This document shows, in pieces, positions 1 to 63,476 of a DNA stretch of 63,476 nucleotides. Numbering within the stretch: the stretch's first letter is position 1; each line of letters starts with the position of its first letter. The notes under the pieces are model-generated. The model was given only the letters and a program-made list of their open reading frames with translations. It was not told where the DNA came from and did no database searches. The stretch is from the NCBI GenBank assembly GCA_002839095.1, contig PGXL01000011.1, forward strand, positions 1 through 63,476. The letters run 5' to 3'. The stretch comes from Tenericutes bacterium HGW-Tenericutes-2. Its GTDB lineage: Bacteria > Bacillota_I > Bacilli_A > Acholeplasmatales > Acholeplasmataceae. Both the position numbers and the translations under genes were made by a program.

Positions 1-8
1 GATTACAA

Positions 9-55
9 GAAAAAATAAAAGAGCTCTCTCCGGTTGACTATCGGAAACAAGCTCT
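9..55 (-). terminator. Terminator after the CNNM gene pair
   Basis: Read on the minus strand, GAGCT and AGCTC arms enclose a second TCCG/CGGA pairing and are followed by TTTTATTTTTT. This is a typical Rho-independent terminator about 55 bases past the stop of the downstream CNNM gene. Confidence 0.7.
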
Positions 56-107
56 ATCTACTCTTTTTTAATAACTGTCCGTTTTTAGCGAACTAACTCG
101 GATTGCC

Positions 108-1367
108 CTATTCCTTTTCGTTTTCATTTTCTAACTCTCTAACTTCAATATTAACCTCTAATACTTTTTTTGTATCAGCACCAGTAATCGTTACTGTTAA
201 ATTTTTATAATTAAATACTTCTCCAATACTTGGGATTTTACCTAACTCGTCCTGAGCCCAACCATTAACAGTTGAAAACTCTAGCTCTTCATCAATTCCA
301 AGTTCTTCAAAGACATCTTCTAAATCTGCATAGCCTTTTACACGATAATTCTTTTCATCAATTTTGATCATCTGCTCAATAATTTCATCATGTTCATCCC
401 ATATATCGCCAACAATTTCTTCTAAAATATCCTCCATCGTGACTATACCTAAGGTTCCACCAAATTCATCCTTTACAATTGCCATATGTGACTTATATTC
501 CTGAAGAAGCTCTAATAAATTTGATACCTTCATGTATTCAGTTACAAATACTGGTGGCTTTATAATAGTATCAAGTGCTTGTTTCTCTAATAAGACTCGA
601 TTATAGAAGTCCTTATGATTAATGATCCCTATGATATGATCGATATTGGTGTCATATACAGGTAATCTTGAATATCCTGAGTGTCTAAAAGCATGGGTAA
701 TTTTCTTTAAATCGTCATTTTCTGATATCGCTACGACATTGACTCTTGGTGTGAAAATCTCTTCAACCTTTAAATCATCAAAGTCAATCACACTACGAAT
801 TAAATCTCCCTCATTCTCATTGATTCCACCTTCTTGTTGAACCTCTGAAACATAGGTTAATAGCTCATCCTCTGTTGTTGGTGCTTCCTTTTGAAATTTG
901 AAAAGTCTATTCATTAGCTTTTGCCATAAAGAGAAAATAATATTGAGCGGTGTTAATAAAAACATAAACATCATAAGTATTGGTGTAACTGCTAAAGCGA
1001 AGGTTTCGGGTATTCTTTTTGCCATACTCTTTGGTGTGATTTCACCAAATATAAGAACGAGGGTTGTCATTACTGCCGTTGATATGGTTACTCCAGCATT
1101 CCCCCAATAACGCACAAAAATCACTGTTGCAAGTGATGCAGCACCGATATTGACAATATTGTTTCCTATTAATATAGTTGTTAGTACTCTATCAAAGTTT
1201 TCTGATAAATTTAATGTTCTTTTCGCTCCGTGATGACCATTTTGAGCAAGATGCTTAATCTTGATCTGATTGAGTGACGAAAAAGCAGTTTCAGTTGCGG
1301 AAAAAAACGAGGAAAAAAGTATTAATATTGCAAGTACTACGATCTGCCATATAACTTCATTATCCAT
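108..1367 (-). CDS. CNNM/CorC (HlyC)-type Mg2+ transport protein, distal copy
   Basis: A 419-residue membrane protein of the DUF21-CBS family, the bacterial relatives of CNNM magnesium transporters (CorC, MpfA). The N-terminal DUF21 domain (about 1-180) has four hydrophobic segments, including FSSFFSATETAFSSL and FGEITPKSMAKR. A CBS pair follows at about 200-325 (SGYSRLPVYD, VKDEFGGTLGIVTMEDILEE), then a CorC_HlyC domain to the end. Such proteins are linked to Mg2+ export in Staphylococcus (MpfA) and to divalent-cation resistance elsewhere; direction of transport here is inferred. It lies 11 bases after a second copy of the family, so the two are co-transcribed and may form a heterodimer. The older label hemolysin is misleading. 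Confidence 0.9.
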   Translation of the reverse strand: MDNEVIWQIVVLAILILFSSFFSATETAFSSLNQIKIKHLAQNGHHGAKRTLNLSENFDRVLTTILIGNNIVNIGAASLATVIFVRYWGNAGVTISTAVMTTLVLIFGEITPKSMAKRIPETFALAVTPILMMFMFLLTPLNIIFSLWQKLMNRLFKFQKEAPTTEDELLTYVSEVQQEGGINENEGDLIRSVIDFDDLKVEEIFTPRVNVVAISENDDLKKITHAFRHSGYSRLPVYDTNIDHIIGIINHKDFYNRVLLEKQALDTIIKPPVFVTEYMKVSNLLELLQEYKSHMAIVKDEFGGTLGIVTMEDILEEIVGDIWDEHDEIIEQMIKIDEKNYRVKGYADLEDVFEELGIDEELEFSTVNGWAQDELGKIPSIGEVFNYKNLTVTITGADTKKVLEVNIEVRELENENEKE

Positions 1368-1378
1368 AATAATTCACA

Positions 1379-2683
1379 TTACTCCTCAATATAACTCTCT
1401 TCAATCAATGGTTTCGTTACCTTAACTTTAGATATAATTTTATCCTCAGTTTTCAGCACTTCAAACTTAAATCCATTGTATTGAATTACAACTTCTTCAT
1501 TTTCTAATGGAAAACGACCAAGCTGTCCTAGGATAAACCCACTCAATGTATCATAATCATCAACAGGTAAATCCGCTTCTATAACATCTTCAACGTCATT
1601 GATGGATATTAATCCATCGACCTCATAAACACGATCACTAACTTGCTTGATTGAATCTTCGTCTTCATCATATTCATCAAATATGTTTCCAACGATTTCT
1701 TCAATTAAGTCTTCAATGGTAACTATACCTGCTGTTCCACCGTATTCATCTAATACAACAGCGATATGATTTTTTTGTTTTTGCATTTCCTTGAAAAGAT
1801 CACTTGTCTTTTTAGATTCAGGAATAAAGTATGGTGGTCTTAACAAAGCCTTCATTGAGAATTTTTCTTCACTATTATCTATATATTTTAATAAGTCCTT
1901 CACATGCAATGTACCAATGATATGGTCAATTGAATTCTCATATACGGGGAATCTTGTGTATTGCTCAGTCCTAACATATTCTAAAATCTGAGCTTTTGTG
2001 GCTTTCACTGATAATGCTGATATTTCCGTGCGATGGGTCATGATTTCATCAACTGTTGTATCAGAGAAATCGAAAATGTTTTGAATCATTTCGCCTTCTT
2101 CTTCATCAATATTTCCAGTTTTACTACTTTCTTCCACGATTGAACGAATTTCTTCCTCAGTAACCCTGCGATCACCTTCACTAGGCTTTAAGCCAACAAA
2201 TCTTCCGACTAGGCTTGAAAGTTGAGTTAGAATCCATAAAACAGGTGCCATTATTCTTGTTAAACCAGTTACAAAGCCTATGGTTCCATAAGCGATTTGA
2301 TTTGGATATTTATTTGCTAGTCGTTTTGGTATCATTTGACCTATAACGACATGGAATACAAGTAATATTAATGCGATGATTGTAATGACAAGTGGTTCTA
2401 CGATAGGATTTGGTGAATTAAACCATTGAACAACATCATTACTAAAAGTATCTAATGCAATCGCACCATTAATAAGTGCAATTAATGTCACAAGCATTTG
2501 AATAGTTGACAAATATTTTTTAGGTTCTTCAGTAAAATTCTGAACCTTGTATGCTTTCTTATTTCCCTTTTCAGCATCTAAATTGACCTTGTTATCACTA
2601 ATAACAACGAGTGCAACTTCGCTTGCTGCTAAAATAGCAGATAAAAAGATTAGAAATAACATGACTAAACTTGAAGCTAACAT
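1379..2683 (-). CDS. CNNM/CorC (HlyC)-type Mg2+ transport protein, proximal copy
   Basis: A 434-residue paralogue of the next gene with the same order: DUF21 membrane domain (about 1-190, with AASEVALVVISDNK and GQMIPKRLANKYP), CBS pair (about 210-335, with YTRFPVYENS and LDEYGGTAGIVTIEDLIEE) and CorC_HlyC domain (about 350-425). The ATG at 2683 has a GTGAGGG ribosome site. This ATG overlaps the stop of a 47-codon leader ORF (ATGTTAG), so translation may be coupled. It is the first large gene of a two-gene operon behind a strong promoter and an in-leader terminator, so cation-responsive attenuation is likely. The substrate is probably Mg2+, judged from the family only. Confidence 0.9.
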   Translation of the reverse strand: MLASSLVMLFLIFLSAILAASEVALVVISDNKVNLDAEKGNKKAYKVQNFTEEPKKYLSTIQMLVTLIALINGAIALDTFSNDVVQWFNSPNPIVEPLVITIIALILLVFHVVIGQMIPKRLANKYPNQIAYGTIGFVTGLTRIMAPVLWILTQLSSLVGRFVGLKPSEGDRRVTEEEIRSIVEESSKTGNIDEEEGEMIQNIFDFSDTTVDEIMTHRTEISALSVKATKAQILEYVRTEQYTRFPVYENSIDHIIGTLHVKDLLKYIDNSEEKFSMKALLRPPYFIPESKKTSDLFKEMQKQKNHIAVVLDEYGGTAGIVTIEDLIEEIVGNIFDEYDEDEDSIKQVSDRVYEVDGLISINDVEDVIEADLPVDDYDTLSGFILGQLGRFPLENEEVVIQYNGFKFEVLKTEDKIISKVKVTKPLIEESYIEE

Positions 2684-2820
2684 GTTAATCCCTCACTTTC
2701 ATAACAAAAAAAGACACCAAAAAAAGCATCGTGCTTGATATCTTTGAATTCCGGATATGTTGGATCGTCGATCCTACTACTGCATTCTTCCATTTTTACT
2801 TTTAAGTCCTCCATCACCAT
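2677..2820 (-). CDS. Possible 47-codon leader peptide of the CNNM operon
   Basis: An open frame runs from an ATG at 2820 (alternatives at 2814 and 2793) through the intrinsic terminator to a TAG that overlaps the start codon of the proximal CNNM gene. The peptide is acidic and holds prolines in its middle (IDDPTYPEFKD) and aromatics near its end (AFFGVFFCYES). A GGAGG lies 14 bases before the 2793 ATG; the 2820 ATG would lie only about five bases from the predicted transcript start. The unbroken frame through a terminator and the exact overlap with the next start are the evidence for translation. The frame could be chance, since it is only 47 codons long. I know of no named homologue. Confidence 0.4.
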   Translation of the reverse strand: MVMEDLKVKMEECSSRIDDPTYPEFKDIKHDAFFGVFFCYESEGLTC

Positions 2821-2826
2821 GTGATA
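2684..2826 (-). promoter_or_regulatory. Unidentified attenuated leader RNA of the CNNM operon
   Basis: From the predicted transcript start near 2826, the leader carries a 5' hairpin (ATCAC/GTGAT), a perfect GGATC-GAC-GATCC hairpin at about 2762-2774, and an intrinsic terminator before the first large gene. It does not match the M-box, yybP-ykoY or fluoride riboswitch consensus as I know them. Regulation may act through translation of the included ORF or through an unknown small aptamer of about 75 bases. Confidence 0.55.
2706..2742 (-). terminator. Attenuator hairpin in the CNNM leader
   Basis: On the minus strand GATATC pairs with GGTGTC (two G-U pairs), enclosing AAGCA-CGA-TGCTT with a five-T bulge, followed by TTTTTTT. 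It lies between the promoter and the first gene, so transcription must read through it to express the CNNM pair. Confidence 0.7.
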
Positions 2827-2831
2827 TAAAT

Positions 2832-2860
2832 ATCATACTCTTTTTATAGTCAAAAGTCAA
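2832..2860 (-). promoter_or_regulatory. Promoter of the CNNM operon
   Basis: Minus-strand TTGACT (2860-2855), 17-base spacer, TATGAT (2837-2832). This is a near-consensus sigma-A type promoter that places the transcript start at about 2826. Confidence 0.75.
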
Positions 2861-2905
2861 TATTTTTCAAGTATTGAGGCATTATTCATTTTATCCAAGA
2901 ACTGC

Positions 2906-2934
2906 TTGAAGTGTCTAAAAATTTGTGTTAAAAT
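2906..2934 (+). promoter_or_regulatory. Promoter of the Mn2+-riboswitch transcript
   Basis: TTGAAG (2906-2911), 17-base spacer, TAAAAT (2929-2934). The predicted start at about 2941 coincides with the 5' edge of the yybP-ykoY aptamer. Confidence 0.7.
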
Positions 2935-2940
2935 GGATGT

Positions 2941-3056
2941 ATGAAGGGGAGTAGTTAGCCCTAAATTAATCGTCAGTACGGCGTAATGCCCGGTTAATTT
3001 CAAGATTATCTTGTAACGAGACCTTCAAGACTTTTTTGTCTTGAGGGTTTTTATTA
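2941..3056 (+). promoter_or_regulatory. yybP-ykoY (Mn2+) riboswitch with terminator
   Basis: The conserved blocks appear in order: GGGGAGTAG at the 5' side, TCAGTACG and GCCCGGT in the middle, and ACGAGACCTTC at the 3' side. The 5' GAAGG can pair with 3' CCTTC to close P1. The same CCTTC is the 5' arm of a following terminator (CCTTCAAGAC with GTCTTGAGGG, then TTTTT at 3047-3052), so metal-bound P1 would prevent termination. In this class Mn2+ binding turns expression on. The downstream gene is a cation/Ca2+ exchanger-type protein, which fits metal export. Confidence 0.9.
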
Positions 3057-3108
3057 TTTAAACACGAAGACAAATAGTCCAAAAATTGATAAAGGATGCG
3101 TACAAGTC

Positions 3109-4104
3109 ATGCAAATTTTTCTACATGCTTTAGTTTTAGTTACTGGGTTTGTTTTCCTTATTAAAGGAGCCGATTTCTTCATTGTTTCATCGAGTTCGAT
3201 TGCGAGAAAGTTTAATGTTTCACCCCTAATCATTGGTTTGACCTTAGTAGCTTTTGGTACAAGTCTTCCTGAACTAGGTGTGAGCTTTGCTGCTGCATTA
3301 TCAGCTCGGGCTCAAGGAACAACAGCTGATATCGCGATGGGTAATGTTATTGGATCCAATATCGCAAATATTACATTGATTTTAGGATTTAGTGCAGTTG
3401 TGATGCCTTTAGCTGTGAAAAGAACAATGTTTAAGCAAGAATTCCCTTTCTTGATTGTAATAACAATCTTAATTTCAGTCTTAGCATTTTTCTTCCAATC
3501 GGATGCTATAATTGTATGGTGGGAAGCTTTAATTTTATTAATGTTTTTCGCTTATTATATGTATTTAATGCTAAGAAGTCATAAGGAATCAAATCATGTC
3601 GAAGAAATCAAAGTAATTGATATGAAAAAGGCGATTACATTTCTTATAATTGGCTTAGCTGGTGTATCATTAGGTGGTTATATGGTTACATATGGTGCAG
3701 AGTATTTATCTGTTCAGTTGCTTGAAAATGTCTTTGGAATGGAAAGAACAAGAGCGATAACCTTAGTCGGACTTAGTGTTGTTGCGTTAGGAACTTCTCT
3801 TCCTGAGCTTGTGACTTCAGTCATGGCATCCAAAAAGGGTGAAAATGAAATTGCGATTGGTAATGTCTTAGGATCAAATGTGTTCAACACATTATGGATT
3901 GTTGGGCTTGCCGGTTTAGTTACACCACTGAGAATGAATCAAGATGTTTTGATTGATACTGTCATTTTGATTGGTATTACATTACTTATGATCTTATTCG
4001 CATTCACTAAAAAATCTATTTCTAAGGGTGAAGGCTGGATACTCGCATTGATTTACTTTGCATATATTGCATATATTATCATTAGAGCATTAGGACTTAT
4101 TTAA
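3109..4104 (+). CDS. Na+/Ca2+ exchanger-family cation antiporter (YrbG/CaxA type)
   Basis: A 331-residue polytopic protein with the two inverted repeats of the Ca2+/cation antiporter family. Each alpha repeat carries its signature: FGTSLPELGVSF plus GNVIGSNIANI in the first half, LGTSLPELVTSV plus GNVLGSNVFNT in the second. The paired acidic residues (Glu of SLPE) are the usual ion ligands. About ten hydrophobic segments span the chain. An AAAGGATG ribosome site precedes the ATG. The Mn2+ riboswitch upstream suggests that the physiological substrate could include Mn2+, moved out of the cell in exchange for Na+ or H+; the family itself is best known for Ca2+. Monocistronic, ended by a terminator. 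Confidence 0.88.
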   Translation: MQIFLHALVLVTGFVFLIKGADFFIVSSSSIARKFNVSPLIIGLTLVAFGTSLPELGVSFAAALSARAQGTTADIAMGNVIGSNIANITLILGFSAVVMPLAVKRTMFKQEFPFLIVITILISVLAFFFQSDAIIVWWEALILLMFFAYYMYLMLRSHKESNHVEEIKVIDMKKAITFLIIGLAGVSLGGYMVTYGAEYLSVQLLENVFGMERTRAITLVGLSVVALGTSLPELVTSVMASKKGENEIAIGNVLGSNVFNTLWIVGLAGLVTPLRMNQDVLIDTVILIGITLLMILFAFTKKSISKGEGWILALIYFAYIAYIIIRALGLI

Positions 4105-4105
4105 T

Positions 4106-4140
4106 ACAAAAACAACCTTCAACGAGGTTGTTTTTTTTTG
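4106..4140. terminator. Bidirectional terminator between the exchanger and hydrolase genes
   Basis: AACAACCT pairs with AGGTTGTT and is flanked by a T-run on the plus strand (4131-4139) and by TTTTTG on the minus strand. It serves the converging genes on both sides. Confidence 0.85.
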
Positions 4141-4150
4141 ATTTAAAAAC

Positions 4151-4813
4151 TTATATTGAGTAATAAAAACCTTTTAGTATATCCTTTAATTCATCTGTAT
4201 GAACGATATAATCATGATGTGCTCGCTTGGGTATAACCTTTAGGGTTGAATTTTTTATATGTCTAGCAATTCTTTTTGTATGTGTTTCTCGAACAACATC
4301 ATACTCACCTGCTAACACCATGACTGGTGTTTTTATTTTATTTAAATCCTGATTTCGAATATTTGGCTGTTCTAACATCATTTTTTCATATGGACTTTTG
4401 GTCTTCTCATAATTTTCTAAGCTGATTTTTGTTATCCTTGGAAGGATTCCCTTTGGATTCATATTTGCCCCAGCAACCACTACTTTTTCAAATAGATCTG
4501 GGTATGCTATAGATAACAATAACCCAAGAATACCACCATCAGAAAAACCAAAGAAAAATGGCCTTTCAATACGAAGTTTTTGAATAAACAAATAGAGATC
4601 ATATGCCATGATACTATAATCATAATCATCCGTCATAGAGCTTTTACCATGGTTTCTCATATCGATTGAATATATAGTAAAATCATTTTTCAATGACTCT
4701 GTTAACTCATCAAAGATATGGAGATCTTCTCCATTTCCATGAATCAATATTAGTGGCTTACCTGAGCCCTTTTTTTCAAAATTCAGTTCGATATTTCCTA
4801 CATAAAGTTTCAT
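4151..4813 (-). CDS. Alpha/beta-fold hydrolase
   Basis: A 220-residue cytoplasmic alpha/beta hydrolase. Visible motifs are the oxyanion-hole region LIHGNGE near residue 24, the strand-turn YSIDMRNHGKSS, the nucleophile elbow GFSDGG at about 93-98 (catalytic Ser), an acid candidate in LAGEYDVV, and a C-terminal His in RAHHD. The catalytic triad appears complete. No signal peptide is seen. The substrate cannot be told from sequence; related proteins are called esterases, lipases or haloperoxidase-like hydrolases. It is transcribed just downstream of rnpB but is separated from it by a terminator. Confidence 0.85.
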   Translation of the reverse strand: MKLYVGNIELNFEKKGSGKPLILIHGNGEDLHIFDELTESLKNDFTIYSIDMRNHGKSSMTDDYDYSIMAYDLYLFIQKLRIERPFFFGFSDGGILGLLLSIAYPDLFEKVVVAGANMNPKGILPRITKISLENYEKTKSPYEKMMLEQPNIRNQDLNKIKTPVMVLAGEYDVVRETHTKRIARHIKNSTLKVIPKRAHHDYIVHTDELKDILKGFYYSI

Positions 4814-4826
4814 ATGTTCTCCTAAA

Positions 4827-4846
4827 TAAAAAGGTCCCGAGGGACC
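4827..4846 (-). terminator. rnpB terminator
   Basis: Minus-strand GGTCCCTCGGGACC perfect hairpin followed by TTTTT, directly at the 3' end of the RNase P RNA. Confidence 0.85.
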
Positions 4847-5194
4847 TAGTTATGCCAATGTGCATAAGCCATGTTCTGTTCCCTTATAAAGGGTGTGACC
4901 ATTTATCTCTACATAGTAGCATACTTGAGCTTTAATTCGCTCTTGTACGTGCCCCTACCAAATTTGGGTTGCTAGCTTGAGGGGTTTACCGCGTTTCATC
5001 TTTCCATTTCTAGAAAGCTCGTTTCTGTGGCACGTTTTGTCCTAGATCATAGTTTCCTTTAGACCATCAGACGCCGTTACGATCTCTCGTACCCTAGGTT
5101 ATTTTTTCCCTAGGCACAAACACTACATCCATCTCAGAATGTGCTAGCATGGACTTTCCTAACCTATAAATAGGCTCGGTCACCTTCCATTGAC
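4847..5194 (-). ncRNA. rnpB: RNase P RNA, catalytic subunit
   Basis: About 348 bases on the minus strand. Hallmarks are GGTTAGGAAAGTCCATGCT near the 5' end (the conserved GGAAAGTCC block) and ACAGAACATGGCTTA near the 3' end, with the paired helices between them. This ribozyme cleaves the 5' leader from precursor tRNAs with the RnpA protein. Layout and length fit the Firmicute (type B) class, but I did not fold it. The exact ends are inferred from the promoter and terminator. Confidence 0.93.
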
Positions 5195-5200
5195 TTATAA

Positions 5201-5229
5201 ATTATATCATAAATCATTTTAAACAACAA
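5201..5229 (-). promoter_or_regulatory. rnpB promoter
   Basis: Minus-strand TTGTTG (5229-5224), 17-base spacer, consensus TATAAT (5206-5201). Predicted start is close to 5194. Confidence 0.75.
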
Positions 5230-5234
5230 TGATT

Positions 5235-5858
5235 TTAGCGATTTGTATCCGTAGTTAAATCAACAATCTGTTGAGCCTCCAAAGCATCCTCAAGTTCTTC
5301 AGTAGCTGTTTTTTCTTCTTCCTCAGCAACTACATGAACTTCTTTCATGATGACAACGATTTGATTTGGATCATTTTTTATTGTTATTCCTTTGGGAACT
5401 TTAAGATCTTTAACCTTAATATCATCGCCAAGTTCAAGCTTTGATACATCAATATCAAATGAGGAAACCCCAGATCCTGGAATATACTCTGCAGTAATTT
5501 CTGATAATGCAAGTTCTGCATATAATGTCTTATTAAAAAATGCTTCCTTGCCTAATAATTCCACCGGGATTTGTGTAGTCATCGTTTCCTTCGGTGTTAC
5601 TCTATGTAAATCAAAATGAATGATTTCATGTGGATTTAAAATGTTTGATTGAATATTCTTAATATACACATGATGGTATTTTCCATCCACTCTAACCTTA
5701 AAGGTTTTATTCTTTCCATAGGTTTTAATCGCCTCTAAAACCTCACTTTTTTCTGCTTGAACTGATGTGGACTCTATGGATTTTCCATACATCACACCAG
5801 GTACTAAATTCTCTTTTCTAATATCATTTAATTTTTCTGTTCTAAGTTCTAATTTCAT
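5235..5858 (-). CDS. rplY: Ribosomal protein L25/general stress protein CTC, copy 1
   Basis: A 207-residue two-domain bL25 protein of the long (TL5/CTC) form. The N-terminal 5S rRNA-binding beta-barrel spans about 1-90 (VPGVMYGKS, HFDLHRVTP), and the C-terminal CTC beta domain about 95-180 (PVELLGKEAF, GDDIKVKDL). A charged glutamate-rich tail follows. It binds 5S rRNA at the central protuberance of the 50S subunit. It has its own promoter. A second copy lies immediately upstream, sharing VPGVMYGK, HFDLHRV and LLGKEAF but clearly diverged. The common partner gene pth is not adjacent. Confidence 0.9.
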   Translation of the reverse strand: MKLELRTEKLNDIRKENLVPGVMYGKSIESTSVQAEKSEVLEAIKTYGKNKTFKVRVDGKYHHVYIKNIQSNILNPHEIIHFDLHRVTPKETMTTQIPVELLGKEAFFNKTLYAELALSEITAEYIPGSGVSSFDIDVSKLELGDDIKVKDLKVPKGITIKNDPNQIVVIMKEVHVVAEEEEKTATEELEDALEAQQIVDLTTDTNR

Positions 5859-5884
5859 ATCTTGCTCCTTTCAATATTATCTCT

Positions 5885-5913
5885 ATTATATCAAAAATGA
5901 GCTTTTTATGCAA
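5885..5913 (-). promoter_or_regulatory. Promoter of L25 copy 1
   Basis: Minus-strand TTGCAT (5913-5908), 17-base spacer, TATAAT (5890-5885), followed by a strong GAAAGGAGC ribosome site. Together with the upstream terminator it makes copy 1 an independent unit. Confidence 0.8.
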
Positions 5914-5950
5914 ATCAACAGCCTCATAACAGCCTTACTGCGCAATTCAT

Positions 5951-5977
5951 AAAAAAAATGAAGAGGTTATCTTCATT
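5951..5977 (-). terminator. Terminator of L25 copy 2
   Basis: Minus-strand ATGAAGA-taacc-TCTTCAT hairpin followed by eight T. It separates the two L25 genes transcriptionally. Confidence 0.8.
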
Positions 5978-5996
5978 TTTATTTAATCGTTTTTAG

Positions 5997-6620
5997 TTAT
6001 GCCTTAGCTCTTTTTTGTGCTACAGTTTCTACCACTTTTTCATCAATAACTGATGCTACAACCGGTTTAACAACCACTGGTTCTTCTTCAGCTACGATAT
6101 GTTCTTTCACGTGAGCAATCACTTGATCCATATCTTCTAAAATGACGATACCATGACCTAGGTTTAAATCCCTTACATGAATAGAATCTCCAATTTTTAA
6201 ATTGGATACATCAACTTCAATCTTTGATAAACCTTGTCCAGGTGCGAACTCGACATCAAGCATATCTAGTTCCTGTAAAAGTAAATAGGATTGTCCATGG
6301 AAAGCTTCCTTACCGAGCAATTGAATTGGAATAGTTGTCTTAAACATATCCTTTTCAGAAACTCTATGCAAGTCGAAATGTAGAATTGTTTCAGGTAGTA
6401 AGATTCTTCCTTGAGTATATTTGATATAGACATCATGTGTTACTCCATCCAGTTCAGCCTTGAAGGTCATACTCTTGCCATATTTCTTCAATGCTTCCTT
6501 GAATTCTTTTTCATCAACTTGTACATTGACAGGTGAGATCCCCTTCCCATACATAACTCCAGGCACTTGACGTGCCTCTCTAACCAATCTTAAAGATTCG
6601 GTTCTTATTTGTAGTTTCAT
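5997..6620 (-). CDS. Ribosomal protein L25/general stress protein CTC, copy 2
   Basis: A 207-residue bL25 of the same two-domain form and the same length as its neighbour. The 5S-binding domain is at about 1-90 (VPGVMYGKGIS, HFDLHRVSE) and the CTC domain at about 95-180 (IQLLGKEAFHGQS, GDSIHVRDL). The tail is basic-acidic and ends in QKRAKA. The two copies appear to share well under half of their residues by eye, so the duplication is old or one copy was acquired. Either could be the housekeeping ribosomal protein and the other a stress form. Independent promoter and terminator. Confidence 0.9.
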   Translation of the reverse strand: MKLQIRTESLRLVREARQVPGVMYGKGISPVNVQVDEKEFKEALKKYGKSMTFKAELDGVTHDVYIKYTQGRILLPETILHFDLHRVSEKDMFKTTIPIQLLGKEAFHGQSYLLLQELDMLDVEFAPGQGLSKIEVDVSNLKIGDSIHVRDLNLGHGIVILEDMDQVIAHVKEHIVAEEEPVVVKPVVASVIDEKVVETVAQKRAKA

Positions 6621-6646
6621 TTCTTTTTCCCTTCCATTACGGCTTT

Positions 6647-6655
6647 ATTATACCA
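6647..6655 (-). promoter_or_regulatory. Extended -10 promoter of L25 copy 2
   Basis: Minus-strand TGGTATAAT is an extended -10 element; no convincing -35 hexamer lies 17 bases upstream. It sits 27 bases before the start codon. Confidence 0.6.
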
Positions 6656-6708
6656 CCAATTCAAAGAATAAACTCATTTCTGAGTATTATACTTTATTTC
6701 ACATTGAT

Positions 6709-6740
6709 AAAAAAATGAGACTCGAAATTTGAGTCTCATT
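6709..6740 (-). terminator. pnp terminator
   Basis: Minus-strand AATGAGACTC pairs with GAGTCTCATT (ten pairs) and is followed by seven T. Confidence 0.9.
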
Positions 6741-6746
6741 TGTACG

Positions 6747-8879
6747 TTATTTAACAGTTAATGCATCTTTTCTTGAAAGATCTACTCTGCCCTTATCATC
6801 GATTCCGATGCACTTGACTAGTATTTGGTCTCCCATAGAAACGATATCTTCAACCTTTTCAACTCTTTCTTTAGCTAGTCTAGAAATATGAACTAGACCT
6901 TCAGTACCTGGCCATAATTCTACGAAGCAACCGAATTTTTCAATACGAGTTACTTTACCTTCATAGATTTCACCAACTACAGCTTCTCTAACTAAAGCAG
7001 CAATTCTTTCCATTGCTCTATCTACCCATTTCATATCAGAATGCATGAGGTAAACGCGTCCAGTTTGTTCGATGTCAATCTTAACCATGTTATTATCTTC
7101 GATAATTTGAGTGATGATCTTTCCACCAGCACCAATTACGTCTCTAATCTTATCAGGATTAATTTGCATCATCTTCACTTTTGGAGCATATTTAGACATT
7201 TCAGTTCTAACAACTGGAACGACCTTATTCATATGATCTAGGATGTGTAGTCTAGCAATTCTTGCTTGTTCTAAAGCTTCTTTAAAGATTTCTCTAGTAA
7301 TACCTGAAATCTTTATATCCATTTGAATAGCAGTAATACCTGTTTTAGTTCCTGCAACCTTAAAGTCCATATCGCCTTCATGATCTTCCATCCCTTGGAT
7401 GTCAGATAAAATCGTGTAATATTCGCCTTCTTTGATTAATCCCATAGCAATACCAGCAACTGGAGCCTTTAGTGGAACACCAGCAGCCATTAACGCCATT
7501 GAACCAGCACAAATCGTTGCTTGTGAAGATGAACCGTTAGATTCAAGAATTTCTGATACAACACGAATTGTATATGGGAATTCTTCTTCATTTGGTAAAA
7601 CCTGTAAAAGTGCTCTTTCACCAAGTGCACCATGACCAACTTCTCTACGGCCAACAAAACCATAACGTCCTGTTTCACCTACTGAGAATGGTGGGAAATT
7701 GTAATGTAGCATAAATCTCTTTGTGTCTTCTAGTCCTAGTCCATCAATAATTTGGTTTTCACGTAGTGCTCCTAGTGTAACAACACCTAAAGCTTGTGTT
7801 TGACCTCTTGTAAATAATGCTGAACCATGTGTTCTTGGAAGGACATCAATTCTTGAATCTAGAGGTCTAATTTCATCAACCTTACGTCCATCAGGGCGCA
7901 CTTTGTCTTGAGTAATTAGTCTTCTAACTTCTGCAGTAACGATACCTTCGACAACTTTTTTAACTTGTCCTAGGTAATCCTTTTGTGCTGTTTCGTCAAA
8001 TACCTTGACACCATCAATTTCCTTGAAGAATGATTTCTTCTTGAATTTTTCTAATGTTTCTTCAGTAAGTTGATCGATAGCATGATATCTTTCAAGCTTA
8101 TCAAATATTGACACTGCCTTAATCATACGATCATAAACAAAGTCAGTAACTTCTTTTTTAACTTCAGCTGGAACTGCGAAATTATCGAAATCCATTTTTT
8201 CAGTGTTGAAATCTGCTTGGATCTTTTCTTGGAAAGAAACGAGTTCTTTAATCGCGTCATGACCAAACATAATCGCATCTAGCATCACTTCTTCAGTTAC
8301 TTGTTTTGCTCCTGCTTCAACCATGTTGATTGCAGTTTTTGTACCTGCAACAATTAAGTCAATATCAGAAACTAAGAGTTGATCTGGAGTTGGGTTGATA
8401 ATGAATTCATTATTTATTCTACCTACTTGAACCCCTGCAACTGGTCCATTGAATGGAATATTAGAAATACCTAGAACTAAGGATGAACCTAGTAATGAAG
8501 CCATTTCTGTAGTGCATTCTGGATCACTTGATAATACGGTATTAATGATTTGGACTTCATTCTTAAATCCATCTGGAAATAGTGGACGAAGTGGTCTATC
8601 AATTAATCTTGAAGTCAGTGTTTCATGCTCTGATGGTCTGCCTTCTCTTCTTAAGAATCCTCCTGGAATCTTACCTGCTGCGTAAAGCTTCTCTTGATAA
8701 ATTACCATTAAAGGGAAAAAGTCTTGAGTTGAAGCTTCATTTCTCGCTGTTACAACGCTTAATACTGTAGATTCTCCGTAAGTAATCATTGCAGAACCAT
8801 GAGCCTGCTTTGCTACTTCTCCGATTTCAACACGTAAGGTTCTACCACCTAACAGTGTTTCGTAAGTCTTTTTTTGCAT
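6747..8879 (-). CDS. pnp: Polyribonucleotide nucleotidyltransferase (PNPase)
   Basis: A 710-residue 3'-5' phosphorolytic exoribonuclease that degrades mRNA to nucleoside diphosphates. Two RNase PH domains are visible, at about 1-215 ([29 protein letters not shown]) and 305-545 ([31 protein letters not shown]). They flank an alpha-helical linker. A KH domain at about 550-615 ([12 protein letters not shown]) and an S1 domain at about 620-695 ([15 protein letters not shown]) complete the family layout at normal length. The usual rpsO-pnp order is preserved, but rpsO has its own terminator. A TATTAT-type -10 region lies upstream. Confidence 0.97.
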
Positions 8880-8971
8880 GATATAAAATCTCCTTCATTT
8901 TATATGTCTATTTTCTTATCTATAGCCTTATATATAATACCACAAAATAGATACATTGTATATCAATAAAT

Positions 8972-8995
8972 AAAAAAGGAAGCTTGCGCTTACCT
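8972..8995 (-). terminator. Terminator between rpsO and pnp
   Basis: Minus-strand GGtAAGC-gcaa-GCTTcC hairpin followed by six T, directly after the rpsO stop codon. Confidence 0.75.
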
Positions 8996-8996
8996 T

Positions 8997-9266
8997 TTAA
9001 CGACGTAATCCTAATTTTTGAATTAAATCTTGATATCTCTTAACATCTTTGTTACGAAGATATCCAAGCAATCTACGTCTGTGTCCGATCTTAACGAATA
9101 AGCCGCGACGTGAATGGAAATCGTGAATATGCGTTTGTAGGTGACCGTTTAAATCGTTGATTTCTTGTGTAAGAACTGCGACTTGAACTTCTGGTGAACC
9201 AGTGTCCCCTTCTTTTTGTGCATAAGCCTTAATGATTTCATTCTTCTTTTCTTTCGAAAGTGCCAT
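8997..9266 (-). CDS. rpsO: Ribosomal protein S15
   Basis: An 89-residue uS15 of normal length. It has the expected four helices, with [28 protein letters not shown] and [11 protein letters not shown] clearly recognisable. It binds the 16S rRNA three-way junction early in 30S assembly. A start ATG with GAAAGGATG is present. The leader upstream holds a hairpin that may bind S15 for feedback control. The downstream neighbour is pnp, as in many Firmicutes. Confidence 0.97.
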
Positions 9267-9331
9267 TGTTTTTCATCCTTTCTCGAATAACTAAAGACAG
9301 GGTTGGCGTTCCCGTATCCTTGTTACCGCCT
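9267..9331 (-). promoter_or_regulatory. Probable S15 autoregulatory leader
   Basis: The 5' leader of rpsO holds a GGCG...CGCC hairpin (9330-9305) with conserved-looking internal segments TAACAAGGATACGGGAA. Known rpsO leaders in Gram-positive bacteria fold into S15-binding structures that mimic 16S rRNA. The assignment here is by position and appearance, not by a covariance search. Confidence 0.5.
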
Positions 9332-9336
9332 TTTAT

Positions 9337-9364
9337 ATTGTAGCATTTTATTTTATAAATGCAA
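9337..9364 (-). promoter_or_regulatory. rpsO promoter
   Basis: Minus-strand TTGCAT (9364-9359), 16-base spacer, TACAAT (9342-9337). The transcript would begin just before the structured leader. Confidence 0.7.
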
Positions 9365-9374
9365 CGATAATCAA

Positions 9375-9698
9375 TTAAATTTTGACAAATTGGTCAACAT
9401 TCACAACAAATACAGTTGCTCCACCAACTTCGACTTCGATTGGTAATGCTGAAAATGAGCCAAACTCATTCACGATTGTATTTGGTACGAGTTTTGTACG
9501 CTTCTTACTGTGAGCCTCAATGATTTCTAATGCCTGTGGAACCTTCTCATCGTTAACACCAATTAAGAATGTAACATTCCCTGCTCTTAGGAATCCGCCT
9601 GTAGTTGCAAGACGTGTTGAAAAGAATCTATCCTTTACTAATGCCTTTTGAACTTTGTTTGCATCATCGTTTGAAACGATAGCAATGATTAGTTTCAT
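9375..9698 (-). CDS. darA: Cyclic di-AMP receptor, PII-like (DarA/PstA)
   Basis: A 107-residue PII-like protein of the DUF970 family. Recognisable parts are the N-terminal strand MKLIIAIVSNDDANKV, the T-loop region FFSTRLATTGGFLRAGN, which contributes to c-di-AMP binding, and FLIGVNDEKVPQALEII. It forms a trimer that binds cyclic di-AMP; its downstream target is unknown in most species. Its presence suggests that the cell makes c-di-AMP. It has a TATAAT promoter and a GAGGTGATT ribosome site and lies alone between ribF and rpsO. Confidence 0.9.
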   Translation of the reverse strand: MKLIIAIVSNDDANKVQKALVKDRFFSTRLATTGGFLRAGNVTFLIGVNDEKVPQALEIIEAHSKKRTKLVPNTIVNEFGSFSALPIEVEVGGATVFVVNVDQFVKI

Positions 9699-9717
9699 AT
9701 AATCACCTCGTACAATT

Positions 9718-9746
9718 ATTATATCATATATTTTTTAAATTGTAAG
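9718..9746 (-). promoter_or_regulatory. darA promoter
   Basis: Minus-strand TATAAT (9723-9718) with a weaker CTTACA (9746-9741) 17 bases upstream, overlapping the end of ribF. Confidence 0.55.
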
Positions 9747-10625
9747 TTTTCGAATTGCCATTTCATCTTTTTTAAGTTGTTCAATTAATTCCTTCTTTGA
9801 TTTGAATTTGAGTTCCTGTCTTAAGTAGTGCATAAAGACTATATCAATCCTTTTTCCATATATATCTCTGTTAAAATCTAAAATATTAATCTCTAGTCTT
9901 TTTTCAAAGCTAAAATTTAAAGTTGGATTATTACCGATATTAGCCATTCCATGATACCATTTGCCATCGACCAATACTTTTACATAGTAAACACCACTTT
10001 TAGGCAAGTAATATGTAGAATAATCAATATTAGCTGTTGGGAATCCTAATTTATGCCCGATTTTATTTCCATGAACAACAATACCCTTAATATCATAATG
10101 CCTATTTAAAAGTTTTCTTGCTGATCCAAGATCTCCTGATGCCAAAAAGTCTTTAATGTAGGTTGTAGATACTCTGGTGTGATTATAGACAAGGTCATCG
10201 ACTACATCGACAAAGAAATATTTTTTTAAATCACTAATCGTTCCTTCACCACGATATGCGAATCTTGCATCACGGCCGATTACTAATCGTTTCACGTGAA
10301 TTGATCTTAAAAACTCAATAAACTGCATGACAGTTAATTCAGAAAATGCTGTGTCAAAATCAATAATGAATGCAAAATCCAGTGGATATCTAGAAAAAAG
10401 CTCGATTTTATCACTCTTTTGGGTTAAAGTTCTAAATGTTTGCTTGCGCAACACCTCAGATGGGTGTGGGTAAAAGGTAATAACAGCGTGCTTTGTATCC
10501 TTGTAGGATAAAACACGCTCAATGAGCTGTTGGTGACCAAGATGAAGTCCATCAAAATTACCCATGGTAACTGTCAAAGGTGCTTCATTTTGAATTAAGT
10601 TATATTTTGAAGAGATAATTTTCAT
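9735..10625 (-). CDS. ribF: Bifunctional riboflavin kinase/FAD synthetase
   Basis: A 296-residue enzyme that phosphorylates riboflavin to FMN and adenylates FMN to FAD. The FAD synthetase half (about 1-160) has the nucleotidyltransferase signature GNFDGLHLGHQ and the conserved RLVIGRDARFAYRGEG. The riboflavin kinase half (about 170-296) has GHKLGFPTANI, GVYYVKV and NIGNNPTL. Length and domain order are standard. It starts eight bases after truB, the usual partner. No riboflavin biosynthesis gene is in the window. Confidence 0.95.
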   Translation of the reverse strand: MKIISSKYNLIQNEAPLTVTMGNFDGLHLGHQQLIERVLSYKDTKHAVITFYPHPSEVLRKQTFRTLTQKSDKIELFSRYPLDFAFIIDFDTAFSELTVMQFIEFLRSIHVKRLVIGRDARFAYRGEGTISDLKKYFFVDVVDDLVYNHTRVSTTYIKDFLASGDLGSARKLLNRHYDIKGIVVHGNKIGHKLGFPTANIDYSTYYLPKSGVYYVKVLVDGKWYHGMANIGNNPTLNFSFEKRLEINILDFNRDIYGKRIDIVFMHYLRQELKFKSKKELIEQLKKDEMAIRKLTI

Positions 10626-10633
10626 ATTGACTC

Positions 10634-11482
10634 CTAAAAGATGATGACCGGTTTATATTGATTGGTTGAAACAACCTCATAATACGCTATATTTTCTAAG
10701 GCTTCGTTTTTAACTAAAAAGGGTAGATCGGTTTCTATTTGTCTATGATCTAGGTAAACGCCATTTTTAACTAGTTTAATCATATATTCATTTAATACAA
10801 TACTATTGGTATCAGAAAAGTAATCGTCTAATGAGATTATATCATTCTTATCAATTTCGTCAATATTTTTTGCATGCTCGAGCATATATTTACCTACACT
10901 CACTCTTTTTAAGGTAGATAATGCAGCATAGGTCTTCAGTTTCTCTGCAAGATCAACTGCTATACTTCGAATATAGGTTCCCTTTGAAACATTGACATAA
11001 AAAGAAAATTCGTTATTTTTAAATGGAGAAGTGATATCAAATCGAGTGATAGTAACCTCTCTTGATTCTCTTTCTATCTCAATTCCTTCTCTTGCTAGCT
11101 CATAGAGCTTCTTTCCATCCTTTTTAATTGCTGAATACATAGGAGGAACTTGATGATAGGTTCCAATCATTGACAGGATCTCTTTTTTAAGCTCTGATTC
11201 AGTAAAAACTGGTGTATCTGAATTGATAATAGTTCCTGTTATATCATAGGTATCGTAATGATTTCCAAAAACAACTGTTCCTTCATAGGCTTTATCTAAA
11301 TTTGAAAATAGGTAAGCAAGCTTTGTTGCCTTACCTAAGCATAAAATTAAAAGACCGCTTGCAAAAGGATCGAGCGTTCCTGTATGTCCAATTTTATCTA
11401 TGTGAAGCTTCTTTTTAATACGATAAACGACATCATGTGATGTCAAACCTATTGGCTTATTTACAAGCAAGAATCCATCCAT
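10634..11482 (-). CDS. truB: tRNA pseudouridine-55 synthase
   Basis: A 282-residue TruB that makes pseudouridine 55 in the T-arm of tRNA. The N-terminal part shows LLVNKPIGLTSHDVV, KIGHTGTLDPFASGLL with the catalytic Asp, and YEGTVVFG. Further on are VPPMYSAIK and KGTYIRSIAVDLAE. The C-terminal region beyond residue 230 is short. The start ATG at 11482 has GGTGATT just upstream. It is co-transcribed with ribF. Confidence 0.95.
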   Translation of the reverse strand: MDGFLLVNKPIGLTSHDVVYRIKKKLHIDKIGHTGTLDPFASGLLILCLGKATKLAYLFSNLDKAYEGTVVFGNHYDTYDITGTIINSDTPVFTESELKKEILSMIGTYHQVPPMYSAIKKDGKKLYELAREGIEIERESREVTITRFDITSPFKNNEFSFYVNVSKGTYIRSIAVDLAEKLKTYAALSTLKRVSVGKYMLEHAKNIDEIDKNDIISLDDYFSDTNSIVLNEYMIKLVKNGVYLDHRQIETDLPFLVKNEALENIAYYEVVSTNQYKPVIIF

Positions 11483-11519
11483 TTAATCACCATACTTATT
11501 ATACTAAAAAATAGGCAAT

Positions 11520-11541
11520 AAAAAAAGCACTTGCGTGCTTT
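11520..11541 (-). terminator. trxA terminator
   Basis: Minus-strand AAGCAC-gcaa-GTGCTT hairpin followed by seven T, immediately after the trxA stop. Confidence 0.85.
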
Positions 11542-11543
11542 AA

Positions 11544-11852
11544 TTATTTGAATTGGTTCATCCAAGCTGCTACTCTTTCTTTTGGTTGGTAACCACTTTG
11601 ACGGTCAACTTCTTCTCCATCTTTGTATAATACAACAGTTGGAACACTACGAATCCCTGCTTCAATAGCTTGATTTCTAAATAAATCAATGTCTACACGC
11701 CAAAATTTCACATCTGCCATGTCTGTGCTAATTGATTCTAACACTGGTTTAAGCATCTTACATGGTCCACACCATGTTGCGAAATATTGTACAACCACTA
11801 AACCTTGGTGTCCAACGACTTCTTGGTAATCCTGTCCTTGATAATCAATCAT
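11544..11852 (-). CDS. trxA: Thioredoxin
   Basis: A 102-residue classical thioredoxin with the redox site WCGPCK at about 28-33, the cis-proline strand SVPTVVLYKDG at about 75, and a normal length. It reduces protein disulfides in the cytosol, and should receive electrons from a thioredoxin reductase. The only reductase in the window is the unusual fusion at 27166-28422. Monocistronic, with its own near-consensus promoter and terminator. Confidence 0.96.
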   Translation of the reverse strand: MIDYQGQDYQEVVGHQGLVVVQYFATWCGPCKMLKPVLESISTDMADVKFWRVDIDLFRNQAIEAGIRSVPTVVLYKDGEEVDRQSGYQPKERVAAWMNQFK

Positions 11853-11888
11853 TAAATTTTCCTCATTTCTTTATTAATTTCAATTTCT

Positions 11889-11917
11889 ATTATATAGTTA
11901 AAAAGTTGTTAAATCAA
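11889..11917 (-). promoter_or_regulatory. trxA promoter
   Basis: Minus-strand TTGATT (11917-11912), 17-base spacer, TATAAT (11894-11889). Confidence 0.75.
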
Positions 11918-11927
11918 GCCTTTCGCA

Positions 11928-14249
11928 CTATTTTAGGGTGATTATTGTAACCCCATTTAAGCCCTCTCCTTCGCCACCAAATCTAGAAGATTTGATGTAA
12001 GTTGATGACCTAATATAGTCATAAACAGCCTTCCTAACAGCTCCACTACCAAATCCATGAATAATACGCATTGACTGCATTCCTGTTAATATTGCTGAAT
12101 CAATGGCCTGATCCATCGCTTCTTTAACCTCTTCAAAGCGGTATCCTCTTAAATCAAGTTCAAAGCTTGCCTTTTTTTCAGGTATTTGTTCACTTGATCT
12201 TTTTTCTTGCTTGACTAGCTTTTTGACTTCCTTTTTCTTTTCATCTTTACGTAAATCGGTTTTCTTAAAATGGAGATCAAATTTACCAAAAATAACCTGG
12301 TAATCATCATTTTTGATTGATACTATTTTACCATACTGTTGGTAAGGAATGATAAAAACTTCATCTCCAATAGCTAGTTCATCTGTTAATCGGTAAGAAT
12401 CATCTGCTTTACTACCTTGATTGAGCTGGAACTTGATTGCTGCTATCTCAGGATTTGTGAGTTTACTCTTTGTTTGAAGCTCGTTAATAATCAATCTAGC
12501 TTCATCCTTGAGTTGATTCCATTTCGCTTCTTCTTTAAATTTAATATTCTCAATGATTGCATCTTGTTCCTTAAGTAGTTTTTCTCTAGCTTGCTGAAAT
12601 TCCTTCTTTTCTCTTCTTGCTTCAGCAAGTTCTACCAAAAGCTTTTCCTTTTGTCTTTCAAAATAGAGCATTTCATCATTTAACTTTTCCATGACCTTTG
12701 CTAGATCAGTTTGTCTACCCTGATAAACAGTTTCAGCATCCTTGACGACCTCTTCTTTTAGGCCTAAACGTCTTGCAATTAAAAATGCATGTGAAGAGCC
12801 GGTTGTACCCATTTGAAGGTAATAGAGAGGCTTTAATGTCTTCTTATCGAATGCTACACTAGCAGTCGTCATATTTTGTTGTTCATATGCATAGCTCTTC
12901 AGTTCAGAGTAGTGCGTTGTAACCATCATTCGAACATCATAGGATTTAAAGACATTAAGGATTGCTATAGCAAGTGATACCCCTTCATTCGGATCAGTAC
13001 CTGAGCCTAATTCATCGAGTAATACTAATGTATTATCCTTAACTTCATTAATCATTGAAATAATTTTAGTTAGATGAGAAGAGAATGTTGATAATGATTG
13101 CAGGATAGATTGTTCATCACCGATATCGGCGAATACTTGATCAAATATGGACAAATTGGATTCTTCATTTGCAGGTATTAAAATCCCACATTGCATCATG
13201 AGTGTTAATAAACCTACTGTTTTTAAAGCAACTGTCTTACCACCTGTATTTGGACCTGTAATGAGTAAGGTTTTGATATCCTTATTAAGTTCAAGGGTAA
13301 TAGGTACAGCTGTTTTTTGATCTAATAATGGATGCTTAGCCTTCACTAAAGATATATGTCCTTCTTGATTAACATTGGGTTTAACAGCATTTAACCCAAT
13401 CGCGTATTGTGCCTTGGATGCATTAAAATCAAGACTTAAAAATAAATCTAAATTATCCTTCAAAGTGGATGAACAAGCATGCACTTCTTCGCTTAATAAA
13501 GCAATTATTTTCTGAATTTCCTTTTCTTCTGAAACCTTTAAATGCTCTATTTCTGCAGTGATTTGTCTAGTCGCTTCAGGTTCAATGTAAACCGTTTGTT
13601 TACTCGCAGACATATCATGAACGACACCTTTAATTTTATTCTTATAGGTATCCTTTACTGGAATACAGTATCTATTGTTACGAATAACGATAACCATTTC
13701 ATTTAAATATGCACTTTGATCGGTTAGAATACGGTGCAATTTATCCTGTAATTGCTTATCTAGCTTACTTAACTCCCTACGAATCTTTAAAAGCTCAGGA
13801 GTTGCATCATCTAATACTACACCATCTTCATCTATTTTTGAATGGATATAGGATAGTAAGGATTGATGATTATGCATGTCATCAAAATAGTGTTGCAACG
13901 TTCTAAATGGAATTTTATTTCGAATGGCTTCTCGGTAGTATTTTAAAATGTCTCTTTCCATAGCAAGAAATAGCCTAATATATAAGAGCTCCTGAATTGA
14001 AAACACACGCTCTAATCCAGCATATTTCAGTAACTCATGAATATCATAATCCGGGATTAAAGGTATAGAACCCGCTCTTTGAAGAACCGATGTCATATCC
14101 ATGACTTCGTCAAGCTGACGCATAATCACATCATAATCTGTAATTGGCTCTAGATTATTGATTTCATTTTGAATTGTCTCAGATTTCGCATATCTAGAAA
14201 TCTCGTTAAGTATTTGATTTAGCTCTAGGGCTTTCGTCATAAATCGCAT
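11928..14249 (-). CDS. mutS2: MutS2 endonuclease/ribosome-rescue ATPase
   Basis: About 773 residues. The core and clamp regions (about 1-320) lead to the ABC-type ATPase with Walker A GPNTGGKT and Walker B LLDELGSGTDPNEG. A long coiled coil rich in Glu and Lys follows at about 510-625. A linker KOW-like segment and a C-terminal Smr nuclease domain with HGFGSG end the protein. MutS2 suppresses homologous recombination and, in Bacillus, splits collided ribosomes. I chose ATG 14249 because AAGGTGG lies five bases before it; a GTG nine bases earlier (14258) overlaps that ribosome site. Confidence 0.94.
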   Translation of the reverse strand: MRFMTKALELNQILNEISRYAKSETIQNEINNLEPITDYDVIMRQLDEVMDMTSVLQRAGSIPLIPDYDIHELLKYAGLERVFSIQELLYIRLFLAMERDILKYYREAIRNKIPFRTLQHYFDDMHNHQSLLSYIHSKIDEDGVVLDDATPELLKIRRELSKLDKQLQDKLHRILTDQSAYLNEMVIVIRNNRYCIPVKDTYKNKIKGVVHDMSASKQTVYIEPEATRQITAEIEHLKVSEEKEIQKIIALLSEEVHACSSTLKDNLDLFLSLDFNASKAQYAIGLNAVKPNVNQEGHISLVKAKHPLLDQKTAVPITLELNKDIKTLLITGPNTGGKTVALKTVGLLTLMMQCGILIPANEESNLSIFDQVFADIGDEQSILQSLSTFSSHLTKIISMINEVKDNTLVLLDELGSGTDPNEGVSLAIAILNVFKSYDVRMMVTTHYSELKSYAYEQQNMTTASVAFDKKTLKPLYYLQMGTTGSSHAFLIARRLGLKEEVVKDAETVYQGRQTDLAKVMEKLNDEMLYFERQKEKLLVELAEARREKKEFQQAREKLLKEQDAIIENIKFKEEAKWNQLKDEARLIINELQTKSKLTNPEIAAIKFQLNQGSKADDSYRLTDELAIGDEVFIIPYQQYGKIVSIKNDDYQVIFGKFDLHFKKTDLRKDEKKKEVKKLVKQEKRSSEQIPEKKASFELDLRGYRFEEVKEAMDQAIDSAILTGMQSMRIIHGFGSGAVRKAVYDYIRSSTYIKSSRFGGEGEGLNGVTIITLK

Positions 14250-14275
14250 AATTGCCACCTTTTTTTGAATAAATG

Positions 14276-14284
14276 TGATATAAT
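14276..14284 (+). promoter_or_regulatory. Extended -10 promoter of rnhC
   Basis: TGATATAAT is an extended -10 element 25 bases before the rnhC start; an AGGAG ribosome site follows. Confidence 0.55.
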
Positions 14285-14309
14285 AATATTAATAGGAGAT
14301 TAACTTCAA

Positions 14310-15167
14310 ATGAAACATTACACCATTTCTGTTACGGAACACGAACTTGAAAAACTGAATAAGGTATACCAATTCCACCAAATATCTGATGACAATCAAT
14401 ATTTGCTTTTTCATGCTGTTCACAACAACATCGATATCCTTGGATATAAAACCGGAAAGGTCTTATTACAAGGCAAAGAAGTTACTCACGAACTGATTTC
14501 TATAAAAAAACACCTTGGACGTGAAGATTATGCAGCAATTGGTTCTGATGAAGTCGGTACAGGTGATGTATTTGGACCTGTTGTCGTCTGTTCTGCATAT
14601 GTCAATACAAGTGATATAACATATCTAGAGAGTTTGAATGTCAGAGATTCTAAGAATATGAATGATAAGATGATCATTCAAATAGCACCTAAGATTGCAC
14701 AACGCTTAATCCATTCCTTATTGATACTGACTCCAAAGAAATATAATGGTCTAGTTGAACAAGGTTTAAACCTAAATAAAATAAAGGCACTGCTTCATAA
14801 TCAAGCAATTATCAAGACTTCTTCTAAGCTAGAAGAAACTGTCCCAGTCATTGTTGATCAATTCTGCACACCTCAATTATACTTTAATTATATTAAAGAT
14901 GAAACCCTAATTTATAGGGATATCGAATTTCACGTTAGAGCAGAGTCCGTTCATTTATGTGTTGCTGCAGCATCTATTATTGCTAGATACGCCTTTTTAG
15001 TTAAAATGAAGGAATATAGTGATAAGTTAGGAATCGAACTCTTAAAGGGTGCTGGTAAGGAAGTTGATGAGTTAATAAGAACTATCTATGATTCAAAGGG
15101 TAAACCTTCTCTTCAATTAATCGCTAAAATGAATTATAAAAATATTACGAAACAGAATCTTCTCTAA
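14310..15167 (+). CDS. rnhC: Ribonuclease HIII
   Basis: A 285-residue RNase HIII that removes RNA from RNA-DNA hybrids. An N-terminal TBP-like substrate-binding domain (about 1-75) precedes the RNase H fold. Catalytic residues are visible in AIGSDEVGTGDVFGPV (Asp-Glu) and near LNVRDSKNM. The later Asp in IVDQF and the conserved region AESVHLCVAAASIIAR are also present. It sits back to back with mutS2 and its last 23 bases overlap the end of rluD on the opposite strand. Confidence 0.94.
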   Translation: MKHYTISVTEHELEKLNKVYQFHQISDDNQYLLFHAVHNNIDILGYKTGKVLLQGKEVTHELISIKKHLGREDYAAIGSDEVGTGDVFGPVVVCSAYVNTSDITYLESLNVRDSKNMNDKMIIQIAPKIAQRLIHSLLILTPKKYNGLVEQGLNLNKIKALLHNQAIIKTSSKLEETVPVIVDQFCTPQLYFNYIKDETLIYRDIEFHVRAESVHLCVAAASIIARYAFLVKMKEYSDKLGIELLKGAGKEVDELIRTIYDSKGKPSLQLIAKMNYKNITKQNLL

Positions 15168-16065
15168 GTTTACTTAGAAAATCCTTAAACACTTGGGGCA
15201 TTTCGGCTGTAAAAGTCATTTGCTCTTTTTTTATTGGATGAACAAATGAAAGCTTTTCAGCATGTAAAAACTGCCCAGTTGAGCCAATTGTGTCCTTTGG
15301 ACCATAAATAGGATCACCTACAATTGGGTGATGAATATAGGAAAGATGAACACGAATTTGATGTGTTCTACCTGTTTCTAGCTTGCAGGAAAGTAATGTA
15401 TATTTTTCAAATCTTTCAATGACCTTGAAATGCGTAACTGCATGCTTTCCTTCAGCAAGTACAGCCATTTTTAATCTATTTTTAGGGTGTCTCATGATTG
15501 GAGCGTTAATCGTTCCTTCATTTTCTTCAAATGAACCATAAACAAGTGCGATATAATCTCTAGCAATATCGTGTTCCTTTAAGTCTTCTGATAAAATTTG
15601 GTGTGCTTTATCATTTTTAGCGACGACTAAAAGACCAGAGGTATCCTTATCGATTCGATGCACAATTCCTGGTCGAATGACACCATTGATTGAAGAAAGC
15701 TCTTCAACCTGATGTAATAAACCATGAACAAGTGTTGGTTCATGGTAGCTAGATGCTGGATGAACTACCATTCCTTGTGGTTTATTAACGACTAAAAGAT
15801 CGTCATCTTCGTAGATAACATCTAAATTCATGTTCACTGCTTTGACATCTAATTTTTTAACTTCTACTTCTTCAATTTGAATTTCATCGTTTAATTTGAG
15901 TGTATATCCTGTTTTAACTTTTTGATTATTAACGAGAACATATCCTTCTTTAATTGCATGTTGTACATAGCTTCTACTTTTTTCAACATAGTGTGTTTGA
16001 TGTAGAAATTGATCTAGTCTTTGACCAATTCCTTCACTACCTTCATTAATTATTATTTTCTGCAT
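15145..16065 (-). CDS. rluD: 23S rRNA pseudouridine synthase, RluD family
   Basis: A 306-residue enzyme with an N-terminal S4 RNA-binding domain (about 12-70) and a catalytic domain with the motif HRIDKDTSGLLVVAKN (catalytic Asp). Further family motifs are VNKPQGMVVHP and TGRTHQIRVH. RluD makes pseudouridines in helix 69 of 23S rRNA; the exact target sites are inferred. It overlaps lspA by 20 bases, the classical lspA-rluD pair, and ends the long T-box operon. Confidence 0.94.
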   Translation of the reverse strand: MQKIIINEGSEGIGQRLDQFLHQTHYVEKSRSYVQHAIKEGYVLVNNQKVKTGYTLKLNDEIQIEEVEVKKLDVKAVNMNLDVIYEDDDLLVVNKPQGMVVHPASSYHEPTLVHGLLHQVEELSSINGVIRPGIVHRIDKDTSGLLVVAKNDKAHQILSEDLKEHDIARDYIALVYGSFEENEGTINAPIMRHPKNRLKMAVLAEGKHAVTHFKVIERFEKYTLLSCKLETGRTHQIRVHLSYIHHPIVGDPIYGPKDTIGSTGQFLHAEKLSFVHPIKKEQMTFTAEMPQVFKDFLSKLREDSVS

Positions 16066-16564
16066 TTAATTTCTCCTTTTTTGTGCGCTTTGGTTCCAAG
16101 AAAAACAAATCGATACCAAAGAGTACAATGGCAAAGCTCAAGAAAATATCAGCAAAGTTATTATAAAAGTTACCTGTTCCAAAAAGGTTTAATAAAGGAC
16201 CGAAAAATGGAAATTGCATGAAATCTATAACATAACCATATAAAGCACGGTCAATTGCATTACCAAGTGTTCCACCAATAAATAAAGCAATCGCAATTGA
16301 ATAAACCTTTTTATTCTTAAAATCTGATTCTAAGAAAAAATATCCAAAAATTGCTAATGCGATGACGGTAGCAATCATAAATAAAATCTGCGCACCAGAT
16401 AGGAGTCCAAAAGACATTCCATCATTTTGATGATAGGAAAGCTCTAATAAGCGTGGAATCACTACAATATTTGGGCTGTTCAATGGAATACTAGCAGCTG
16501 CTAATGTTTTAGTGCCCTGGTCGATTAAAATGAGTAAGAATATTAAAATAGCGCCAATAATCAT
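16046..16564 (-). CDS. lspA: Lipoprotein signal peptidase II
   Basis: A 172-residue polytopic aspartyl protease that cleaves prolipoprotein signal peptides. It has four membrane segments and the two catalytic aspartates in GNAIDR and NFADIFL. NDGMSFG is the usual conserved loop (N-x-G-x-x-FG). An AGGAGG ribosome site precedes ATG 16564. A likely substrate in this window is the lipoprotein at 31019-31858. Confidence 0.95.
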   Translation of the reverse strand: MIIGAILIFLLILIDQGTKTLAAASIPLNSPNIVVIPRLLELSYHQNDGMSFGLLSGAQILFMIATVIALAIFGYFFLESDFKNKKVYSIAIALFIGGTLGNAIDRALYGYVIDFMQFPFFGPLLNLFGTGNFYNNFADIFLSFAIVLFGIDLFFLEPKRTKKEKLNAENNN

Positions 16565-16573
16565 GAAATCCTC

Positions 16574-16960
16574 CTAAAGTACAATCGCTAGTATTATAAT
16601 ACCAAGAAACATAAAGAATAAGGAAACAAGTGAACTTTCAACCAGTTGTGGAAGTAATGTATTGTACTCCTCTAATTTTGGATGATAATTTTTTAATAAC
16701 TTGTAGTAAAAGTAATAATACAAAAATCCCCATGCCATGACCATAATAACCAATAAAATTGCTAAAAATAATGTAAGTTTAGTATATATAAACATGTTGA
16801 CAATCACCAAAACCGGTAAAAGTAGGATTAATGAGGAAATTAGGAGAGCTCCTAAAACGGACTTAACCACATACTTCATTTTCGTTTCTTTATCGATTAA
16901 TTTGACAAGTTTTTTAAAGCGTCTAAAAAACATAAAAACTCTATTCATTAATGAGTTCAT
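16574..16960 (-). CDS. Small membrane protein of unknown function
   Basis: About 128 residues (start uncertain: 16960, 16948 or 16933; none has a clear ribosome site, so coupling to the upstream gene is likely). The N-terminus is strongly basic (RRFKKLVKLIDKETK). Three hydrophobic segments follow at about 33-60, 62-85 and 107-128, with a charged loop between the last two. I do not recognise a family. It lies between a PDZ-Lon protease and lspA in the same tight operon and overlaps the protease gene by about 20 bases, so a membrane quality-control role is possible but unproven. Confidence 0.7.
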   Translation of the reverse strand: MNSLMNRVFMFFRRFKKLVKLIDKETKMKYVVKSVLGALLISSLILLLPVLVIVNMFIYTKLTLFLAILLVIMVMAWGFLYYYFYYKLLKNYHPKLEEYNTLLPQLVESSLVSLFFMFLGIIILAIVL

Positions 16961-17939
16961 GGAGCGCTTCGACCGCCTCTTCTATCGTATTTACTACAAT
17001 GATTTGATATGGATAATTAAGATCAGGAATCTCAGTAAAATGAGATAAAGGAATAAAGAAAACATCGACTTTTTGATAGATTCCAGTGTACATTTTTTGG
17101 GTAATTCCACCAATTCTACCGATGGTTCCATCGATCTCAATTGTTCCAGTTCCTGCAATTTTTAGATTACCAATGTTTAGTTTTAGTAAACTTGCGTAAA
17201 TACTAAGTGTCTGAATCATTCCGCCACTTGGTCCACCAACAATGCTGTTTACTCCAGGAAATTCAAAGCTTGGAAAAGCACTTAGTATCTCGTAGTTAGG
17301 ATAGAAAATCATATATTGATCTTCATCTGTTTTGGTATATTCAAAATAAAAGAATGTTTCTACATCGTTTACAATACGCATGACTTTGTATCGGATTGTA
17401 TTTAAATATGCAAGTTGTCTAAACTCTTGATGCGTGTAATTTTCATAGGAATTTCCGTTAACTTCAACGATGATATCACCAATTTCAAGCTCACTTAACC
17501 GACTTGGTCTGTAATATATATAAAGCCCTCTATATTCATAATCAATTTCAATCGATGAATCCTCTAGATTAGCAAGCTCATATGCCTTAATCAAGGATGT
17601 TTTTAGGGATACAATCTTTGATATTTGTCCAGCTCTAAAATCATCTTTCCACGATGTATCAGATTCTCTTTCTGTCATCGGCTTAATATTCATTGTCCGA
17701 TCACCTGCTAAAACAAATGACTGGAATGCTGTAATTGGATAATATGAGTAGACGTAAACTGTATTGAAATTATCAAGAAAATCAACATCTTCAATTACAA
17801 TCGCACTTTGAACAGGGGTAAGTCCTCCTGGTGCAGTCACTGCTAAATTGGTTGGTGCAACCAACACAAAAAGAAGGTACAAGTACGGGAAAGACAAAAT
17901 TATTAATATTTTTTTATAGCTTTTCAGTAATATTAACAT
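16941..17939 (-). CDS. PDZ-Lon membrane protease (YlbL/SepM family)
   Basis: A 332-residue membrane-anchored serine protease. A single N-terminal transmembrane helix (about 8-32) is followed by an extracytoplasmic PDZ domain (about 125-215, GDIIVEVNGNSYEN) and a Lon-type proteolytic domain (about 235-332). The catalytic Ser is in GGPSGGM and the Lys in ITQKMYTG, forming a Ser-Lys dyad. Homologues include YlbL of Bacillus, linked to DNA damage recovery, and SepM of streptococci, which processes competence peptide. The substrate here is unknown. It overlaps the dCMP deaminase gene by 26 bases. Confidence 0.88.
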   Translation of the reverse strand: MLILLKSYKKILIILSFPYLYLLFVLVAPTNLAVTAPGGLTPVQSAIVIEDVDFLDNFNTVYVYSYYPITAFQSFVLAGDRTMNIKPMTERESDTSWKDDFRAGQISKIVSLKTSLIKAYELANLEDSSIEIDYEYRGLYIYYRPSRLSELEIGDIIVEVNGNSYENYTHQEFRQLAYLNTIRYKVMRIVNDVETFFYFEYTKTDEDQYMIFYPNYEILSAFPSFEFPGVNSIVGGPSGGMIQTLSIYASLLKLNIGNLKIAGTGTIEIDGTIGRIGGITQKMYTGIYQKVDVFFIPLSHFTEIPDLNYPYQIIVVNTIEEAVEALHELINE

Positions 17940-18396
17940 AGCTTATCTCTCCAACTTCAATCTGGCGATAGCTGACGCCAGATGCTTTTAGCATCTTCGT
18001 TGCTGCTTCATGTTCCTTGGAGTTTTGATATTTATTGGATTCATAAACAATTTCTTGAATTCCACTTTGAATAATTAATTTGGTGCACTCATTGCATGGA
18101 AAAAGGGTGACGTAAATAGACGCCCCTTTTAAATTGGTAGTCGCATTCAATATCGCATTCGCTTCTGCATGGACAACATAAGGATACTTTGTATCTAGGA
18201 AGTCTCCTTCATTTCCCCAAGGAAATGTTTCATCATTACAGCCTTGTGGAAGTCCATTGTATCCAATACCAACTATTCTTTTTCCTGTATTGATGATACA
18301 AGCACCAACTTGAGTGGATGGATCCTTACTTCTAAGTGCCGATAGTTTAGCTACACCCATGAAATACTGATCCCAGGATATATAATCCTTACGCAT
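17914..18396 (-). CDS. dCMP deaminase (ComEB-type)
   Basis: About 160 residues from ATG 18396, chosen because AGGAAG lies before it and it overlaps the msrA stop as TAATG; a longer frame from 18441 would extend 46 bases into msrA. The zinc site is complete: HAEANAIL (His and proton-shuttle Glu) and PCNECTKLI (two Cys). DPSTQVGACI is the usual N-terminal motif. It converts dCMP to dUMP, which feeds the ThyA of this window. ComEB is the Bacillus name; no competence gene is adjacent. Confidence 0.92.
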   Translation of the reverse strand: MRKDYISWDQYFMGVAKLSALRSKDPSTQVGACIINTGKRIVGIGYNGLPQGCNDETFPWGNEGDFLDTKYPYVVHAEANAILNATTNLKGASIYVTLFPCNECTKLIIQSGIQEIVYESNKYQNSKEHEAATKMLKASGVSYRQIEVGEISYVNITEKL

Positions 18397-18893
18397 TATT
18401 TCACTTCCTCTTTCTTTGCTAAACCCATGTCTATATGACAATAGCCACCTGGATTTTTCTTTAGATAATCTTGATGGTATTCCTCAGCTAGCTCATAATC
18501 TAAGCTCTTTTTCACTTCTGTTTGAACTCTTGGTAAGTCTTTACCAAAAACTGCTTCCATATAATTTAATGCTTTTGTCTTATCATCTTCATTTTCATAA
18601 TAGATGCCTGTTCTATACTGTCTTCCAATATCGTGGCCTTGTCTATTTCTTGAAAATGGATCAATAATTCTAAAGAATTGCTCTAAAACCTTTTCTAGTG
18701 TGATTACTTTTTCATCATAAATGACTTCAATTGCTTCAGCGTGTGTAGCTCTACCGTCACAAACTTCCTTGTATGTAGGGTTTTTCTTGTTGCCGTCAAT
18801 ATAACCAACAGATGTCTCTAAAACACCCTTTAACTGGTTAAAATAAGCTTCTACACCCCAAAAACAGCCACCTGCAAGTATAATTTTCTTCAT
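18396..18893 (-). CDS. msrA: Peptide methionine sulfoxide reductase A
   Basis: A 165-residue MsrA that reduces methionine S-sulfoxide in proteins. The catalytic motif GGCFWGVEA sits at residues 8-16. Further motifs are VGYIDG, THAEAIEV, FFRIIDP and EYHQDYL. Length is normal for the short form without an MsrB domain. The C-terminal resolving Cys is probably the one in GGYCHID. It starts one base past the aspS stop and is part of the T-box operon. Confidence 0.96.
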   Translation of the reverse strand: MKKIILAGGCFWGVEAYFNQLKGVLETSVGYIDGNKKNPTYKEVCDGRATHAEAIEVIYDEKVITLEKVLEQFFRIIDPFSRNRQGHDIGRQYRTGIYYENEDDKTKALNYMEAVFGKDLPRVQTEVKKSLDYELAEEYHQDYLKKNPGGYCHIDMGLAKKEEVK

Positions 18894-18894
18894 T

Positions 18895-20607
18895 TTATTT
18901 ACCCACCTTTATTCCTAATTCATCTAACTGAACCAAATCCACAGTACTTGGTGCCTGCATCATTGTATCCTTAGCACTTTGTGTCTTCGGAAATGCTACA
19001 ACGTCCTTAATATTTTGTGTGTTGGTCATTAACATAACCACTCTATCTAAGCCAAGTGCAAGTCCACCATGTGGAGGAGTTCCATATTTTAATGCATCAA
19101 CGAAGAAACCGAAGCGTTCTTCGATATCCTTTTTAGTTAATCCTAAAGTATCAAACATCAACTTTTGAACATCTTGATTGTGAATACGAATCGATCCACC
19201 ACCTATTTCATAGCCATTTAATACGACGTCATAAGCCTTAGCCATGGCATGCTTTGGATCATTTCGTAGAACCTCTGGATCCACAGGTGCAGTAAATGGG
19301 TGATGCTTCGCATAAAATCTTTTCTCTTCTTCACTATACTCTAAAAGTGGCCAATCTGTCACCCAAAGGAACTTGAATTGATTTTCTGGGATTAGCTTAA
19401 ATTCATTAGCAAGTTCTATTCTTAAAGCACTGAGCGCAGATGAAACATTCTCAAATTGACCAGGAACTAGAAATAACGTATTACCTTCTTTTAAATTTAA
19501 GCCCTTTAATTGATTTTCATCTAAGTACTTAACGATTGACCCTGAGAATTGACCTTCACTGAGCTTAATGAAGGCTAGTGCATCACCATGATTTTTCTTG
19601 ACGAGTTCAGAGAGTTGATCTAATCTTTTTCTAGTTACTAATCCTTGTTCGAGAATAATACCTCTGACTTGTTCTTTATTGTTAAATAAAGGTAAGTCGA
19701 TTCCCTTAAAGAAGTTAGTGTAATCACTAATTAGCATCTCGTAGCGCATATCTGGCTTATCATTACCATATTTTTCCATTGACTCTTGAAAGCTCATTTT
19801 TAAAAACGGTGCTTTCACATCAATGCTCAACACCTTTTTAAAGGTTTTCACTAATACCTTTTCAACAATTGCTTGAACATCATTCATGTCAACAAACGAA
19901 GCTTCGATATCAACTTGAGTAAATTCTGGTTGTCTATCTGCTCTTAAATCTTCATCTCTAAAACATCGAGCAATTTGGAAATATTTTTCAAATCCAGCAA
20001 CCATAAATAATTGCTTATAGATTTGAGGGGATTGAGGTAGTGCATAAAAATGACCTGGATATAGGCGTGAAGGAACTAAATAGTCTCTCGCACCTTCAGG
20101 AGTTGATTTACCTAAAATAGGAGTTTCCATTTCATAGAAGCCTTCTTCAACTAAAACAGAACGAATTGCTTGCGTGATTTCATGTCTTTTGATCATGAAA
20201 TTTTGCATGACAGGTCTTCTTAAATCCAAATAACGATATTTGAGTCTAGTATCTTCTAATGCATCGGTGTCATTACTCACAATAATTGGTGGATTTTCAG
20301 CCACACTTAAAATAGTAAGCTCGCTCACTTCAACTTCGACTTCACCAGTTAAAATTGTGCTATTCTTACTTTCTCTTTCAATCACTGTTCCTTTAGCCTC
20401 TAAAACAAACTCATTTCTAACCTTTAAGGCAATATCATAAAATGGGTTGCCTGGTTTAACCAAAAGCTGTGTAATGCCAAAACGGTCTCTTAGATCAATA
20501 AAGACTAAACCACCTAGGTTTCTAACCTTCGCAGCCCATCCTTTTAAGAAAACCTCTTTACCGACGTGTTTTATATTTAATTCATTATTATGATGTGTGT
20601 ATTTCAT
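18895..20607 (-). CDS. aspS: Aspartyl-tRNA synthetase
   Basis: A 570-residue bacterial class II synthetase. It has an N-terminal OB-fold anticodon-binding domain (about 1-105), a catalytic core with FYEMETPILGKSTPEGARDYLVP, RCFRDEDLRADRQPEFTQ (motif 2) and GLALGLDR (motif 3), and the bacterial GAD insertion at about 280-400. It charges tRNA-Asp. The gene follows hisS by one base and is controlled with it by the upstream T-box, whose specifier contains GAC (Asp). Confidence 0.96.
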   Translation of the reverse strand: MKYTHHNNELNIKHVGKEVFLKGWAAKVRNLGGLVFIDLRDRFGITQLLVKPGNPFYDIALKVRNEFVLEAKGTVIERESKNSTILTGEVEVEVSELTILSVAENPPIIVSNDTDALEDTRLKYRYLDLRRPVMQNFMIKRHEITQAIRSVLVEEGFYEMETPILGKSTPEGARDYLVPSRLYPGHFYALPQSPQIYKQLFMVAGFEKYFQIARCFRDEDLRADRQPEFTQVDIEASFVDMNDVQAIVEKVLVKTFKKVLSIDVKAPFLKMSFQESMEKYGNDKPDMRYEMLISDYTNFFKGIDLPLFNNKEQVRGIILEQGLVTRKRLDQLSELVKKNHGDALAFIKLSEGQFSGSIVKYLDENQLKGLNLKEGNTLFLVPGQFENVSSALSALRIELANEFKLIPENQFKFLWVTDWPLLEYSEEEKRFYAKHHPFTAPVDPEVLRNDPKHAMAKAYDVVLNGYEIGGGSIRIHNQDVQKLMFDTLGLTKKDIEERFGFFVDALKYGTPPHGGLALGLDRVVMLMTNTQNIKDVVAFPKTQSAKDTMMQAPSTVDLVQLDELGIKVGK

Positions 20608-20608
20608 C

Positions 20609-21880
20609 TTATTTTTTCTCCAATTTTTCTAACAAATATTTCTTAATCTTCGCAAATAACACTTCTTCTTGTACTTCGGTTTTGGTGTTTTTTATACCAA
20701 CAACACCTCTTTTGAACTCTTCTTCACCGATAATGATTAAGTATTTCGCATTCATGCGCAGTGCTTGTTTTAATTGACCCTTAAATGCCTTTTGTGTATA
20801 GTTAGCATCAACAATTAGATTAGCTCCTCTTAATTCATATAAAATCTTGGTTGCTGCTGTCTTTAGATCATTGTTAAAAACAATGACATAGGCATCCAAT
20901 TCAATCTCTTTTGCAAAATCAACATTTTCAGCTTCAAGTGCTAAAAGCAATCTTTCCATACCACAAGCAAATCCAATGCCACCTAAATCAGGTCCACCAA
21001 GCTCAGAAACTAATTTTTGGTAGCGTCCGCCACCACCAAGTACATTTTGAGCCCCAAATCCTTCGATATCCGCTTCGATTTCGAAAACGGTATGACTATA
21101 ATAGTCTAAGCCTCTAACGAGCTTAGGCGCGATTTCATAGCTTATTTTAGCAACATTTAAATGCTCTAATACAGACTTAAAATATTCTCTTGAAGTCTCA
21201 TTTAAATAATCCTGTGGAGTTGGTGCACTCACAACTGCTTGATGCTTCGCATCGATTTTGCAATCTAAAATTCTTAATGGATTTTTAGTTAGTCTTTGTT
21301 TACAGTCATCACATAAAGTTGCTTCATGTGGTGTGAAATGGTTGATTAACGCTTCTGTGTAGTTCTTTCTAGAATCGTCATCACCTAGACTATTGATTCT
21401 AACTCTGACTCCCTTTAAGCCTAATCTCTTAATGAAATCAAAGGCTAAAATAATCATTTCTGCATCTAGTGCAGGATCAACAGCACCTATCGCTTCAACA
21501 CCAAATTGATAAAACTGACGATATCTTCCCTTTTGAGGACGTTCATAGCGAAAGTTAGGTCCAATGTAATAAACCTTTTCAAGTTCTTGTGAGCTATATA
21601 GCTTATTTTCTACATAGCTTCTGATGACTCCAGCAGTACCTTCTGGTCTTAAGGTTAGCTTACGATCACCACGATCATCAAAATCATAGGTTTCCTTAGT
21701 TACCATATCTGATAGCTCAGATTGACGGTGAAAGACTTCACTATACTCCATTATCGGTGTTCTAATTTCTTTATAATTATATAAATGAAGAACCTCTCTG
21801 ATTTTATCCTCTAGCTTGTGCCATAAATAAGACTCTGTAGGTAATACATCATAGGTACCCTTTACTTTATTAATTGCCAT
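20609..21880 (-). CDS. hisS: Histidyl-tRNA synthetase
   Basis: About 423 residues. Class II core with motif 2 region GPNFRYERPQKGRYRQFYQ, the histidine motif VRGLDYYSHTVFE, and motif 3 GIGFACGMERLLLALE. A C-terminal anticodon-binding domain starts at about residue 330. ATG 21880 is six bases after GGAGG; an adjacent ATG at 21883 leaves only three bases. It overlaps the preceding acetyltransferase by 11 bases, so the genes are translationally linked. Confidence 0.96.
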   Translation of the reverse strand: MAINKVKGTYDVLPTESYLWHKLEDKIREVLHLYNYKEIRTPIMEYSEVFHRQSELSDMVTKETYDFDDRGDRKLTLRPEGTAGVIRSYVENKLYSSQELEKVYYIGPNFRYERPQKGRYRQFYQFGVEAIGAVDPALDAEMIILAFDFIKRLGLKGVRVRINSLGDDDSRKNYTEALINHFTPHEATLCDDCKQRLTKNPLRILDCKIDAKHQAVVSAPTPQDYLNETSREYFKSVLEHLNVAKISYEIAPKLVRGLDYYSHTVFEIEADIEGFGAQNVLGGGGRYQKLVSELGGPDLGGIGFACGMERLLLALEAENVDFAKEIELDAYVIVFNNDLKTAATKILYELRGANLIVDANYTQKAFKGQLKQALRMNAKYLIIIGEEEFKRGVVGIKNTKTEVQEEVLFAKIKKYLLEKLEKK

Positions 21881-22439
21881 CATAATCCTCCCTTTTTAGC
21901 TCATAAATGAGCATATCATCTTTTAATACTCCATATACCTTTTCTAATAGATAAGGCTCTTTTTTTATTAGTTTAAACTGAGTTTTAGCGATAACCTTTT
22001 GGCTTCCGACATTACTTTGTAGATGCTTAACACGAATTAAATCATATTTTAAGTGCTGAAAGCCTATTTTGATTATCAATTGAATTGCTTGACTCATAAT
22101 GCCTTGATTCCAGTAATCCCTATGTAAGCAGTACCCGATTTCAGCACTATTCTCACCTTTTATTTTACTATGAAAATCAATGGTTCCTATCATTTTATTT
22201 TTAGTTAAATCGACAATGGCATAACCAGTAGGTAGCCCATGTCTTAATCTTGGCTTAAATATTTTCTTATAGGAAAGCTTCGCATCATTTAATGAAGTGA
22301 ATGGACCCCAGTTCAAATATCTAGTGACTTCAATATCTTTTCCATAGTCAAACATATCAGGTGCATCTGATTTAGATATCGTTCTTAACTTGTAGTTGCC
22401 AAATATAAGTTCTGGCATATGACGATAAGGTCTTTTCAA
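21870..22439 (-). CDS. GNAT acetyltransferase (RimJ/RimL-like)
   Basis: About 189 residues. The GNAT fold is seen as LRTISKSDAPDMFDYGKD at the N-terminus, AIVDLTKNKMIGTIDFH, and EIGYCLHRDYWNQGIMSQAI, the acetyl-CoA binding strand-helix. RimJ/RimL relatives acetylate protein N-termini or small amines; the substrate here is unknown. I prefer TTG 22439 as the start because GAGGTGA is about six bases upstream; the GTG at 22448 is inside that ribosome site. It is the first gene behind the His/Asp T-box, so its level should follow tRNA charging. Confidence 0.85.
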   Translation of the reverse strand: MKRPYRHMPELIFGNYKLRTISKSDAPDMFDYGKDIEVTRYLNWGPFTSLNDAKLSYKKIFKPRLRHGLPTGYAIVDLTKNKMIGTIDFHSKIKGENSAEIGYCLHRDYWNQGIMSQAIQLIIKIGFQHLKYDLIRVKHLQSNVGSQKVIAKTQFKLIKKEPYLLEKVYGVLKDDMLIYELKREDYDGN

Positions 22440-22451
22440 GCAAATCACCTC

Positions 22452-22611
22452 ACAAAAAAATAAAAACGTCCTTAAAAAAAGCTAAGGACGTAAAATTTAC
22501 GCGGTACCACCTTAGTTCTAGAAAATAATTCTAGCACTCATTTGTTATTGTTTTGTCTCCAAAGGTGTCACTGATCCTAAAGATCTCCTTTTTCATAGAC
22601 GATTGACTTAC
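22452..22611 (-). promoter_or_regulatory. T-box leader with GACAC specifier (Asp/His)
   Basis: The minus-strand leader contains the T-box AAGGTGGTACCGCG (22513-22500), the antiterminator region, and a terminator. Stem I is short: AAAGG pairs with CCTTT around a GATC-TTTAG-GATC hairpin. On its 3' side is GTGACACCTTTGG. The ileS T-box in this window reads GTATCACCTTTG at the same place, where ATC is the Ile codon. Aligning the two gives GAC (Asp, 22569-22567) as the specifier, with CAC (His, 22567-22565) overlapping it. The operon holds both hisS and aspS. Confidence 0.9.
22461..22491 (-). terminator. T-box terminator (hisS-aspS operon)
   Basis: Minus-strand ACGTCCTTA pairs with TAAGGACGT, followed by TTTT-A-TTTTTT. 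It is the regulated terminator of the T-box. Confidence 0.9.
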
Positions 22612-22617
22612 ATGATA

Positions 22618-22646
22618 ATAGTATCTTAAAAAGATAAATTTGTCAA
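22618..22646 (-). promoter_or_regulatory. Promoter of the hisS-aspS T-box operon
   Basis: Minus-strand TTGACA (22646-22641), 17-base spacer, TACTAT (22623-22618). The -35 abuts the dtd stop codon. Confidence 0.85.
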
Positions 22647-23081
22647 TTACATTTCAATAATGATAGTTACAGGTCCATCGTTGGTTGCTGTGATTTGCAT
22701 ATCTGCTCCAAATAGACCCTTTTCAACGTGATGATACTTCTTTAAATACTCACAAAATTGATTATATAGGGATTCTGCTAGCTCAGGTCTTGCTGCTTCG
22801 ATAAATGAAGGACGATTATTACCCTTTGTATCTCCATATAAAGTAAACTGTGAGATAGCTAAAATGCTGCCTTGTGCCTGTTCAAGATTCAAGTTCATCT
22901 TTCCCTGTTCATCCTCAAAAACTCTTAAATTATGGATCTTTTCAGCCATTTTTTTGATGACATCTACCGTATCATTGACATGAATTCCTACATAAAGTAA
23001 ATATCCATGATCAATTTTTCCAATGACTTGATTGGATACACTGACCTTAGCATCTCTCGTGCGCTCAACGACTACTCTCAT
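22647..23081 (-). CDS. dtd: D-aminoacyl-tRNA deacylase
   Basis: A 144-residue Dtd that hydrolyses D-amino acids (and mischarged glycine) from tRNA. The active-site motif SQFTLYGDTKGNNRPSF is present, as is the C-terminal NDGPVTIIIE, which contains the Gly-cisPro-like region. Length is standard. It overlaps the rsh stop by four bases (ATGA), the common rsh-dtd pair of Firmicutes. Confidence 0.96.
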   Translation of the reverse strand: MRVVVERTRDAKVSVSNQVIGKIDHGYLLYVGIHVNDTVDVIKKMAEKIHNLRVFEDEQGKMNLNLEQAQGSILAISQFTLYGDTKGNNRPSFIEAARPELAESLYNQFCEYLKKYHHVEKGLFGADMQITATNDGPVTIIIEM

Positions 23082-25258
23082 TTGAAATCTCTTTCTACTG
23101 AATAAATCTCACTAATTTTACGCAGATTGACCATTAAGGATTGTAATGCATTTGCATTATTGATGGATACCTTGATTTTGATTGTCATTTCTAGGCTTGA
23201 AGTTGTGATTGCATTCACTTCTGCAATTGCGATGGATGAAGCATTGACAACGGTAACAACCTCGGTTAATAAAGTTGACTTACTACCACCAACTATTTTA
23301 ATCCATGTTGGATATTTTCTTGTAATATTGGATGACCAAAAGGCTTCGATCAGTCTATTTTCTTCGAATTGCTTACAGTTTGGACAAAATGATGCATGCA
23401 CAACAATGCCTGATGTTTTAGAAACATAACCAATAATAGAATCTCCAGGAATTGGAAGACAACAGTTCGCAAGCTTTAGCTGAGGACTTGATAGCCCTTC
23501 AATAACTACACCAGTTTCACTATGTGTAGTTAATTGCTTTGAAGCTTTTTCCATTTGACGCTGTAATAATACCGATGGATCAACTTCTAAACCTAAAAGC
23601 TTATTTACAACAGTTTTTGGACTTAAATTACCCTTACCGATTTCAAGATATAATTCTGTTACATCGGTAATCATATTTTTTTCGAAATGCTTTTTAACAA
23701 ATGTATCATCGAGTGATTCAGTTACCTTATGGGCAGTCATTTCTCGATCTAACGATTCCTTACCCATTATAATCAATGAATCACGGTTTAATTTATTTAA
23801 GAATCCTTTAATTTTATGTCTTGCATGAGAGGATTTCGCGATTTTTAGCCAGTCTTCACTTGGTCCAAATGAATTTTTATTGATCTTAACACTGACGATA
23901 TCGCCAGTATTCAGTTCATAATCCAAAGTCACGATTCGATTATTGACTAAAGCTCCAACCATCTTATTACCGATATCGGTATGAATTCGATAAGCAAAGT
24001 CAATTGGAGTTGATCCCTTAGGTAACTCAATAACTTCACCCTTTGGTGTAAAGACATAGACATTCGCATCTAGGATATCACCTTTGATCGTACCAACAAA
24101 TTCCTCTGCACCACCTTCGGTTTCATCAGAATCTTCACTCATTTTGAGCAGTTCACCATACCACTTTAGCTTCTGAGCAATTTCAAATTGTTCACGTTCC
24201 TTAGAGTATGTTTTATTTTCCTTATATGCCCAGTGAGCTGCAACCCCGTATTCAGCAACCTGATCCATTTCAGGAGTTCTAATTTGAACCTCAAAAAGGG
24301 TGCCATCATCTGATAAGACAGTTGTATGTAGTGATTGATACATATTGGGCTTAGGTACTGCAATATAATCCTTAAATCTTCTAGGAATTGGTGTGAAATT
24401 CGCGTGAATAATACCCAATGCTTGATAGCATGTTTCAATACGGTCAACGATAATACGCACAGCTAAAAGATCATAAATGTCTTCAAATGCTCTACTATCC
24501 TTAACCATCTTTTTATAGATGCTATAGATATTTTTAATACGTCCTTTGATTTCGAAATCATGAAGCTCGCTATCGGTAAATAAGGACTTAATATATTCAA
24601 TGACATGCTCAATTGAAGCATCTCTTTCTGCTTTTTTCGATTGAATCATATTAGAAACACGATAATACATTGGTGGATCCGTATAGCGAAGAGAGCGGTC
24701 CTCTAACTCCGCTTTAATTCTAAAAATACCTAGACGATGAGCAAGAGGTGCATATATTTCTAAAGTTTCTGTCGCTATTTTATATTGTTTTTCTGGAGTC
24801 ATAGACTCCAATGTTCTCACATTATGCAGTCTATCCGCGATTTTAATTAAAACAACTCGGATATCCTTTGCCATCGCAATCAACATTTTTTGATGATTAT
24901 CTGCTTGCGATGCTTTTTGATTAAATGATAGCTTACCAATCTTTGTCACACCATCTACAAGTGCTGCAATATCGCTACCAAATGTCGTTTCTACCTCTTT
25001 TAAGGTTAAACTGGTATCTTCTACCGTGTCATGTAATAAAGCTGCGATTAAGGTCGCAGGACCACCTCTTAAATCAGCAAGAATTTTGGCAACTGCAATC
25101 GGATGGGTAATATATGGCTCGCCACTCTTACGCATTTGACCCTCATGTCTTTCCTTAGCCAAAAAATAAGCCTTTTCAATCAGCTTGATGTCAGATTCTC
25201 TTTTAATGTATGAATCAAAGGCTTCTACTAATGACTTAAAAAGCGGATCAGTTACCAT
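23078..25258 (-). CDS. rel: Bifunctional (p)ppGpp synthetase/hydrolase (RSH)
   Basis: About 726 residues. An HD hydrolase domain (about 25-180) contains HDTVEDT and KIADRLHNVRTL. The synthetase domain (about 235-355) contains YDLLAVRIIVD and PNMYQSLHTTV. A TGS domain follows at about 400-460 (VYVFTPKGEVIELPKGSTPIDFAY), then the Zn-finger-like conserved-Cys region with LANCCLPIPGD, and a C-terminal ACT domain from about 655. Both activities look intact. ATG 25258 is preferred to the GTG at 25264. It makes and removes the alarmone in response to starvation. Confidence 0.95.
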   Translation of the reverse strand: MVTDPLFKSLVEAFDSYIKRESDIKLIEKAYFLAKERHEGQMRKSGEPYITHPIAVAKILADLRGGPATLIAALLHDTVEDTSLTLKEVETTFGSDIAALVDGVTKIGKLSFNQKASQADNHQKMLIAMAKDIRVVLIKIADRLHNVRTLESMTPEKQYKIATETLEIYAPLAHRLGIFRIKAELEDRSLRYTDPPMYYRVSNMIQSKKAERDASIEHVIEYIKSLFTDSELHDFEIKGRIKNIYSIYKKMVKDSRAFEDIYDLLAVRIIVDRIETCYQALGIIHANFTPIPRRFKDYIAVPKPNMYQSLHTTVLSDDGTLFEVQIRTPEMDQVAEYGVAAHWAYKENKTYSKEREQFEIAQKLKWYGELLKMSEDSDETEGGAEEFVGTIKGDILDANVYVFTPKGEVIELPKGSTPIDFAYRIHTDIGNKMVGALVNNRIVTLDYELNTGDIVSVKINKNSFGPSEDWLKIAKSSHARHKIKGFLNKLNRDSLIIMGKESLDREMTAHKVTESLDDTFVKKHFEKNMITDVTELYLEIGKGNLSPKTVVNKLLGLEVDPSVLLQRQMEKASKQLTTHSETGVVIEGLSSPQLKLANCCLPIPGDSIIGYVSKTSGIVVHASFCPNCKQFEENRLIEAFWSSNITRKYPTWIKIVGGSKSTLLTEVVTVVNASSIAIAEVNAITTSSLEMTIKIKVSINNANALQSLMVNLRKISEIYSVERDFK

Positions 25259-25272
25259 AAACACACTTCTTT

Positions 25273-25785
25273 CTAATATGTAATTAGTGTTAATATATCA
25301 TAGTTTCCTAAATTATCTCTACCATGAAGATCTGCTAATTCAATTAAGAACGCTAAACCAACGACTTCTCCACCAAGTTTCTCAACAAGTTTGATTGTCG
25401 CATCCATTGTTCCACCTGTTGCAAGTAAATCATCAACAATTAAAACCTTGTCGCCTTTTTTGACTGCATCAGCATGCAAACATAATTCATTAGAACCATA
25501 TTCTAAATCATACGAAACGGAGACATATTCTCTTGGAAGCTTTCCTGGTTTTCTTACAGGAGCAAATCCTATCGATAGATGAGCTGCTACTGGGCATCCG
25601 AAAATAAAACCTCTAGCCTCTGGACCTACGATGAGTGTAGCACCTTTCTTTTGTGCAAAATTAACAAATTGTTCAGTCGCATAAGCATATGCTTTACCAT
25701 TTTGCATTAGTGGTGTAATATCTCTAAATAGGATTCCTTTTTTAGGAAAATCAGGTACATCTGCAATATATTTCTTCAAATCCAT
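25273..25785 (-). CDS. apt: Adenine phosphoribosyltransferase
   Basis: About 170 residues. It joins adenine to PRPP to make AMP (purine salvage). Motifs are [18 protein letters not shown] near the N-terminus, [10 protein letters not shown], and the PRPP loop [16 protein letters not shown] 25785 lies nine bases after GGAGG; an ATG at 25791 is only three bases from it. It starts the apt-rsh-dtd operon, an arrangement shared with Bacillus. Confidence 0.95.
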
Positions 25786-25874
25786 TTTCATATTCCTCCA
25801 TATCGTCTTTTTCGTTAAAAAAAAGACATTCTTAACCCTCTTATTTTAACTCATTTTAATGTTTTTAGCAAGTG

Positions 25875-25883
25875 TGCTATAAT
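25875..25883 (+). promoter_or_regulatory. Extended -10 promoter of rarA
   Basis: TGCTATAAT lies 17 bases before the start codon, with GGTGATG as the ribosome site. The short leader suggests a transcript start at about 25890. Confidence 0.6.
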
Positions 25884-25899
25884 TTATATAGGTGATGAA

Positions 25900-27132
25900 A
25901 TGAAGCCATTAGCATATCGTATGAGACCTTTAAAATTTGAAGATGTTTTTGGACAGGACCATCTCGTTGGTAAAGATGGTGTTTTGACTCAAATGCTTAC
26001 GAAAAAGAAGTTACTTTCTTTTATATTATACGGACCTCCTGGTACTGGTAAGACAACTATAGCTCAAATATTTGCTAAGGAATCTGGTCTTGATTTTTAT
26101 TTTTTTAATGCTTCAACAGAAAATAAAGCAAGACTGAAAGACATAATAGAAACTACGAATTATCACGATATTATCATCGTGATTGATGAAATCCATCGCA
26201 TGAAAACGGATGTCCAAGATTATCTACTTCCCTATATGGAAAATGGGAATGCTACAGTGATTGGTTTAACGACATTAAATCCCTATCAAAGCATTAATAT
26301 GGCGATTCGCTCAAGATGTCATTTATATGAAGTTAAAAAACTGGATGAAGAAGCCATCGAAAAAGCATTGATGCTAGCGATTAAGGAATTGGATGTTGAT
26401 ATTCGAGTGGATACCAATGCACTACGTGCAATTGTGAGATATTCGAATCATGAGGTTAGAACAGCCCTAAATATTTTAGAAAGTGCTGCTTTGGTATTAA
26501 ATGATGGTGATTTATTAACTGCACAAACTGTATATAGAGTTGCAGGAAAGGTTTCACATGACTTAGATGACCATGAAGATAACTTTTATGAATTATTATC
26601 TGCCCTTCAAAAATCAATTCGTGGATCTGATGTTGACGCGTCAATACACTATCTTGCAAGACTGATAACCCTAGGAGATCTTCAATCGATTATTAGAAGA
26701 CTATTGGTCATTGCCTATGAGGATGTTGGACTCGCAAATCCCTTAATGGGGGGTAAGGTTCAAAGTGCATGTGACGCAGCGATTAAAGTGGGATTTCCTG
26801 AGGCTAGAATTATGCTTTCTAATATCGTAATTGATATGGCAATATCACCGAAATCAAATACCGCGATTTCTGCAATTGATGAGGCTTTATCTGATTATGA
26901 AAATGATGACACAGGGACTGTACCAGATCATGCAAACAATAGAAAAATAAAGGTGAATCCTGAGATATATCATTACCCACATAACGATAAAGACTCAATT
27001 AATGATCAAAGCTATTTACCAGATAAAATAAAGGATAAATCCTATTATCATCCAAAGGATGAATCAAGCTATGAAAAAGCTTTGTCCGATCGTTTAAAAA
27101 TTATCGATAAAATTAAAAAGAAAAAAAGATAA
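25900..27132 (+). CDS. rarA: Replication-associated recombination AAA+ ATPase RarA/MgsA
   Basis: A 410-residue clamp-loader-like AAA+ ATPase. It has Walker A GPPGTGKTT, Walker B IVIDEIHR, sensor-1 region IGLTTLNP and the RarA-type C-terminal tetramerisation region with VIAYEDVGLANP and DMAISPKSNTA. It acts at stalled replication forks. It is divergent from apt and ends in a very lysine-rich tail (KIIDKIKKKKR). A DEIH form of the Walker B box (instead of the commoner DEVH) is a small variation. Confidence 0.93.
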   Translation: MKPLAYRMRPLKFEDVFGQDHLVGKDGVLTQMLTKKKLLSFILYGPPGTGKTTIAQIFAKESGLDFYFFNASTENKARLKDIIETTNYHDIIIVIDEIHRMKTDVQDYLLPYMENGNATVIGLTTLNPYQSINMAIRSRCHLYEVKKLDEEAIEKALMLAIKELDVDIRVDTNALRAIVRYSNHEVRTALNILESAALVLNDGDLLTAQTVYRVAGKVSHDLDDHEDNFYELLSALQKSIRGSDVDASIHYLARLITLGDLQSIIRRLLVIAYEDVGLANPLMGGKVQSACDAAIKVGFPEARIMLSNIVIDMAISPKSNTAISAIDEALSDYENDDTGTVPDHANNRKIKVNPEIYHYPHNDKDSINDQSYLPDKIKDKSYYHPKDESSYEKALSDRLKIIDKIKKKKR

Positions 27133-27160
27133 GCCGGTTTTATGGAATTATCTTTTTTTT
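27121..27160. terminator. Bidirectional terminator rarA / trxB fusion
   Basis: AAGATAA pairs with TTATCTT across a GCCGG-containing loop, with T-runs on both strands. It overlaps the rarA stop codon. Confidence 0.75.
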
Positions 27161-27165
27161 ATTTA

Positions 27166-28422
27166 TTATTTTGAACAACCACATATATAATGTTGATTCA
27201 TGCAAGTTTCAAGATTACTCTGAGACATTTCCTGACACATAACATCAACAATTTTTCCATCTTTTACGATAACTAATGATGGTACTTCTTTAACACCAAG
27301 TCTTTCTGCCATTCCAGATGACTTATATACATCTAGACGAACAAACGCAAAAGAATCACTATATAATTTTTCCAAATCCTTCATTTTGAGTAGACAGTCT
27401 TGAGAACCTTGATCAATTGCATTATATAACAAGACAGCAACTGGCTTTTCAGGTTTAAGTATAAGTTCATGGAAATTTTCTTCTTCAGCAATATATTTTT
27501 CAGCAGCACATGCAGCAACTGCTCCATCACCTACTGCTGTAGCAACTTGACGTAACCATTTATCACGAATATCACCACATGCATAGACTCCGCGTTGTGT
27601 TGTTTCCATTTTTTCATTTGTTTTTATGTATCCGCGCTTAGTAATCTCTATTTGATCTAAAAACATTTCAGAGTTTGGTACATAACCAATGAACTCAAAA
27701 CAATTATCACATGATACTGGAATAATTTCACCTGTTTTTAAATTCTTTAAATTAACAACTTCTAGGTGATCTGCACCTTCAAAGCTATCAACAACAGTGT
27801 TCCAAATAAAATTCATTTTTGGATTCTTCATCGCTGCATCTTTAGCAATTTCATTGCAATCCATAATCCCTTGATCATGGATTACAGATACAGTCACTTT
27901 ACTTGCGAATTTAGTCAAAAACATTCCTTCTTCTATTGCTGCATCTCCACTACCTATAACAACAACATGTTTTCCAGTATTTGAAGCTGCATCACACGTT
28001 GCGCAAAATGATATTCCTTTATCAAATAAAAAGTTTTCTTCATTCTTTGCATTGGTGATTCTAGGGCGGCCACCGGTTGCAATAATGACCGCCTTAGCTT
28101 CATAGGAGGTTCGGAAGGTTTCAACCTTCTTCACTTCATCTTTAAGATCAACAGATTGAACAGCTGTAAGTTTAAACTCACAACCCATCTCCTCTGCTTG
28201 CTTTTTCATTAAATTGGTAATGTCTTCACCTTTTGGTTTATTAAGAAAACCTGGGTAATTTTCAATTTCGCTCGTATATGTTGCAAGACCACCAATTAAG
28301 GCTTTTTCGATTAGAATGGTTTTTAATCTGGCGCGACCACAATAAATGGCTGCTGTTAGTCCCGCTGGTCCACCACCAATAATTACAACATCATACTTTT
28401 CAATTTTCTTTTCTCTCATCAT
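27166..28422 (-). CDS. Thioredoxin reductase fused to a degenerate thioredoxin domain
   Basis: A 418-residue flavoprotein. Residues about 8-315 are a low-molecular-weight thioredoxin reductase: FAD motif GGGPAGLTAAIYCGRA, redox centre CATC (in FCATCDAAS), NADPH motif GSGDAAIEEG and FAD-binding GVYACGDIR. Residues about 325-410 have a thioredoxin fold with cis-Pro VPSLVIVKDG, but the CxxC is changed to Ser-Gln-Asp-Cys (GSQDC). The chain ends in a Cys-Gly-Cys tail (YICGCSK). It is the last gene of an operon with a split sulfur transporter and a TusA protein, so it may act on persulfide or thiosulfate rather than only on TrxA. Confidence 0.9.
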   Translation of the reverse strand: MMREKKIEKYDVVIIGGGPAGLTAAIYCGRARLKTILIEKALIGGLATYTSEIENYPGFLNKPKGEDITNLMKKQAEEMGCEFKLTAVQSVDLKDEVKKVETFRTSYEAKAVIIATGGRPRITNAKNEENFLFDKGISFCATCDAASNTGKHVVVIGSGDAAIEEGMFLTKFASKVTVSVIHDQGIMDCNEIAKDAAMKNPKMNFIWNTVVDSFEGADHLEVVNLKNLKTGEIIPVSCDNCFEFIGYVPNSEMFLDQIEITKRGYIKTNEKMETTQRGVYACGDIRDKWLRQVATAVGDGAVAACAAEKYIAEEENFHELILKPEKPVAVLLYNAIDQGSQDCLLKMKDLEKLYSDSFAFVRLDVYKSSGMAERLGVKEVPSLVIVKDGKIVDVMCQEMSQSNLETCMNQHYICGCSK

Positions 28423-28425
28423 TGC

Positions 28426-28992
28426 CTACATGAAAAACTTAACAAGTAGCTTACTTCCAACAAATGCCCCACCAAATAGGAACAATGCGAAAACCCAACC
28501 TGCTAGTGATAATGAAGAGATTCCAGTAAATAGAGCACCGATATTACAACCTAGTCCAACTCTTGCTCCATAACCCATTAAGAGTCCACCGATAACAGCT
28601 GCAGCAACTTGTCTCCAGCTCTTAATTTTTTTGATTTTAAATTGTGAAGCAAGTAATACGGCTAAAAGTGCGCCTAAAATAATACCTAGGTTTCGAACAC
28701 TCACTGAACTATTAAAAAATCCTGCTTCATATGCTGTTTGATTGACGTTAGCAAATGTACTAATATCTGCAAACGGTTTAACGATCCAAGTGCCCCAAAG
28801 TGTAAATACACCTGTAACACCCCATCCATGACCTGTTGCAGCAAAAGTAACGATATTAAATATTCCAAGTAATACTGCTCCTGTGACATATGTTAATGGG
28901 TTAACGAAAAGTCTTTTATAAATATCTTTGCTTTTTAGTCGATTAAAGAAACTATCAATTGATTTGAATATATTTTTCTTTTCCATCTTCAA
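28426..28992 (-). CDS. YeeE/YedE (TsuA-like) sulfur transporter, C-terminal half protein
   Basis: A 188-residue membrane protein with about five hydrophobic segments. The family signature GARVGLGCNIGALFTGIS is visible with its conserved Cys at about residue 148, followed by GWVFALFLFGGAFVGSKL. In TsuA of Escherichia and Spirochaeta one chain of about 350 residues carries two such halves and imports thiosulfate. Here the second half is a separate gene; the first half is at 29223-29906. It lies three bases after a TusA-like gene. Thiosulfate as substrate is inferred from the family. Confidence 0.85.
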   Translation of the reverse strand: MKMEKKNIFKSIDSFFNRLKSKDIYKRLFVNPLTYVTGAVLLGIFNIVTFAATGHGWGVTGVFTLWGTWIVKPFADISTFANVNQTAYEAGFFNSSVSVRNLGIILGALLAVLLASQFKIKKIKSWRQVAAAVIGGLLMGYGARVGLGCNIGALFTGISSLSLAGWVFALFLFGGAFVGSKLLVKFFM

Positions 28993-28995
28993 TCC

Positions 28996-29223
28996 CTACT
29001 TCGTTTTTTCAATGATGATTTCCCATTCACCATCACCAATTTCATCAATCTCAACATTGTGTCCTTCTTTTCTAGCCCATTCAGGAACATTCTTCATAGC
29101 GCAGCTATGATCAATTTGAACGATAACGACATCTCCTACAACCATTTTTTCCATTTGTTTTTGAGTCTTTACCAATGGAATTGGGCATGCTTCACCAAAA
29201 CAATCTAAAATATATTCTTTCAT
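28996..29223 (-). CDS. TusA/SirA-like sulfur carrier protein
   Basis: A 75-residue TusA-family protein with the catalytic motif CPIP at about residues 13-16 (in FGEACPIPLVKTQK). The conserved Cys carries sulfur as a persulfide. In TsuA systems a TusA-like partner (TsuB) is needed for thiosulfate uptake. The gene lies exactly between the two transporter halves: it overlaps the stop of the first half by one base and precedes the second by three. This order strongly suggests a common complex. Confidence 0.92.
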   Translation of the reverse strand: MKEYILDCFGEACPIPLVKTQKQMEKMVVGDVVIVQIDHSCAMKNVPEWARKEGHNVEIDEIGDGEWEIIIEKTK

Positions 29224-29906
29224 TACTTGTCTCCTCCGATATTTTTATTTTCAAAACTTTCAGCTAAGAAATATAAGACTGCAATAACAACTAACTGTAA
29301 AACTGCAGCCCATAAATAACCCATGTTCAAGACGTTTGGTAAAAAGACCTTAACGCCTTGATCATGGAAATTCGTTGTCCAAAATGCTTTGTGAGAATCC
29401 GCAATCACAGATCCAACGATGAAAAAGAATAAAGCAAGTAACTGCATAGTAAAGCCTTCACCAACTCTCATTAGAGTTCCTGAAGCACAACCACCAGCAA
29501 TAACCATACCAATACCAAATAAGAAAGCACCTATTGCAGTTGCTATACTAAGTGAATTTACACCAGCCATGTCTAATGCACCCTCAGCTGCTCCATATTT
29601 AATAGCTGTAAATCCAACTGTTCCTACTGCAAATGCAATTAGAACTGCGCGTGTTAAACTCGTACTCTTTGTGAGATTTGGATCTCTAAATGCTGCAGTA
29701 AAGCAAAATCTTGATCGCTGCAATATAAAACCAAAGCATACACCCGTTACTAAATAAAACACCATTTTTTCATTGACACCAGCGATATAAAGACCTAAGG
29801 CTAATAAACCTGCTATGAGTAGAATCCCAATTGGAATTTGATTCATCTTTGGCTTTTTAGCTTGTCTTCTCATTGGTTGTCTTTCAATACTTTTACCTTC
29901 AACCAT
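29223..29906 (-). CDS. YeeE/YedE (TsuA-like) sulfur transporter, N-terminal half protein
   Basis: About 227 residues from ATG 29906, chosen because AGGAGG lies ten bases upstream; an earlier frame start at 29942 has none. A basic N-terminus (RQPMRRQAKKPK) is followed by five or more hydrophobic segments. Family motifs are LQRSRFCFTAAFRD and GGCASGTLMRVGEG, both with a conserved Cys. It is the first gene of the sulfur operon and faces a divergent LysR gene. Together with 28426-28992 it would make one complete transporter. Confidence 0.88.
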   Translation of the reverse strand: MVEGKSIERQPMRRQAKKPKMNQIPIGILLIAGLLALGLYIAGVNEKMVFYLVTGVCFGFILQRSRFCFTAAFRDPNLTKSTSLTRAVLIAFAVGTVGFTAIKYGAAEGALDMAGVNSLSIATAIGAFLFGIGMVIAGGCASGTLMRVGEGFTMQLLALFFFIVGSVIADSHKAFWTTNFHDQGVKVFLPNVLNMGYLWAAVLQLVVIAVLYFLAESFENKNIGGDK

Positions 29907-29963
29907 AAAAAAAAACCTCCTATTATTTTGTTTTTTTACCACTAGTATTATCTCACTTTATAG

Positions 29964-29980
29964 TTAACGTCTTACATTAA
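29964..29980. promoter_or_regulatory. Candidate LysR-type operator
   Basis: The dyad TTAA-N9-TTAA (TTAACGTCTTACATTAA) lies in the short divergent region, upstream of a GATAAT -10-like element for the sulfur operon that lacks a good -35. Such spacing fits an activator-dependent LysR promoter. Confidence 0.4.
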
Positions 29981-30001
29981 GATTTGTTATGCAACATTAT
30001 G

Positions 30002-30030
30002 TTTACTTATACATTAAATGGGAGTACAAT
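30002..30030 (+). promoter_or_regulatory. Promoter of the LysR gene
   Basis: TTTACT (30002-30007), 17-base spacer, TACAAT (30025-30030). The predicted start near 30037 lies after the earlier in-frame ATGs, which supports the CDS start at 30064. Confidence 0.65.
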
Positions 30031-30063
30031 ATGTATAGACTAAATCGATATTGGGTGAATGAA

Positions 30064-30972
30064 ATGAATCTTGATTACTTAAAGTATTTTATTAAAATTA
30101 TTGACCTAAAAAGCATATCTAAAGCTGCAGTTGAAGAACACCTAACACAATCTGCTTTAACACAAATTGTTAAAAAGATGGAGAATGAATTAAACTGTCC
30201 TTTAATCACAAGAAGTAATAAGGGAATCGAAGTTACAGAATGTGGACAACTGGTCTATGAGTATGCTAAAAATATGGCAGATACTCACAATTCCATGTTA
30301 AGTAGACTCCAGTGTATGACAAAAGGTTGCTATAGTATTGTTATTAAACCGTGTTGTTCAATGGATAATAATTTACTTCCTGCAGTTCTTTTTAAGATTC
30401 AAAATCAATTCAAAAATATAAAATTAGATGTAATTTTGGATTGTAAACCGAAGATTATTTCAGAGATTAAAATAGGCATAACTGATTTTGGAGTTGTTAT
30501 GGGAGAACTAAAGGATATTGATGACTTAGATGTAGATACTATTGGTATAGAAAAAATAGTGTTAGTCGCTGGAAATCAATTAATTAAGAGTGATAAGATT
30601 TGCCTTTGTGAGCTAGAAAATTATAAGTTGATTGATTTTTCACTAGGATCTTATGGAAAAGAAGTCTATAAAATTATCCAAAAACATGAAAAAAAGGATC
30701 ATAGCTTTGCTAGCTTTTCCCCTTTCTTTTCAATTGATTCGATTGGTGCGATAAAAACTCTTTTAGAAAGTAATTTTGGAGTGTCTTTTCTTCCATATTA
30801 TGCAGTTCGTGATGAGATTACTCAAGGAAAACTAAAGTCAATTGAAATAGAAGGTTTTAACTTAAATTTGCCGATACATATCTTAAGTAAAAAGGATTCA
30901 CAACTACAACCTTTGCTTGTAGAGATTAAAAAAAGTTTTATTGATCATGCTAAAAGAATATTCAATAAATAA
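30064..30972 (+). CDS. LysR-family transcriptional regulator
   Basis: About 302 residues from ATG 30064 (GGGTGA six to eight bases upstream; the earlier frame ATG at 29989 would precede the promoter). The N-terminal winged helix-turn-helix MNLDYLKYFIKIIDLKSISK continues into AAVEEHLTQSALTQIVKKME and is typical. A periplasmic-binding-protein-like effector domain follows at about 90-295. It contains several Cys (CCSMDN, DCKPK, ICLCE). Divergent position suggests it controls the split thiosulfate operon, like CysL/CysB-type regulators of sulfur genes. The effector is unknown. Confidence 0.9.
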   Translation: MNLDYLKYFIKIIDLKSISKAAVEEHLTQSALTQIVKKMENELNCPLITRSNKGIEVTECGQLVYEYAKNMADTHNSMLSRLQCMTKGCYSIVIKPCCSMDNNLLPAVLFKIQNQFKNIKLDVILDCKPKIISEIKIGITDFGVVMGELKDIDDLDVDTIGIEKIVLVAGNQLIKSDKICLCELENYKLIDFSLGSYGKEVYKIIQKHEKKDHSFASFSPFFSIDSIGAIKTLLESNFGVSFLPYYAVRDEITQGKLKSIEIEGFNLNLPIHILSKKDSQLQPLLVEIKKSFIDHAKRIFNK

Positions 30973-30986
30973 TTTAAGAAATGATA

Positions 30987-31020
30987 AGACGATTGATTTA
31001 ACTCAATCGTCTATTTTTTT
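30987..31020. terminator. Bidirectional terminator LysR gene / lipoprotein gene
   Basis: AGACGATTGA pairs perfectly with TCAATCGTCT (ten pairs), with seven to eight T on the plus strand. The opposite strand is less T-rich. Confidence 0.85.
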
Positions 31021-31858
31021 ATTTAAAAGATAATTTAATGCTTTTATTGTTTTCAACAAATCCTATTTCATTTGTAAACATAAGAAGAAAATAATGTGTG
31101 TTCGTATAATTCTCTCCTCTTGAATATATCGCTCTCTTTACATATATATCACCATTAGTTTTTTGGAATTTTTCTTCTAAAATAACATAATCTGTCTCAT
31201 TTAATGTATCTTGTTCATAGCTTCCATTTTGATCATATATTGTTTTTTTCAAGAATAGATTACTATTGTCATATTCTAAAACACTCACATTCAGCAGTTC
31301 ATCAACAAATCTAACTTCAATATTATATTTAAATGAATATGTAACTATATCATTTTCTTTAAACTCACTTTGTTGAGAAATCTTTAACCCTGAGTTAATT
31401 TCTGATAGCATATGACCATAGGTAAAGCTTTCAACTTTAAGTTCTTTACTTGTTGGATTGATTAGAACTTGTTGAATTTCCATAATCGTATTTCTAAATT
31501 TTGGACCTAGAATAATATAGGTATCAACTTCTGTAGATTTCAAGTTATCAGAATGATTGTATTTGATTAACGGTGTAAATATTGCATTTCCTTGAATCAT
31601 TTCTGTATAGCTTATTGGATTGGTATTATTTTCATGTTCATAAAAGATGAAGGGATTTTCTTGATCTAATCCCATGTCAAAATTAACCCCTTGATCATAT
31701 GATCTAAATGAGATGATATATCCCTTTAACTGCGGTTCATTTTTTAATTCATCAAGTGGATTAGAAACCACAGGTTCCCTGTCAACTGCAAGACTACACG
31801 ATGATAAAAAGAAACCTAGCAAAGCAATCATTATAATCAAAATTATTTTTTTATTCAT
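31019..31858 (-). CDS. Putative lipoprotein of unknown function
   Basis: About 279 residues from ATG 31858, which overlaps the end of the repressor gene and has AGGAGAAG upstream; the longer open frame to 31963 runs inside the repressor gene. A lipoprotein signal peptide is clear: MNKKIILI, a hydrophobic stretch, and the lipobox LSSC at about residues 18-21. The mature part is acidic and beta-rich with no transmembrane segment. I do not recognise a domain. It is the last gene in an operon with a YozG-like repressor and a DUF2975-type membrane protein. Confidence 0.8.
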   Translation of the reverse strand: MNKKIILIIMIALLGFFLSSCSLAVDREPVVSNPLDELKNEPQLKGYIISFRSYDQGVNFDMGLDQENPFIFYEHENNTNPISYTEMIQGNAIFTPLIKYNHSDNLKSTEVDTYIILGPKFRNTIMEIQQVLINPTSKELKVESFTYGHMLSEINSGLKISQQSEFKENDIVTYSFKYNIEVRFVDELLNVSVLEYDNSNLFLKKTIYDQNGSYEQDTLNETDYVILEEKFQKTNGDIYVKRAIYSRGENYTNTHYFLLMFTNEIGFVENNKSIKLSFK

Positions 31859-32072
31859 TTTCTTCTTCTCCTGTTTCATATTGTAAAATATCCTTTGGCT
31901 CACATTCCAAAAACATACAAATTTTAGATAGTGTATCAAAGCGAATTGCTTTTGCCTTCCCACTTCTCAAAATTGACATATTGGCTTCGGTTATCCCTAT
32001 TTTTTCGCATAATTCTTTTGAGGTCATATGCTTTTTCTTTAATGCCTCATCTAAGGTTATTTTGATTGGCAT
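31851..32072 (-). CDS. XRE-family HTH regulator (YozG-like)
   Basis: A 73-residue helix-turn-helix protein. The motif LCEKIGITEANMSILRSGKAKAIRF extended over residues about 20-44 is characteristic of YozG-like regulators, and ECEPKDILQYE ends the domain. Such genes usually follow a DUF2975 membrane protein, as here (12-base gap), suggesting a membrane sensor paired with a repressor. DNA target unknown. Confidence 0.9.
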   Translation of the reverse strand: MPIKITLDEALKKKHMTSKELCEKIGITEANMSILRSGKAKAIRFDTLSKICMFLECEPKDILQYETGEEENE

Positions 32073-32084
32073 CAGGCACCTCCT

Positions 32085-33038
32085 CTATATCGTGAGTGCA
32101 TTTTCTTCATGTATTATATATGTTCTTTTGATATACTCAGTGATGAGCAACATCACCATAACGATCATAAGCTCTAGCATAGGTATGGATAAAATGAACT
32201 TAATGTCTTGCATTTGCTTTGAAAATACCATGTTGTATACATTGTTAATCAATAAATTCAATAGGATTACAATAACTGATACCACTGCAAAATTCGATAT
32301 TTTTATGGATAAATCAATGAGTTGACTGTCGATTTCATTGGATTCTAAGTACCTAACTAACTTTTGAAAATGCCCGATTAAATAAACTATAATGAAGGTT
32401 GATACAAGCTGAAAACTAAAATTCATAATACTTTGAAAGTTGTCATATGGGTTTATCGAGAAATTGCGAAGCAGATTACTCAATTGAATATAGAATGTAT
32501 TGAATACAGTGGAAAATGCTATCATATATAGAATAATTTGGATAAGTTTATAAATTGAAGTTTTTTGACAAACATAAAATCTAACAAAGAGATAAATAAT
32601 AAGAAAAATGTCAAGTGTGAATACAAGTCCTACTCTAAATATTCTAAGTGCCGTTAAATTGCCTTCAATGACTTGAAGAGCAAGCACTGGAGGTAACAAT
32701 TCAATCAATAGATTGGGATTTATCATATAATACATTATAAAAAATAATAAAAGACTGAGTAATGGAGTGAAGATATAATCTATTTTTACTATTTTCTTTC
32801 TTTTGATAATATAGATTAATATTAAGATTGGAATAAGCGAAATTGCTAAATAAAGAAATATTGCGAAAATATTTCCCATACCTCCAAGCAAACTTAACTT
32901 GCGGATTGAATCCCCTAAAAGCTGAAAGGGTTCTTCAAAAATAAAAATGACTTGATTTGATAATTCCTTACCAATAAAAATGCTGAGTATGATAAAGCAT
33001 AGTGATAATAATATTGAAAAAATAGTGATTTTATTCAT
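32085..33038 (-). CDS. Polytopic membrane protein with DUF2975-like C-terminus
   Basis: A 317-residue protein with about eight hydrophobic segments. The last third resembles the DUF2975 family, ending in ITEYIKRTYIIHEENALTI, which corresponds to the family's usual RGYELQEENDLTI-like end. The N-terminal half (four further helices) is longer than in the usual 160-residue members, so this looks like an extended form. It is co-transcribed with a YozG-like repressor and a lipoprotein. Function unknown; a stress or signal sensor is a guess. Confidence 0.7.
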   Translation of the reverse strand: MNKITIFSILLSLCFIILSIFIGKELSNQVIFIFEEPFQLLGDSIRKLSLLGGMGNIFAIFLYLAISLIPILILIYIIKRKKIVKIDYIFTPLLSLLLFFIMYYMINPNLLIELLPPVLALQVIEGNLTALRIFRVGLVFTLDIFLIIYLFVRFYVCQKTSIYKLIQIILYMIAFSTVFNTFYIQLSNLLRNFSINPYDNFQSIMNFSFQLVSTFIIVYLIGHFQKLVRYLESNEIDSQLIDLSIKISNFAVVSVIVILLNLLINNVYNMVFSKQMQDIKFILSIPMLELMIVMVMLLITEYIKRTYIIHEENALTI

Positions 33039-33115
33039 TTGGATTCCCCGCTTGATAGTCTTATATAATCAAATTGTATCATAAAATTATCGTTTTACAA
33101 TAATTATTTATCGAA

Positions 33116-33145
33116 AAAGAAAAAAGCACTCTCGAAAGAGTACTT
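33116..33145 (-). terminator. rnjA terminator
   Basis: Minus-strand AGtACTC-tttcg-AGAGTgCT type hairpin followed by TTTTTT. Confidence 0.8.
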
Positions 33146-33156
33146 ATGTGGATGAA

Positions 33157-34830
33157 TTAACCTTCTGTTGAAATAATAACTGGAATTGTAATCGGAGAAC
33201 GTCTTGTTTCTTGGTAAATATATCTGTTAACTTCATTTCTTACATCTCTCTTGTAGTCATTCCAGTTAATATATTTGCCCTCTAAATGCTTCTTTGAAAC
33301 TTCCATGAATGTTTCCTTAACCTTGTTCAAGATTTCTTCAGATTCTTGAACATAAACAAATCCTTTTGTGACGATTTTAACTTCACCAATGATTTGTTTG
33401 GTCTTAGGACTTACATGAGCAACTAGTAATAAAGCACCATCCTCTGCAAGTAATTCTCTATCCTTCATGACAAAGTCATTCACGTCTCCTACTGCAGTTC
33501 CATCAATTAATATTTCACCGACATTGATATCATTTCTAGAAACATATGGTTCCATGTTATCAAATGTAAGTACGTCACCGTTATCGAGTAAGAATATTTG
33601 GTCTTCCTTGTATCCTATATCTTGAGCTAATCTTTTCACACCAAATTGATGACGATATTCACCAATAGTTGGGATAATATATTTAGGTTTCAATAAATTA
33701 ATCATCATCTTAATTTCTTCAGCTGTCGCGTGTGCAGATGTTAATAATCTCTTATCAACGACTTTCACCTGAGCATCACTACGATATAAAATATCCATCG
33801 TTCTTGCTGCCATCTTTTCAGTGCCAGGAACTGGAGGAGTCATTAATAAAACTGTATCAGTTTCTTCAATATGAATGAGTCTATCTGCTTTCTTACACAT
33901 ACGTTGAAGCATAAAGAATGGTTCATGACGATTCCCTGTAACTAAGGCTACGATATCCTTACCATCATTTTTATTCTTTTCATCAATATATCTTAAATTA
34001 ATCAAGGATTCTTCTGGAATATTTAAATATCCATTATGAATTGCAATATCAACAATGCGTTGCGCTCTTCTACCGATAATCGCTATCTTTTTATGATGCG
34101 CTAACGATATATCAATAATACGTTGAATCTTTCTTAAATCAGATGAAAAGAGCGATACAATAATTCTTCCCTCAGCATTTGTAAAAACACTATTTAATCG
34201 ATGATTTAAATTATGATTTACACCACCGTTAAGCTCAAGTGTTGAACCGAGTGATTCAATTAATAAAGCAAGTACATTTTTTTCAGATAATTCATTGATC
34301 TTTCTAAAATCTGTTTGATACTTCACATCACCACTTTGATCAAAAGTGAAATCAGATGTATAAACAATCACTCCATCCACTGTATGCACTGCAATACCAA
34401 CAGATTCAGGAATTGAGTGTGTTGTATTAAAGAATGTGACACGCACATTACCAAATTTAATAATTGAATTTTGCGAAATCGTATTTAAAGTCAAGGTTCC
34501 TAAATCATAGCCTTCATCCTTTAACATATCATTAACAATTTGCATAGTGAAGTTTGTAGCATAGACTGGTACATTTAAATCCTTTAATATATGAGGTAAA
34601 GCACTGATATGGTCTTCATGAGCATGCGACAAAAAAATGCCACGAATGCGGTCCTTTGCTCTTACCAACACTCTATAATCGGGGATGATTTCATCCACAC
34701 CATAAAGCTCAGCACTTGGATACTTTATTCCAGCATCTAATATAAATATTTGCGAGTCGGCTTCGATCGCATACATGTTTTTACCATTCTCCCCTAGTCC
34801 ACCTAAGGCAAAAAACCTAATTTTACTCAA
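33157..34830 (-). CDS. rnjA: Ribonuclease J
   Basis: A 557-residue metallo-beta-lactamase/beta-CASP ribonuclease with 5'-3' exonuclease and endonuclease activity. The zinc motif is SHAHEDHISALPHI; the N-terminus RFFALGGLGENGKNMYAIE and the later VYTSDFTFDQ are typical. The beta-CASP part and the C-terminal dimerisation domain (GDVNDFVMKDRELLAEDGALL) are present at normal length. The combination of RNase J and PNPase suggests Gram-positive style mRNA decay. Single gene with own promoter. Confidence 0.96.
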   Translation of the reverse strand: MSKIRFFALGGLGENGKNMYAIEADSQIFILDAGIKYPSAELYGVDEIIPDYRVLVRAKDRIRGIFLSHAHEDHISALPHILKDLNVPVYATNFTMQIVNDMLKDEGYDLGTLTLNTISQNSIIKFGNVRVTFFNTTHSIPESVGIAVHTVDGVIVYTSDFTFDQSGDVKYQTDFRKINELSEKNVLALLIESLGSTLELNGGVNHNLNHRLNSVFTNAEGRIIVSLFSSDLRKIQRIIDISLAHHKKIAIIGRRAQRIVDIAIHNGYLNIPEESLINLRYIDEKNKNDGKDIVALVTGNRHEPFFMLQRMCKKADRLIHIEETDTVLLMTPPVPGTEKMAARTMDILYRSDAQVKVVDKRLLTSAHATAEEIKMMINLLKPKYIIPTIGEYRHQFGVKRLAQDIGYKEDQIFLLDNGDVLTFDNMEPYVSRNDINVGEILIDGTAVGDVNDFVMKDRELLAEDGALLLVAHVSPKTKQIIGEVKIVTKGFVYVQESEEILNKVKETFMEVSKKHLEGKYINWNDYKRDVRNEVNRYIYQETRRSPITIPVIISTEG

Positions 34831-34866
34831 TGTAACACTTCCTTTGCAACGTTTTTCACTATGGAT

Positions 34867-34894
34867 ATTATACCATGTTTTTTATATTACACAA
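34867..34894 (-). promoter_or_regulatory. rnjA promoter
   Basis: Minus-strand TTGTGT (34894-34889), 16-base spacer, TATAAT (34872-34867). Confidence 0.65.
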
Positions 34895-34941
34895 TCAATT
34901 TGTCTCATAACTATGTTATGATAAGAATAGGTGAAAAGAAT

Positions 34942-35523
34942 ATGATTAACTATCCGATAAAACGAAAATCACAAGTGAAAACAACCAATTATGCCAACCT
35001 TGGAATGACTTTGGAAGGTGACATTGAAGCAAGCAATACCTATTATTTGAATCATGGTATCGCAGTCATACACAAAAAGCCTACTCCAGTCCAGGTTGTA
35101 AACGTAAGCTATCCTGCAAGAAATAAAGCAAAAATCACAGAAGCTTACTATAAAACACCTTCTACAACTGACTTTAATGGTGTTTATAAAGGTAACTATA
35201 TCGACTTTGATGCGAAGGAAACCAATTCTAAGACATCAATGCCCTTAAAGAATGTTCATGAGCATCAAATTGACCATTTAAGAAACGTGGATAAGCAAGG
35301 TGGTATTTCATTTTTAATTGTTCATTTTAAAGCTTATAATGAATATTTTTTACTACCTTCAAAGATTTTGTTTCAATATTGGGACCTAAAATTCGATAAA
35401 GAAAAGGGACGAAAATCCATCCCTTATTCTGCATTTCAAGAAAATGCTTTACCGATTCAATTTGGTTATCAACCAAGACTGAATTACTTAAATGCTGTGG
35501 ATCAATTACTTTCAGCTAAATGA
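34942..35523 (+). CDS. recU: Holliday junction resolvase RecU
   Basis: About 193 residues from ATG 34942 (AGGTGA upstream; the longer frame to 34861 has no ribosome site). It is the Gram-positive resolvase. The conserved core includes GMTLEGDIEASN, IHKKPTPVQVV, TTDFNGVYKGNYIDFDAKET with the catalytic acidic and Lys residues, and HEHQIDHL. The commonly seen NRGM is NLGM here. The gene ends in TGA, showing that TGA is a stop codon in this organism. Its last 22 bases overlap thiT on the other strand. Confidence 0.93.
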   Translation: MINYPIKRKSQVKTTNYANLGMTLEGDIEASNTYYLNHGIAVIHKKPTPVQVVNVSYPARNKAKITEAYYKTPSTTDFNGVYKGNYIDFDAKETNSKTSMPLKNVHEHQIDHLRNVDKQGGISFLIVHFKAYNEYFLLPSKILFQYWDLKFDKEKGRKSIPYSAFQENALPIQFGYQPRLNYLNAVDQLLSAK

Positions 35524-36194
35524 TTAGAAATGGTTTGAAGTCTCTTATGGATCAATAACCCTATTCCAATCACTACAACTGATGTTGTAAAGATATAAAT
35601 GAAATTATAACCGAAGCTATAAAGAATCAAATTATCACCTACACCTGCGAATATGCGTGTAGCAAGGTTATGAGACTCATTGCCTAAAGCAACCTGCTCA
35701 GATGCATATGCAATACTACTACCCCATAAGATAACACCTGAAATGGTACTAGACACTAAACGAATTGCACTCACAAATAAAACTGCAACTGCAAATCTTT
35801 GCTTCTTTTGTAAGCCGTCCTTGAATAATCCAGATAAGCCAAAAGCCATAAAAGGAATAACATAATCAAAGAGAATAAGCATTACAATCATTCCAAACGT
35901 CCATGGAATACCTGTCCATGATTCCAATGTCACTCGAAGTGTCTCAAGATAAATAATATAATCTATCCCAAAATTGTAAAGTGCATAGATGAATCCGGAT
36001 AATAATCCATACTTTAAACCAACTAGCAAGCCAATCAATACAAGTGGTAACATCGAAATTCCGAAGAATTTACCACCAAATGGCATACTCAAATTCAGTC
36101 CTGGGATTGTGCTTGACACAATATCAAGGATAATTGCGACTGCTAAAAGATTCACTGCAATTAGCATGCGCCACGTTTCTTTCTTTAACTTCAC
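35502..36194 (-). CDS. thiT: ECF transporter S component for thiamin (ThiT-like)
   Basis: A 230-residue membrane protein with about six hydrophobic segments. GGKFFGISMLPLVLIGLLVG and the loop ESWTGIPWTF resemble ThiT. The TPP riboswitch directly upstream argues for thiamin (or a precursor) as substrate. It needs the shared EcfT and EcfA subunits, which are not in the window. The start is GTG 36194, nine bases after AGGAGG. Uptake implies that the cell does not make thiamin itself. Confidence 0.88.
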   Translation of the reverse strand: MKLKKETWRMLIAVNLLAVAIILDIVSSTIPGLNLSMPFGGKFFGISMLPLVLIGLLVGLKYGLLSGFIYALYNFGIDYIIYLETLRVTLESWTGIPWTFGMIVMLILFDYVIPFMAFGLSGLFKDGLQKKQRFAVAVLFVSAIRLVSSTISGVILWGSSIAYASEQVALGNESHNLATRIFAGVGDNLILYSFGYNFIYIFTTSVVVIGIGLLIHKRLQTISNHLAESN

Positions 36195-36212
36195 TTTCTT
36201 TTTCCTCCTTAG

Positions 36213-36351
36213 AAAAATAAAAAATTTCTATGGATGACCAAAGAAATTGCTAGTATGTATGATTTACATCTAACTATCCCTCCGCTGGTACGATCCAGAT
36301 CAGGTTCTCGGGTCGACTTTCGTCCTCTCAGCACATGGCTCCCCGTAGTGA
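36213..36351 (-). promoter_or_regulatory. TPP riboswitch with terminator
   Basis: Minus-strand aptamer at about 36351-36262 shows GGGGAGCC, CTGAGAGGACG, GACCCGAGAACCTGATCTGG and ACCAGCGGAGGGAT in order. The expression platform is a terminator, AATTTCT pairing with AGAAATT then TTTT-A-TTTTT (36248-36213), just before the thiT ribosome site. TPP should switch the gene off by termination. A TTGATA-17-TATTCT promoter candidate lies upstream at about 36361-36389. Confidence 0.95.
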
Positions 36352-36415
36352 TCATTAATAGAATACTATAAATATATCAATATATCAATTCATATGAAAA
36401 AAAGGTGGAAATAAA

Positions 36416-36865
36416 ATGACAGATATAATTATTGCAATACTTGTTCTACTCTTCCTTACCGTATTGTTCTTAATACCAAACTTTAAAATTGTTCGTGCAA
36501 ATGAAGTACAAATCGTTGAAAGATTGGGTAGATTTCACAAAATGCTAAGTGAACCTGGCATTCATTTTATCGTTCCATTAATTGATCGTGTTATACAAGT
36601 TGTACCCTTATTAGAGTCACATAAGAAATTTCATTTTAAAGTCAATAAAGATGAAGAAGAGATTACATATCACTTAGAATATCGTTATAAGGTTGCTGAT
36701 GTCATGTTATTTGTTTATGCAGCATTAGATTCATTAGAGGCAATAGAAATCCATATTAAGAATATAATAGAAGAGCAAGATGTAATTGATGAGACTGCAC
36801 TACTTGCACTTCAGGAAGTATCCTTGACTTTTGGAATTGAATTAATCGATATTCAATCAAAATAA
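36416..36865 (+). CDS. Truncated SPFH/band-7 domain protein
   Basis: A 149-residue protein with one N-terminal membrane helix (about 4-24) followed by the start of an SPFH domain (VRANEVQIVERLGRFHKMLSEPGIHFIVPLIDRV), which closely resembles the full-length SPFH protein at 37768-38712. It stops after the domain and lacks the coiled-coil and C-terminal oligomerisation part. AGGTGG precedes ATG. It may be an intact small membrane-microdomain protein or the remnant of a duplicated gene. It is separated from the next operon by a promoter. Confidence 0.75.
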   Translation: MTDIIIAILVLLFLTVLFLIPNFKIVRANEVQIVERLGRFHKMLSEPGIHFIVPLIDRVIQVVPLLESHKKFHFKVNKDEEEITYHLEYRYKVADVMLFVYAALDSLEAIEIHIKNIIEEQDVIDETALLALQEVSLTFGIELIDIQSK

Positions 36866-36891
36866 CAAATAATAATTTTTAGTAATTTTAC

Positions 36892-36919
36892 TTGCATTTC
36901 AAATAATTAAGCGTATAAT
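36892..36919 (+). promoter_or_regulatory. Promoter of the NfeD/SPFH operon
   Basis: TTGCAT (36892-36897), 16-base spacer, TATAAT (36914-36919), followed by AAGGAGTGAT. Confidence 0.7.
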
Positions 36920-36942
36920 TAGAAGTGTAAGGAGTGATAAAT

Positions 36943-37317
36943 ATGGAGATTACCTGGTTTAACGAAAAACCAAAGGACTTAATTGTGACACTCGCTGCTG
37001 GTAATATTACATTAAACAAACCAGCAACATTATATTTTGAGAACGCTTATAGCGTTATGCTTGGTATGGACAAATTAAAGAAACTCATTGTAGTCAAACC
37101 GCTTAACAAAGCGGAGGCAATGAGACATGATATTCCTGATAGCAATAAGTACAAGATCACAGTAAGATCATCTTATAGCAGAGTAACAAACAAAGCATTT
37201 ATGGATGAAGTGAGTGAACTTGCAGGACTCAATTTAAACGTTGAGACACATAAGTTTAAGGCTACTTGGAATCATAATGATCAAATCTTACTTGTAGATT
37301 TGAAGGAGGAGATGTAA
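36943..37317 (+). CDS. Unknown protein in the NfeD/SPFH operon
   Basis: About 124 residues from ATG 36943 (AAGGAGTGAT upstream; an ATG at 36934 lies within that spacer). It has no signal peptide or membrane segment, has a mixed alpha/beta look, and begins MEITWFNEKPKDLIVTL. I do not recognise a family. It is the first gene of an operon, one base before an nfeD-like gene, so a role in SPFH membrane microdomains is the best contextual guess. Confidence 0.75.
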   Translation: MEITWFNEKPKDLIVTLAAGNITLNKPATLYFENAYSVMLGMDKLKKLIVVKPLNKAEAMRHDIPDSNKYKITVRSSYSRVTNKAFMDEVSELAGLNLNVETHKFKATWNHNDQILLVDLKEEM

Positions 37318-37318
37318 T

Positions 37319-37750
37319 ATGGTAGAATACATGGTTTGGTTTTGGTTAGCATTATTTGTAGTCGCATTAATACTCGAACTATTTACTGCTGACATGATTA
37401 GTATTTGGTTTGCACTTGCAGCTGTTCCTAGCTTTATCATGGCACTTGTTCTTGTGAATCCAGTCGTTCAGATTATTACGTTTGCTGTAGTAACTGCAGT
37501 CCTTCTTCTTTTAACAAGACCAGTTGTCAAGAAATATATGAAAACCAATGAAATAAAAACCAATGTCGATGCCATCGTTGGCATGACAGGTCCAGTGATT
37601 AAAGAAATTACACCAGATACGATTGGTAAAATTAAGATTAGATATATGGAGTGGTCAGCTATTTCTAAGGAAACCTTAGTTGTCGGTGATATGGCTAGAG
37701 TACTCGATGTTGAAGGTGTAAAATTAATAGTAGAAAAAATAGAAAAATAG
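37319..37750 (+). CDS. NfeD-like membrane protein
   Basis: A 143-residue NfeD-family protein of the short form, without the N-terminal protease domain. Hydrophobic segments lie at about 5-22, 28-44 and 48-66 (WFALAAVPSFIMALV). A C-terminal OB-fold domain (about 80-140) begins VGMTGPVIKEI. NfeD proteins pair with SPFH proteins (here the next gene, 17 bases on) and help to form or control membrane microdomains. Confidence 0.88.
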   Translation: MVEYMVWFWLALFVVALILELFTADMISIWFALAAVPSFIMALVLVNPVVQIITFAVVTAVLLLLTRPVVKKYMKTNEIKTNVDAIVGMTGPVIKEITPDTIGKIKIRYMEWSAISKETLVVGDMARVLDVEGVKLIVEKIEK

Positions 37751-37767
37751 AAAGTGGGGAATAAAAA

Positions 37768-38712
37768 ATGGAATTCTTAAGTATTTTTGTTAGTCCTATT
37801 GCTAATGCAGCTGTAGTTACAGGCATTATCTTAGCAGTAGTCTTTGCATTCGTTTTACTTGCATTAAGCTTTAAGCTTGTACAACAAACTAAAGCAGTCA
37901 TTGTAGAACGTCTAGGTGCTTATCACAAGACATTAGGTGTAGGTTTACACTTTATCATTCCAGTGTTTGATCGTGTGATTAAGACAGTATCAATGAAGGA
38001 ACAAGTCAAAGACTTTGATCCACAACCTGTTATTACAAGAGATAATGTAACAATGCAAATTGATACAGTCGTCTTCTTCCAGATTACAGACCCTAAGTTA
38101 TATACATACGGTACTGAAAATCCATTAATGGCGATTGAAAACATTTCTGCAACTACATTGCGTAATATCATTGGTGATCTTGATTTAGACCAAACCTTAA
38201 CATCAAGAGATTTAATTAACACCAAGATGAGAGAAATCTTAGATGAAGCAACTGACCCATGGGGAATTAAAGTCAACCGTGTCGAAGTTAAAAACATCGT
38301 TCCACCTAAAGATATCCGTGATTCCATGGAAAAGCAAATGCGTGCTGAACGTGAAAAACGTGCTCAAATCCTTCAAGCTGAAGGGGAAAAGCGTGCTCAA
38401 ATTCTAAACGCTGAAGGGGAATATGAAGCTGTAGTTCTAAGAGCTGAAGCATCAAAGAAACAAAGAGTATTGAATGCTGAAGGGGAAGCAACTGCTATTT
38501 TAAGAGTTAAAGAAGCTGAAGCACTAGGTATTAAGTTAATTAAGGATGCTGGTGCGGATCAAGCAGTATTAACACTTAAATCCTTAGAAGCATTAGCACT
38601 TGTAGCAAATGGTCAAGCAACAAAGATTGTTGTACCTACAAACATTACCGATATCGCATCCACAGTATTAATGGCTGCAGAAATCGCAAAAGAAGGAACT
38701 GCAAAGAAATAA
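37768..38712 (+). CDS. SPFH-domain protein (paraslipin/QmcA type)
   Basis: A 314-residue stomatin-like protein. One N-terminal membrane helix (about 10-35) is followed by the SPFH domain (about 35-185; VIVERLGAYHKTLGVGLHFIIPVFDRV, ITDPKLYTYG) and an Ala/Glu/Arg/Lys-rich coiled coil (about 190-250). The coiled coil contains a near-repeat, AEGEKRAQIL twice. The end is LAAEIAKE-like. Such proteins form large ring or cage oligomers on the membrane and associate with proteases. It ends the operon with a terminator. Confidence 0.93.
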   Translation: MEFLSIFVSPIANAAVVTGIILAVVFAFVLLALSFKLVQQTKAVIVERLGAYHKTLGVGLHFIIPVFDRVIKTVSMKEQVKDFDPQPVITRDNVTMQIDTVVFFQITDPKLYTYGTENPLMAIENISATTLRNIIGDLDLDQTLTSRDLINTKMREILDEATDPWGIKVNRVEVKNIVPPKDIRDSMEKQMRAEREKRAQILQAEGEKRAQILNAEGEYEAVVLRAEASKKQRVLNAEGEATAILRVKEAEALGIKLIKDAGADQAVLTLKSLEALALVANGQATKIVVPTNITDIASTVLMAAEIAKEGTAKK

Positions 38713-38716
38713 ATCA

Positions 38717-38740
38717 AAGGAGCCTAGCTCCTTTTTTTTG
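38717..38740 (+). terminator. Terminator of the NfeD/SPFH operon
   Basis: AAGGAG-cctag-CTCCTT hairpin followed by eight T. Confidence 0.85.
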
Positions 38741-38802
38741 TATGTAACTATGTTAATATCCTTATATCAATAATAATATTTTTGTATTTAATAAATCATA
38801 TC

Positions 38803-38875
38803 AAATGAAATAAAACACTCATTTTTTCTTTATTATTTCATTTAGATTGACGAAATGAAATTAAAGTGATAAAAT
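38803..38875 (+). promoter_or_regulatory. fic promoter with three AAATGAAAT operator-like motifs
   Basis: The promoter is TTGACG (38847-38852), 17-base spacer, TAAAAT (38870-38875). The 9-mer AAATGAAAT occurs at 38803-38811, inverted at 38835-38843, and again at 38853-38861 between the -35 and -10. The first two form an 11-base inverted pair (AAATGAAATAA/TTATTTCATTT). A repressor bound here would block the promoter; the C-terminal winged helix of the Fic protein is a candidate. Confidence 0.55.
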
Positions 38876-38904
38876 AAGCCTGTAATTTCAATTGGAGGTG
38901 TATC

Positions 38905-40050
38905 ATGAATCGTTCAGGGCAATTTGTTTCTAACCTATCGGGTATTTTATCCTACCAGTCTTTTAAACCTAGTGATTTACCACCAACACCTGGAATTATC
39001 ATCGATGATATCTTAGGTAAAAAGATGAATGAAGCTTATCACTTACTAGGTAAACTAGATGGGATTTCTAGATTAATACCGAATAGGGATCTATTCATTT
39101 CAATGTATGTTCGAAAGGAAGCACTTCTTTCAAGTCAAATTGAAGGTACACAAGCAACACTCGATGATATATTTGATCCTCATTTGGAGCAAAACATGAA
39201 TCTTGATGTCGAAGAAGTTATTCAATACTTGAAAGCATTACACCATGGAAATAGTCTTTTGCAAAAACTTCCTATTTCCATCAGATTGATTAAGGAAATT
39301 CATCAAGTGCTTCTATCCTCTTCGAGAGGTAGGGAAAAGGAACCAGGTGAATTTAGAAGAACACAAAACTGGATCGATCCACAAGGCAGTTCACTCAAAA
39401 ACGCAAAATTTATACCACCAAATATCCATGATATGATGGAATCACTTTCGAATCTAGAATCCTATATACGCCAAGATGATTCTACTGATTCGCTTATCAA
39501 AATCGCACTCATTCATTATCAATTTGAAACAATTCATCCATTTTTAGATGGTAATGGAAGGTTAGGAAGACTTTTAATCTCTATTTTGCTCAAGCATTAT
39601 GGATTACTTGAAGCAGACACACTGTATTTATCTTATTATCTAAAGAGAAATCGGATTGAATATTATGACAGGTTAATGGATGTGAGGTTGAAGGGACACT
39701 ACGAAGCTTGGATCACATTTTTCCTAGAAGGTGTAATTGAATCTTCAAAACATGCACTTAACACAATAGAAGCTTTACTCGATTTAAGAGAGAAACATCT
39801 AAAAATGCTAACCTCATTACAAGGAAAAACAAAACAAACAGCACTTTTGCTGTTTGACTATATTGAATCTCATCCGATTATTGACATCAAGCAAGCAAGT
39901 ATCGGAATCAAAAAAGCATTTAATACCGTTTCATCTGCAATAGAGACATTTGAAGATTTTGGTATATTAAAACAAGTTGATGGCAATAAAAGATATCGCA
40001 TATTTGCTTATGAGCCTTACTTAAGTATCCTTAGAGATGGTACAGTTTAA
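38905..40050 (+). CDS. Fic-domain AMP-transferase, class II self-inhibited
   Basis: A 381-residue Fic protein. The catalytic motif HPFLDGNGRLGR at about residues 212-223 is complete (His base, Asp-Gly-Asn-Gly-Arg). An N-terminal inhibitory helix has the motif SSQIEG ((S/T)xxxE(G/N)) at about residue 76, which marks class II Fic enzymes in which the Glu blocks ATP placement. The C-terminal part (about 310-375) looks like a winged helix-turn-helix (IKQASIGIKKAFNTVSSAIETF). Fic enzymes AMPylate target proteins. An antitoxin gene is not adjacent. GGAGGTG precedes ATG. Confidence 0.92.
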   Translation: MNRSGQFVSNLSGILSYQSFKPSDLPPTPGIIIDDILGKKMNEAYHLLGKLDGISRLIPNRDLFISMYVRKEALLSSQIEGTQATLDDIFDPHLEQNMNLDVEEVIQYLKALHHGNSLLQKLPISIRLIKEIHQVLLSSSRGREKEPGEFRRTQNWIDPQGSSLKNAKFIPPNIHDMMESLSNLESYIRQDDSTDSLIKIALIHYQFETIHPFLDGNGRLGRLLISILLKHYGLLEADTLYLSYYLKRNRIEYYDRLMDVRLKGHYEAWITFFLEGVIESSKHALNTIEALLDLREKHLKMLTSLQGKTKQTALLLFDYIESHPIIDIKQASIGIKKAFNTVSSAIETFEDFGILKQVDGNKRYRIFAYEPYLSILRDGTV

Positions 40051-40057
40051 TCACTAT

Positions 40058-40090
40058 GGTATGAATCTATTCAGGTTCATACCTTTTTTT
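40058..40090 (+). terminator. fic terminator
   Basis: GGTATGAA pairs with TTCATACC, followed by seven T. Confidence 0.85.
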
Positions 40091-40114
40091 GAAGAAGAAA
40101 GTGTATTGGATTAA

Positions 40115-40138
40115 GAAAAAAAAGGTATCATAGATACC
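40115..40138 (-). terminator. Terminator of the pdp-phosphodiesterase operon
   Basis: Minus-strand GGTATC-tat-GATACC hairpin followed by eight T, touching the last base of the gene. Confidence 0.8.
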
Positions 40139-41241
40139 TATTTGTGATATATAACCAACGGAACTTCCATTTCTCCCTTGGTAAGTCCTGCATGATGTGC
40201 AAGAAATTTATTGTGAGAACCTAATTTAAACATATATGAATCAATTGCTATACCAATAAAGTCACCTAAAAAATCATGAATTAATGGATGAGTAAAGCCA
40301 GTTCCTAACAATTTAGAATTTAATAATTCTTTCTTGCTTAAGAGCATGAAATGCTTTCCATACATTCGATTAAAATGCCTTTTGAAAGCTTTCTTAAAGA
40401 AGGGTTTAATAAAAAAATTGGTAGCTCTTGGTTCCATTGAAGGCATTCTAAGAAGCATGGATAACAATTTTTTATCAGCAAGTAAATCATATGCATTGAC
40501 ATCAATTAATCCATGGTCTGCGATAACAATCATTAATACATCTTCTGCTAATTCATCTTTGAGTCGATCCAGCTCAGTATTTAAATCATTTAATGCTTTA
40601 TTTGTTTCCTTTGAGTGAATGCCATAATCATGCTCAGTCATATCTGGTTCTGTCCAGTAAACATAAGTAAAAGTCTTTAAATCGTTTCTATGAATTTCTA
40701 GCACTCTATTCCCCTGTTCATGAAATGAACGAAACCCATTCTCACGAAAGCTTGGAAATAATTCATAGGTATTTACATCAGGTGAAGCCTTTTGAATTTG
40801 CTCATAGATGGTTGGATACTTTAAGTACTTATCTCTAAGTAATTCCTTAAACTTGACTTCAGGATGATAATAATCATGATTTAAAAAAACTGCAACATTC
40901 GAATTTTCCTTTTTAAAATATTGAATCCATCCTAAATATCCACTAGATATTGGTGGAAGACCTGATAAGACGGCATTGGTTGCAGCTACAGTTGTTGGAG
41001 GAAAGATTGAAGTAATCCATTTCTTATTATATTTTAGCAAAAAAGCATCTGGTTTTAGATGCTCTTCGATAATATTTTTTCCCATGCCGTCTAATAGAAC
41101 CAAGACAACATGGTTATAGTTATTTTTTAATTCTTCTTCTAGTTCTGGAATTGCGTCATAAATAGTTGGAGCATGATAATGCTTCAATAGGGTTGCAGAT
41201 ACATTCAATATTGAATTTTTGTAATCTGGATATTGAATCAT
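40138..41241 (-). CDS. Alkaline-phosphatase-superfamily phosphodiesterase/pyrophosphatase
   Basis: A 367-residue protein of the type I phosphodiesterase/nucleotide pyrophosphatase family. Metal-binding and nucleophile regions are visible: VLLDGMGKNI near the N-terminus, PPTTVAATNAVLSG with the nucleophile Thr, TEPDMTEHDYGIH, and IVIADHGLID. No signal peptide is present, so it is probably cytoplasmic. The substrate is unknown; nucleotides or sugar phosphates are plausible because it follows a pyrimidine nucleoside phosphorylase gene by eight bases. Confidence 0.85.
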   Translation of the reverse strand: MIQYPDYKNSILNVSATLLKHYHAPTIYDAIPELEEELKNNYNHVVLVLLDGMGKNIIEEHLKPDAFLLKYNKKWITSIFPPTTVAATNAVLSGLPPISSGYLGWIQYFKKENSNVAVFLNHDYYHPEVKFKELLRDKYLKYPTIYEQIQKASPDVNTYELFPSFRENGFRSFHEQGNRVLEIHRNDLKTFTYVYWTEPDMTEHDYGIHSKETNKALNDLNTELDRLKDELAEDVLMIVIADHGLIDVNAYDLLADKKLLSMLLRMPSMEPRATNFFIKPFFKKAFKRHFNRMYGKHFMLLSKKELLNSKLLGTGFTHPLIHDFLGDFIGIAIDSYMFKLGSHNKFLAHHAGLTKGEMEVPLVIYHK

Positions 41242-41249
41242 TGATTAAC

Positions 41250-42545
41250 CTACTTAATTGTTTTCTTAATTAATTGAAGTGTCTTTTTAGTTTTCCCAAT
41301 TGTAATTGCGTCATGTACTAAAGAAGACGCTTCTTCAATACCTTTATTTCTAACATATAAAGTTGCTAATGCATCTCCAATCTTAACGTAGTTACCAATC
41401 TTTTGGTGTAGGTCTAGTCCAACATCAAGTAAGATATCATCTTCCTTAGTTTCTCTTCCTGCACCTAAGCGCATTGCAGCTTTTCCGATATCTAGAGCAT
41501 TGATATCCATGATATAACCCTCAGCAGTAGATTTAACTTCTATTGTTTTTTTAGATAATAGATTTTTAGGGTTAGCAAGTGCTTTGACGTCTCCACCCTG
41601 AGCCTTAACTAGCTCTAAGAACTTTTGATAAGCCTTACCATTTTGAAGCGCTTCATGAAGTCTTATTTTTGCTTGATCAAAGTCTTTTTCAATTTGTGAG
41701 TCTAATAATAGATGCGCACCGATTTCAACAGTGACCTCTACTAAATCCTTAGGTCCTCGTCCTTGAAGTGTTTCAATCGCTTCATAAACTTCAAGTCCGT
41801 TTCCTATTTTATGTCCTAATGGCTCATCCATGCCAGTTAAAATCGCTGTCATTTTTTTACCAGATAATCTGCCTATTGAAACCATTAATTCAGCAAGCTT
41901 GATTGCTTCTTCCTCAGTCTTCATAAATGCTCCATGCCCGACCTTAACGTCTAAAACAATAGCATCTGCTCCACTTGCTAGCTTTTTACTCATAATCGAT
42001 GATGCGATTAAAGGAATGACATCAACTGTAGCAGTTACGTCACGAAGTGCATAAAGCTTTTTATCTGCAGGAGCAACATCTCCACTTTGTCCAACAATCG
42101 CGATTCCTATTTCATTGACCTGACGAATAAAGTCTTCAACCTTAAGCTCGACTTGATATCCTGGAATACTTTCTAATTTATCAATCGTACCACCAGTGTG
42201 TCCTAACCCTCTACCGCTCATTTTAGCGAATTTAACGCCTAGTGACGCTAAAAGTGGCCCTAAGATTAAGGTAACCTTATCGCCTACTCCACCAGTAGAA
42301 TGCTTATCGACTTTAATACCTGGAATTGCTGATAAATCGATTGAATCTCCAGAATCTCTCATTGCTAATGCTAGATAAGTAGCTTCCTCATCATTCATTT
42401 TCTGAAAATAGGTAGCCATTAAAAAAGCACTCATTTGATAATCAGGAATGTTTCCTTTTGTATAATTTTTAATCAAATAATCTATTTCATTTTTAGATAA
42501 AACCATGCCATCTCTTTTTTTGGCAATTATATCGATGATATGCAT
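41250..42545 (-). CDS. pdp: Pyrimidine-nucleoside phosphorylase
   Basis: About 431 residues from ATG 42545 (AAGGAGATG upstream; the frame to 42578 is not needed). It cleaves uridine, thymidine and deoxyuridine with phosphate. Family motifs are KHSTGGVGDKVTLILGPLLA, KMSGRGLGHTGGT and YALRDVTATVD, the last two being typical of Pdp/DeoA. The C-terminal PYNP domain is present (AMRLGAGRETKEDDILLDVG). It works with DeoC and DeoD of this window to feed ribose and deoxyribose phosphates to catabolism. Confidence 0.95.
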   Translation of the reverse strand: MHIIDIIAKKRDGMVLSKNEIDYLIKNYTKGNIPDYQMSAFLMATYFQKMNDEEATYLALAMRDSGDSIDLSAIPGIKVDKHSTGGVGDKVTLILGPLLASLGVKFAKMSGRGLGHTGGTIDKLESIPGYQVELKVEDFIRQVNEIGIAIVGQSGDVAPADKKLYALRDVTATVDVIPLIASSIMSKKLASGADAIVLDVKVGHGAFMKTEEEAIKLAELMVSIGRLSGKKMTAILTGMDEPLGHKIGNGLEVYEAIETLQGRGPKDLVEVTVEIGAHLLLDSQIEKDFDQAKIRLHEALQNGKAYQKFLELVKAQGGDVKALANPKNLLSKKTIEVKSTAEGYIMDINALDIGKAAMRLGAGRETKEDDILLDVGLDLHQKIGNYVKIGDALATLYVRNKGIEEASSLVHDAITIGKTKKTLQLIKKTIK

Positions 42546-42638
42546 AAAATCACATCTCCTTCTTATATATTTTATCATATATGATAAGGATTACCTACCA
42601 AAGTATGTTATAATAAAAAAGATGAAATGGGGAATATT

Positions 42639-43199
42639 ATGATTTTAGCAATGGTACGTCATGGACAAACTGCATACAACGCTGATGGATTAGTTCAAGG
42701 AAGAATTAACATCCCTTTAAACGATACTGGTAAGCTACAAGCGAAACAGCTTGGAGAAACGCTTAGATCACAAAATGAGACCTTTGATTTAATAGCAGCA
42801 TCTCCTCTTTCTAGAGCATTAGAGACTGCATTTATTATTTCAAAACAACTGAAGATGAGTCGTCCAATTTATGTTGATCATCAGTTTGTTGAACGCGATT
42901 TTTATCATTTAGATGGAACACCTGTCGAAACTGCAATGCCATTGGTAAGAATTGAAAATTATAAATTTGAAGGCTATGAGCATGATCAACAAATGATAGG
43001 TAGAATTACGAAAGCTGTTAAAAATTTAAGACGGGTTCATGGAGATAAGAAAATATTACTTGTTGCACATTCCCATGTAATTAAAGCACTATTAAGATAT
43101 ATTGATCCATCTCTTTATACATTTGCAGACTTAATCAGACATCTAGATATTATCTACTTTGAGGTTACTGATAAGAAAATAACGGTAATAAAAAAATAA
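42639..43199 (+). CDS. Histidine phosphatase (phosphoglycerate mutase-like)
   Basis: About 186 residues from ATG 42639, with GGGG upstream. The phosphohistidine motif is VRHGQTAYN, followed by GRINIPLNDTGKLQAKQLG, SPLSRALETA and the second His in LVAHSHVIKALL. It is a small cofactor-independent-of-2,3-BPG type hydrolase rather than a true glycolytic mutase, judged by length and motifs; the substrate is unknown. Confidence 0.88.
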   Translation: MILAMVRHGQTAYNADGLVQGRINIPLNDTGKLQAKQLGETLRSQNETFDLIAASPLSRALETAFIISKQLKMSRPIYVDHQFVERDFYHLDGTPVETAMPLVRIENYKFEGYEHDQQMIGRITKAVKNLRRVHGDKKILLVAHSHVIKALLRYIDPSLYTFADLIRHLDIIYFEVTDKKITVIKK

Positions 43200-43219
43200 A
43201 AGGCTTTCGCCTTTTTTTT
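43196..43219. terminator. Bidirectional terminator
   Basis: AAAAGGC-tttc-GCCTTTT hairpin with T-runs on both strands, between converging genes (plus-strand phosphatase, minus-strand plsC). Confidence 0.85.
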
Positions 43220-44006
43220 ATTTGACAAGCTTTTGATTGATGATATTAAACATCTTATCTGCAACCTCAAGTGTTGTGAGATGCTTGATGTCCTCATATT
43301 TGATCACAGGATGGACAACTACATAAATCTTAGTTGAACGGAATGGTGCTCTATATTTGATTGCTGTTGTATTTTGGATGCTAATCGGTAAAAGATCTGC
43401 ACCAGCCTTCATAGCAACGCGGTATGCACCAGCGCGCATAGCAACCATTTTATCATCATTTCTATCCTTAATTCCGCCCTCAGGAAATATTGCCATCGCC
43501 ATACCATCTTTGATTACCTTAATGGCATCAACCATCGCACGTGCAGTGTTTCTATCAGATGAACGGTCAATTGGAAATGCTCCTAAATATTTCAATAGAG
43601 TTCCAATTAAAGGTGCTTTATAAACACTCATTTTTGGTGTAAAGGTTGTAGGTCTTTTCATAATCTCAAACATAATAAATGGATCTGCATAGGATTTATG
43701 ATTTGCAAAAACTGTTAATAATCCATCGTTAGGAATGTTTTCTTTTCCTGTAATTTTTATTTTTAATCTTAAAAAGAAAACGATTAACCAGTGAGATGTA
43801 GATCTACATACATAATACTTATATTTATTAGAAAATTTTGTGTATTTAAAAATTGGGAATTGAATTAAGACAAATAGGACAATTCCAAAAAATCCGACTA
43901 CGATTCCTAAAACAAACCACAATGGTAAAAACCAAAGGTTTTGAACAACCGTGGTCATGAAGTACATGAAAATTGCGATTAGTAGTAAAAATAGTATGGA
44001 AATCAT
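43218..44006 (-). CDS. plsC: 1-acyl-sn-glycerol-3-phosphate acyltransferase
   Basis: A 262-residue membrane enzyme that acylates lysophosphatidic acid to phosphatidic acid. Two N-terminal hydrophobic segments (about 2-55) precede the catalytic motif NHKSYADPF (H-x4-D) at about residue 111, the acyl-binding region FPIDRSSDRNTAR, and FPEGGIKDR. It overlaps the folA stop as ATGA. Phospholipid synthesis is essential for a cell bounded only by membrane. Confidence 0.92.
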   Translation of the reverse strand: MISILFLLLIAIFMYFMTTVVQNLWFLPLWFVLGIVVGFFGIVLFVLIQFPIFKYTKFSNKYKYYVCRSTSHWLIVFFLRLKIKITGKENIPNDGLLTVFANHKSYADPFIMFEIMKRPTTFTPKMSVYKAPLIGTLLKYLGAFPIDRSSDRNTARAMVDAIKVIKDGMAMAIFPEGGIKDRNDDKMVAMRAGAYRVAMKAGADLLPISIQNTTAIKYRAPFRSTKIYVVVHPVIKYEDIKHLTTLEVADKMFNIINQKLVK

Positions 44007-44476
44007 CTGGTAATCCTTTCATAGACAGCAAAGATAAGCTGGTCTTCAAGTCTCTTTTCAATTAATTTAAACTGACTTAAATCAAATGAAGGAAAGTACA
44101 CATTACCTTCATGTGTACGAAGTACATAGGTAATATAAAGGCGATCTGTATATGGTAGTGCAAGCTGATAAATCGTCTTTCCACCAATAACAAAGATATC
44201 CTCTTTAGTTTCCTTTAGGAATTGAAATAAATCTTTGACATGAACTGCATCTGGATAGGTAGCATCATTAATATTTGCTACATAGTTCTTTCTAAATGGC
44301 AAAGGTTTAGTTTTATAATATCCCTTCAGGGATTGATAGGTCATATCACCCATTAAAACAGCTTGATCCTTCGTCATATTTTTAAAATATGCCAAATCCT
44401 TTGGATAATGCCAGGGTAGGACATTATCTTTCCCAATCAACCAATTTTCATCCATTGCCCAAATCATTGAAATCAT
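44003..44476 (-). CDS. folA: Dihydrofolate reductase
   Basis: A 157-residue DHFR. Motifs are [27 protein letters not shown] split over residues 2-28 (active-site loop with the Trp-His-Tyr and Asp), [14 protein letters not shown], and [16 protein letters not shown]. It regenerates tetrahydrofolate consumed by the ThyA encoded immediately upstream; the two genes overlap by four bases (ATGA). The usual Gly-Arg of MGRxT is Gly-Asp here (MGDMTY), a small deviation at the NADPH phosphate site. Confidence 0.94.
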
Positions 44477-45339
44477 ACTGCCACCTTCCCTTTAATTGCA
44501 GGATAGGGGTTATAATCAACAAGCTCAAAATCCTCAAACTTAAAATCAAATAAGGATTTTACATTTGGATTAATTTTCATGATTGGTCTTTTTCTAGGCT
44601 CTCTAGAAAGCTGCAATTCAATTTGATCGAAATGGTTTGAATAAATATGAGCATCCCCTAAGGTGTGCACAAACTCTCCAACCTCTAACTTGGTCACTTG
44701 AGCAACCATCATTAAAAGGAGTGCGTAGGATGCAATATTAAATGGCACTCCTAAAAATATATCAGCACTTCTTTGATAGAGCTGTAATGATAGTTTTTGA
44801 TCTCTAACATAAAATTGAATTAATGTATGGCATGGAGGTAAAGCCATGTTTTTAATTTCTGCTGGATTCCAAGCACTTAAAATCATACGTCTTGAATCTG
44901 GATTATTTTTAATTTCATCAAGGATATATTGAAGCTGATCCACGCCGTTAAACTTTCTCCATTGTGCACCATATACCGGACCTAAATCACCATATTTTTC
45001 TGCAAATTTAGGATCAGTCTTTATTTTTTCAACGTACTCATCCATCGTTTCCCCTTGATAATCACTACTCAAGGTATATGTTTTATAAGGCCATTCATTC
45101 CATATTCTTACATCATGATCAACCAAATACTTAATATTTGTATCTCCATTGATAAACCATAATAGTTCATGAATAATCGATTTTAAATGTACTTTTTTCG
45201 TTGTTAGGAGTGGAAACCCTTCACTTAAATCAAAGCGCATTTGGTAGCCAAATACACTTTTCGTTCCTGTTCCAGTTCGATCCATTTTAAAACTGCCATG
45301 GTCCATGACATGTTGACATAAATCCAAATATGGCTTCAT
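44473..45339 (-). CDS. thyA: Thymidylate synthase
   Basis: A 288-residue classical ThyA that methylates dUMP to dTMP with methylene-tetrahydrofolate. The catalytic motif is [11 protein letters not shown]; further motifs are [26 protein letters not shown] and [20 protein letters not shown]. dUMP can come from the dCMP deaminase at 17914. It forms an operon with pepV upstream and folA and plsC downstream. Confidence 0.96.
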
Positions 45340-45356
45340 GATAGCCCTCCTAGAAA

Positions 45357-46736
45357 TTATTTAGCAAGCTCGTATAATGCTTCTGTATAAATGATTGTTG
45401 CAAGTAATAAATCATCGATGCCTATAAATTCATTTTTTTGATGAATATATGTTGGTTTATCCAAGAAATGTGGTCCAAATGCAACACAATTAGGCATCGC
45501 TCTAGCAAATGTACCTCCACCAATATTGATTGGCTTCGCTTCTTTATCATTGGTATGCTTAATGTAAACTGCCATTAATTTTTTAACTAAATCAGAATTT
45601 GGGTCCTTATATAACAATTGTTGGTGCTTATCAACTTCTGCAGTTGCATGAAATGGAGAAACCTTTTCCTTTAAGGTTTGAACAACTTCATCAAAGCTTA
45701 CATTATTTGGATATCTTAAATTCAAATGAATTTGATATTTTCCGTCCTTAGCATTAATCACACCAAAGTTATTCGTTAATGGTCCCATTTCAGCATCGTT
45801 ATAATCGACACCAAGCTTTTTACCTAAATAGTCATGAAGTAGTAAATTAGAGACTAAATTCACAAGATTTCCTTCAAATTGATAGTCGATAAAGAACTCA
45901 AATAGGCGATCAATTGCATTTTCTCCGAATTGTGGAGTTGATCCGTGCGCACTCTTTCCTACCACTTTAACAAAGACTTTACCATCATTGACTGATGATG
46001 AGCCTTCATAGCCTTTTTCTTTCAAGAAATCATTGAATAGTTTTTCATACTCTTTAGTAGGTTCCAATAAAGCTGTTGCATAATCAGGAACCATATTATC
46101 TCTAAAGCCACCATGGATTTCTAAAATATCATTATTATCAACTTTTCCTTCAACAAAGATTCTAGAAATTCCTTTTTCCGCATAAATCAATGGGAAATCA
46201 GCATCTGGAATAAATCCGGATACTGGAGCTTCAGGATAAACTGAGAAATAGTGACGTACACAACGCCAAGCAGTTTCTTCATCGTTACCTAAAATCAATT
46301 TGATTCTCTTTGAAAGTGGAACATTTAATTCCTTCAGTATTTTTAATGCATAATATGCAGCAATGGTAGGACCTTTGTCATCTTCAGTACCGCGTCCATA
46401 CATTTTACCGTCATGAATTTCAGCACCATATGGATCATGTGTCCAATCATTACCTGCAGGTACAACATCTAAATGTCCAATCATACCAACAAATTCTTTT
46501 TGATTGCCATACTCAATATGACCTGCATATCCATCAAGATTTACAGTTTCAAAGCCATCTCTTTCACCAATAGAAAGCATGAGATCTAAAGCTTCCTTGC
46601 ATCCTTCACCGAATGGTGCATTTTTGCGGTTTGGATCGAATGTTGTCAATTCAGAATTAATTTGAATTAATTGAGTTAAATCCTTAAGTAGTTCATCTTT
46701 TCTTTTGAGAACTTCGTCTCTAAAATTGATTGTCAT
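45357..46736 (-). CDS. pepV: Dipeptidase PepV (M20 metallopeptidase)
   Basis: A 459-residue M20 family dipeptidase. Zinc ligands are in [11 protein letters not shown] and [15 protein letters not shown]. The catalytic Glu is in [10 protein letters not shown] and the lid domain lies at about 185-370. The final His-containing segment [10 protein letters not shown] is present. PepV releases amino acids from dipeptides in the cytosol, fitting an organism that lives on peptides. A TGCTACAAT promoter and AAAGGAGATG ribosome site lie upstream. First gene of pepV-thyA-folA-plsC. Confidence 0.92.
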
Positions 46737-46814
46737 TTGTAATCATCTCCTTTTTTAATTGTAGCATAAAAAGAACTCTATTTAAAGGAAACTAACATGA
46801 TTTTATTTATAAAT

Positions 46815-46842
46815 AAAAAGTACAGGGGGTTATCCCTGTACA
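46815..46842 (-). terminator. Terminator of the PadR operon
   Basis: Minus-strand GTACAGGG pairs with CCCTGTAC, followed by TTTTT; it overlaps the end of the DUF4097 gene. Confidence 0.85.
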
Positions 46843-47849
46843 ATAATTTTTATATCTCCTGTTGAAGCTGTCGCATCTAAATCAACAGTTCCTGAGGATG
46901 ATGTATGTCTTGTCCCTTGATTATCTCCATCTACATAAACTTTACCTGTACTCGTTTTTAGATCAAAACTGTATATAGATAAGGATTGAACTGTAACCTT
47001 TATTTCACCTGTGGATGTTGATAACTTGATTGAATCTGCTACAAAACTACTTAATATAATATCACCTGTCGAAGTGTTTAGCTTTAAATCACCTGTCAAA
47101 TCAAGATTTGATGCTGTAATTCTTCCTGTGCTCACTGCGGCAGTTAAATCATTACCAGTAATATTTGATAATTCTACCAATCCAGTTGATGTCGATAGAT
47201 TATAATTACTAGCTGTCACTGTGTTTAAAGTGATCTTTCCAGTAGAGGATTTAGCGAAAACATTTCCAACAACATTTGCATTAATAAGAGCTATTGAACC
47301 TGTATCCACATCACCTGCGAATGAGTCTATATTTACATTTTTAACATAAATACTTCCAGTATCTGATTCTAAATTTAAAGCTTTATATGTGATAACTGAC
47401 TCATGATCCAGTCTAATCTCTCCTACATTTGTCGATAACTCTAAATTAAGAAGCCATGTTTCAGGCATTTCAATTTCAATAGTTAATCGATCCTTTGATA
47501 CAGTCTTAAATAATACAAAGCTAAAGAAATTGAATCTTTCCCTTTGAACGAGCTCATAGGAACCAAGTCCCTGCTCAGGAAATGTAAACGTATCTTTTTC
47601 ATGCTTATAATATTTTATTGTCATGTAATCATTAGCTGTAACTGACAAATGAATATGTCTTGTACTCGCATCAATAATAAGTTCATTTAGTTCATCATCA
47701 ATTGTTAAAACAATTTGCTCGCCGTATGATTCATTATCATCAAAGAATGTTTGCATTTCTTCTAAGTTCATTCCCATAAAGAATCCTGCAGCTGATAAAA
47801 CTAACCCAAGAACAAAAATAATTAATAATACTTTAACCAAAAATTTCAT
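46830..47849 (-). CDS. DUF4097-family membrane-anchored beta-repeat protein
   Basis: A 339-residue protein with one N-terminal membrane helix (about 5-25) and a long beta-repeat region with recurring Ser-Thr-Gly turns: DTGSI, SSTGKI, STGLVEL, STGRI, STGDI, STGEI, STGKV, STGDI. This is the DUF4097 beta-helix. The mature domain is probably outside the cell. Such proteins occur with DUF1700 and PadR genes in Firmicutes and are linked to cell-envelope stress. It overlaps the DUF1700 stop by one base. Confidence 0.85.
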   Translation of the reverse strand: MKFLVKVLLIIFVLGLVLSAAGFFMGMNLEEMQTFFDDNESYGEQIVLTIDDELNELIIDASTRHIHLSVTANDYMTIKYYKHEKDTFTFPEQGLGSYELVQRERFNFFSFVLFKTVSKDRLTIEIEMPETWLLNLELSTNVGEIRLDHESVITYKALNLESDTGSIYVKNVNIDSFAGDVDTGSIALINANVVGNVFAKSSTGKITLNTVTASNYNLSTSTGLVELSNITGNDLTAAVSTGRITASNLDLTGDLKLNTSTGDIILSSFVADSIKLSTSTGEIKVTVQSLSIYSFDLKTSTGKVYVDGDNQGTRHTSSSGTVDLDATASTGDIKIIVQG

Positions 47850-48421
47850 TATGCTTCACCTGCTTTTCTAGCTATCTTTGAAAATAGCACCAACATCTGC
47901 TTTGATGTCCAAATCGTTAGTTGGTAAATCCAGATTGATGCAAGCAACATCAAGCTGACCATCATGAGGCTAAAGCCTCCCAAAACCATTAAATTACCTG
48001 TTGAAAGTGTCGTTGTGAAAAAATCTAAGGAGAATCCTATGAAGCCAACAAACGTTGAAATAACGACAACAATTGACACGATAATCATTGAGAATGCAAA
48101 GATTAATAATGCTCCATAAATGACTGCGATAGGGATTAGAAGCGGTGTTGAAAGTAGTGCTTGTAAAAGCTGTTTCATGCTTCTTGCTAGCTTCGGATAT
48201 GTATCATTTTTTCTTTTCACTAAAACATCTGGAGTCATCGATTTGACAATCGTTTTGATATCATATTCTGCTAAGATCACATCCAAATTTTCCCCGCCTG
48301 TTAATCTTTCTTCAATCATTTCTTGATAGTAAGAAACGATATCTAAAACCTCATCCTTATAGAATTTATTACTTAATGCATTTTCTAATTCCTTTAACCA
48401 AGTTTTCATATGTTCACTCAT
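47849..48421 (-). CDS. DUF1700 membrane protein
   Basis: About 190 residues from ATG 48421, which overlaps the padR stop as ATGA (a longer frame reaches 48460). An N-terminal helical part (MKTWLKELENALSNKF, DIVSYYQEMIEERLTGGE) is followed by three hydrophobic segments at about 85-175. The N-terminal pattern is that of DUF1700, an anti-sigma-like or envelope-stress accessory family. It sits between the PadR regulator and the DUF4097 protein in a three-gene operon. Confidence 0.88.
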   Translation of the reverse strand: MSEHMKTWLKELENALSNKFYKDEVLDIVSYYQEMIEERLTGGENLDVILAEYDIKTIVKSMTPDVLVKRKNDTYPKLARSMKQLLQALLSTPLLIPIAVIYGALLIFAFSMIIVSIVVVISTFVGFIGFSLDFFTTTLSTGNLMVLGGFSLMMVSLMLLASIWIYQLTIWTSKQMLVLFSKIARKAGEA

Positions 48422-48720
48422 TTCATTAATATATCGTAGATTTTTCTTATGTCTTCCCACTCATGCAAGAAGTCATCGATATGTTTTTTACCCTTCGCTG
48501 TGATTTGATAGTATTTACGATTTCTACCTTGGAAGAGTACATTATATGTCTTTAGCTCATCTGCCTTTTCCAATCTTCTTAGAATTGGATACAATGTAGA
48601 TTCACTCATTTCAACATATTGAATTAAGTCACTAACGATTTTGTAACCATATGAGTCACTTCTCATTAGAATTGCAAGTACGAATATTTCTAGTACCCCT
48701 TTTTTTACTTGTTCTCTCAT
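48418..48720 (-). CDS. PadR-family transcriptional regulator
   Basis: A 100-residue PadR winged helix-turn-helix: KKGVLEIFVLAILMRSDSYG, ESTLYPILRRLEKADEL and KYYQITAKGKKHI are characteristic. It probably represses its own operon, as an inverted repeat flanks its -10 box. The gene ends in TGA within an ATGA overlap with DUF1700, a second sign of the standard code. Confidence 0.94.
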   Translation of the reverse strand: MREQVKKGVLEIFVLAILMRSDSYGYKIVSDLIQYVEMSESTLYPILRRLEKADELKTYNVLFQGRNRKYYQITAKGKKHIDDFLHEWEDIRKIYDILMK

Positions 48721-48732
48721 TTTGCACCTCTA

Positions 48733-48781
48733 ATACTATCTTACGTCTTATATTATACAATGCATAGTATGATAATGTCAA
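48733..48781 (-). promoter_or_regulatory. padR promoter and inverted-repeat operator
   Basis: Minus-strand TTGACA (48781-48776), 18-base spacer, TATAAT (48757-48752). Inverted 7-mers ATACTAT (48733-48739) and ATAGTAT (48764-48770) bracket the -10, a likely autoregulatory PadR site. Confidence 0.65.
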
Positions 48782-48782
48782 T

Positions 48783-48807
48783 AAAAAAAGTTCATTATTC
48801 TGAACTT
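48783..48807 (-). terminator. ssb terminator
   Basis: Minus-strand AGTTCA-gaataa-TGAACT followed by seven T; the hairpin overlaps the last codons of ssb. Confidence 0.8.
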
Positions 48808-49154
48808 TCTTCATTTGATTTCAATTCGTTTCTTGAAGATGGGGATAAATAAGTAATTCTTTCAGCAATCACTTCAAGCATCGATAGCTTTCTATCGTCT
48901 GGTAAATCATACTTCCAGTTTTGAATTCTTCCCTTGACTGCGATCATTACCCCCTTTGATGCATAGGACTCAATTGCTGTAGCTAATCCCTCCCAAACAG
49001 ATATCTTAATGAAATCTGTATCATAAGCCCCATCCATATTTTTAAATGGTCTTTGTACAGCAACACTAATATAGGATACCTTTCTTCCATCTTCTAAAAT
49101 ACGGACTTCAGGATCGTGAGTTAAACGTCCAATTAAAATAATTTGATTGAGCAT
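48795..49154 (-). CDS. ssb: Single-stranded DNA-binding protein, short form
   Basis: A 119-residue SSB with a normal OB-fold (MLNQIILIGRLTHDPEVRI, DFIKISVWEGLA, VKGRIQNWKYD). After the fold only about 17 residues follow, ending NEESSE. The conserved C-terminal tip (DDDIPF-like), which recruits DNA repair proteins, is absent. In this it resembles the short SsbB of Bacillus, used in competence, rather than the housekeeping SsbA. It is monocistronic, not between rpsF and rpsR. A housekeeping SSB is expected elsewhere. Confidence 0.93.
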   Translation of the reverse strand: MLNQIILIGRLTHDPEVRILEDGRKVSYISVAVQRPFKNMDGAYDTDFIKISVWEGLATAIESYASKGVMIAVKGRIQNWKYDLPDDRKLSMLEVIAERITYLSPSSRNELKSNEESSE

Positions 49155-49174
49155 GTGCCCCTCCTTTTTTACTC

Positions 49175-49203
49175 ATTATAAGGCTTTAGGAGATGCGAGA
49201 CAA
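49175..49203 (-). promoter_or_regulatory. ssb promoter
   Basis: Minus-strand TTGTCT (49203-49198), 17-base spacer, TATAAT (49180-49175). The rest of 49204-49307 is AT-rich with no gene that I can see. Confidence 0.7.
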
Positions 49204-49307
49204 ATTACCAAAATCAAAATTAAAATACCAATTTGGAAGAAAGCTTCTTGAGTTTTATAAAAAATAGTATTTTCTTATTTATTCACGTACGTATGCGCTA
49301 TCTATAG

Positions 49308-49332
49308 AAAAAAAAGACCTAATTTAGGCCTT
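49308..49332 (-). terminator. Terminator after the M16 gene pair
   Basis: Minus-strand AGGCCTAAattAGGTCT hairpin followed by eight T, overlapping the end of the gene. Confidence 0.8.
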
Positions 49333-50598
49333 TTTGTATAATAGAGTAGATATAGATTTAGTTTCTATAGCAGAAAGTGTTTCTAGGATATCCTGATAGT
49401 TGATTTCCTTTAGGATATCAACAACATCGAAAAGCGATGATTTCATATGGAAATATTTACCATATAAATATGCCTTATTTTCAAGATTGTTTAATGCATA
49501 AATAAACTGTCCAAGATACACCTTTTTATATCTTTCAAATGAATCTTCATTTAAATATGTATAAGCATCCTGAGTTAGTAGCTTGATTAACACTTTTTTT
49601 AGTCGATAAATCCTTTTAGATTCTGCAAAAATCAATATATTTTCTGCATCCTTTTCAAAGTTTGTATGAACGAAAAAACTTTGATTAATTAACTTTTGAC
49701 TTAAAAGCTGCTCAAACATAGGAGATGAAGATCCTAATAAAATATTTAGCATCATTGTATAAGCCATTTCGCGTTTAATTTGAAGATTAGCATTTTGCTT
49801 TTCAGGTTTTAGCTTGAAGCCAATAATAAATTTATCGATTCCGATATTTTTTTCTTCAATCTCATGTCGAATCTTTAATCTTTTGGGTTCCTTTGGATAA
49901 ATGGTTTTTGGCTTTCTATATTTCTTAGGATATCTGATATCATAATCCTTAAAAAACCTTTCGAGTTCATAAAGATTAACCTTCCCAGCAATCGTCACCA
50001 ATCTTTGACTTGGATTATAAAAATTTTCATAGACATCTAAAAGAATTTCTTTATTAATCTCTGTAATAGAATCTAGAGTTCCACCAATATCATAGCGAAG
50101 TGGGTGCTTATGATACATATTTTCCATTATTTTATTTTGCATGACTGTATTTGGATCATCTAAATACATTTTAAGCTCTTCAGCAATGATCAATTTTTCT
50201 TGTTCAATATTATCATCTGTAAAATATGGAGTATCTAGCATATTAAATAAATGTGTGAGTGCAGGCATCACTTGATCTGTAGCAGTAAAAAGATAGGATG
50301 TCTGGTTATAGGAAGTCATCGCATTCGCGTCAACACCTAATCTTGAAAACTCTTGAAAAGCATCACCATCTGGCATCGCGAAAATTTTATGTTCTAAAAA
50401 GTGCGCAGTTCCAAGCGGAGTTTGATGAATCTCTTGACCAACCTTGTAACTTAAATCGAGTGCTCCATAGGGAATTGAGACTTCAACATAGGTTGTATAA
50501 TAGGGATCTTCCTTTGGTAAAATATGGACCTGCATCCCGTTTTTTAGCTTCATAATATAAACTGTTTCATTGAAACGACTATATTCTTTTTTAATCAT
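49324..50598 (-). CDS. M16 zinc peptidase, catalytic member (YmfH-like)
   Basis: A 424-residue M16 family peptidase. The inverted zinc motif HFLEH is at about residues 69-73 (GTAHFLEHKIF), with the distal Glu in EQEKLIIAEELKMYLDDP. Domain structure matches half of a two-chain M16B peptidase. It overlaps the upstream, non-catalytic partner by four bases. In Bacillus, YmfF and YmfH form such a pair. Likely a cytoplasmic peptide-processing enzyme. Confidence 0.9.
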   Translation of the reverse strand: MIKKEYSRFNETVYIMKLKNGMQVHILPKEDPYYTTYVEVSIPYGALDLSYKVGQEIHQTPLGTAHFLEHKIFAMPDGDAFQEFSRLGVDANAMTSYNQTSYLFTATDQVMPALTHLFNMLDTPYFTDDNIEQEKLIIAEELKMYLDDPNTVMQNKIMENMYHKHPLRYDIGGTLDSITEINKEILLDVYENFYNPSQRLVTIAGKVNLYELERFFKDYDIRYPKKYRKPKTIYPKEPKRLKIRHEIEEKNIGIDKFIIGFKLKPEKQNANLQIKREMAYTMMLNILLGSSSPMFEQLLSQKLINQSFFVHTNFEKDAENILIFAESKRIYRLKKVLIKLLTQDAYTYLNEDSFERYKKVYLGQFIYALNNLENKAYLYGKYFHMKSSLFDVVDILKEINYQDILETLSAIETKSISTLLYKKA

Positions 50599-51800
50599 GA
50601 TTGACCTCCATGAAGTACATAAATGGTGTCGATCGTCAATTTTTTAAGCGCTTCATTGACTCCATCAATGGTAATACGATTGATTTTATCAAGCTTTTCT
50701 TCAATGGTTTCCTCGTAGTTCAATAAATCTCTAATAAATGCACGCTTAGTAAGCACCGATTGACTATCTAAACTACTTTTGATTTGATGCTGATAATAGA
50801 ATTTCGCTTGAATGAGCTCTTGTTCAGTTATTCCATTGGATATCATGTTTGAAATTAAGTTTTGAATGCTATCTAAAGCTTTTTCCTTGTTTCTAATATC
50901 GACACCTGATGAAATCATTAAAGCTCCCTTATAATGGTCATAATTAGATTGAATATCGTAGCATAATCCTTCGACTTCTCTGATTTGTTGGAATAATCTA
51001 GAATCTGGATATCCACCTAAAATCGTATCTAATATAACTGCTGCATCATATAAATCATCTGCTCTAAAAATCGGAAAATGATAGCCAATCTTAATGATTG
51101 CTTGATTCATATCCGTTTCTTCAAAAACAGTTTTTAATGCTCTTGGTTCTCTAAATGCAGTTAAAAATGGAATATTAATCTTATGTTCATACTTTAACAC
51201 CTTTTCAATCTTTAATAAGTCTTGATCTGAAACATTCCCATTAACGACTAATTTGGTTGCGTTATGAATAAAAACAGACTGATAATACTTCTTTAGCTTT
51301 GCTAGAGTGATTTTTTTGACGTCTTCTAGCGTTCCTGACATTGGATAACCATATTTATCATTCTCGAAAAAATGCTCATAAAACTTAGTTTGAGCATAAA
51401 GTCTTTTTTTATCCTTTAAGGTTTCCCATTGTTCAATGAGCATACGTTTTTCTTCATTGAAAATAGCTTTGCTAAACTCATCATGACCATAAATTACATC
51501 CTTAAAGAGTTCTAGTGCCTGATCTAATAATGTTTCATCTTCAACAATCTTTGGATCAACAATGGTTAACACCATCGAAATGACACTATAGTTTCCAATT
51601 TGTTCAACCTTTGTCGAAAAATATGCTCCATAAAGATTTTCGAGCTTTTGACTCATCAAAAGCTTACTATTTAGGTTGTTTGTATGAGTCGTTAGCATTT
51701 TAGGCAACAAAAAACGATACACACGTGTATCTTCCTTGTCTATGTCTGTAAAGTATACTGCGAGCTGTATCGTTTTAAAGTCGTTATTTATAGATAGCAT
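50595..51800 (-). CDS. M16 peptidase-like protein, non-catalytic partner (YmfF-like)
   Basis: A 401-residue M16 homologue with the fold visible (GGYPDSRLFQQIREVEGLCYDIQS, KLVVNGNVSDQDL) but without an HxxEH motif: the corresponding N-terminal region reads LPKMLTTHTNNLNSKLL. It should form a heterodimer with the catalytic partner encoded next (ATGA overlap), supplying the substrate-binding Arg/Tyr loop. It begins at the last base of deoD. Confidence 0.88.
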   Translation of the reverse strand: MLSINNDFKTIQLAVYFTDIDKEDTRVYRFLLPKMLTTHTNNLNSKLLMSQKLENLYGAYFSTKVEQIGNYSVISMVLTIVDPKIVEDETLLDQALELFKDVIYGHDEFSKAIFNEEKRMLIEQWETLKDKKRLYAQTKFYEHFFENDKYGYPMSGTLEDVKKITLAKLKKYYQSVFIHNATKLVVNGNVSDQDLLKIEKVLKYEHKINIPFLTAFREPRALKTVFEETDMNQAIIKIGYHFPIFRADDLYDAAVILDTILGGYPDSRLFQQIREVEGLCYDIQSNYDHYKGALMISSGVDIRNKEKALDSIQNLISNMISNGITEQELIQAKFYYQHQIKSSLDSQSVLTKRAFIRDLLNYEETIEEKLDKINRITIDGVNEALKKLTIDTIYVLHGGQS

Positions 51801-52510
51801 TAGATGCTATGTAAAGCAACTTCCATCATTTTCGTAAATGCTTCCTGTCTTTCCATCGAAGTTGTTTTTTCATGTGTGACAAGAGAATCAGATACTGTTA
51901 ATAAACATGCTGCTTTCTTTCCTAACGCCTTTGCATTAGCAAATAACGCGAATGATTCCATTTCAACAGCGTCAGCACCGTATTTTTCGTGAATTTCCTT
52001 GAATTCATCATGCTTCAAACGATAAAAAACATCTGATGAATGAATAGTCGATACATGCAGTTTAATATTTAGTTTTTCACTCGCACGAATGATTTTGTTA
52101 TTGAGTGCTTTATTTGCAGGTAATATCTTTCTTGAGGATATACCCATTGTTTTTGCAAAGCTTGATTCTGAATAAGCGTCCTTTACTAAAACAACATCAT
52201 AGAGCTTTAAATCAGGTGAATAAGCTCCACATGATCCAATTCTAATAATGTTTTCAACGCCATAAAAGCTAAATAGCTCATAGGAATAAATCCCGATGGA
52301 AGGCATTCCCATACCTGAACCCATCACTGTAACCTTCTTTTTACCGAAATAGCCTGTGTATCCCCACATGTTTCTCACATCGTTAATCTTTTCAACCTTA
52401 GTCAAAAAGGTATCAGCAATATATTTCGCTCTTAATGGATCACCTGGCATTAAAACTGTTTTTGCTATTAAATCTTTATTCTCTAACTCAATATGTGGTG
52501 TTGGAATCAT
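51800..52510 (-). CDS. deoD: Purine-nucleoside phosphorylase DeoD type
   Basis: A 236-residue hexameric-type PNP. Motifs are [41 protein letters not shown] and [14 protein letters not shown]. The catalytic Asp is in [11 protein letters not shown]. It phosphorolyses purine nucleosides to free bases for Apt. GGGGGAAG precedes ATG. It overlaps deoC by 23 bases, forming a deoxynucleoside degradation pair. Confidence 0.95.
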
Positions 52511-53162
52511 TTGTCTTCCCCCTTTTATTCATTATATCTACACCATTGGATGTACCAATTCTTGTTGCTCCAGCTTCAATCATTTTTAATGCATCTTCAT
52601 AGGTTCTAACTCCACCCGATGCCTTGACTTCAGCCTTATCTTTAACTGTATCTTTCATTAATTTTACATCTTCAACTCTTGCACCATAGGTACCAAATCC
52701 TGTTGAAGTTTTTACAAATTGCGCTCCTGCTTCCAATACAAGTTCAGATGCTTTAACAATTTCTTCAGTAGTTAAATAGCATGTTTCAATAATCACTTTT
52801 ACAGTTCTTTTTTCTGCTGCTGCTACAACACCCTTGATTTCATGAAGAATCGTATGATAATCCTTGGTTTTTAAAGCATTGACATTGATGACCATATCGA
52901 GTTCATCTGCGCCATCATTAACTGCTTCAAGAGCCTCATATGCCTTTACATTTGCACTGTGTGTTCCATGAGGAAAACCAATCACTGTACAAACCAAAAC
53001 GTCTGTTTTCTTGAGCTTATGTTTTGCATATTTTACCCAAATTGGGTTCACACAAACACTTTTAAAATCGTATGTCTTTGCTTCATCAACAAGCTGATCG
53101 ATTTGAGCCTTTGTAATACTTGCTCCAAGTTTTGTATGGTCAATCATTTTATTAAGCTGCAT
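52488..53162 (-). CDS. deoC: Deoxyribose-phosphate aldolase
   Basis: About 224 residues from ATG 53162 (AAGGAGAG upstream; the frame extends to a TTG at 53168). The Schiff-base Lys is in QFVKTSTGF, and the second conserved Lys in [10 protein letters not shown]. It splits deoxyribose 5-phosphate into glyceraldehyde 3-phosphate and acetaldehyde. It completes the path started by Pdp and DeoD. It overlaps the upstream membrane protein gene by 11 bases. Confidence 0.95.
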
Positions 53163-53790
53163 AAACAATCTCTCCTTTTATTTTTTTTCGTTCGATTATA
53201 TCTACAAACATTGAAATGAGTGGTCCCGTAAAGAAAACTAAAACGACAGTAAATACATGAACCTGCTCAAATAATTGTTTTGTTATCGTACCTAATATAA
53301 CTGCTAAAATGAAGAATGTTCCTTCAATAATAATTTTAGTCCATTTAATGCTGTGAATCTTCTTATTCATAATCTGTAATAGTCTTTCAAATGGCAGACT
53401 AGGTAGACTAGTTGTCATGGTAATTGCAACTCCAAAGCTTACAACTAATAAACTGAATGCTGCAAGCGGTATTCTAAAGTAAAATGACTCGATCAAAGGC
53501 GTTGGAAGTAACTCAAATAAGAATTTCCATGAATCTATTAAAATACCGATGATAAAAAGAAAGATGACTGAATAAATCATATCTTTTTTTCTTTCCAGTA
53601 AATAGCATACAAGTGATACGGTTAATCCGAGTAAAACAGCTACTGTACCTAAAGATAACGGGGTTAATGTATATAAAAAGTAGACGAATGAATCAATTGG
53701 AGAAGCTCCAAGTCTAGAAAAAATAATACCAACGATACCAAATGCTACCATAACAAATCCTATGACATGATAAAAAATCTTTTTTTGCAA
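53152..53790 (-). CDS. YczE/YitT-like membrane protein
   Basis: A 212-residue protein with five to six hydrophobic segments. The N-terminal pattern [23 protein letters not shown] is typical of the YczE family (DUF6198/YitT-related). The start is TTG 53790, six bases after GGAG. Function is unknown; transport has been suggested for the family. In the same run of genes as deoC and deoD, so a link with nucleoside use is possible. Confidence 0.8.
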
Positions 53791-53802
53791 GTGTTGCTCC
53801 TT

Positions 53803-54657
53803 CTAATCCAATAACTTCTTTACGTTTTCTTTAGCAAAGGTGTGATCGATCTTCATAAATTTCTGTTTCTTCATAATTTTGAAAACCTTACCTGAGGTTT
53901 TCTTAATAACCACTTTGGTTCCCTTAATAAAGCCAGGAACATCCTGTAGATATTTTTCAATGAGTGGTAATGCTTCATTAAATGATATAACCTTTATTTC
54001 ATTTCCAACTCTATAGAATATGTAATCTATATGTGGTGGGAATACAGTTAATGTGTGTTCCTTCCATTCCATACCAATCACTAAGGTTTTCTTTTCTGTT
54101 GTCAAAAAATGATATCTAGGCACATAGGTGTCTAGCTCTTTATAATACTTTTGTAAATCGTATAGGTCATCTAAGTATCTTAGGATAGAATGAAGTTTAT
54201 CCTTAGACATTAAGTGATAATCCGATAATAAAACTGGGTTTTTAGAAATATAGGCTTCCTTCACCATATGAAAAACCTTTAGTACCACATCCATCTTAAA
54301 GGGAAGCACATCCTCAAATAACTCATTATAAATATGGAAATCATAGGTATCACATACTTTTTTTACAAGTTCAAATAAATGCTTCGCTACATAATCAGGT
54401 GTTAAAATAGGCATTTCCAAATGAAAATTTAAATCCAAGAATTTTGGACTTAATCTATAGATGTCTGGCACCTGAGATTTCGGAGTGATCACATACTTTG
54501 CTTCATATCCTAATCTTGGATGCAAATATAGAAATCGGACACTTTTCTCATCCATTTCTACAGTAATCCCTTCAATTCTCTCAAAAAAGACAATCAACTG
54601 TTCTAAATCGATTTTTCTGCTTTTTTCCTTGAAAAAATGTATATTAAATTGAGCCAT
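53803..54657 (-). CDS. Protein of unknown function
   Basis: About 284 residues from ATG 54657 (GGTGAG upstream; an ATG at 54669 is inside the purine-rich stretch). It is soluble, with no signal peptide. The first half contains FFERIEGITVEMDEKSVRF and LHPRLGYEAKYVITPKSQ; the middle is helical; the C-terminus is very basic (GTKVVIKKTSGKVFKIMKKQ). I do not recognise a domain. It is in a tight run before the YczE-like gene. Its basic end could bind nucleic acid, but this is a guess. Confidence 0.7.
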   Translation of the reverse strand: MAQFNIHFFKEKSRKIDLEQLIVFFERIEGITVEMDEKSVRFLYLHPRLGYEAKYVITPKSQVPDIYRLSPKFLDLNFHLEMPILTPDYVAKHLFELVKKVCDTYDFHIYNELFEDVLPFKMDVVLKVFHMVKEAYISKNPVLLSDYHLMSKDKLHSILRYLDDLYDLQKYYKELDTYVPRYHFLTTEKKTLVIGMEWKEHTLTVFPPHIDYIFYRVGNEIKVISFNEALPLIEKYLQDVPGFIKGTKVVIKKTSGKVFKIMKKQKFMKIDHTFAKENVKKLLD

Positions 54658-54713
54658 ATACTCACCCACCCTATATTAGTAGTTTATCATAACATATCAG
54701 TAATGATATGCAT

Positions 54714-55445
54714 TTAAGTCTTTAATATTGCCTTTATTTGCTTATAATCGGTACGATCGATTAAAAGTGGCGTAATTGAAATGTATCCTTCATCAAATGC
54801 AACTACATCAGATTCCTCATGCTCTTGATAGTTAATGATCGAGGATTTGATATGAAAAATATCAGGTCTTTCTGATTTAACAAACTCGGCATGCTGATAG
54901 CGTAATCCCATTTTAGTTATTTTTACACCCTTTGGTCTTGGTATTGTATCCTTTGGAAAATTGATATTTAATATTCCAGGTCCCTCTTGGAGCTTGGCTT
55001 CGAATATTTCATCGAATAATTTTATGGTTTCATCATATAGATATGGGAGATTTGTACGATGTGCAGAAATAGCGATAGCATCCACACCAAGTATTTTTGC
55101 TTCCATTGCTGCTGCAACTGTTCCTGAATATAAAATATCCTTTGCAATATTTTGTCCATAATTAATTCCTGAAACGACTAAATCAAAATCAACATTAAAG
55201 ACCTTTAAGCCAAGTCGAGTCGCGTCTGCAGGTGTACCATCAACAACAAGTGTTGCTGTCGAACCAAAAATAGGCTCAGTGTAAAATGTCTCAATTCGAC
55301 TTCTTATCGTAATCGCATGACTTTTTGCACTTTGATGATCCTTAGGTGCTGAAACATAAACATTACCAAAAGGCTGAAGAGCACGTACTAAAATGCCTAA
55401 ACCTTCTGCTTGATATCCATCATCATTAACGACTAAAATATTCAT
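54714..55445 (-). CDS. surE: 5'/3'-nucleotidase SurE
   Basis: A 243-residue SurE. Metal-binding motif VNDDGYQAEGL at the N-terminus, APKDHQSAKSHAIT, VVDGTPADATRLGL and VVSGINYGQN are all typical. It removes phosphate from nucleoside monophosphates. It starts immediately after the ileS stop (TAAATG), so it is translated with ileS. Confidence 0.95.
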   Translation of the reverse strand: MNILVVNDDGYQAEGLGILVRALQPFGNVYVSAPKDHQSAKSHAITIRSRIETFYTEPIFGSTATLVVDGTPADATRLGLKVFNVDFDLVVSGINYGQNIAKDILYSGTVAAAMEAKILGVDAIAISAHRTNLPYLYDETIKLFDEIFEAKLQEGPGILNINFPKDTIPRPKGVKITKMGLRYQHAEFVKSERPDIFHIKSSIINYQEHEESDVVAFDEGYISITPLLIDRTDYKQIKAILKT

Positions 55446-58145
55446 TTATTTTCCTCCTAGAACATTTAAACAACGATCGCATAATCCATTTTCATGAACA
55501 TGGTCTACAACATTCCAGCATCTGTCACAAGTAATTCCATCTGCAACTCCAACTGAAACCTTGAATTCTTTTCCAATCTTTATATTAACCTTTGAAACAA
55601 TTAAGACTTGGTGAATCTTCATATCTAAATAGTTAATCGCATCCATTTGCTCTTGTGTGACAACTAAATCCACTTGAGCAGCTAAAGATTTACCAAATAC
55701 CTTTTGTTCTCTAGCATCCTCTAGCTTCTTTAGAACAACTTCTCTTACATTATCAAATACTTCAAATGCGTTCATTAGTTTAGCATCTTCATGAGTATTT
55801 AGCTCTGGCATGTTTTCTAAATAAACATCTTCTTTGTGAACAAATGGAAGTGTTTGATAGGCTTCTGATGTTGTATGTGGAAGTACTGGAGTAAGAAGCT
55901 TTAAGATACCAAGTGTGATGTCATAAAGTGTCGATTGAACAGATCTTCTATCGATTCCATTCTCTTTTTCAATATATAAAATATCCTTTGTATAATCTAG
56001 ATAAAATGCAGATAAATCATTGGTCATAAATGGCACAACCGTGCGGTAAACTTTATCAAATTGATAATTTTCATAGGCATCTAAAACCGTTTGAACTAGC
56101 TGGTAATATTTGAGTGTCATCACTTGGTTTAATTTACCACGCATTGAATAGCTGATATAATCTTTTTCTGGATTAAATCCATCTAGATTACCTAGCATGA
56201 ACTTAAATGTATTTCTAATCTTTCGATAGCCTTCAGCGATTTGAGTCATCATATCATTAGAAATTCTAACATCACTTTGATAATCCACTGTAGCTACCCA
56301 AAGTCTAAGTAAATCTGCACCCTGTTGTTTCATAACAACTAAAGGATCTACAGTATTTCCTAAGGATTTACTCATTTTTCTACCTTGACCATCTAAAACG
56401 AAGCCATGGGAAACAACCTTCTTATAGGGTGATGCTCCAAATGCAGCGACACCAGTAATTAAGGATGAGTTGAACCAGCCACGATATTGATCCGATCCCT
56501 CTAAATATAAATCAGCAGGATATGGAAGATTTCTAGCAGTTAATACAGAATGTGAGGTTCCTGAATCAAACCAAACATCCATAATATCTGTTTCTTTTCT
56601 AAATATTCCATTTGGAGAACCTGGATGCTTATATCCCTTAGGAAGTAAATCAACTGCTTCTCTTTCATACCAAACATCAGAACCAAATTCATTGAATAAA
56701 TTGGCAACATGCTCTAATAAATCGTGATCCAGTATTGAATCTCCATTTTCAGCGTAAAAGACAGGGATTGGAACACCCCAAGCTCTTTGTCTAGAGATAC
56801 ACCAATCTTCACGACCAGTGATCATATTTGAAATACGTAATTCGCCCCATAAAGGTAACCATTCTGCTTTTTTAACCTCAGAAAGTAATTCATCCTTCAG
56901 CTTTTCAATTGATGCGAACCATTGTGGAGTCGCTCTAAAAATAACTGGTTTTTTAGTTCTCCAGTCATGTGGATAGCTATGCACAAATTTATCACTTCTA
57001 AGTAATACATTCGCTTCTTCTAGTGCCTTAACGATTGCTTCATTTGCTACCTCATAATAAAGACCAGCAAATTGTCCTGCTTCTTCAGTCATGTATCCTT
57101 TATCATCGACTGGACATAAAATGTCTAAGCCATATGTTCTTCCGACTCTATAGTCGTCTTCCCCATGACCTGGAGCAGTATGTACTAAGCCAGTACCATC
57201 TGTATCTGTGACATGCTCACCAACGATAATTGGAGATACTCTGTCATATAAAGGATGCTTATATTGGTTAAGCTCTAGCTCAGAACCCTTGATTGAGCCT
57301 AAAACCTTATAACTTTCAAAATGAAGTGTCTTTGCTAATGTTTCAATTAAGCTTTGAGCAACTACATATTTTTTATCTAATACTTCAATTACACTATAGT
57401 CCATTCTTGGATGAACTGAAATAGCAAGGTTTGCAGGAAGAGTCCAAGGTGTAGTGGTCCATATTAAATATGCTGCATCCTTGAGTAAACCCTTTCCACC
57501 AACTGATGGGAAAGCGACATAAACGGATGTAGATTGCTTATCTTGATATTCGATTTCAGCTTCAGCAAGTGCAGATTCTGAGGATGGAGACCAGTAAACA
57601 GGCTTAAGCCCTTTATAGATTAATCCTCTATCAACCATTTTCGCGAAGACCTTGACTTGATTCGCTTCAAAGTCATTGGTTAAGGTGATATAAGGATTAT
57701 CCCATTCACCTAAAATTCCAAGTCTAGCAAACTGAACCTTTTGTTTTTCAACCTGATCCATAGCGTATGCTCTACATAATTTTCTATATTCAACTAAGGA
57801 AAGCTCCTTACGGTTTACTCCCTTTTTCGTTAATGCTGTTTCAATGGGTAGACCATGTGTATCCCATCCAGGAATGTATGGAACTAAATGTCCTGACATT
57901 GTCTTGTAACGCAAAACAAAGTCCTTTAAGACCTTATTTAAGGCGTGTCCAATGTGGATATCTCCATTTGCATATGGAGGTCCATCATGCAAAATAAAGG
58001 GAATGGAATCCTTATTCTTTTCTAGTACTTTTTTGTACAAGTCAATTTCATTCCATCGTTTTTGAAACTCTAATTCTCTAACACCAAGATTCCCTCTCAT
58101 TTGGAAATCTGTTTTCGGCATTAATAATGTGTCTTTGTAATCCAT
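55446..58145 (-). CDS. ileS: Isoleucyl-tRNA synthetase
   Basis: An 899-residue class I synthetase. HIGH motif in [18 protein letters not shown] in [14 protein letters not shown], the editing domain at about 195-385 ([14 protein letters not shown]), and a C-terminal zinc finger with two Cys pairs (CDRCWN, CDRC). It is the short bacterial form with the C-terminal zinc site. A T-box with an ATC (Ile) specifier lies upstream, giving control by uncharged tRNA-Ile. Confidence 0.97.
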
Positions 58146-58169
58146 AAGTTATTTCTCCTTCAATTCGTA

Positions 58170-58335
58170 TATAAAAATAAAATTCGCCCCTATAGCTAAG
58201 GACGAAATCAAGTTCCGCGGTACCACCTTAGTTCTAGGATAAATCCTAGCACTTCGTTTTCATTTGCTCAAAGGTGATACATTTATACGAGTGGTTTCCA
58301 GGCTTACACCATCCCTGAATCGCTTTAAACATCAT
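58170..58335 (-). promoter_or_regulatory. T-box leader of ileS (Ile specifier ATC)
   Basis: The minus-strand leader has the T-box AAGGTGGTACCGCGGAAC (58228-58211), and in stem I the segment GTATCACCTTTG, where ATC (58278-58276) is the Ile specifier. Its terminator is described separately. It lies between sepF and ileS; a TATGAT -10-like element near 58346-58341 may start it, but no good -35 is seen. Confidence 0.93.
58172..58206 (-). terminator. T-box terminator of ileS
   Basis: Minus-strand TTCGTCC pairs with GGGGCGAA, followed by TTTT-A-TTTTT. Confidence 0.85.
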
Positions 58336-58368
58336 ATATTTGCTTGTCCTTCTCATTGCATATTTGAT

Positions 58369-58707
58369 TTAAGCAACTATTTCCTTTAGGAAATCTTCCA
58401 TGGATCCGTCATCATAGACGTCCTTGGTTGCAAACATAAATACTTTTTCTTGTACATTAACGATTTCTCCAGATATTGCATAAACAACACCAGATAGAAA
58501 TGCGATAACCTTATTTGCTTGATCAATATCTAACGGTTCAAAATTTAGAATCAGTGGCTGACCAGCTAGCATTTGATCTGCTAGGGATGTCAGATATTTG
58601 TCATCATCTGTTTCTAGTTTATCAAAGACTATCATTTCTGATTTTAAGACGACTTCTTCATTTTGATCTTCTTTTTTCTTTTTTTTACCAACACTAAATA
58701 GTCCCAT
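58369..58707 (-). CDS. sepF: Cell division protein SepF
   Basis: A 112-residue SepF. A short N-terminal charged region (MGLFSVGKKKKKEDQ) replaces the usual membrane-binding helix plus linker; the globular domain has QPLILNFEPLDIDQANKVIAFLSGVVYAISGEI. SepF anchors FtsZ to the membrane. As no ftsA is seen here, SepF could be the main anchor. Adjacent to yggS, ychF and ftsZ in the remnant division cluster. Confidence 0.93.
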   Translation of the reverse strand: MGLFSVGKKKKKEDQNEEVVLKSEMIVFDKLETDDDKYLTSLADQMLAGQPLILNFEPLDIDQANKVIAFLSGVVYAISGEIVNVQEKVFMFATKDVYDDGSMEDFLKEIVA

Positions 58708-58717
58708 AAGTTCTCCT

Positions 58718-59305
58718 TTATAGCAGGTCTAAAAACTTTCTACCAATTCTTAGATGTGTTGCATGATGCTTGATAGCAAGTTCATAATCACTTGTCATTC
58801 CCATGGAGCGATAAGGTAGGTTTTCTCTTTTAGCTAGGCTATCTAACATCATAAAAGCATGTTCAGTAGCAATAGCATCCATATCCTTACCGATGGTCAT
58901 TAAACCGATTACCTCTATTTTATCATATTTTCTAATTTCTAAAAGAAATTGCGTCAAATTGTTGGGGTTTATCCCTGATTTTTGGTCTTCTTCAGTTAAA
59001 TTGACTTGAATAAAGCATTTCACTTTGTGTTCTGCATATTTTTGTATGCTTTCTGCTAGACTGATCCGATCCAATGTGTGAAGATAATCAATTTGATTAA
59101 TCATGTCTTTCACCTTATTGGTTTGAAGATGTCCTATAAAATGCCAGGTAATTGATAAATCCTTGAGTTCATCCATTTTTTTCAGCATATCTTGTACTCT
59201 ATTTTCTCCAAAATGAAAAACCTGCTTTTGGTAAAGCTTTCTCATTTGTGAGGTATCGAAATATTTAGATGCACAGATTACTGTAACAGATTCATTTAAA
59301 TTCAT
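58718..59305 (-). CDS. PLP homeostasis protein (YggS/YlmE family), short form
   Basis: A 195-residue PLP-binding barrel protein. The PLP-Lys is in VICASKYFD at about residue 14; GENRVQDMLKK, WHFIGHLQTNK and RSMGMTSDYELAI are typical. The usual N-terminal helix of about 20 residues is missing, so the chain begins almost at the first strand. It buffers PLP and affects amino-acid balance. It overlaps ychF by one base. Confidence 0.92.
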   Translation of the reverse strand: MNLNESVTVICASKYFDTSQMRKLYQKQVFHFGENRVQDMLKKMDELKDLSITWHFIGHLQTNKVKDMINQIDYLHTLDRISLAESIQKYAEHKVKCFIQVNLTEEDQKSGINPNNLTQFLLEIRKYDKIEVIGLMTIGKDMDAIATEHAFMMLDSLAKRENLPYRSMGMTSDYELAIKHHATHLRIGRKFLDLL

Positions 59306-60402
59306 TATACATTAAACCTGAAGAGCATGATGTCTCCATCTTGGACAACATAGTCTTTTCCTTCTAGTCTAACTCGGCCATTTTCTTTAGCTGCTTGTGG
59401 TGTTCCATATTTGATTAAATCGGTAAAGGATAAAGTTTCTGCCTTGATAAAGCCACGTTCAAAATCACTATGGATAATACCAGCGCATTGTGGAGCTTTC
59501 ATTCCCTTTTTAAAGGTCCAAGCTCTTACCTCTGGTTCACCAGCAGTGAAATAGGTTTTTAAGCCTAAAAGATAATAGCTTTTTTCAATCACTTCATTGA
59601 GTCCTGATTTTTTTAATCCATAGGCATCTAAAAATGTTTCTTGTTCTTCAGGCTCTAGGGATGCGATTTCACATTCGACTTGAGCAGAAATAAAGACAAC
59701 CTCAGTTCCTTCCTTTTTTGCAAAGGCAAGAAGATTTTGATAATGCACATTTTTTTCAGGATGATGAAGATCTTCTTCAGCAACATTCGCGATATAAATC
59801 ATTGGCTTTAATGAAAGTAGGTTAAAGCTTTTTATTAGCTTGAGCTCTTCTTCCTCAAATGGAATAAGTCTAGGACTTCCATTTTCATCCAGTACTGTTT
59901 TAATCTTCGATAATATATCATATTCAAACATAGATTCTTTATCTTTTGCCTTCGCTTTTTTCTCGAGTCTCTTGATTCTCTTATCAATCGAATCAAGGTC
60001 TGCAAGATTAAGCTCTATTTTGATCGTTTCAATATCTCTTAATGGATCAATTGAGCCTTCAACGTGGGTGATGTTTCCGTCCTCAAAGCATCGAACGACT
60101 TGGCAAATCGCATCAACTTCACGAATATGACTTAAAAACTGGTTCCCAAGACCTTCTCCTTGAGATGCACCACGAACTAAACCTGCGATATCAATAAACT
60201 CATAGGCTGTTGGTACAACCTTTTTAGGCTTATATATTTTTTCTAGCACATCTAATCTAGGATCTTGTACATAGACAACTCCTACATTAGGTTCTATAGT
60301 TGCAAACGGATAGTTTGCAGCAAGTGCCTCTGCTTTTGTAATGGCATTGAAGAGCGTAGATTTCCCTACATTCGGCAAGCCGATAATTCCTGCTTTTAAC
60401 AT
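59305..60402 (-). CDS. ychF: Ribosome-binding ATPase YchF
   Basis: A 365-residue Obg-family protein with P-loop GLPNVGKST, the switch motif FIDIAGLVRGASQGEGLGNQFL, a coiled coil at about 130-165, and a C-terminal TGS domain (YFTAGEPEVRAWTF, DYVVQDGDIMLFRF). It binds ATP in preference to GTP and associates with ribosomes under stress. Its location between ftsZ and yggS is unusual. Confidence 0.95.
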   Translation of the reverse strand: MLKAGIIGLPNVGKSTLFNAITKAEALAANYPFATIEPNVGVVYVQDPRLDVLEKIYKPKKVVPTAYEFIDIAGLVRGASQGEGLGNQFLSHIREVDAICQVVRCFEDGNITHVEGSIDPLRDIETIKIELNLADLDSIDKRIKRLEKKAKAKDKESMFEYDILSKIKTVLDENGSPRLIPFEEEELKLIKSFNLLSLKPMIYIANVAEEDLHHPEKNVHYQNLLAFAKKEGTEVVFISAQVECEIASLEPEEQETFLDAYGLKKSGLNEVIEKSYYLLGLKTYFTAGEPEVRAWTFKKGMKAPQCAGIIHSDFERGFIKAETLSFTDLIKYGTPQAAKENGRVRLEGKDYVVQDGDIMLFRFNV

Positions 60403-60422
60403 TTTTTTAATTCCTTCCAGTA

Positions 60423-60444
60423 AAAAAGGCTTATCGCCTTTTTA
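60423..60444 (-). terminator. ftsZ terminator
   Basis: Minus-strand AAAAGGC-gataa-GCCTTTT hairpin with T6, overlapping the ftsZ stop region. It separates ftsZ from the ychF transcript. Confidence 0.8.
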
Positions 60445-61590
60445 AAATTTTCCTTTTTTTACAAGCCATGAAGGAAGATTGCGTTTCTTTCCTTCAGAAA
60501 CTTGATTGTTTGGTAGATCTTCATCATCTTCGTAGGATTGATTTTTTAATCCTTGGCGAGTTAATTTCATTTGCTCATCTGAGGTTTTATTGAATATTTC
60601 GCTAGCTAGATTTTCAATGGTTGTATCCTTAGCTTTTAATTCATATCCAGTTGCAATCACAGTAACGATTAATTCATCATCTAAATCCTGATTCACAGTA
60701 GTACCGTAAATAATATTTAAATCACGATCAGTTGAATTTCTAATTTCTGATAAAGCTTGTTCAGTTTCAAATAGAGTAATATTCGTACCTGATGTAATAT
60801 TAACTATTGCATCGGTTGCACCATCAATTGAAACCTCTAATAATTTTGAGTGAATTGCTTTTCTAGCTGCTTCAATGGCACGATCTTCACCAGATGCAAT
60901 ACCAATACCCATTAATGCAGTACCTTTATTTTCCATTACAGTTCTAACATCAGCAAAGTCAACGTTAATTAAACCAGGAATAGCAATAATTTCAGCAATC
61001 CCTTGAACACCTTGACGAAGCACATTATCAGATTCTCTAAAAGCATCAAGTAATTGTGTTGTTGGACCTGAGATAGCGAGTAATCTTTCATTTGGGATAA
61101 CGATTAATGTATCGACGTGAGGCTTTAATTCCTCTAAGCCATAAATAGCTGCTTGCATACGAGCAGGACCTTCAAATGCGAATGGTTTTGTTACGATACC
61201 AATCGTTAGACATCCCATTTCCTTTGCTCTTTTAGCAATAATAGGAGCTGCACCTGTACCAGTTCCACCACCCATACCTGCTGTGATGAAAACCATGTCT
61301 GCATCTCTTAATACTTCTTCAATTTCTTCAATAGATTCTTCAGCTGCTTTTCTACCAACTTCTTGTTTAGCACCAGCACCTAAACCTCTAGTTAAATATT
61401 TACCTAATTGAACTCTAGTTTCTGCTTTAGAAACCTTTAGTACTTGAGCATCTGTATTCATCGCGACAAAAACAACGCCCTTGACGTCGTTCTCAATCAT
61501 TCGATTGATTGCATTTCCCCCGCCACCACCAACACCGATGACTTTAATTACTGGTTTTTGATTGAAATTATCTGATTCGCCGAATACCAT
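60442..61590 (-). CDS. ftsZ: Cell division GTPase FtsZ
   Basis: A 382-residue FtsZ. The tubulin signature [10 protein letters not shown], the N-terminal [13 protein letters not shown], and the T7 synergy loop [12 protein letters not shown] are intact, so GTPase and polymerisation should work. After a linker the C-terminal peptide reads [12 protein letters not shown], a variant of the usual partner-binding peptide. GGAGGGATATC precedes ATG. No ftsA or murein gene is adjacent. Confidence 0.97.
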
Positions 61591-61649
61591 GATATCCCTC
61601 CTCGTACTATTTATATTTTACAATATAATCTTATTAATTAAAAGGTTTA

Positions 61650-62765
61650 TTATCTCGATTTGAAATAATTCGTTTTTTTCTTCATTTCTTCTTTAAAATC
61701 TAAGAGTCTATCCTCTTTAATTGCAGTTCTTATTTCTGCCATTAAATGCTTTAAGTAAGCCAAATTTTGGTAAGAGACTAAACGCATCCCAAGCATCTCT
61801 TCTGCTTTAAAGAGATGACGTATGTAAGATTTCGTATATTTGGAAACTGGAGTCTCTAAATTCGGATCGAGTGGGGTTAGGTCATGTTCATAGGTTTGAT
61901 TTTTTATCACAACTTTGCCTAAAGTCGTTAACGCACTACCATGTCTTGCGATACGTGTAGGCAAGACGCAATCAAACATATCTATCCCATTGATGACGTT
62001 TTCAACTAGGTCATCAGGGGCACCAACACCCATTAAATATCTAGGTTTATCAAATGGTAATATCGGGTTTAAAAACTCTGTCATCTCATACATTTCATGC
62101 TTCTTTTCACCAACGGAAAGGCCTCCAATGGAATACCCTGGAAAATCCATTTCAATTAATTTTTCAGCACAATATTTTCTGATTTCTTTATTCAGTCCAC
62201 CCTGAACAATACCAAATAATGCTTGGTCAGTTGTTAAAGTATCCTTACCTCTTTTTGCCCAACGAATGGTACGATCAACTGACTTAATCATATAGTCATC
62301 AGTTTCATAAGGCGGTGGACATTCATCAAAGCTCATGATGATATCTGCACCTAATTTTTCTTGAATTTTTATCGAATCCTCTGGTGACATAAATAGTGAT
62401 GATCCATTTTTATGATGCTTAAAAAAAACACCTTCTTCAGTAATTTTTCTCATATCCGTAAGAGAAAATACTTGGTATCCACCACTATCTGTTAAGAGTG
62501 CTCCATCCCATTGCATAAATCCTCTAATCCCACCATGCTCTTCAACAAGATCCGCTCCTGGTTGTAGCCATAGATGATAGGTGTTCCCTAAAATCAAGCC
62601 TTCAGATACTTCCTTTACTTCTTCAACGGTCAATGTTTTTACAGTTGCCTGTGTACCTACAGGCATAAAAAAAGGCGTTTCAAAAACCCCATGAGGTGTT
62701 GTTAATTTTCCTAAACGTGCTCCACTTTGTTTACACACATGCAATACTTCAAATTTTATACTCAT
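61650..62765 (-). CDS. tgt: tRNA-guanine transglycosylase, lacking the zinc ligands
   Basis: A 371-residue bacterial Tgt that swaps guanine-34 for preQ1 in tRNAs for Asn, Asp, His and Tyr. Catalytic residues are intact: [31 protein letters not shown] and [13 protein letters not shown] with the nucleophile Asp. The C-terminal zinc site is not: where bacterial Tgts read PLDxxCxCxxC, this one reads [17 protein letters not shown], and the His of HNxxF is Gln (SYQNLAY). Length is normal. Divergent queT under a preQ1 riboswitch supports its role in the queuosine path. Promoter TGCTATAAT at 62795-62787. Confidence 0.94.
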
Positions 62766-62781
62766 ATTATCATCCTTTACC

Positions 62782-62810
62782 TTGTAATTATAGCATAACT
62801 TTGTTAAAAT
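62782..62810 (+). promoter_or_regulatory. queT promoter
   Basis: TTGTAA (62782-62787), 17-base spacer, TAAAAT (62805-62810). The transcript would begin near 62817, just before the preQ1 aptamer. Confidence 0.65.
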
Positions 62811-62825
62811 GTTTTAAGTAATATG

Positions 62826-62870
62826 ATTAGCTGTACCCTAGGAAACCAGCTAAAAAACAAAACAGGGAGA
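62826..62870 (+). promoter_or_regulatory. preQ1-I riboswitch, translational
   Basis: TAGCTG pairs with CAGCTA (P1); the loop holds ACCCTAGGAAACC. The A-rich tail AAAAAACAAAACAGGG follows, in which AGGG can pair with loop CCCT to form the H-type pseudoknot. The pseudoknot would hide the GGGAG ribosome site of queT, so preQ1 should turn translation off. The tail closely matches known preQ1-I aptamers. Confidence 0.88.
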
Positions 62871-62876
62871 TTACAA

Positions 62877-63368
62877 ATGAAAAAATGGGTTTTAAAGGAT
62901 TTTTTGCTGCAAGCGATGATTGCTGCAATGTATTATGTTTTGGTATTAGTGTTTCAATTCTTAAGTTTTGAAGCCGTACAGTTTAGAATTGCTGAAGTGC
63001 TCTTAATTTTAGTGTTCTTCGATAAGAAAGCAATTATTGGTATAACGATTGGAACATTCTTCGCAAACTGGCATTATGCACCAGCTGGTATTGTTGATGC
63101 AGTGTTTGGAAGCTTGGCTACATTGATCTCTTTAGGATTCATGATCTTATTTATTAAGAGAAAATGGCTAGCTCTTCTATTTCCAGTCATTGTTAATGGT
63201 ATTTATGTAGGTCTACTCTTAGTATTTACACTCGATCTTCCATTCTTTATCAATTTCCTATTGGTATCCTTTGGACAGGCTGTTGTATTATATGGATTAG
63301 GTTTACCCTTGTATTACGCATTAAGGAAAAACAAAGGATTCCTAGAATTCTTCTCTGATGTGAAGTAA
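62877..63368 (+). CDS. queT: Queuosine precursor ECF transporter S component QueT
   Basis: About 163 residues from ATG 62877, six bases or so after GGGAG; the longer frame from 62823 runs through the riboswitch. Five to six hydrophobic segments are seen, with VQFRIAEVLLILVFFDKK and GTFFANWHYAPAGIVDAVFGSLATL typical of QueT (YpdP-like). It imports preQ1 or preQ0 with shared ECF subunits. It pairs functionally with the divergent tgt gene. Confidence 0.93.
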   Translation: MKKWVLKDFLLQAMIAAMYYVLVLVFQFLSFEAVQFRIAEVLLILVFFDKKAIIGITIGTFFANWHYAPAGIVDAVFGSLATLISLGFMILFIKRKWLALLFPVIVNGIYVGLLLVFTLDLPFFINFLLVSFGQAVVLYGLGLPLYYALRKNKGFLEFFSDVK

Positions 63369-63426
63369 AAAATAAGTAGGTTCTCTGTCAAGGATAGGGG
63401 TACCGAATAAGTAAATCAATGAATAA

Positions 63427-63460
63427 GGGTATTTGGCATGAGTTGCTGAATACCTTTTTT
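63427..63460 (+). terminator. Probable queT terminator
   Basis: GGTATT pairs with AATACC across TGGCATGAGTTGCTG, followed by six T. The sequence between the queT stop and this hairpin could also belong to a leader RNA of a gene beyond the window. Confidence 0.6.
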
Positions 63461-63476
63461 ATTTCAACCAATCATA

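Follow-up and report, generated by a model that had tools for sequence, protein, structure and literature searches.

We propose that a short leader open reading frame (2677..2793, minus strand, 38 codons, MEECSSRIDDPTYPEFKDIKHDAFFGVFFCYESEGLTC), situated ahead of a gene for a CNNM-type membrane protein, is a leader-peptide transcription attenuator combined with translational coupling, and that its output is gated by survival of the ribosome in early elongation. We give this reading as a whole a probability of about 0.5. Comparison of 51 leaders from 16 genera of Acholeplasmatales brings out the ORF, its frame, a peptide start marked by acidic residues, an NGG arginine codon and DDP, a terminator, and the overlap of the leader stop with the CNNM start. 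Recurrence of the peptide in all these genera, with frame and stop overlap kept, is far from what chance would produce. It is very probable that the leader ORF is translated and functional, and there is good reason to believe that it controls CNNM by attenuation, by coupling or by both. All coordinates refer to the window, the whole analysed stretch of 63,476 nucleotides of contig PGXL01000011.1 from Tenericutes bacterium HGW-Tenericutes-2.

The leader locus and its surroundings

All parts of the locus lie on the minus strand. The gene behind the leader (1379..2683) encodes a 434-aa product in which a CNNM domain, a CBS pair and a CorC_HlyC domain (PF01595, PF00571 and PF03471) score above the Pfam cut-offs, which places it in the CNNM family. 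The equivalog cut-offs of NCBIfam are not reached for PaeA (228 of 500 bits), PRK11573 (196 of 475) and CorC (175 of 379). Because the protein stays below the cut-offs for PaeA, CorB and CorC, we treat Mg2+ export only as its presumed function; MpfA is an Mg2+ exporter (PMC5122736). A second CNNM gene (108..1367, 419 aa, PF01595) follows downstream after an 11-nt gap and probably shares an operon with the first.

The promoter predicted ahead of CNNM corresponds to a promoter-like sequence at 2832..2860, with a -35 element TTGACT (2860-2855), a 17-nt spacer and a -10 element TATGAT (2837-2832), scoring 10/12 in a consensus scan. Nearly all relatives conserve it as TTGAC-N16/17-TAT.AT, and the distance from -10 to the ATG is mostly 37-39 nt. 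At the 5´ end of the mRNA, directly 5´ of the Shine-Dalgarno sequence, there is a small hairpin ATCAC-ATG-GTGAT (2813..2825), and comparable pairing is found in many relatives, not in all. The Shine-Dalgarno sequence of the leader ORF, GGAGG (2808..2812), is separated from the ATG by 14 nt, which is unusually long. This spacing amounts to 12-16 nt in 44 of the 49 leaders that bear a Shine-Dalgarno sequence; genes of the window that show one mostly have 5-10 nt.

The sequence-only reading described a 47-codon ORF running through the terminator. The ORF indeed does so and closes with the TAG of ATGTTAG, overlapping the start of CNNM, but the start at ATG 2820 did not hold. This ATG comes too soon, about 5 nt after the point where transcription should begin, lacks a Shine-Dalgarno sequence and is not shared by relatives, and we rejected it. 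The conserved start, identified from an alignment of 30 leaders, is ATG 2793; frame, start and stop overlap are kept in the 51 leaders. Within the ORF, codon 7 is the rare arginine codon AGG (2773..2775), codons 8-11 encode IDDP (2761..2772), and the 3´ end contains GAGGG (2690..2694), the Shine-Dalgarno sequence of CNNM.

The window harbors several other elements. Divergently from the CNNM leader, a riboswitch-like leader (2941-3055, plus strand) precedes a Na+/Ca2+ exchanger gene (3109-4104). It consists of GAAGGGGAGTAGTT..CGTCARTACGG..CCCGG..TAACGAGACCTTC with stems, followed by a terminator that competes with a CCTTC arm. At 21 loci in many genera its loops are nearly invariant and its stems vary; the source genome has a single copy. 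It resembles the yybP-ykoY Mn2+ riboswitch, but the RF00080 model gave no match to the element, which could be a diverged yybP-ykoY member or a new class. Further, RNase P RNA of class B is located at 4860-5191 (minus strand), near the CNNM operon also in relatives, and a TPP riboswitch at 36260-36355 (minus strand). Two adjacent ORFs of 207 aa (5235-5858 and 5997-6620, minus strand) have similar N-termini, judged by eye to be L25/Ctc-like, and apparently represent a tandem duplication.

Conservation of the peptide start in Acholeplasmatales

The source genome comprises 2.3 Mb and its closest named relatives are Acholeplasmataceae, which are bacteria without a cell wall. CNNM orthologues were found by protein search of 60 relatives, and DNA search revealed the leader, 76-92% identical within the genus and less so across the family. 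Of 160 genomes searched in the order, 42 contain it according to a sequence profile (E < 1e-5), each with a single strong match. Reading the sequence immediately 5´ of CNNM orthologues added more divergent leaders and brought the total to 51. The genomes are mostly metagenome assemblies, and genus codes such as g3 or g21 are labels internal to our analysis; among the carriers of the leader is Peloplasma aerotolerans (L065/L008), a species available in culture. Examples from outside the genus are MEVSQRIDDPTYPE.., MEDNSCGQRTIDEPGEDKSLC, MEDSSSGQRTISEDPDLLEVTL, MDDTSSGQRTIEEPLDWRTI, MEDSHTSNKEEPGPKRSN.. and MEDFPSYRCAKKYMFQQGNVIW.

Profile search at class level beyond the order yielded no true leader match. 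The matches obtained there, together with weak ones in family f3, do not lie near CNNM and we regard them as chance; the same applies to a second profile match in the window (11507-11581, minus strand), which corresponds to the end of a thioredoxin-like gene and its terminator. The source genome contains one other GGAGG-N-ATGGARGA site. No leader peptide was found in the plasmids searched, and in Blautia and further distant lineages CNNM is not preceded by a comparable overlapping acidic uORF. In genus g21 of the sister family f5, CNNM starts directly with MELPL.. and has no uORF; there (L146, L147, L148, L153 and L154) the DNA at the beginning of the gene itself, ATGGAACTNCCGCTGATAAT (MELPLII), hardly varies. 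A search of Rfam with the whole window and with the leader (gathering score or E up to 1) matched the leader to no family, be it M-box, T-box or others, and we found no earlier description of it in the open-access literature searched.

Several observations argue for translation of the leader ORF, which is open in 51/51 leaders. Among the 31 leaders of constant length, stops occur in 0/31 in frame 0, in 10/31 in frame 1 and in 31/31 in frame 2. The dN/dS-like ratio for codons 2-11 is 0.30 in frame, as opposed to 1.33 and 0.80 in the other two frames. The distance from the ATG to the conserved arginine varies among lineages solely by multiples of three (15, 18, 21, 24 and 27 nt). The leader stop is positioned -4 to +22 nt from the CNNM start in 29/30 leaders (L024 instead overlaps an upstream ATG), although single distances may be off because tblastn alignments had to be extended to reach the CNNM start.

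Three elements make up the conserved signal of the peptide: M-[ED]-[DE], [DE][DE]P and an NGG arginine codon. Residue 2 is acidic in 50/51 leaders and residues 2 and 3 both in 45/51. In 42/51 leaders the first 16 residues include [DE][DE]P; the motif is absent from the leaders of g3, g14, g24 and g7. The acidic-proline patch IDDPTYPE, to which the sequence-only reading drew attention, thus survives in part: DDP is deeply kept, the remainder of the patch is not, and the exact EPDP motif of MgtL is absent from the leader. The early arginine stands in a short N-terminal stretch S-x-R-[IT] and is encoded by AGG in 45 leaders, CGG in one and AGA in two, with no arginine in three, which makes NGG 46/48. 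With window genes and CNNM genes as the reference for codon usage, AGG accounts for 4.5% and CGG for 0.9% of arginine codons in the window (5.4% together), and NGG for 4.8% in 30 CNNM genes.

The same region forms an early RNA hairpin GGAUC-GAC-GAUCC (2762..2774), possibly a pause hairpin for RNA polymerase. All five pairs are present, in the form GGAUC-GAM-GAUCC, in 30/31 constant-length leaders (the genus and nearby genera), and the synonymous sites of codons 7-10 are nearly fixed in these 31. Part of the conservation is therefore at the level of RNA and not of peptide. The hairpin is lost in several more distant genera. Of those that lack it and have the arginine, 6/8 use AGG, for which constraint on hairpin RNA cannot be the reason; the nominal probability of such a count is 7e-7 to 2e-4 (background 5.5-15%), assuming independence of lineages, which is only roughly true.

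A terminator-like hairpin within the leader ORF

An intrinsic-terminator-like hairpin occupies 2706..2745, inside the leader ORF. Its outer stem pairs 2745-2737 with 2718-2710, an alternative inner stem pairs 2730-2726 with 2717-2713, and the T7 tail spans 2712-2706. The terminator claimed previously is weak when judged from the single sequence but gains backing from comparison (hairpin 2745-2710 and T7). The single-sequence fold of the whole leader is uninformative (z = 0.11), the local fold of the hairpin reaches -10.2 kcal/mol vs -5.8 for shuffles (p = 0.03), and a terminator scan did not list it. Roughly 41/51 leaders have such a hairpin inside the ORF, and it is weak in several members of the set. 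The 3´ arm GTC followed by T7 is invariant in 31/31 constant-length leaders. Its 5´ partner is the outer AAAGAY in most of them, an inner GACGC stem in L008, L010 and L126, and other partners in L024 and L029. When one leader per lineage is folded and only the 5´ part is shuffled, real sequences beat shuffles with Stouffer z ~ -3.8, the lineages not being independent.

Aligning the leaders of relatives had been proposed as a way to recognize RNA kept over a broken frame. In the N-terminal part, frame and residues are kept, an outcome that speaks for the sequence-only reading. The C-terminal part is the reverse: selection there acts on the RNA and not on the amino-acid sequence, since the frame shifts in L011 and L026 while T tracts stay, and codons 23-30 undergo more nonsynonymous than synonymous change. 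In nine leaders T tracts are missing altogether, yet the start of the peptide persists in all nine and the overlap in most. Since the terminator was lost there and the peptide start stayed, we suggest that the peptide start is older or more essential and that the terminator is an added output.

Pausing of RNA polymerase might contribute as well. A first T7 tract (2719..2725), located in the loop of the terminator hairpin, is a T run conserved in the 31 constant-length leaders and fits the NusG pause motif TTNTTT. NusG of the source genome carries VVRNTPRVTGFLG, i.e. VVRNTP with the NT pair of pause-promoting NusG, which we take to match the positions of N81 and T82 in B. subtilis. A review names the NT pair of pause-promoting NusG as N81 T82 (PMC12288461). 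An antiterminator (2:3) stem of the trp type, sought by eye in the conserved parts, was not found.

A model of ribosome-gated attenuation and its alternatives

In our model, RNA polymerase would start near 2825 and a ribosome would initiate the leader ORF at 2793 from the poorly spaced Shine-Dalgarno sequence. The run of M-acidic-acidic, NGG arginine codon and acidic-acidic-Pro would then make it likely that the ribosome drops off early. In that case the hairpin would form behind RNA polymerase, transcription would end before CNNM, and the overlapping CNNM start would receive no ribosome. If it survives, it would melt the hairpin, transcription would go on, and the ribosome would finish on the start codon of CNNM. 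The early hairpin and the T7 tract may hold RNA polymerase, as the ribosome has to catch up within ~120 nt. High Mg2+, perhaps polyamine too, would stabilize the ribosome and turn the exporter ON; low Mg2+ would turn it OFF. Of these steps, we infer that the ribosome drops off or reads through, that RNA polymerase pauses, and that Mg2+ is the signal. Two aspects of the leader guide us. Firstly, poor Shine-Dalgarno spacing, ME[DE], NGG and [DE][DE]P are each conserved, which suggests that the leader is built to shed ribosomes at an early stage. Secondly, the terminator lies in the latter half of the ORF and CNNM starts where the ORF ends, so that losing the ribosome should mean OFF and completion ON. 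Such polarity would be sensible for an exporter of Mg2+, like MpfA, or of polyamines, like PaeA. We somewhat favor early drop-off as the regulated step. Mg2+ as the main signal is a tentative assignment, short of even odds, which fits a CNNM exporter and the precedents of MgtL, MgtQ and CorC; the signal may also be Mg2+ plus polyamine.

Early acidic residues with proline make E. coli ribosomes unstable, an effect that is clearest when Mg2+ is low; the precedent is drop-off at EPDP of MgtL, described along with EttA. Simple di-acidic motifs are often insufficient in E. coli for this intrinsic ribosome destabilization (IRD), which counts against drop-off here (PMC11282234). Early NGG codons lead to peptidyl-tRNA drop-off, which is reported for E. 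coli within an early codon window only (PMC12204400). In our leaders NGG stands at codon 6-10. Drop-off at NGG in E. coli is strongest at the first few codons, and the later position counts against this contribution. On the export side, the N-terminus of CorC itself contains an IRD stretch and the gene is believed to be up when Mg2+ is high, and mgpA, a gene of Mg2+ stress, has the overlapping leader YoaL (PMC12421838). The leader MgtQ relies on Asp2/Glu5 (PMC8092293).

The likeness to MgtL, the leader of mgtA in E. coli and Salmonella, consists in a short leader ORF, early acidic and proline residues and a gene of Mg2+ homeostasis. MgtL differs in having EPDP and a Rho-dependent terminator, and there low Mg2+ turns an importer ON. 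As the terminator here is of intrinsic type and placed inside the ORF, the polarity should be opposite, and we predict that the leader resembles MgtL in its sensor and not in its output. MgtQ of mgtC-mgtB in Salmonella likewise has acidic residues in its leader (Asp2/Glu5) and controls an Mg2+ transporter through abortion of translation, but it works via accessibility of the RBS and abortion raises expression. CorC (YbeX) and the YoaL leader of MgpA (YoaE), from Salmonella and E. coli, come closer in direction: these export-side Mg2+ genes depend on early elongation or an overlapping leader and are expected OFF at low Mg2+, as proposed here. In CorC, however, IRD resides in the protein itself, for YoaL the signal is not known, and the accessible text of the source describes an intrinsic terminator in the ORF for neither (PMC12421838).

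The simplest rival is a plain translation-coupling device without any specific signal, which would tie CNNM to general translation capacity and to a ribosome trailing RNA polymerase. It agrees with the overlap of leader stop and CNNM start, found almost throughout, and with the missing terminator in nine leaders, and the accessible text of PMC4824070 reports suppression of a terminator near translated sequence. Because it leaves unexplained why M[ED][DE], the NGG arginine and [DE][DE]P persist in a peptide that otherwise varies, we consider it unlikely. Regulated slow decoding of the rare AGG, as in regulatory-codon attenuators, would make the leader a sensor of arginine or of charged tRNA. 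NGG in 46/48 leaders, including lineages without the early hairpin, speaks for this, and so does the role of arginine as polyamine precursor, given that the CNNM protein scores relatively well with the model of the polyamine exporter PaeA. Still, there is a single arginine codon and no run, AGA takes its place in two lineages, arginine is missing in one genus, the acidic residues are left without explanation and CNNM is no amino-acid gene. The leader also departs from trp and his attenuators, having one arginine codon and a short serine run in place of a run of end-product codons, ahead of a gene that is not biosynthetic. This reading is distinctly doubtful.

An arrest peptide, whose N-terminus would stall the ribosome on polyamine, metal or another ligand without drop-off, seems to us even less probable. 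Conservation confined to the short N-terminal motif with S-x-R-[IT], as well as the relation to PaeA, would suit it, but a motif confined to the first 11 residues is too short to extend deep into the exit tunnel, and stalling at this point, like drop-off, would allow the terminator to form. The leaders tlrB and vmlR of Bacillus subtilis, which also join a leader ORF, an intrinsic terminator and a NusG-dependent pause, differ in that stalling is induced by antibiotic and gives ON.

In the pyrBI attenuator of E. coli, a leader ORF runs through an intrinsic terminator, a U-rich stretch causes a pause, and a trailing ribosome prevents termination. Our leader ORF spans its terminator in the same manner, and pausing set by UTP or NusG at the U-rich stretch might decide whether the ribosome catches up; the first T7 tract, conserved though outside the stem, and the pause-type NusG point the same way. 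Yet pyrBI senses UTP via RNA polymerase, serves pyrimidine genes and has no conserved acidic peptide start, whereas the genes here are not pyrimidine genes, leaders without U tracts keep the peptide, and the acidic/NGG start would have no explanation, so we find sensing of RNA polymerase speed quite improbable. An RNA-only element, either a riboswitch or a protein-binding attenuator with an incidental ORF, could claim the nearly fixed synonymous sites of codons 7-10 and their hairpin, but the kept frame, indels of 3n, lineages with peptide and no terminator, absence of an Rfam match and loss of the hairpin in several genera leave it hardly credible.

Returning to ribosome-gated attenuation, we tentatively regard the leader as a nascent-chain sensor of Mg2+, or of cations in general, that forms a family of its own in a Gram-positive lineage, whose start of acidic-acidic, NGG arginine and acidic-acidic-Pro would make early loss of the ribosome the thing measured, and whose intrinsic terminator inverts the MgtL logic for an exporter, though we hold this to be rather less than an even bet. 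Ribosome-destabilizing leader peptides are known mainly from enterobacteria. At least 51 leaders in 16 genera represent a natural mutational experiment, in which the terminator is kept or lost and the rare codon and poor spacing are kept, and they permit a precise test of a Mg2+ or polyamine readout through early drop-off with output inverted for an exporter. If our assumptions are true, then ribosome stability as a gauge of Mg2+ arose independently in Mollicutes, and a synonymous rare NGG codon is held by selection as a drop-off element.
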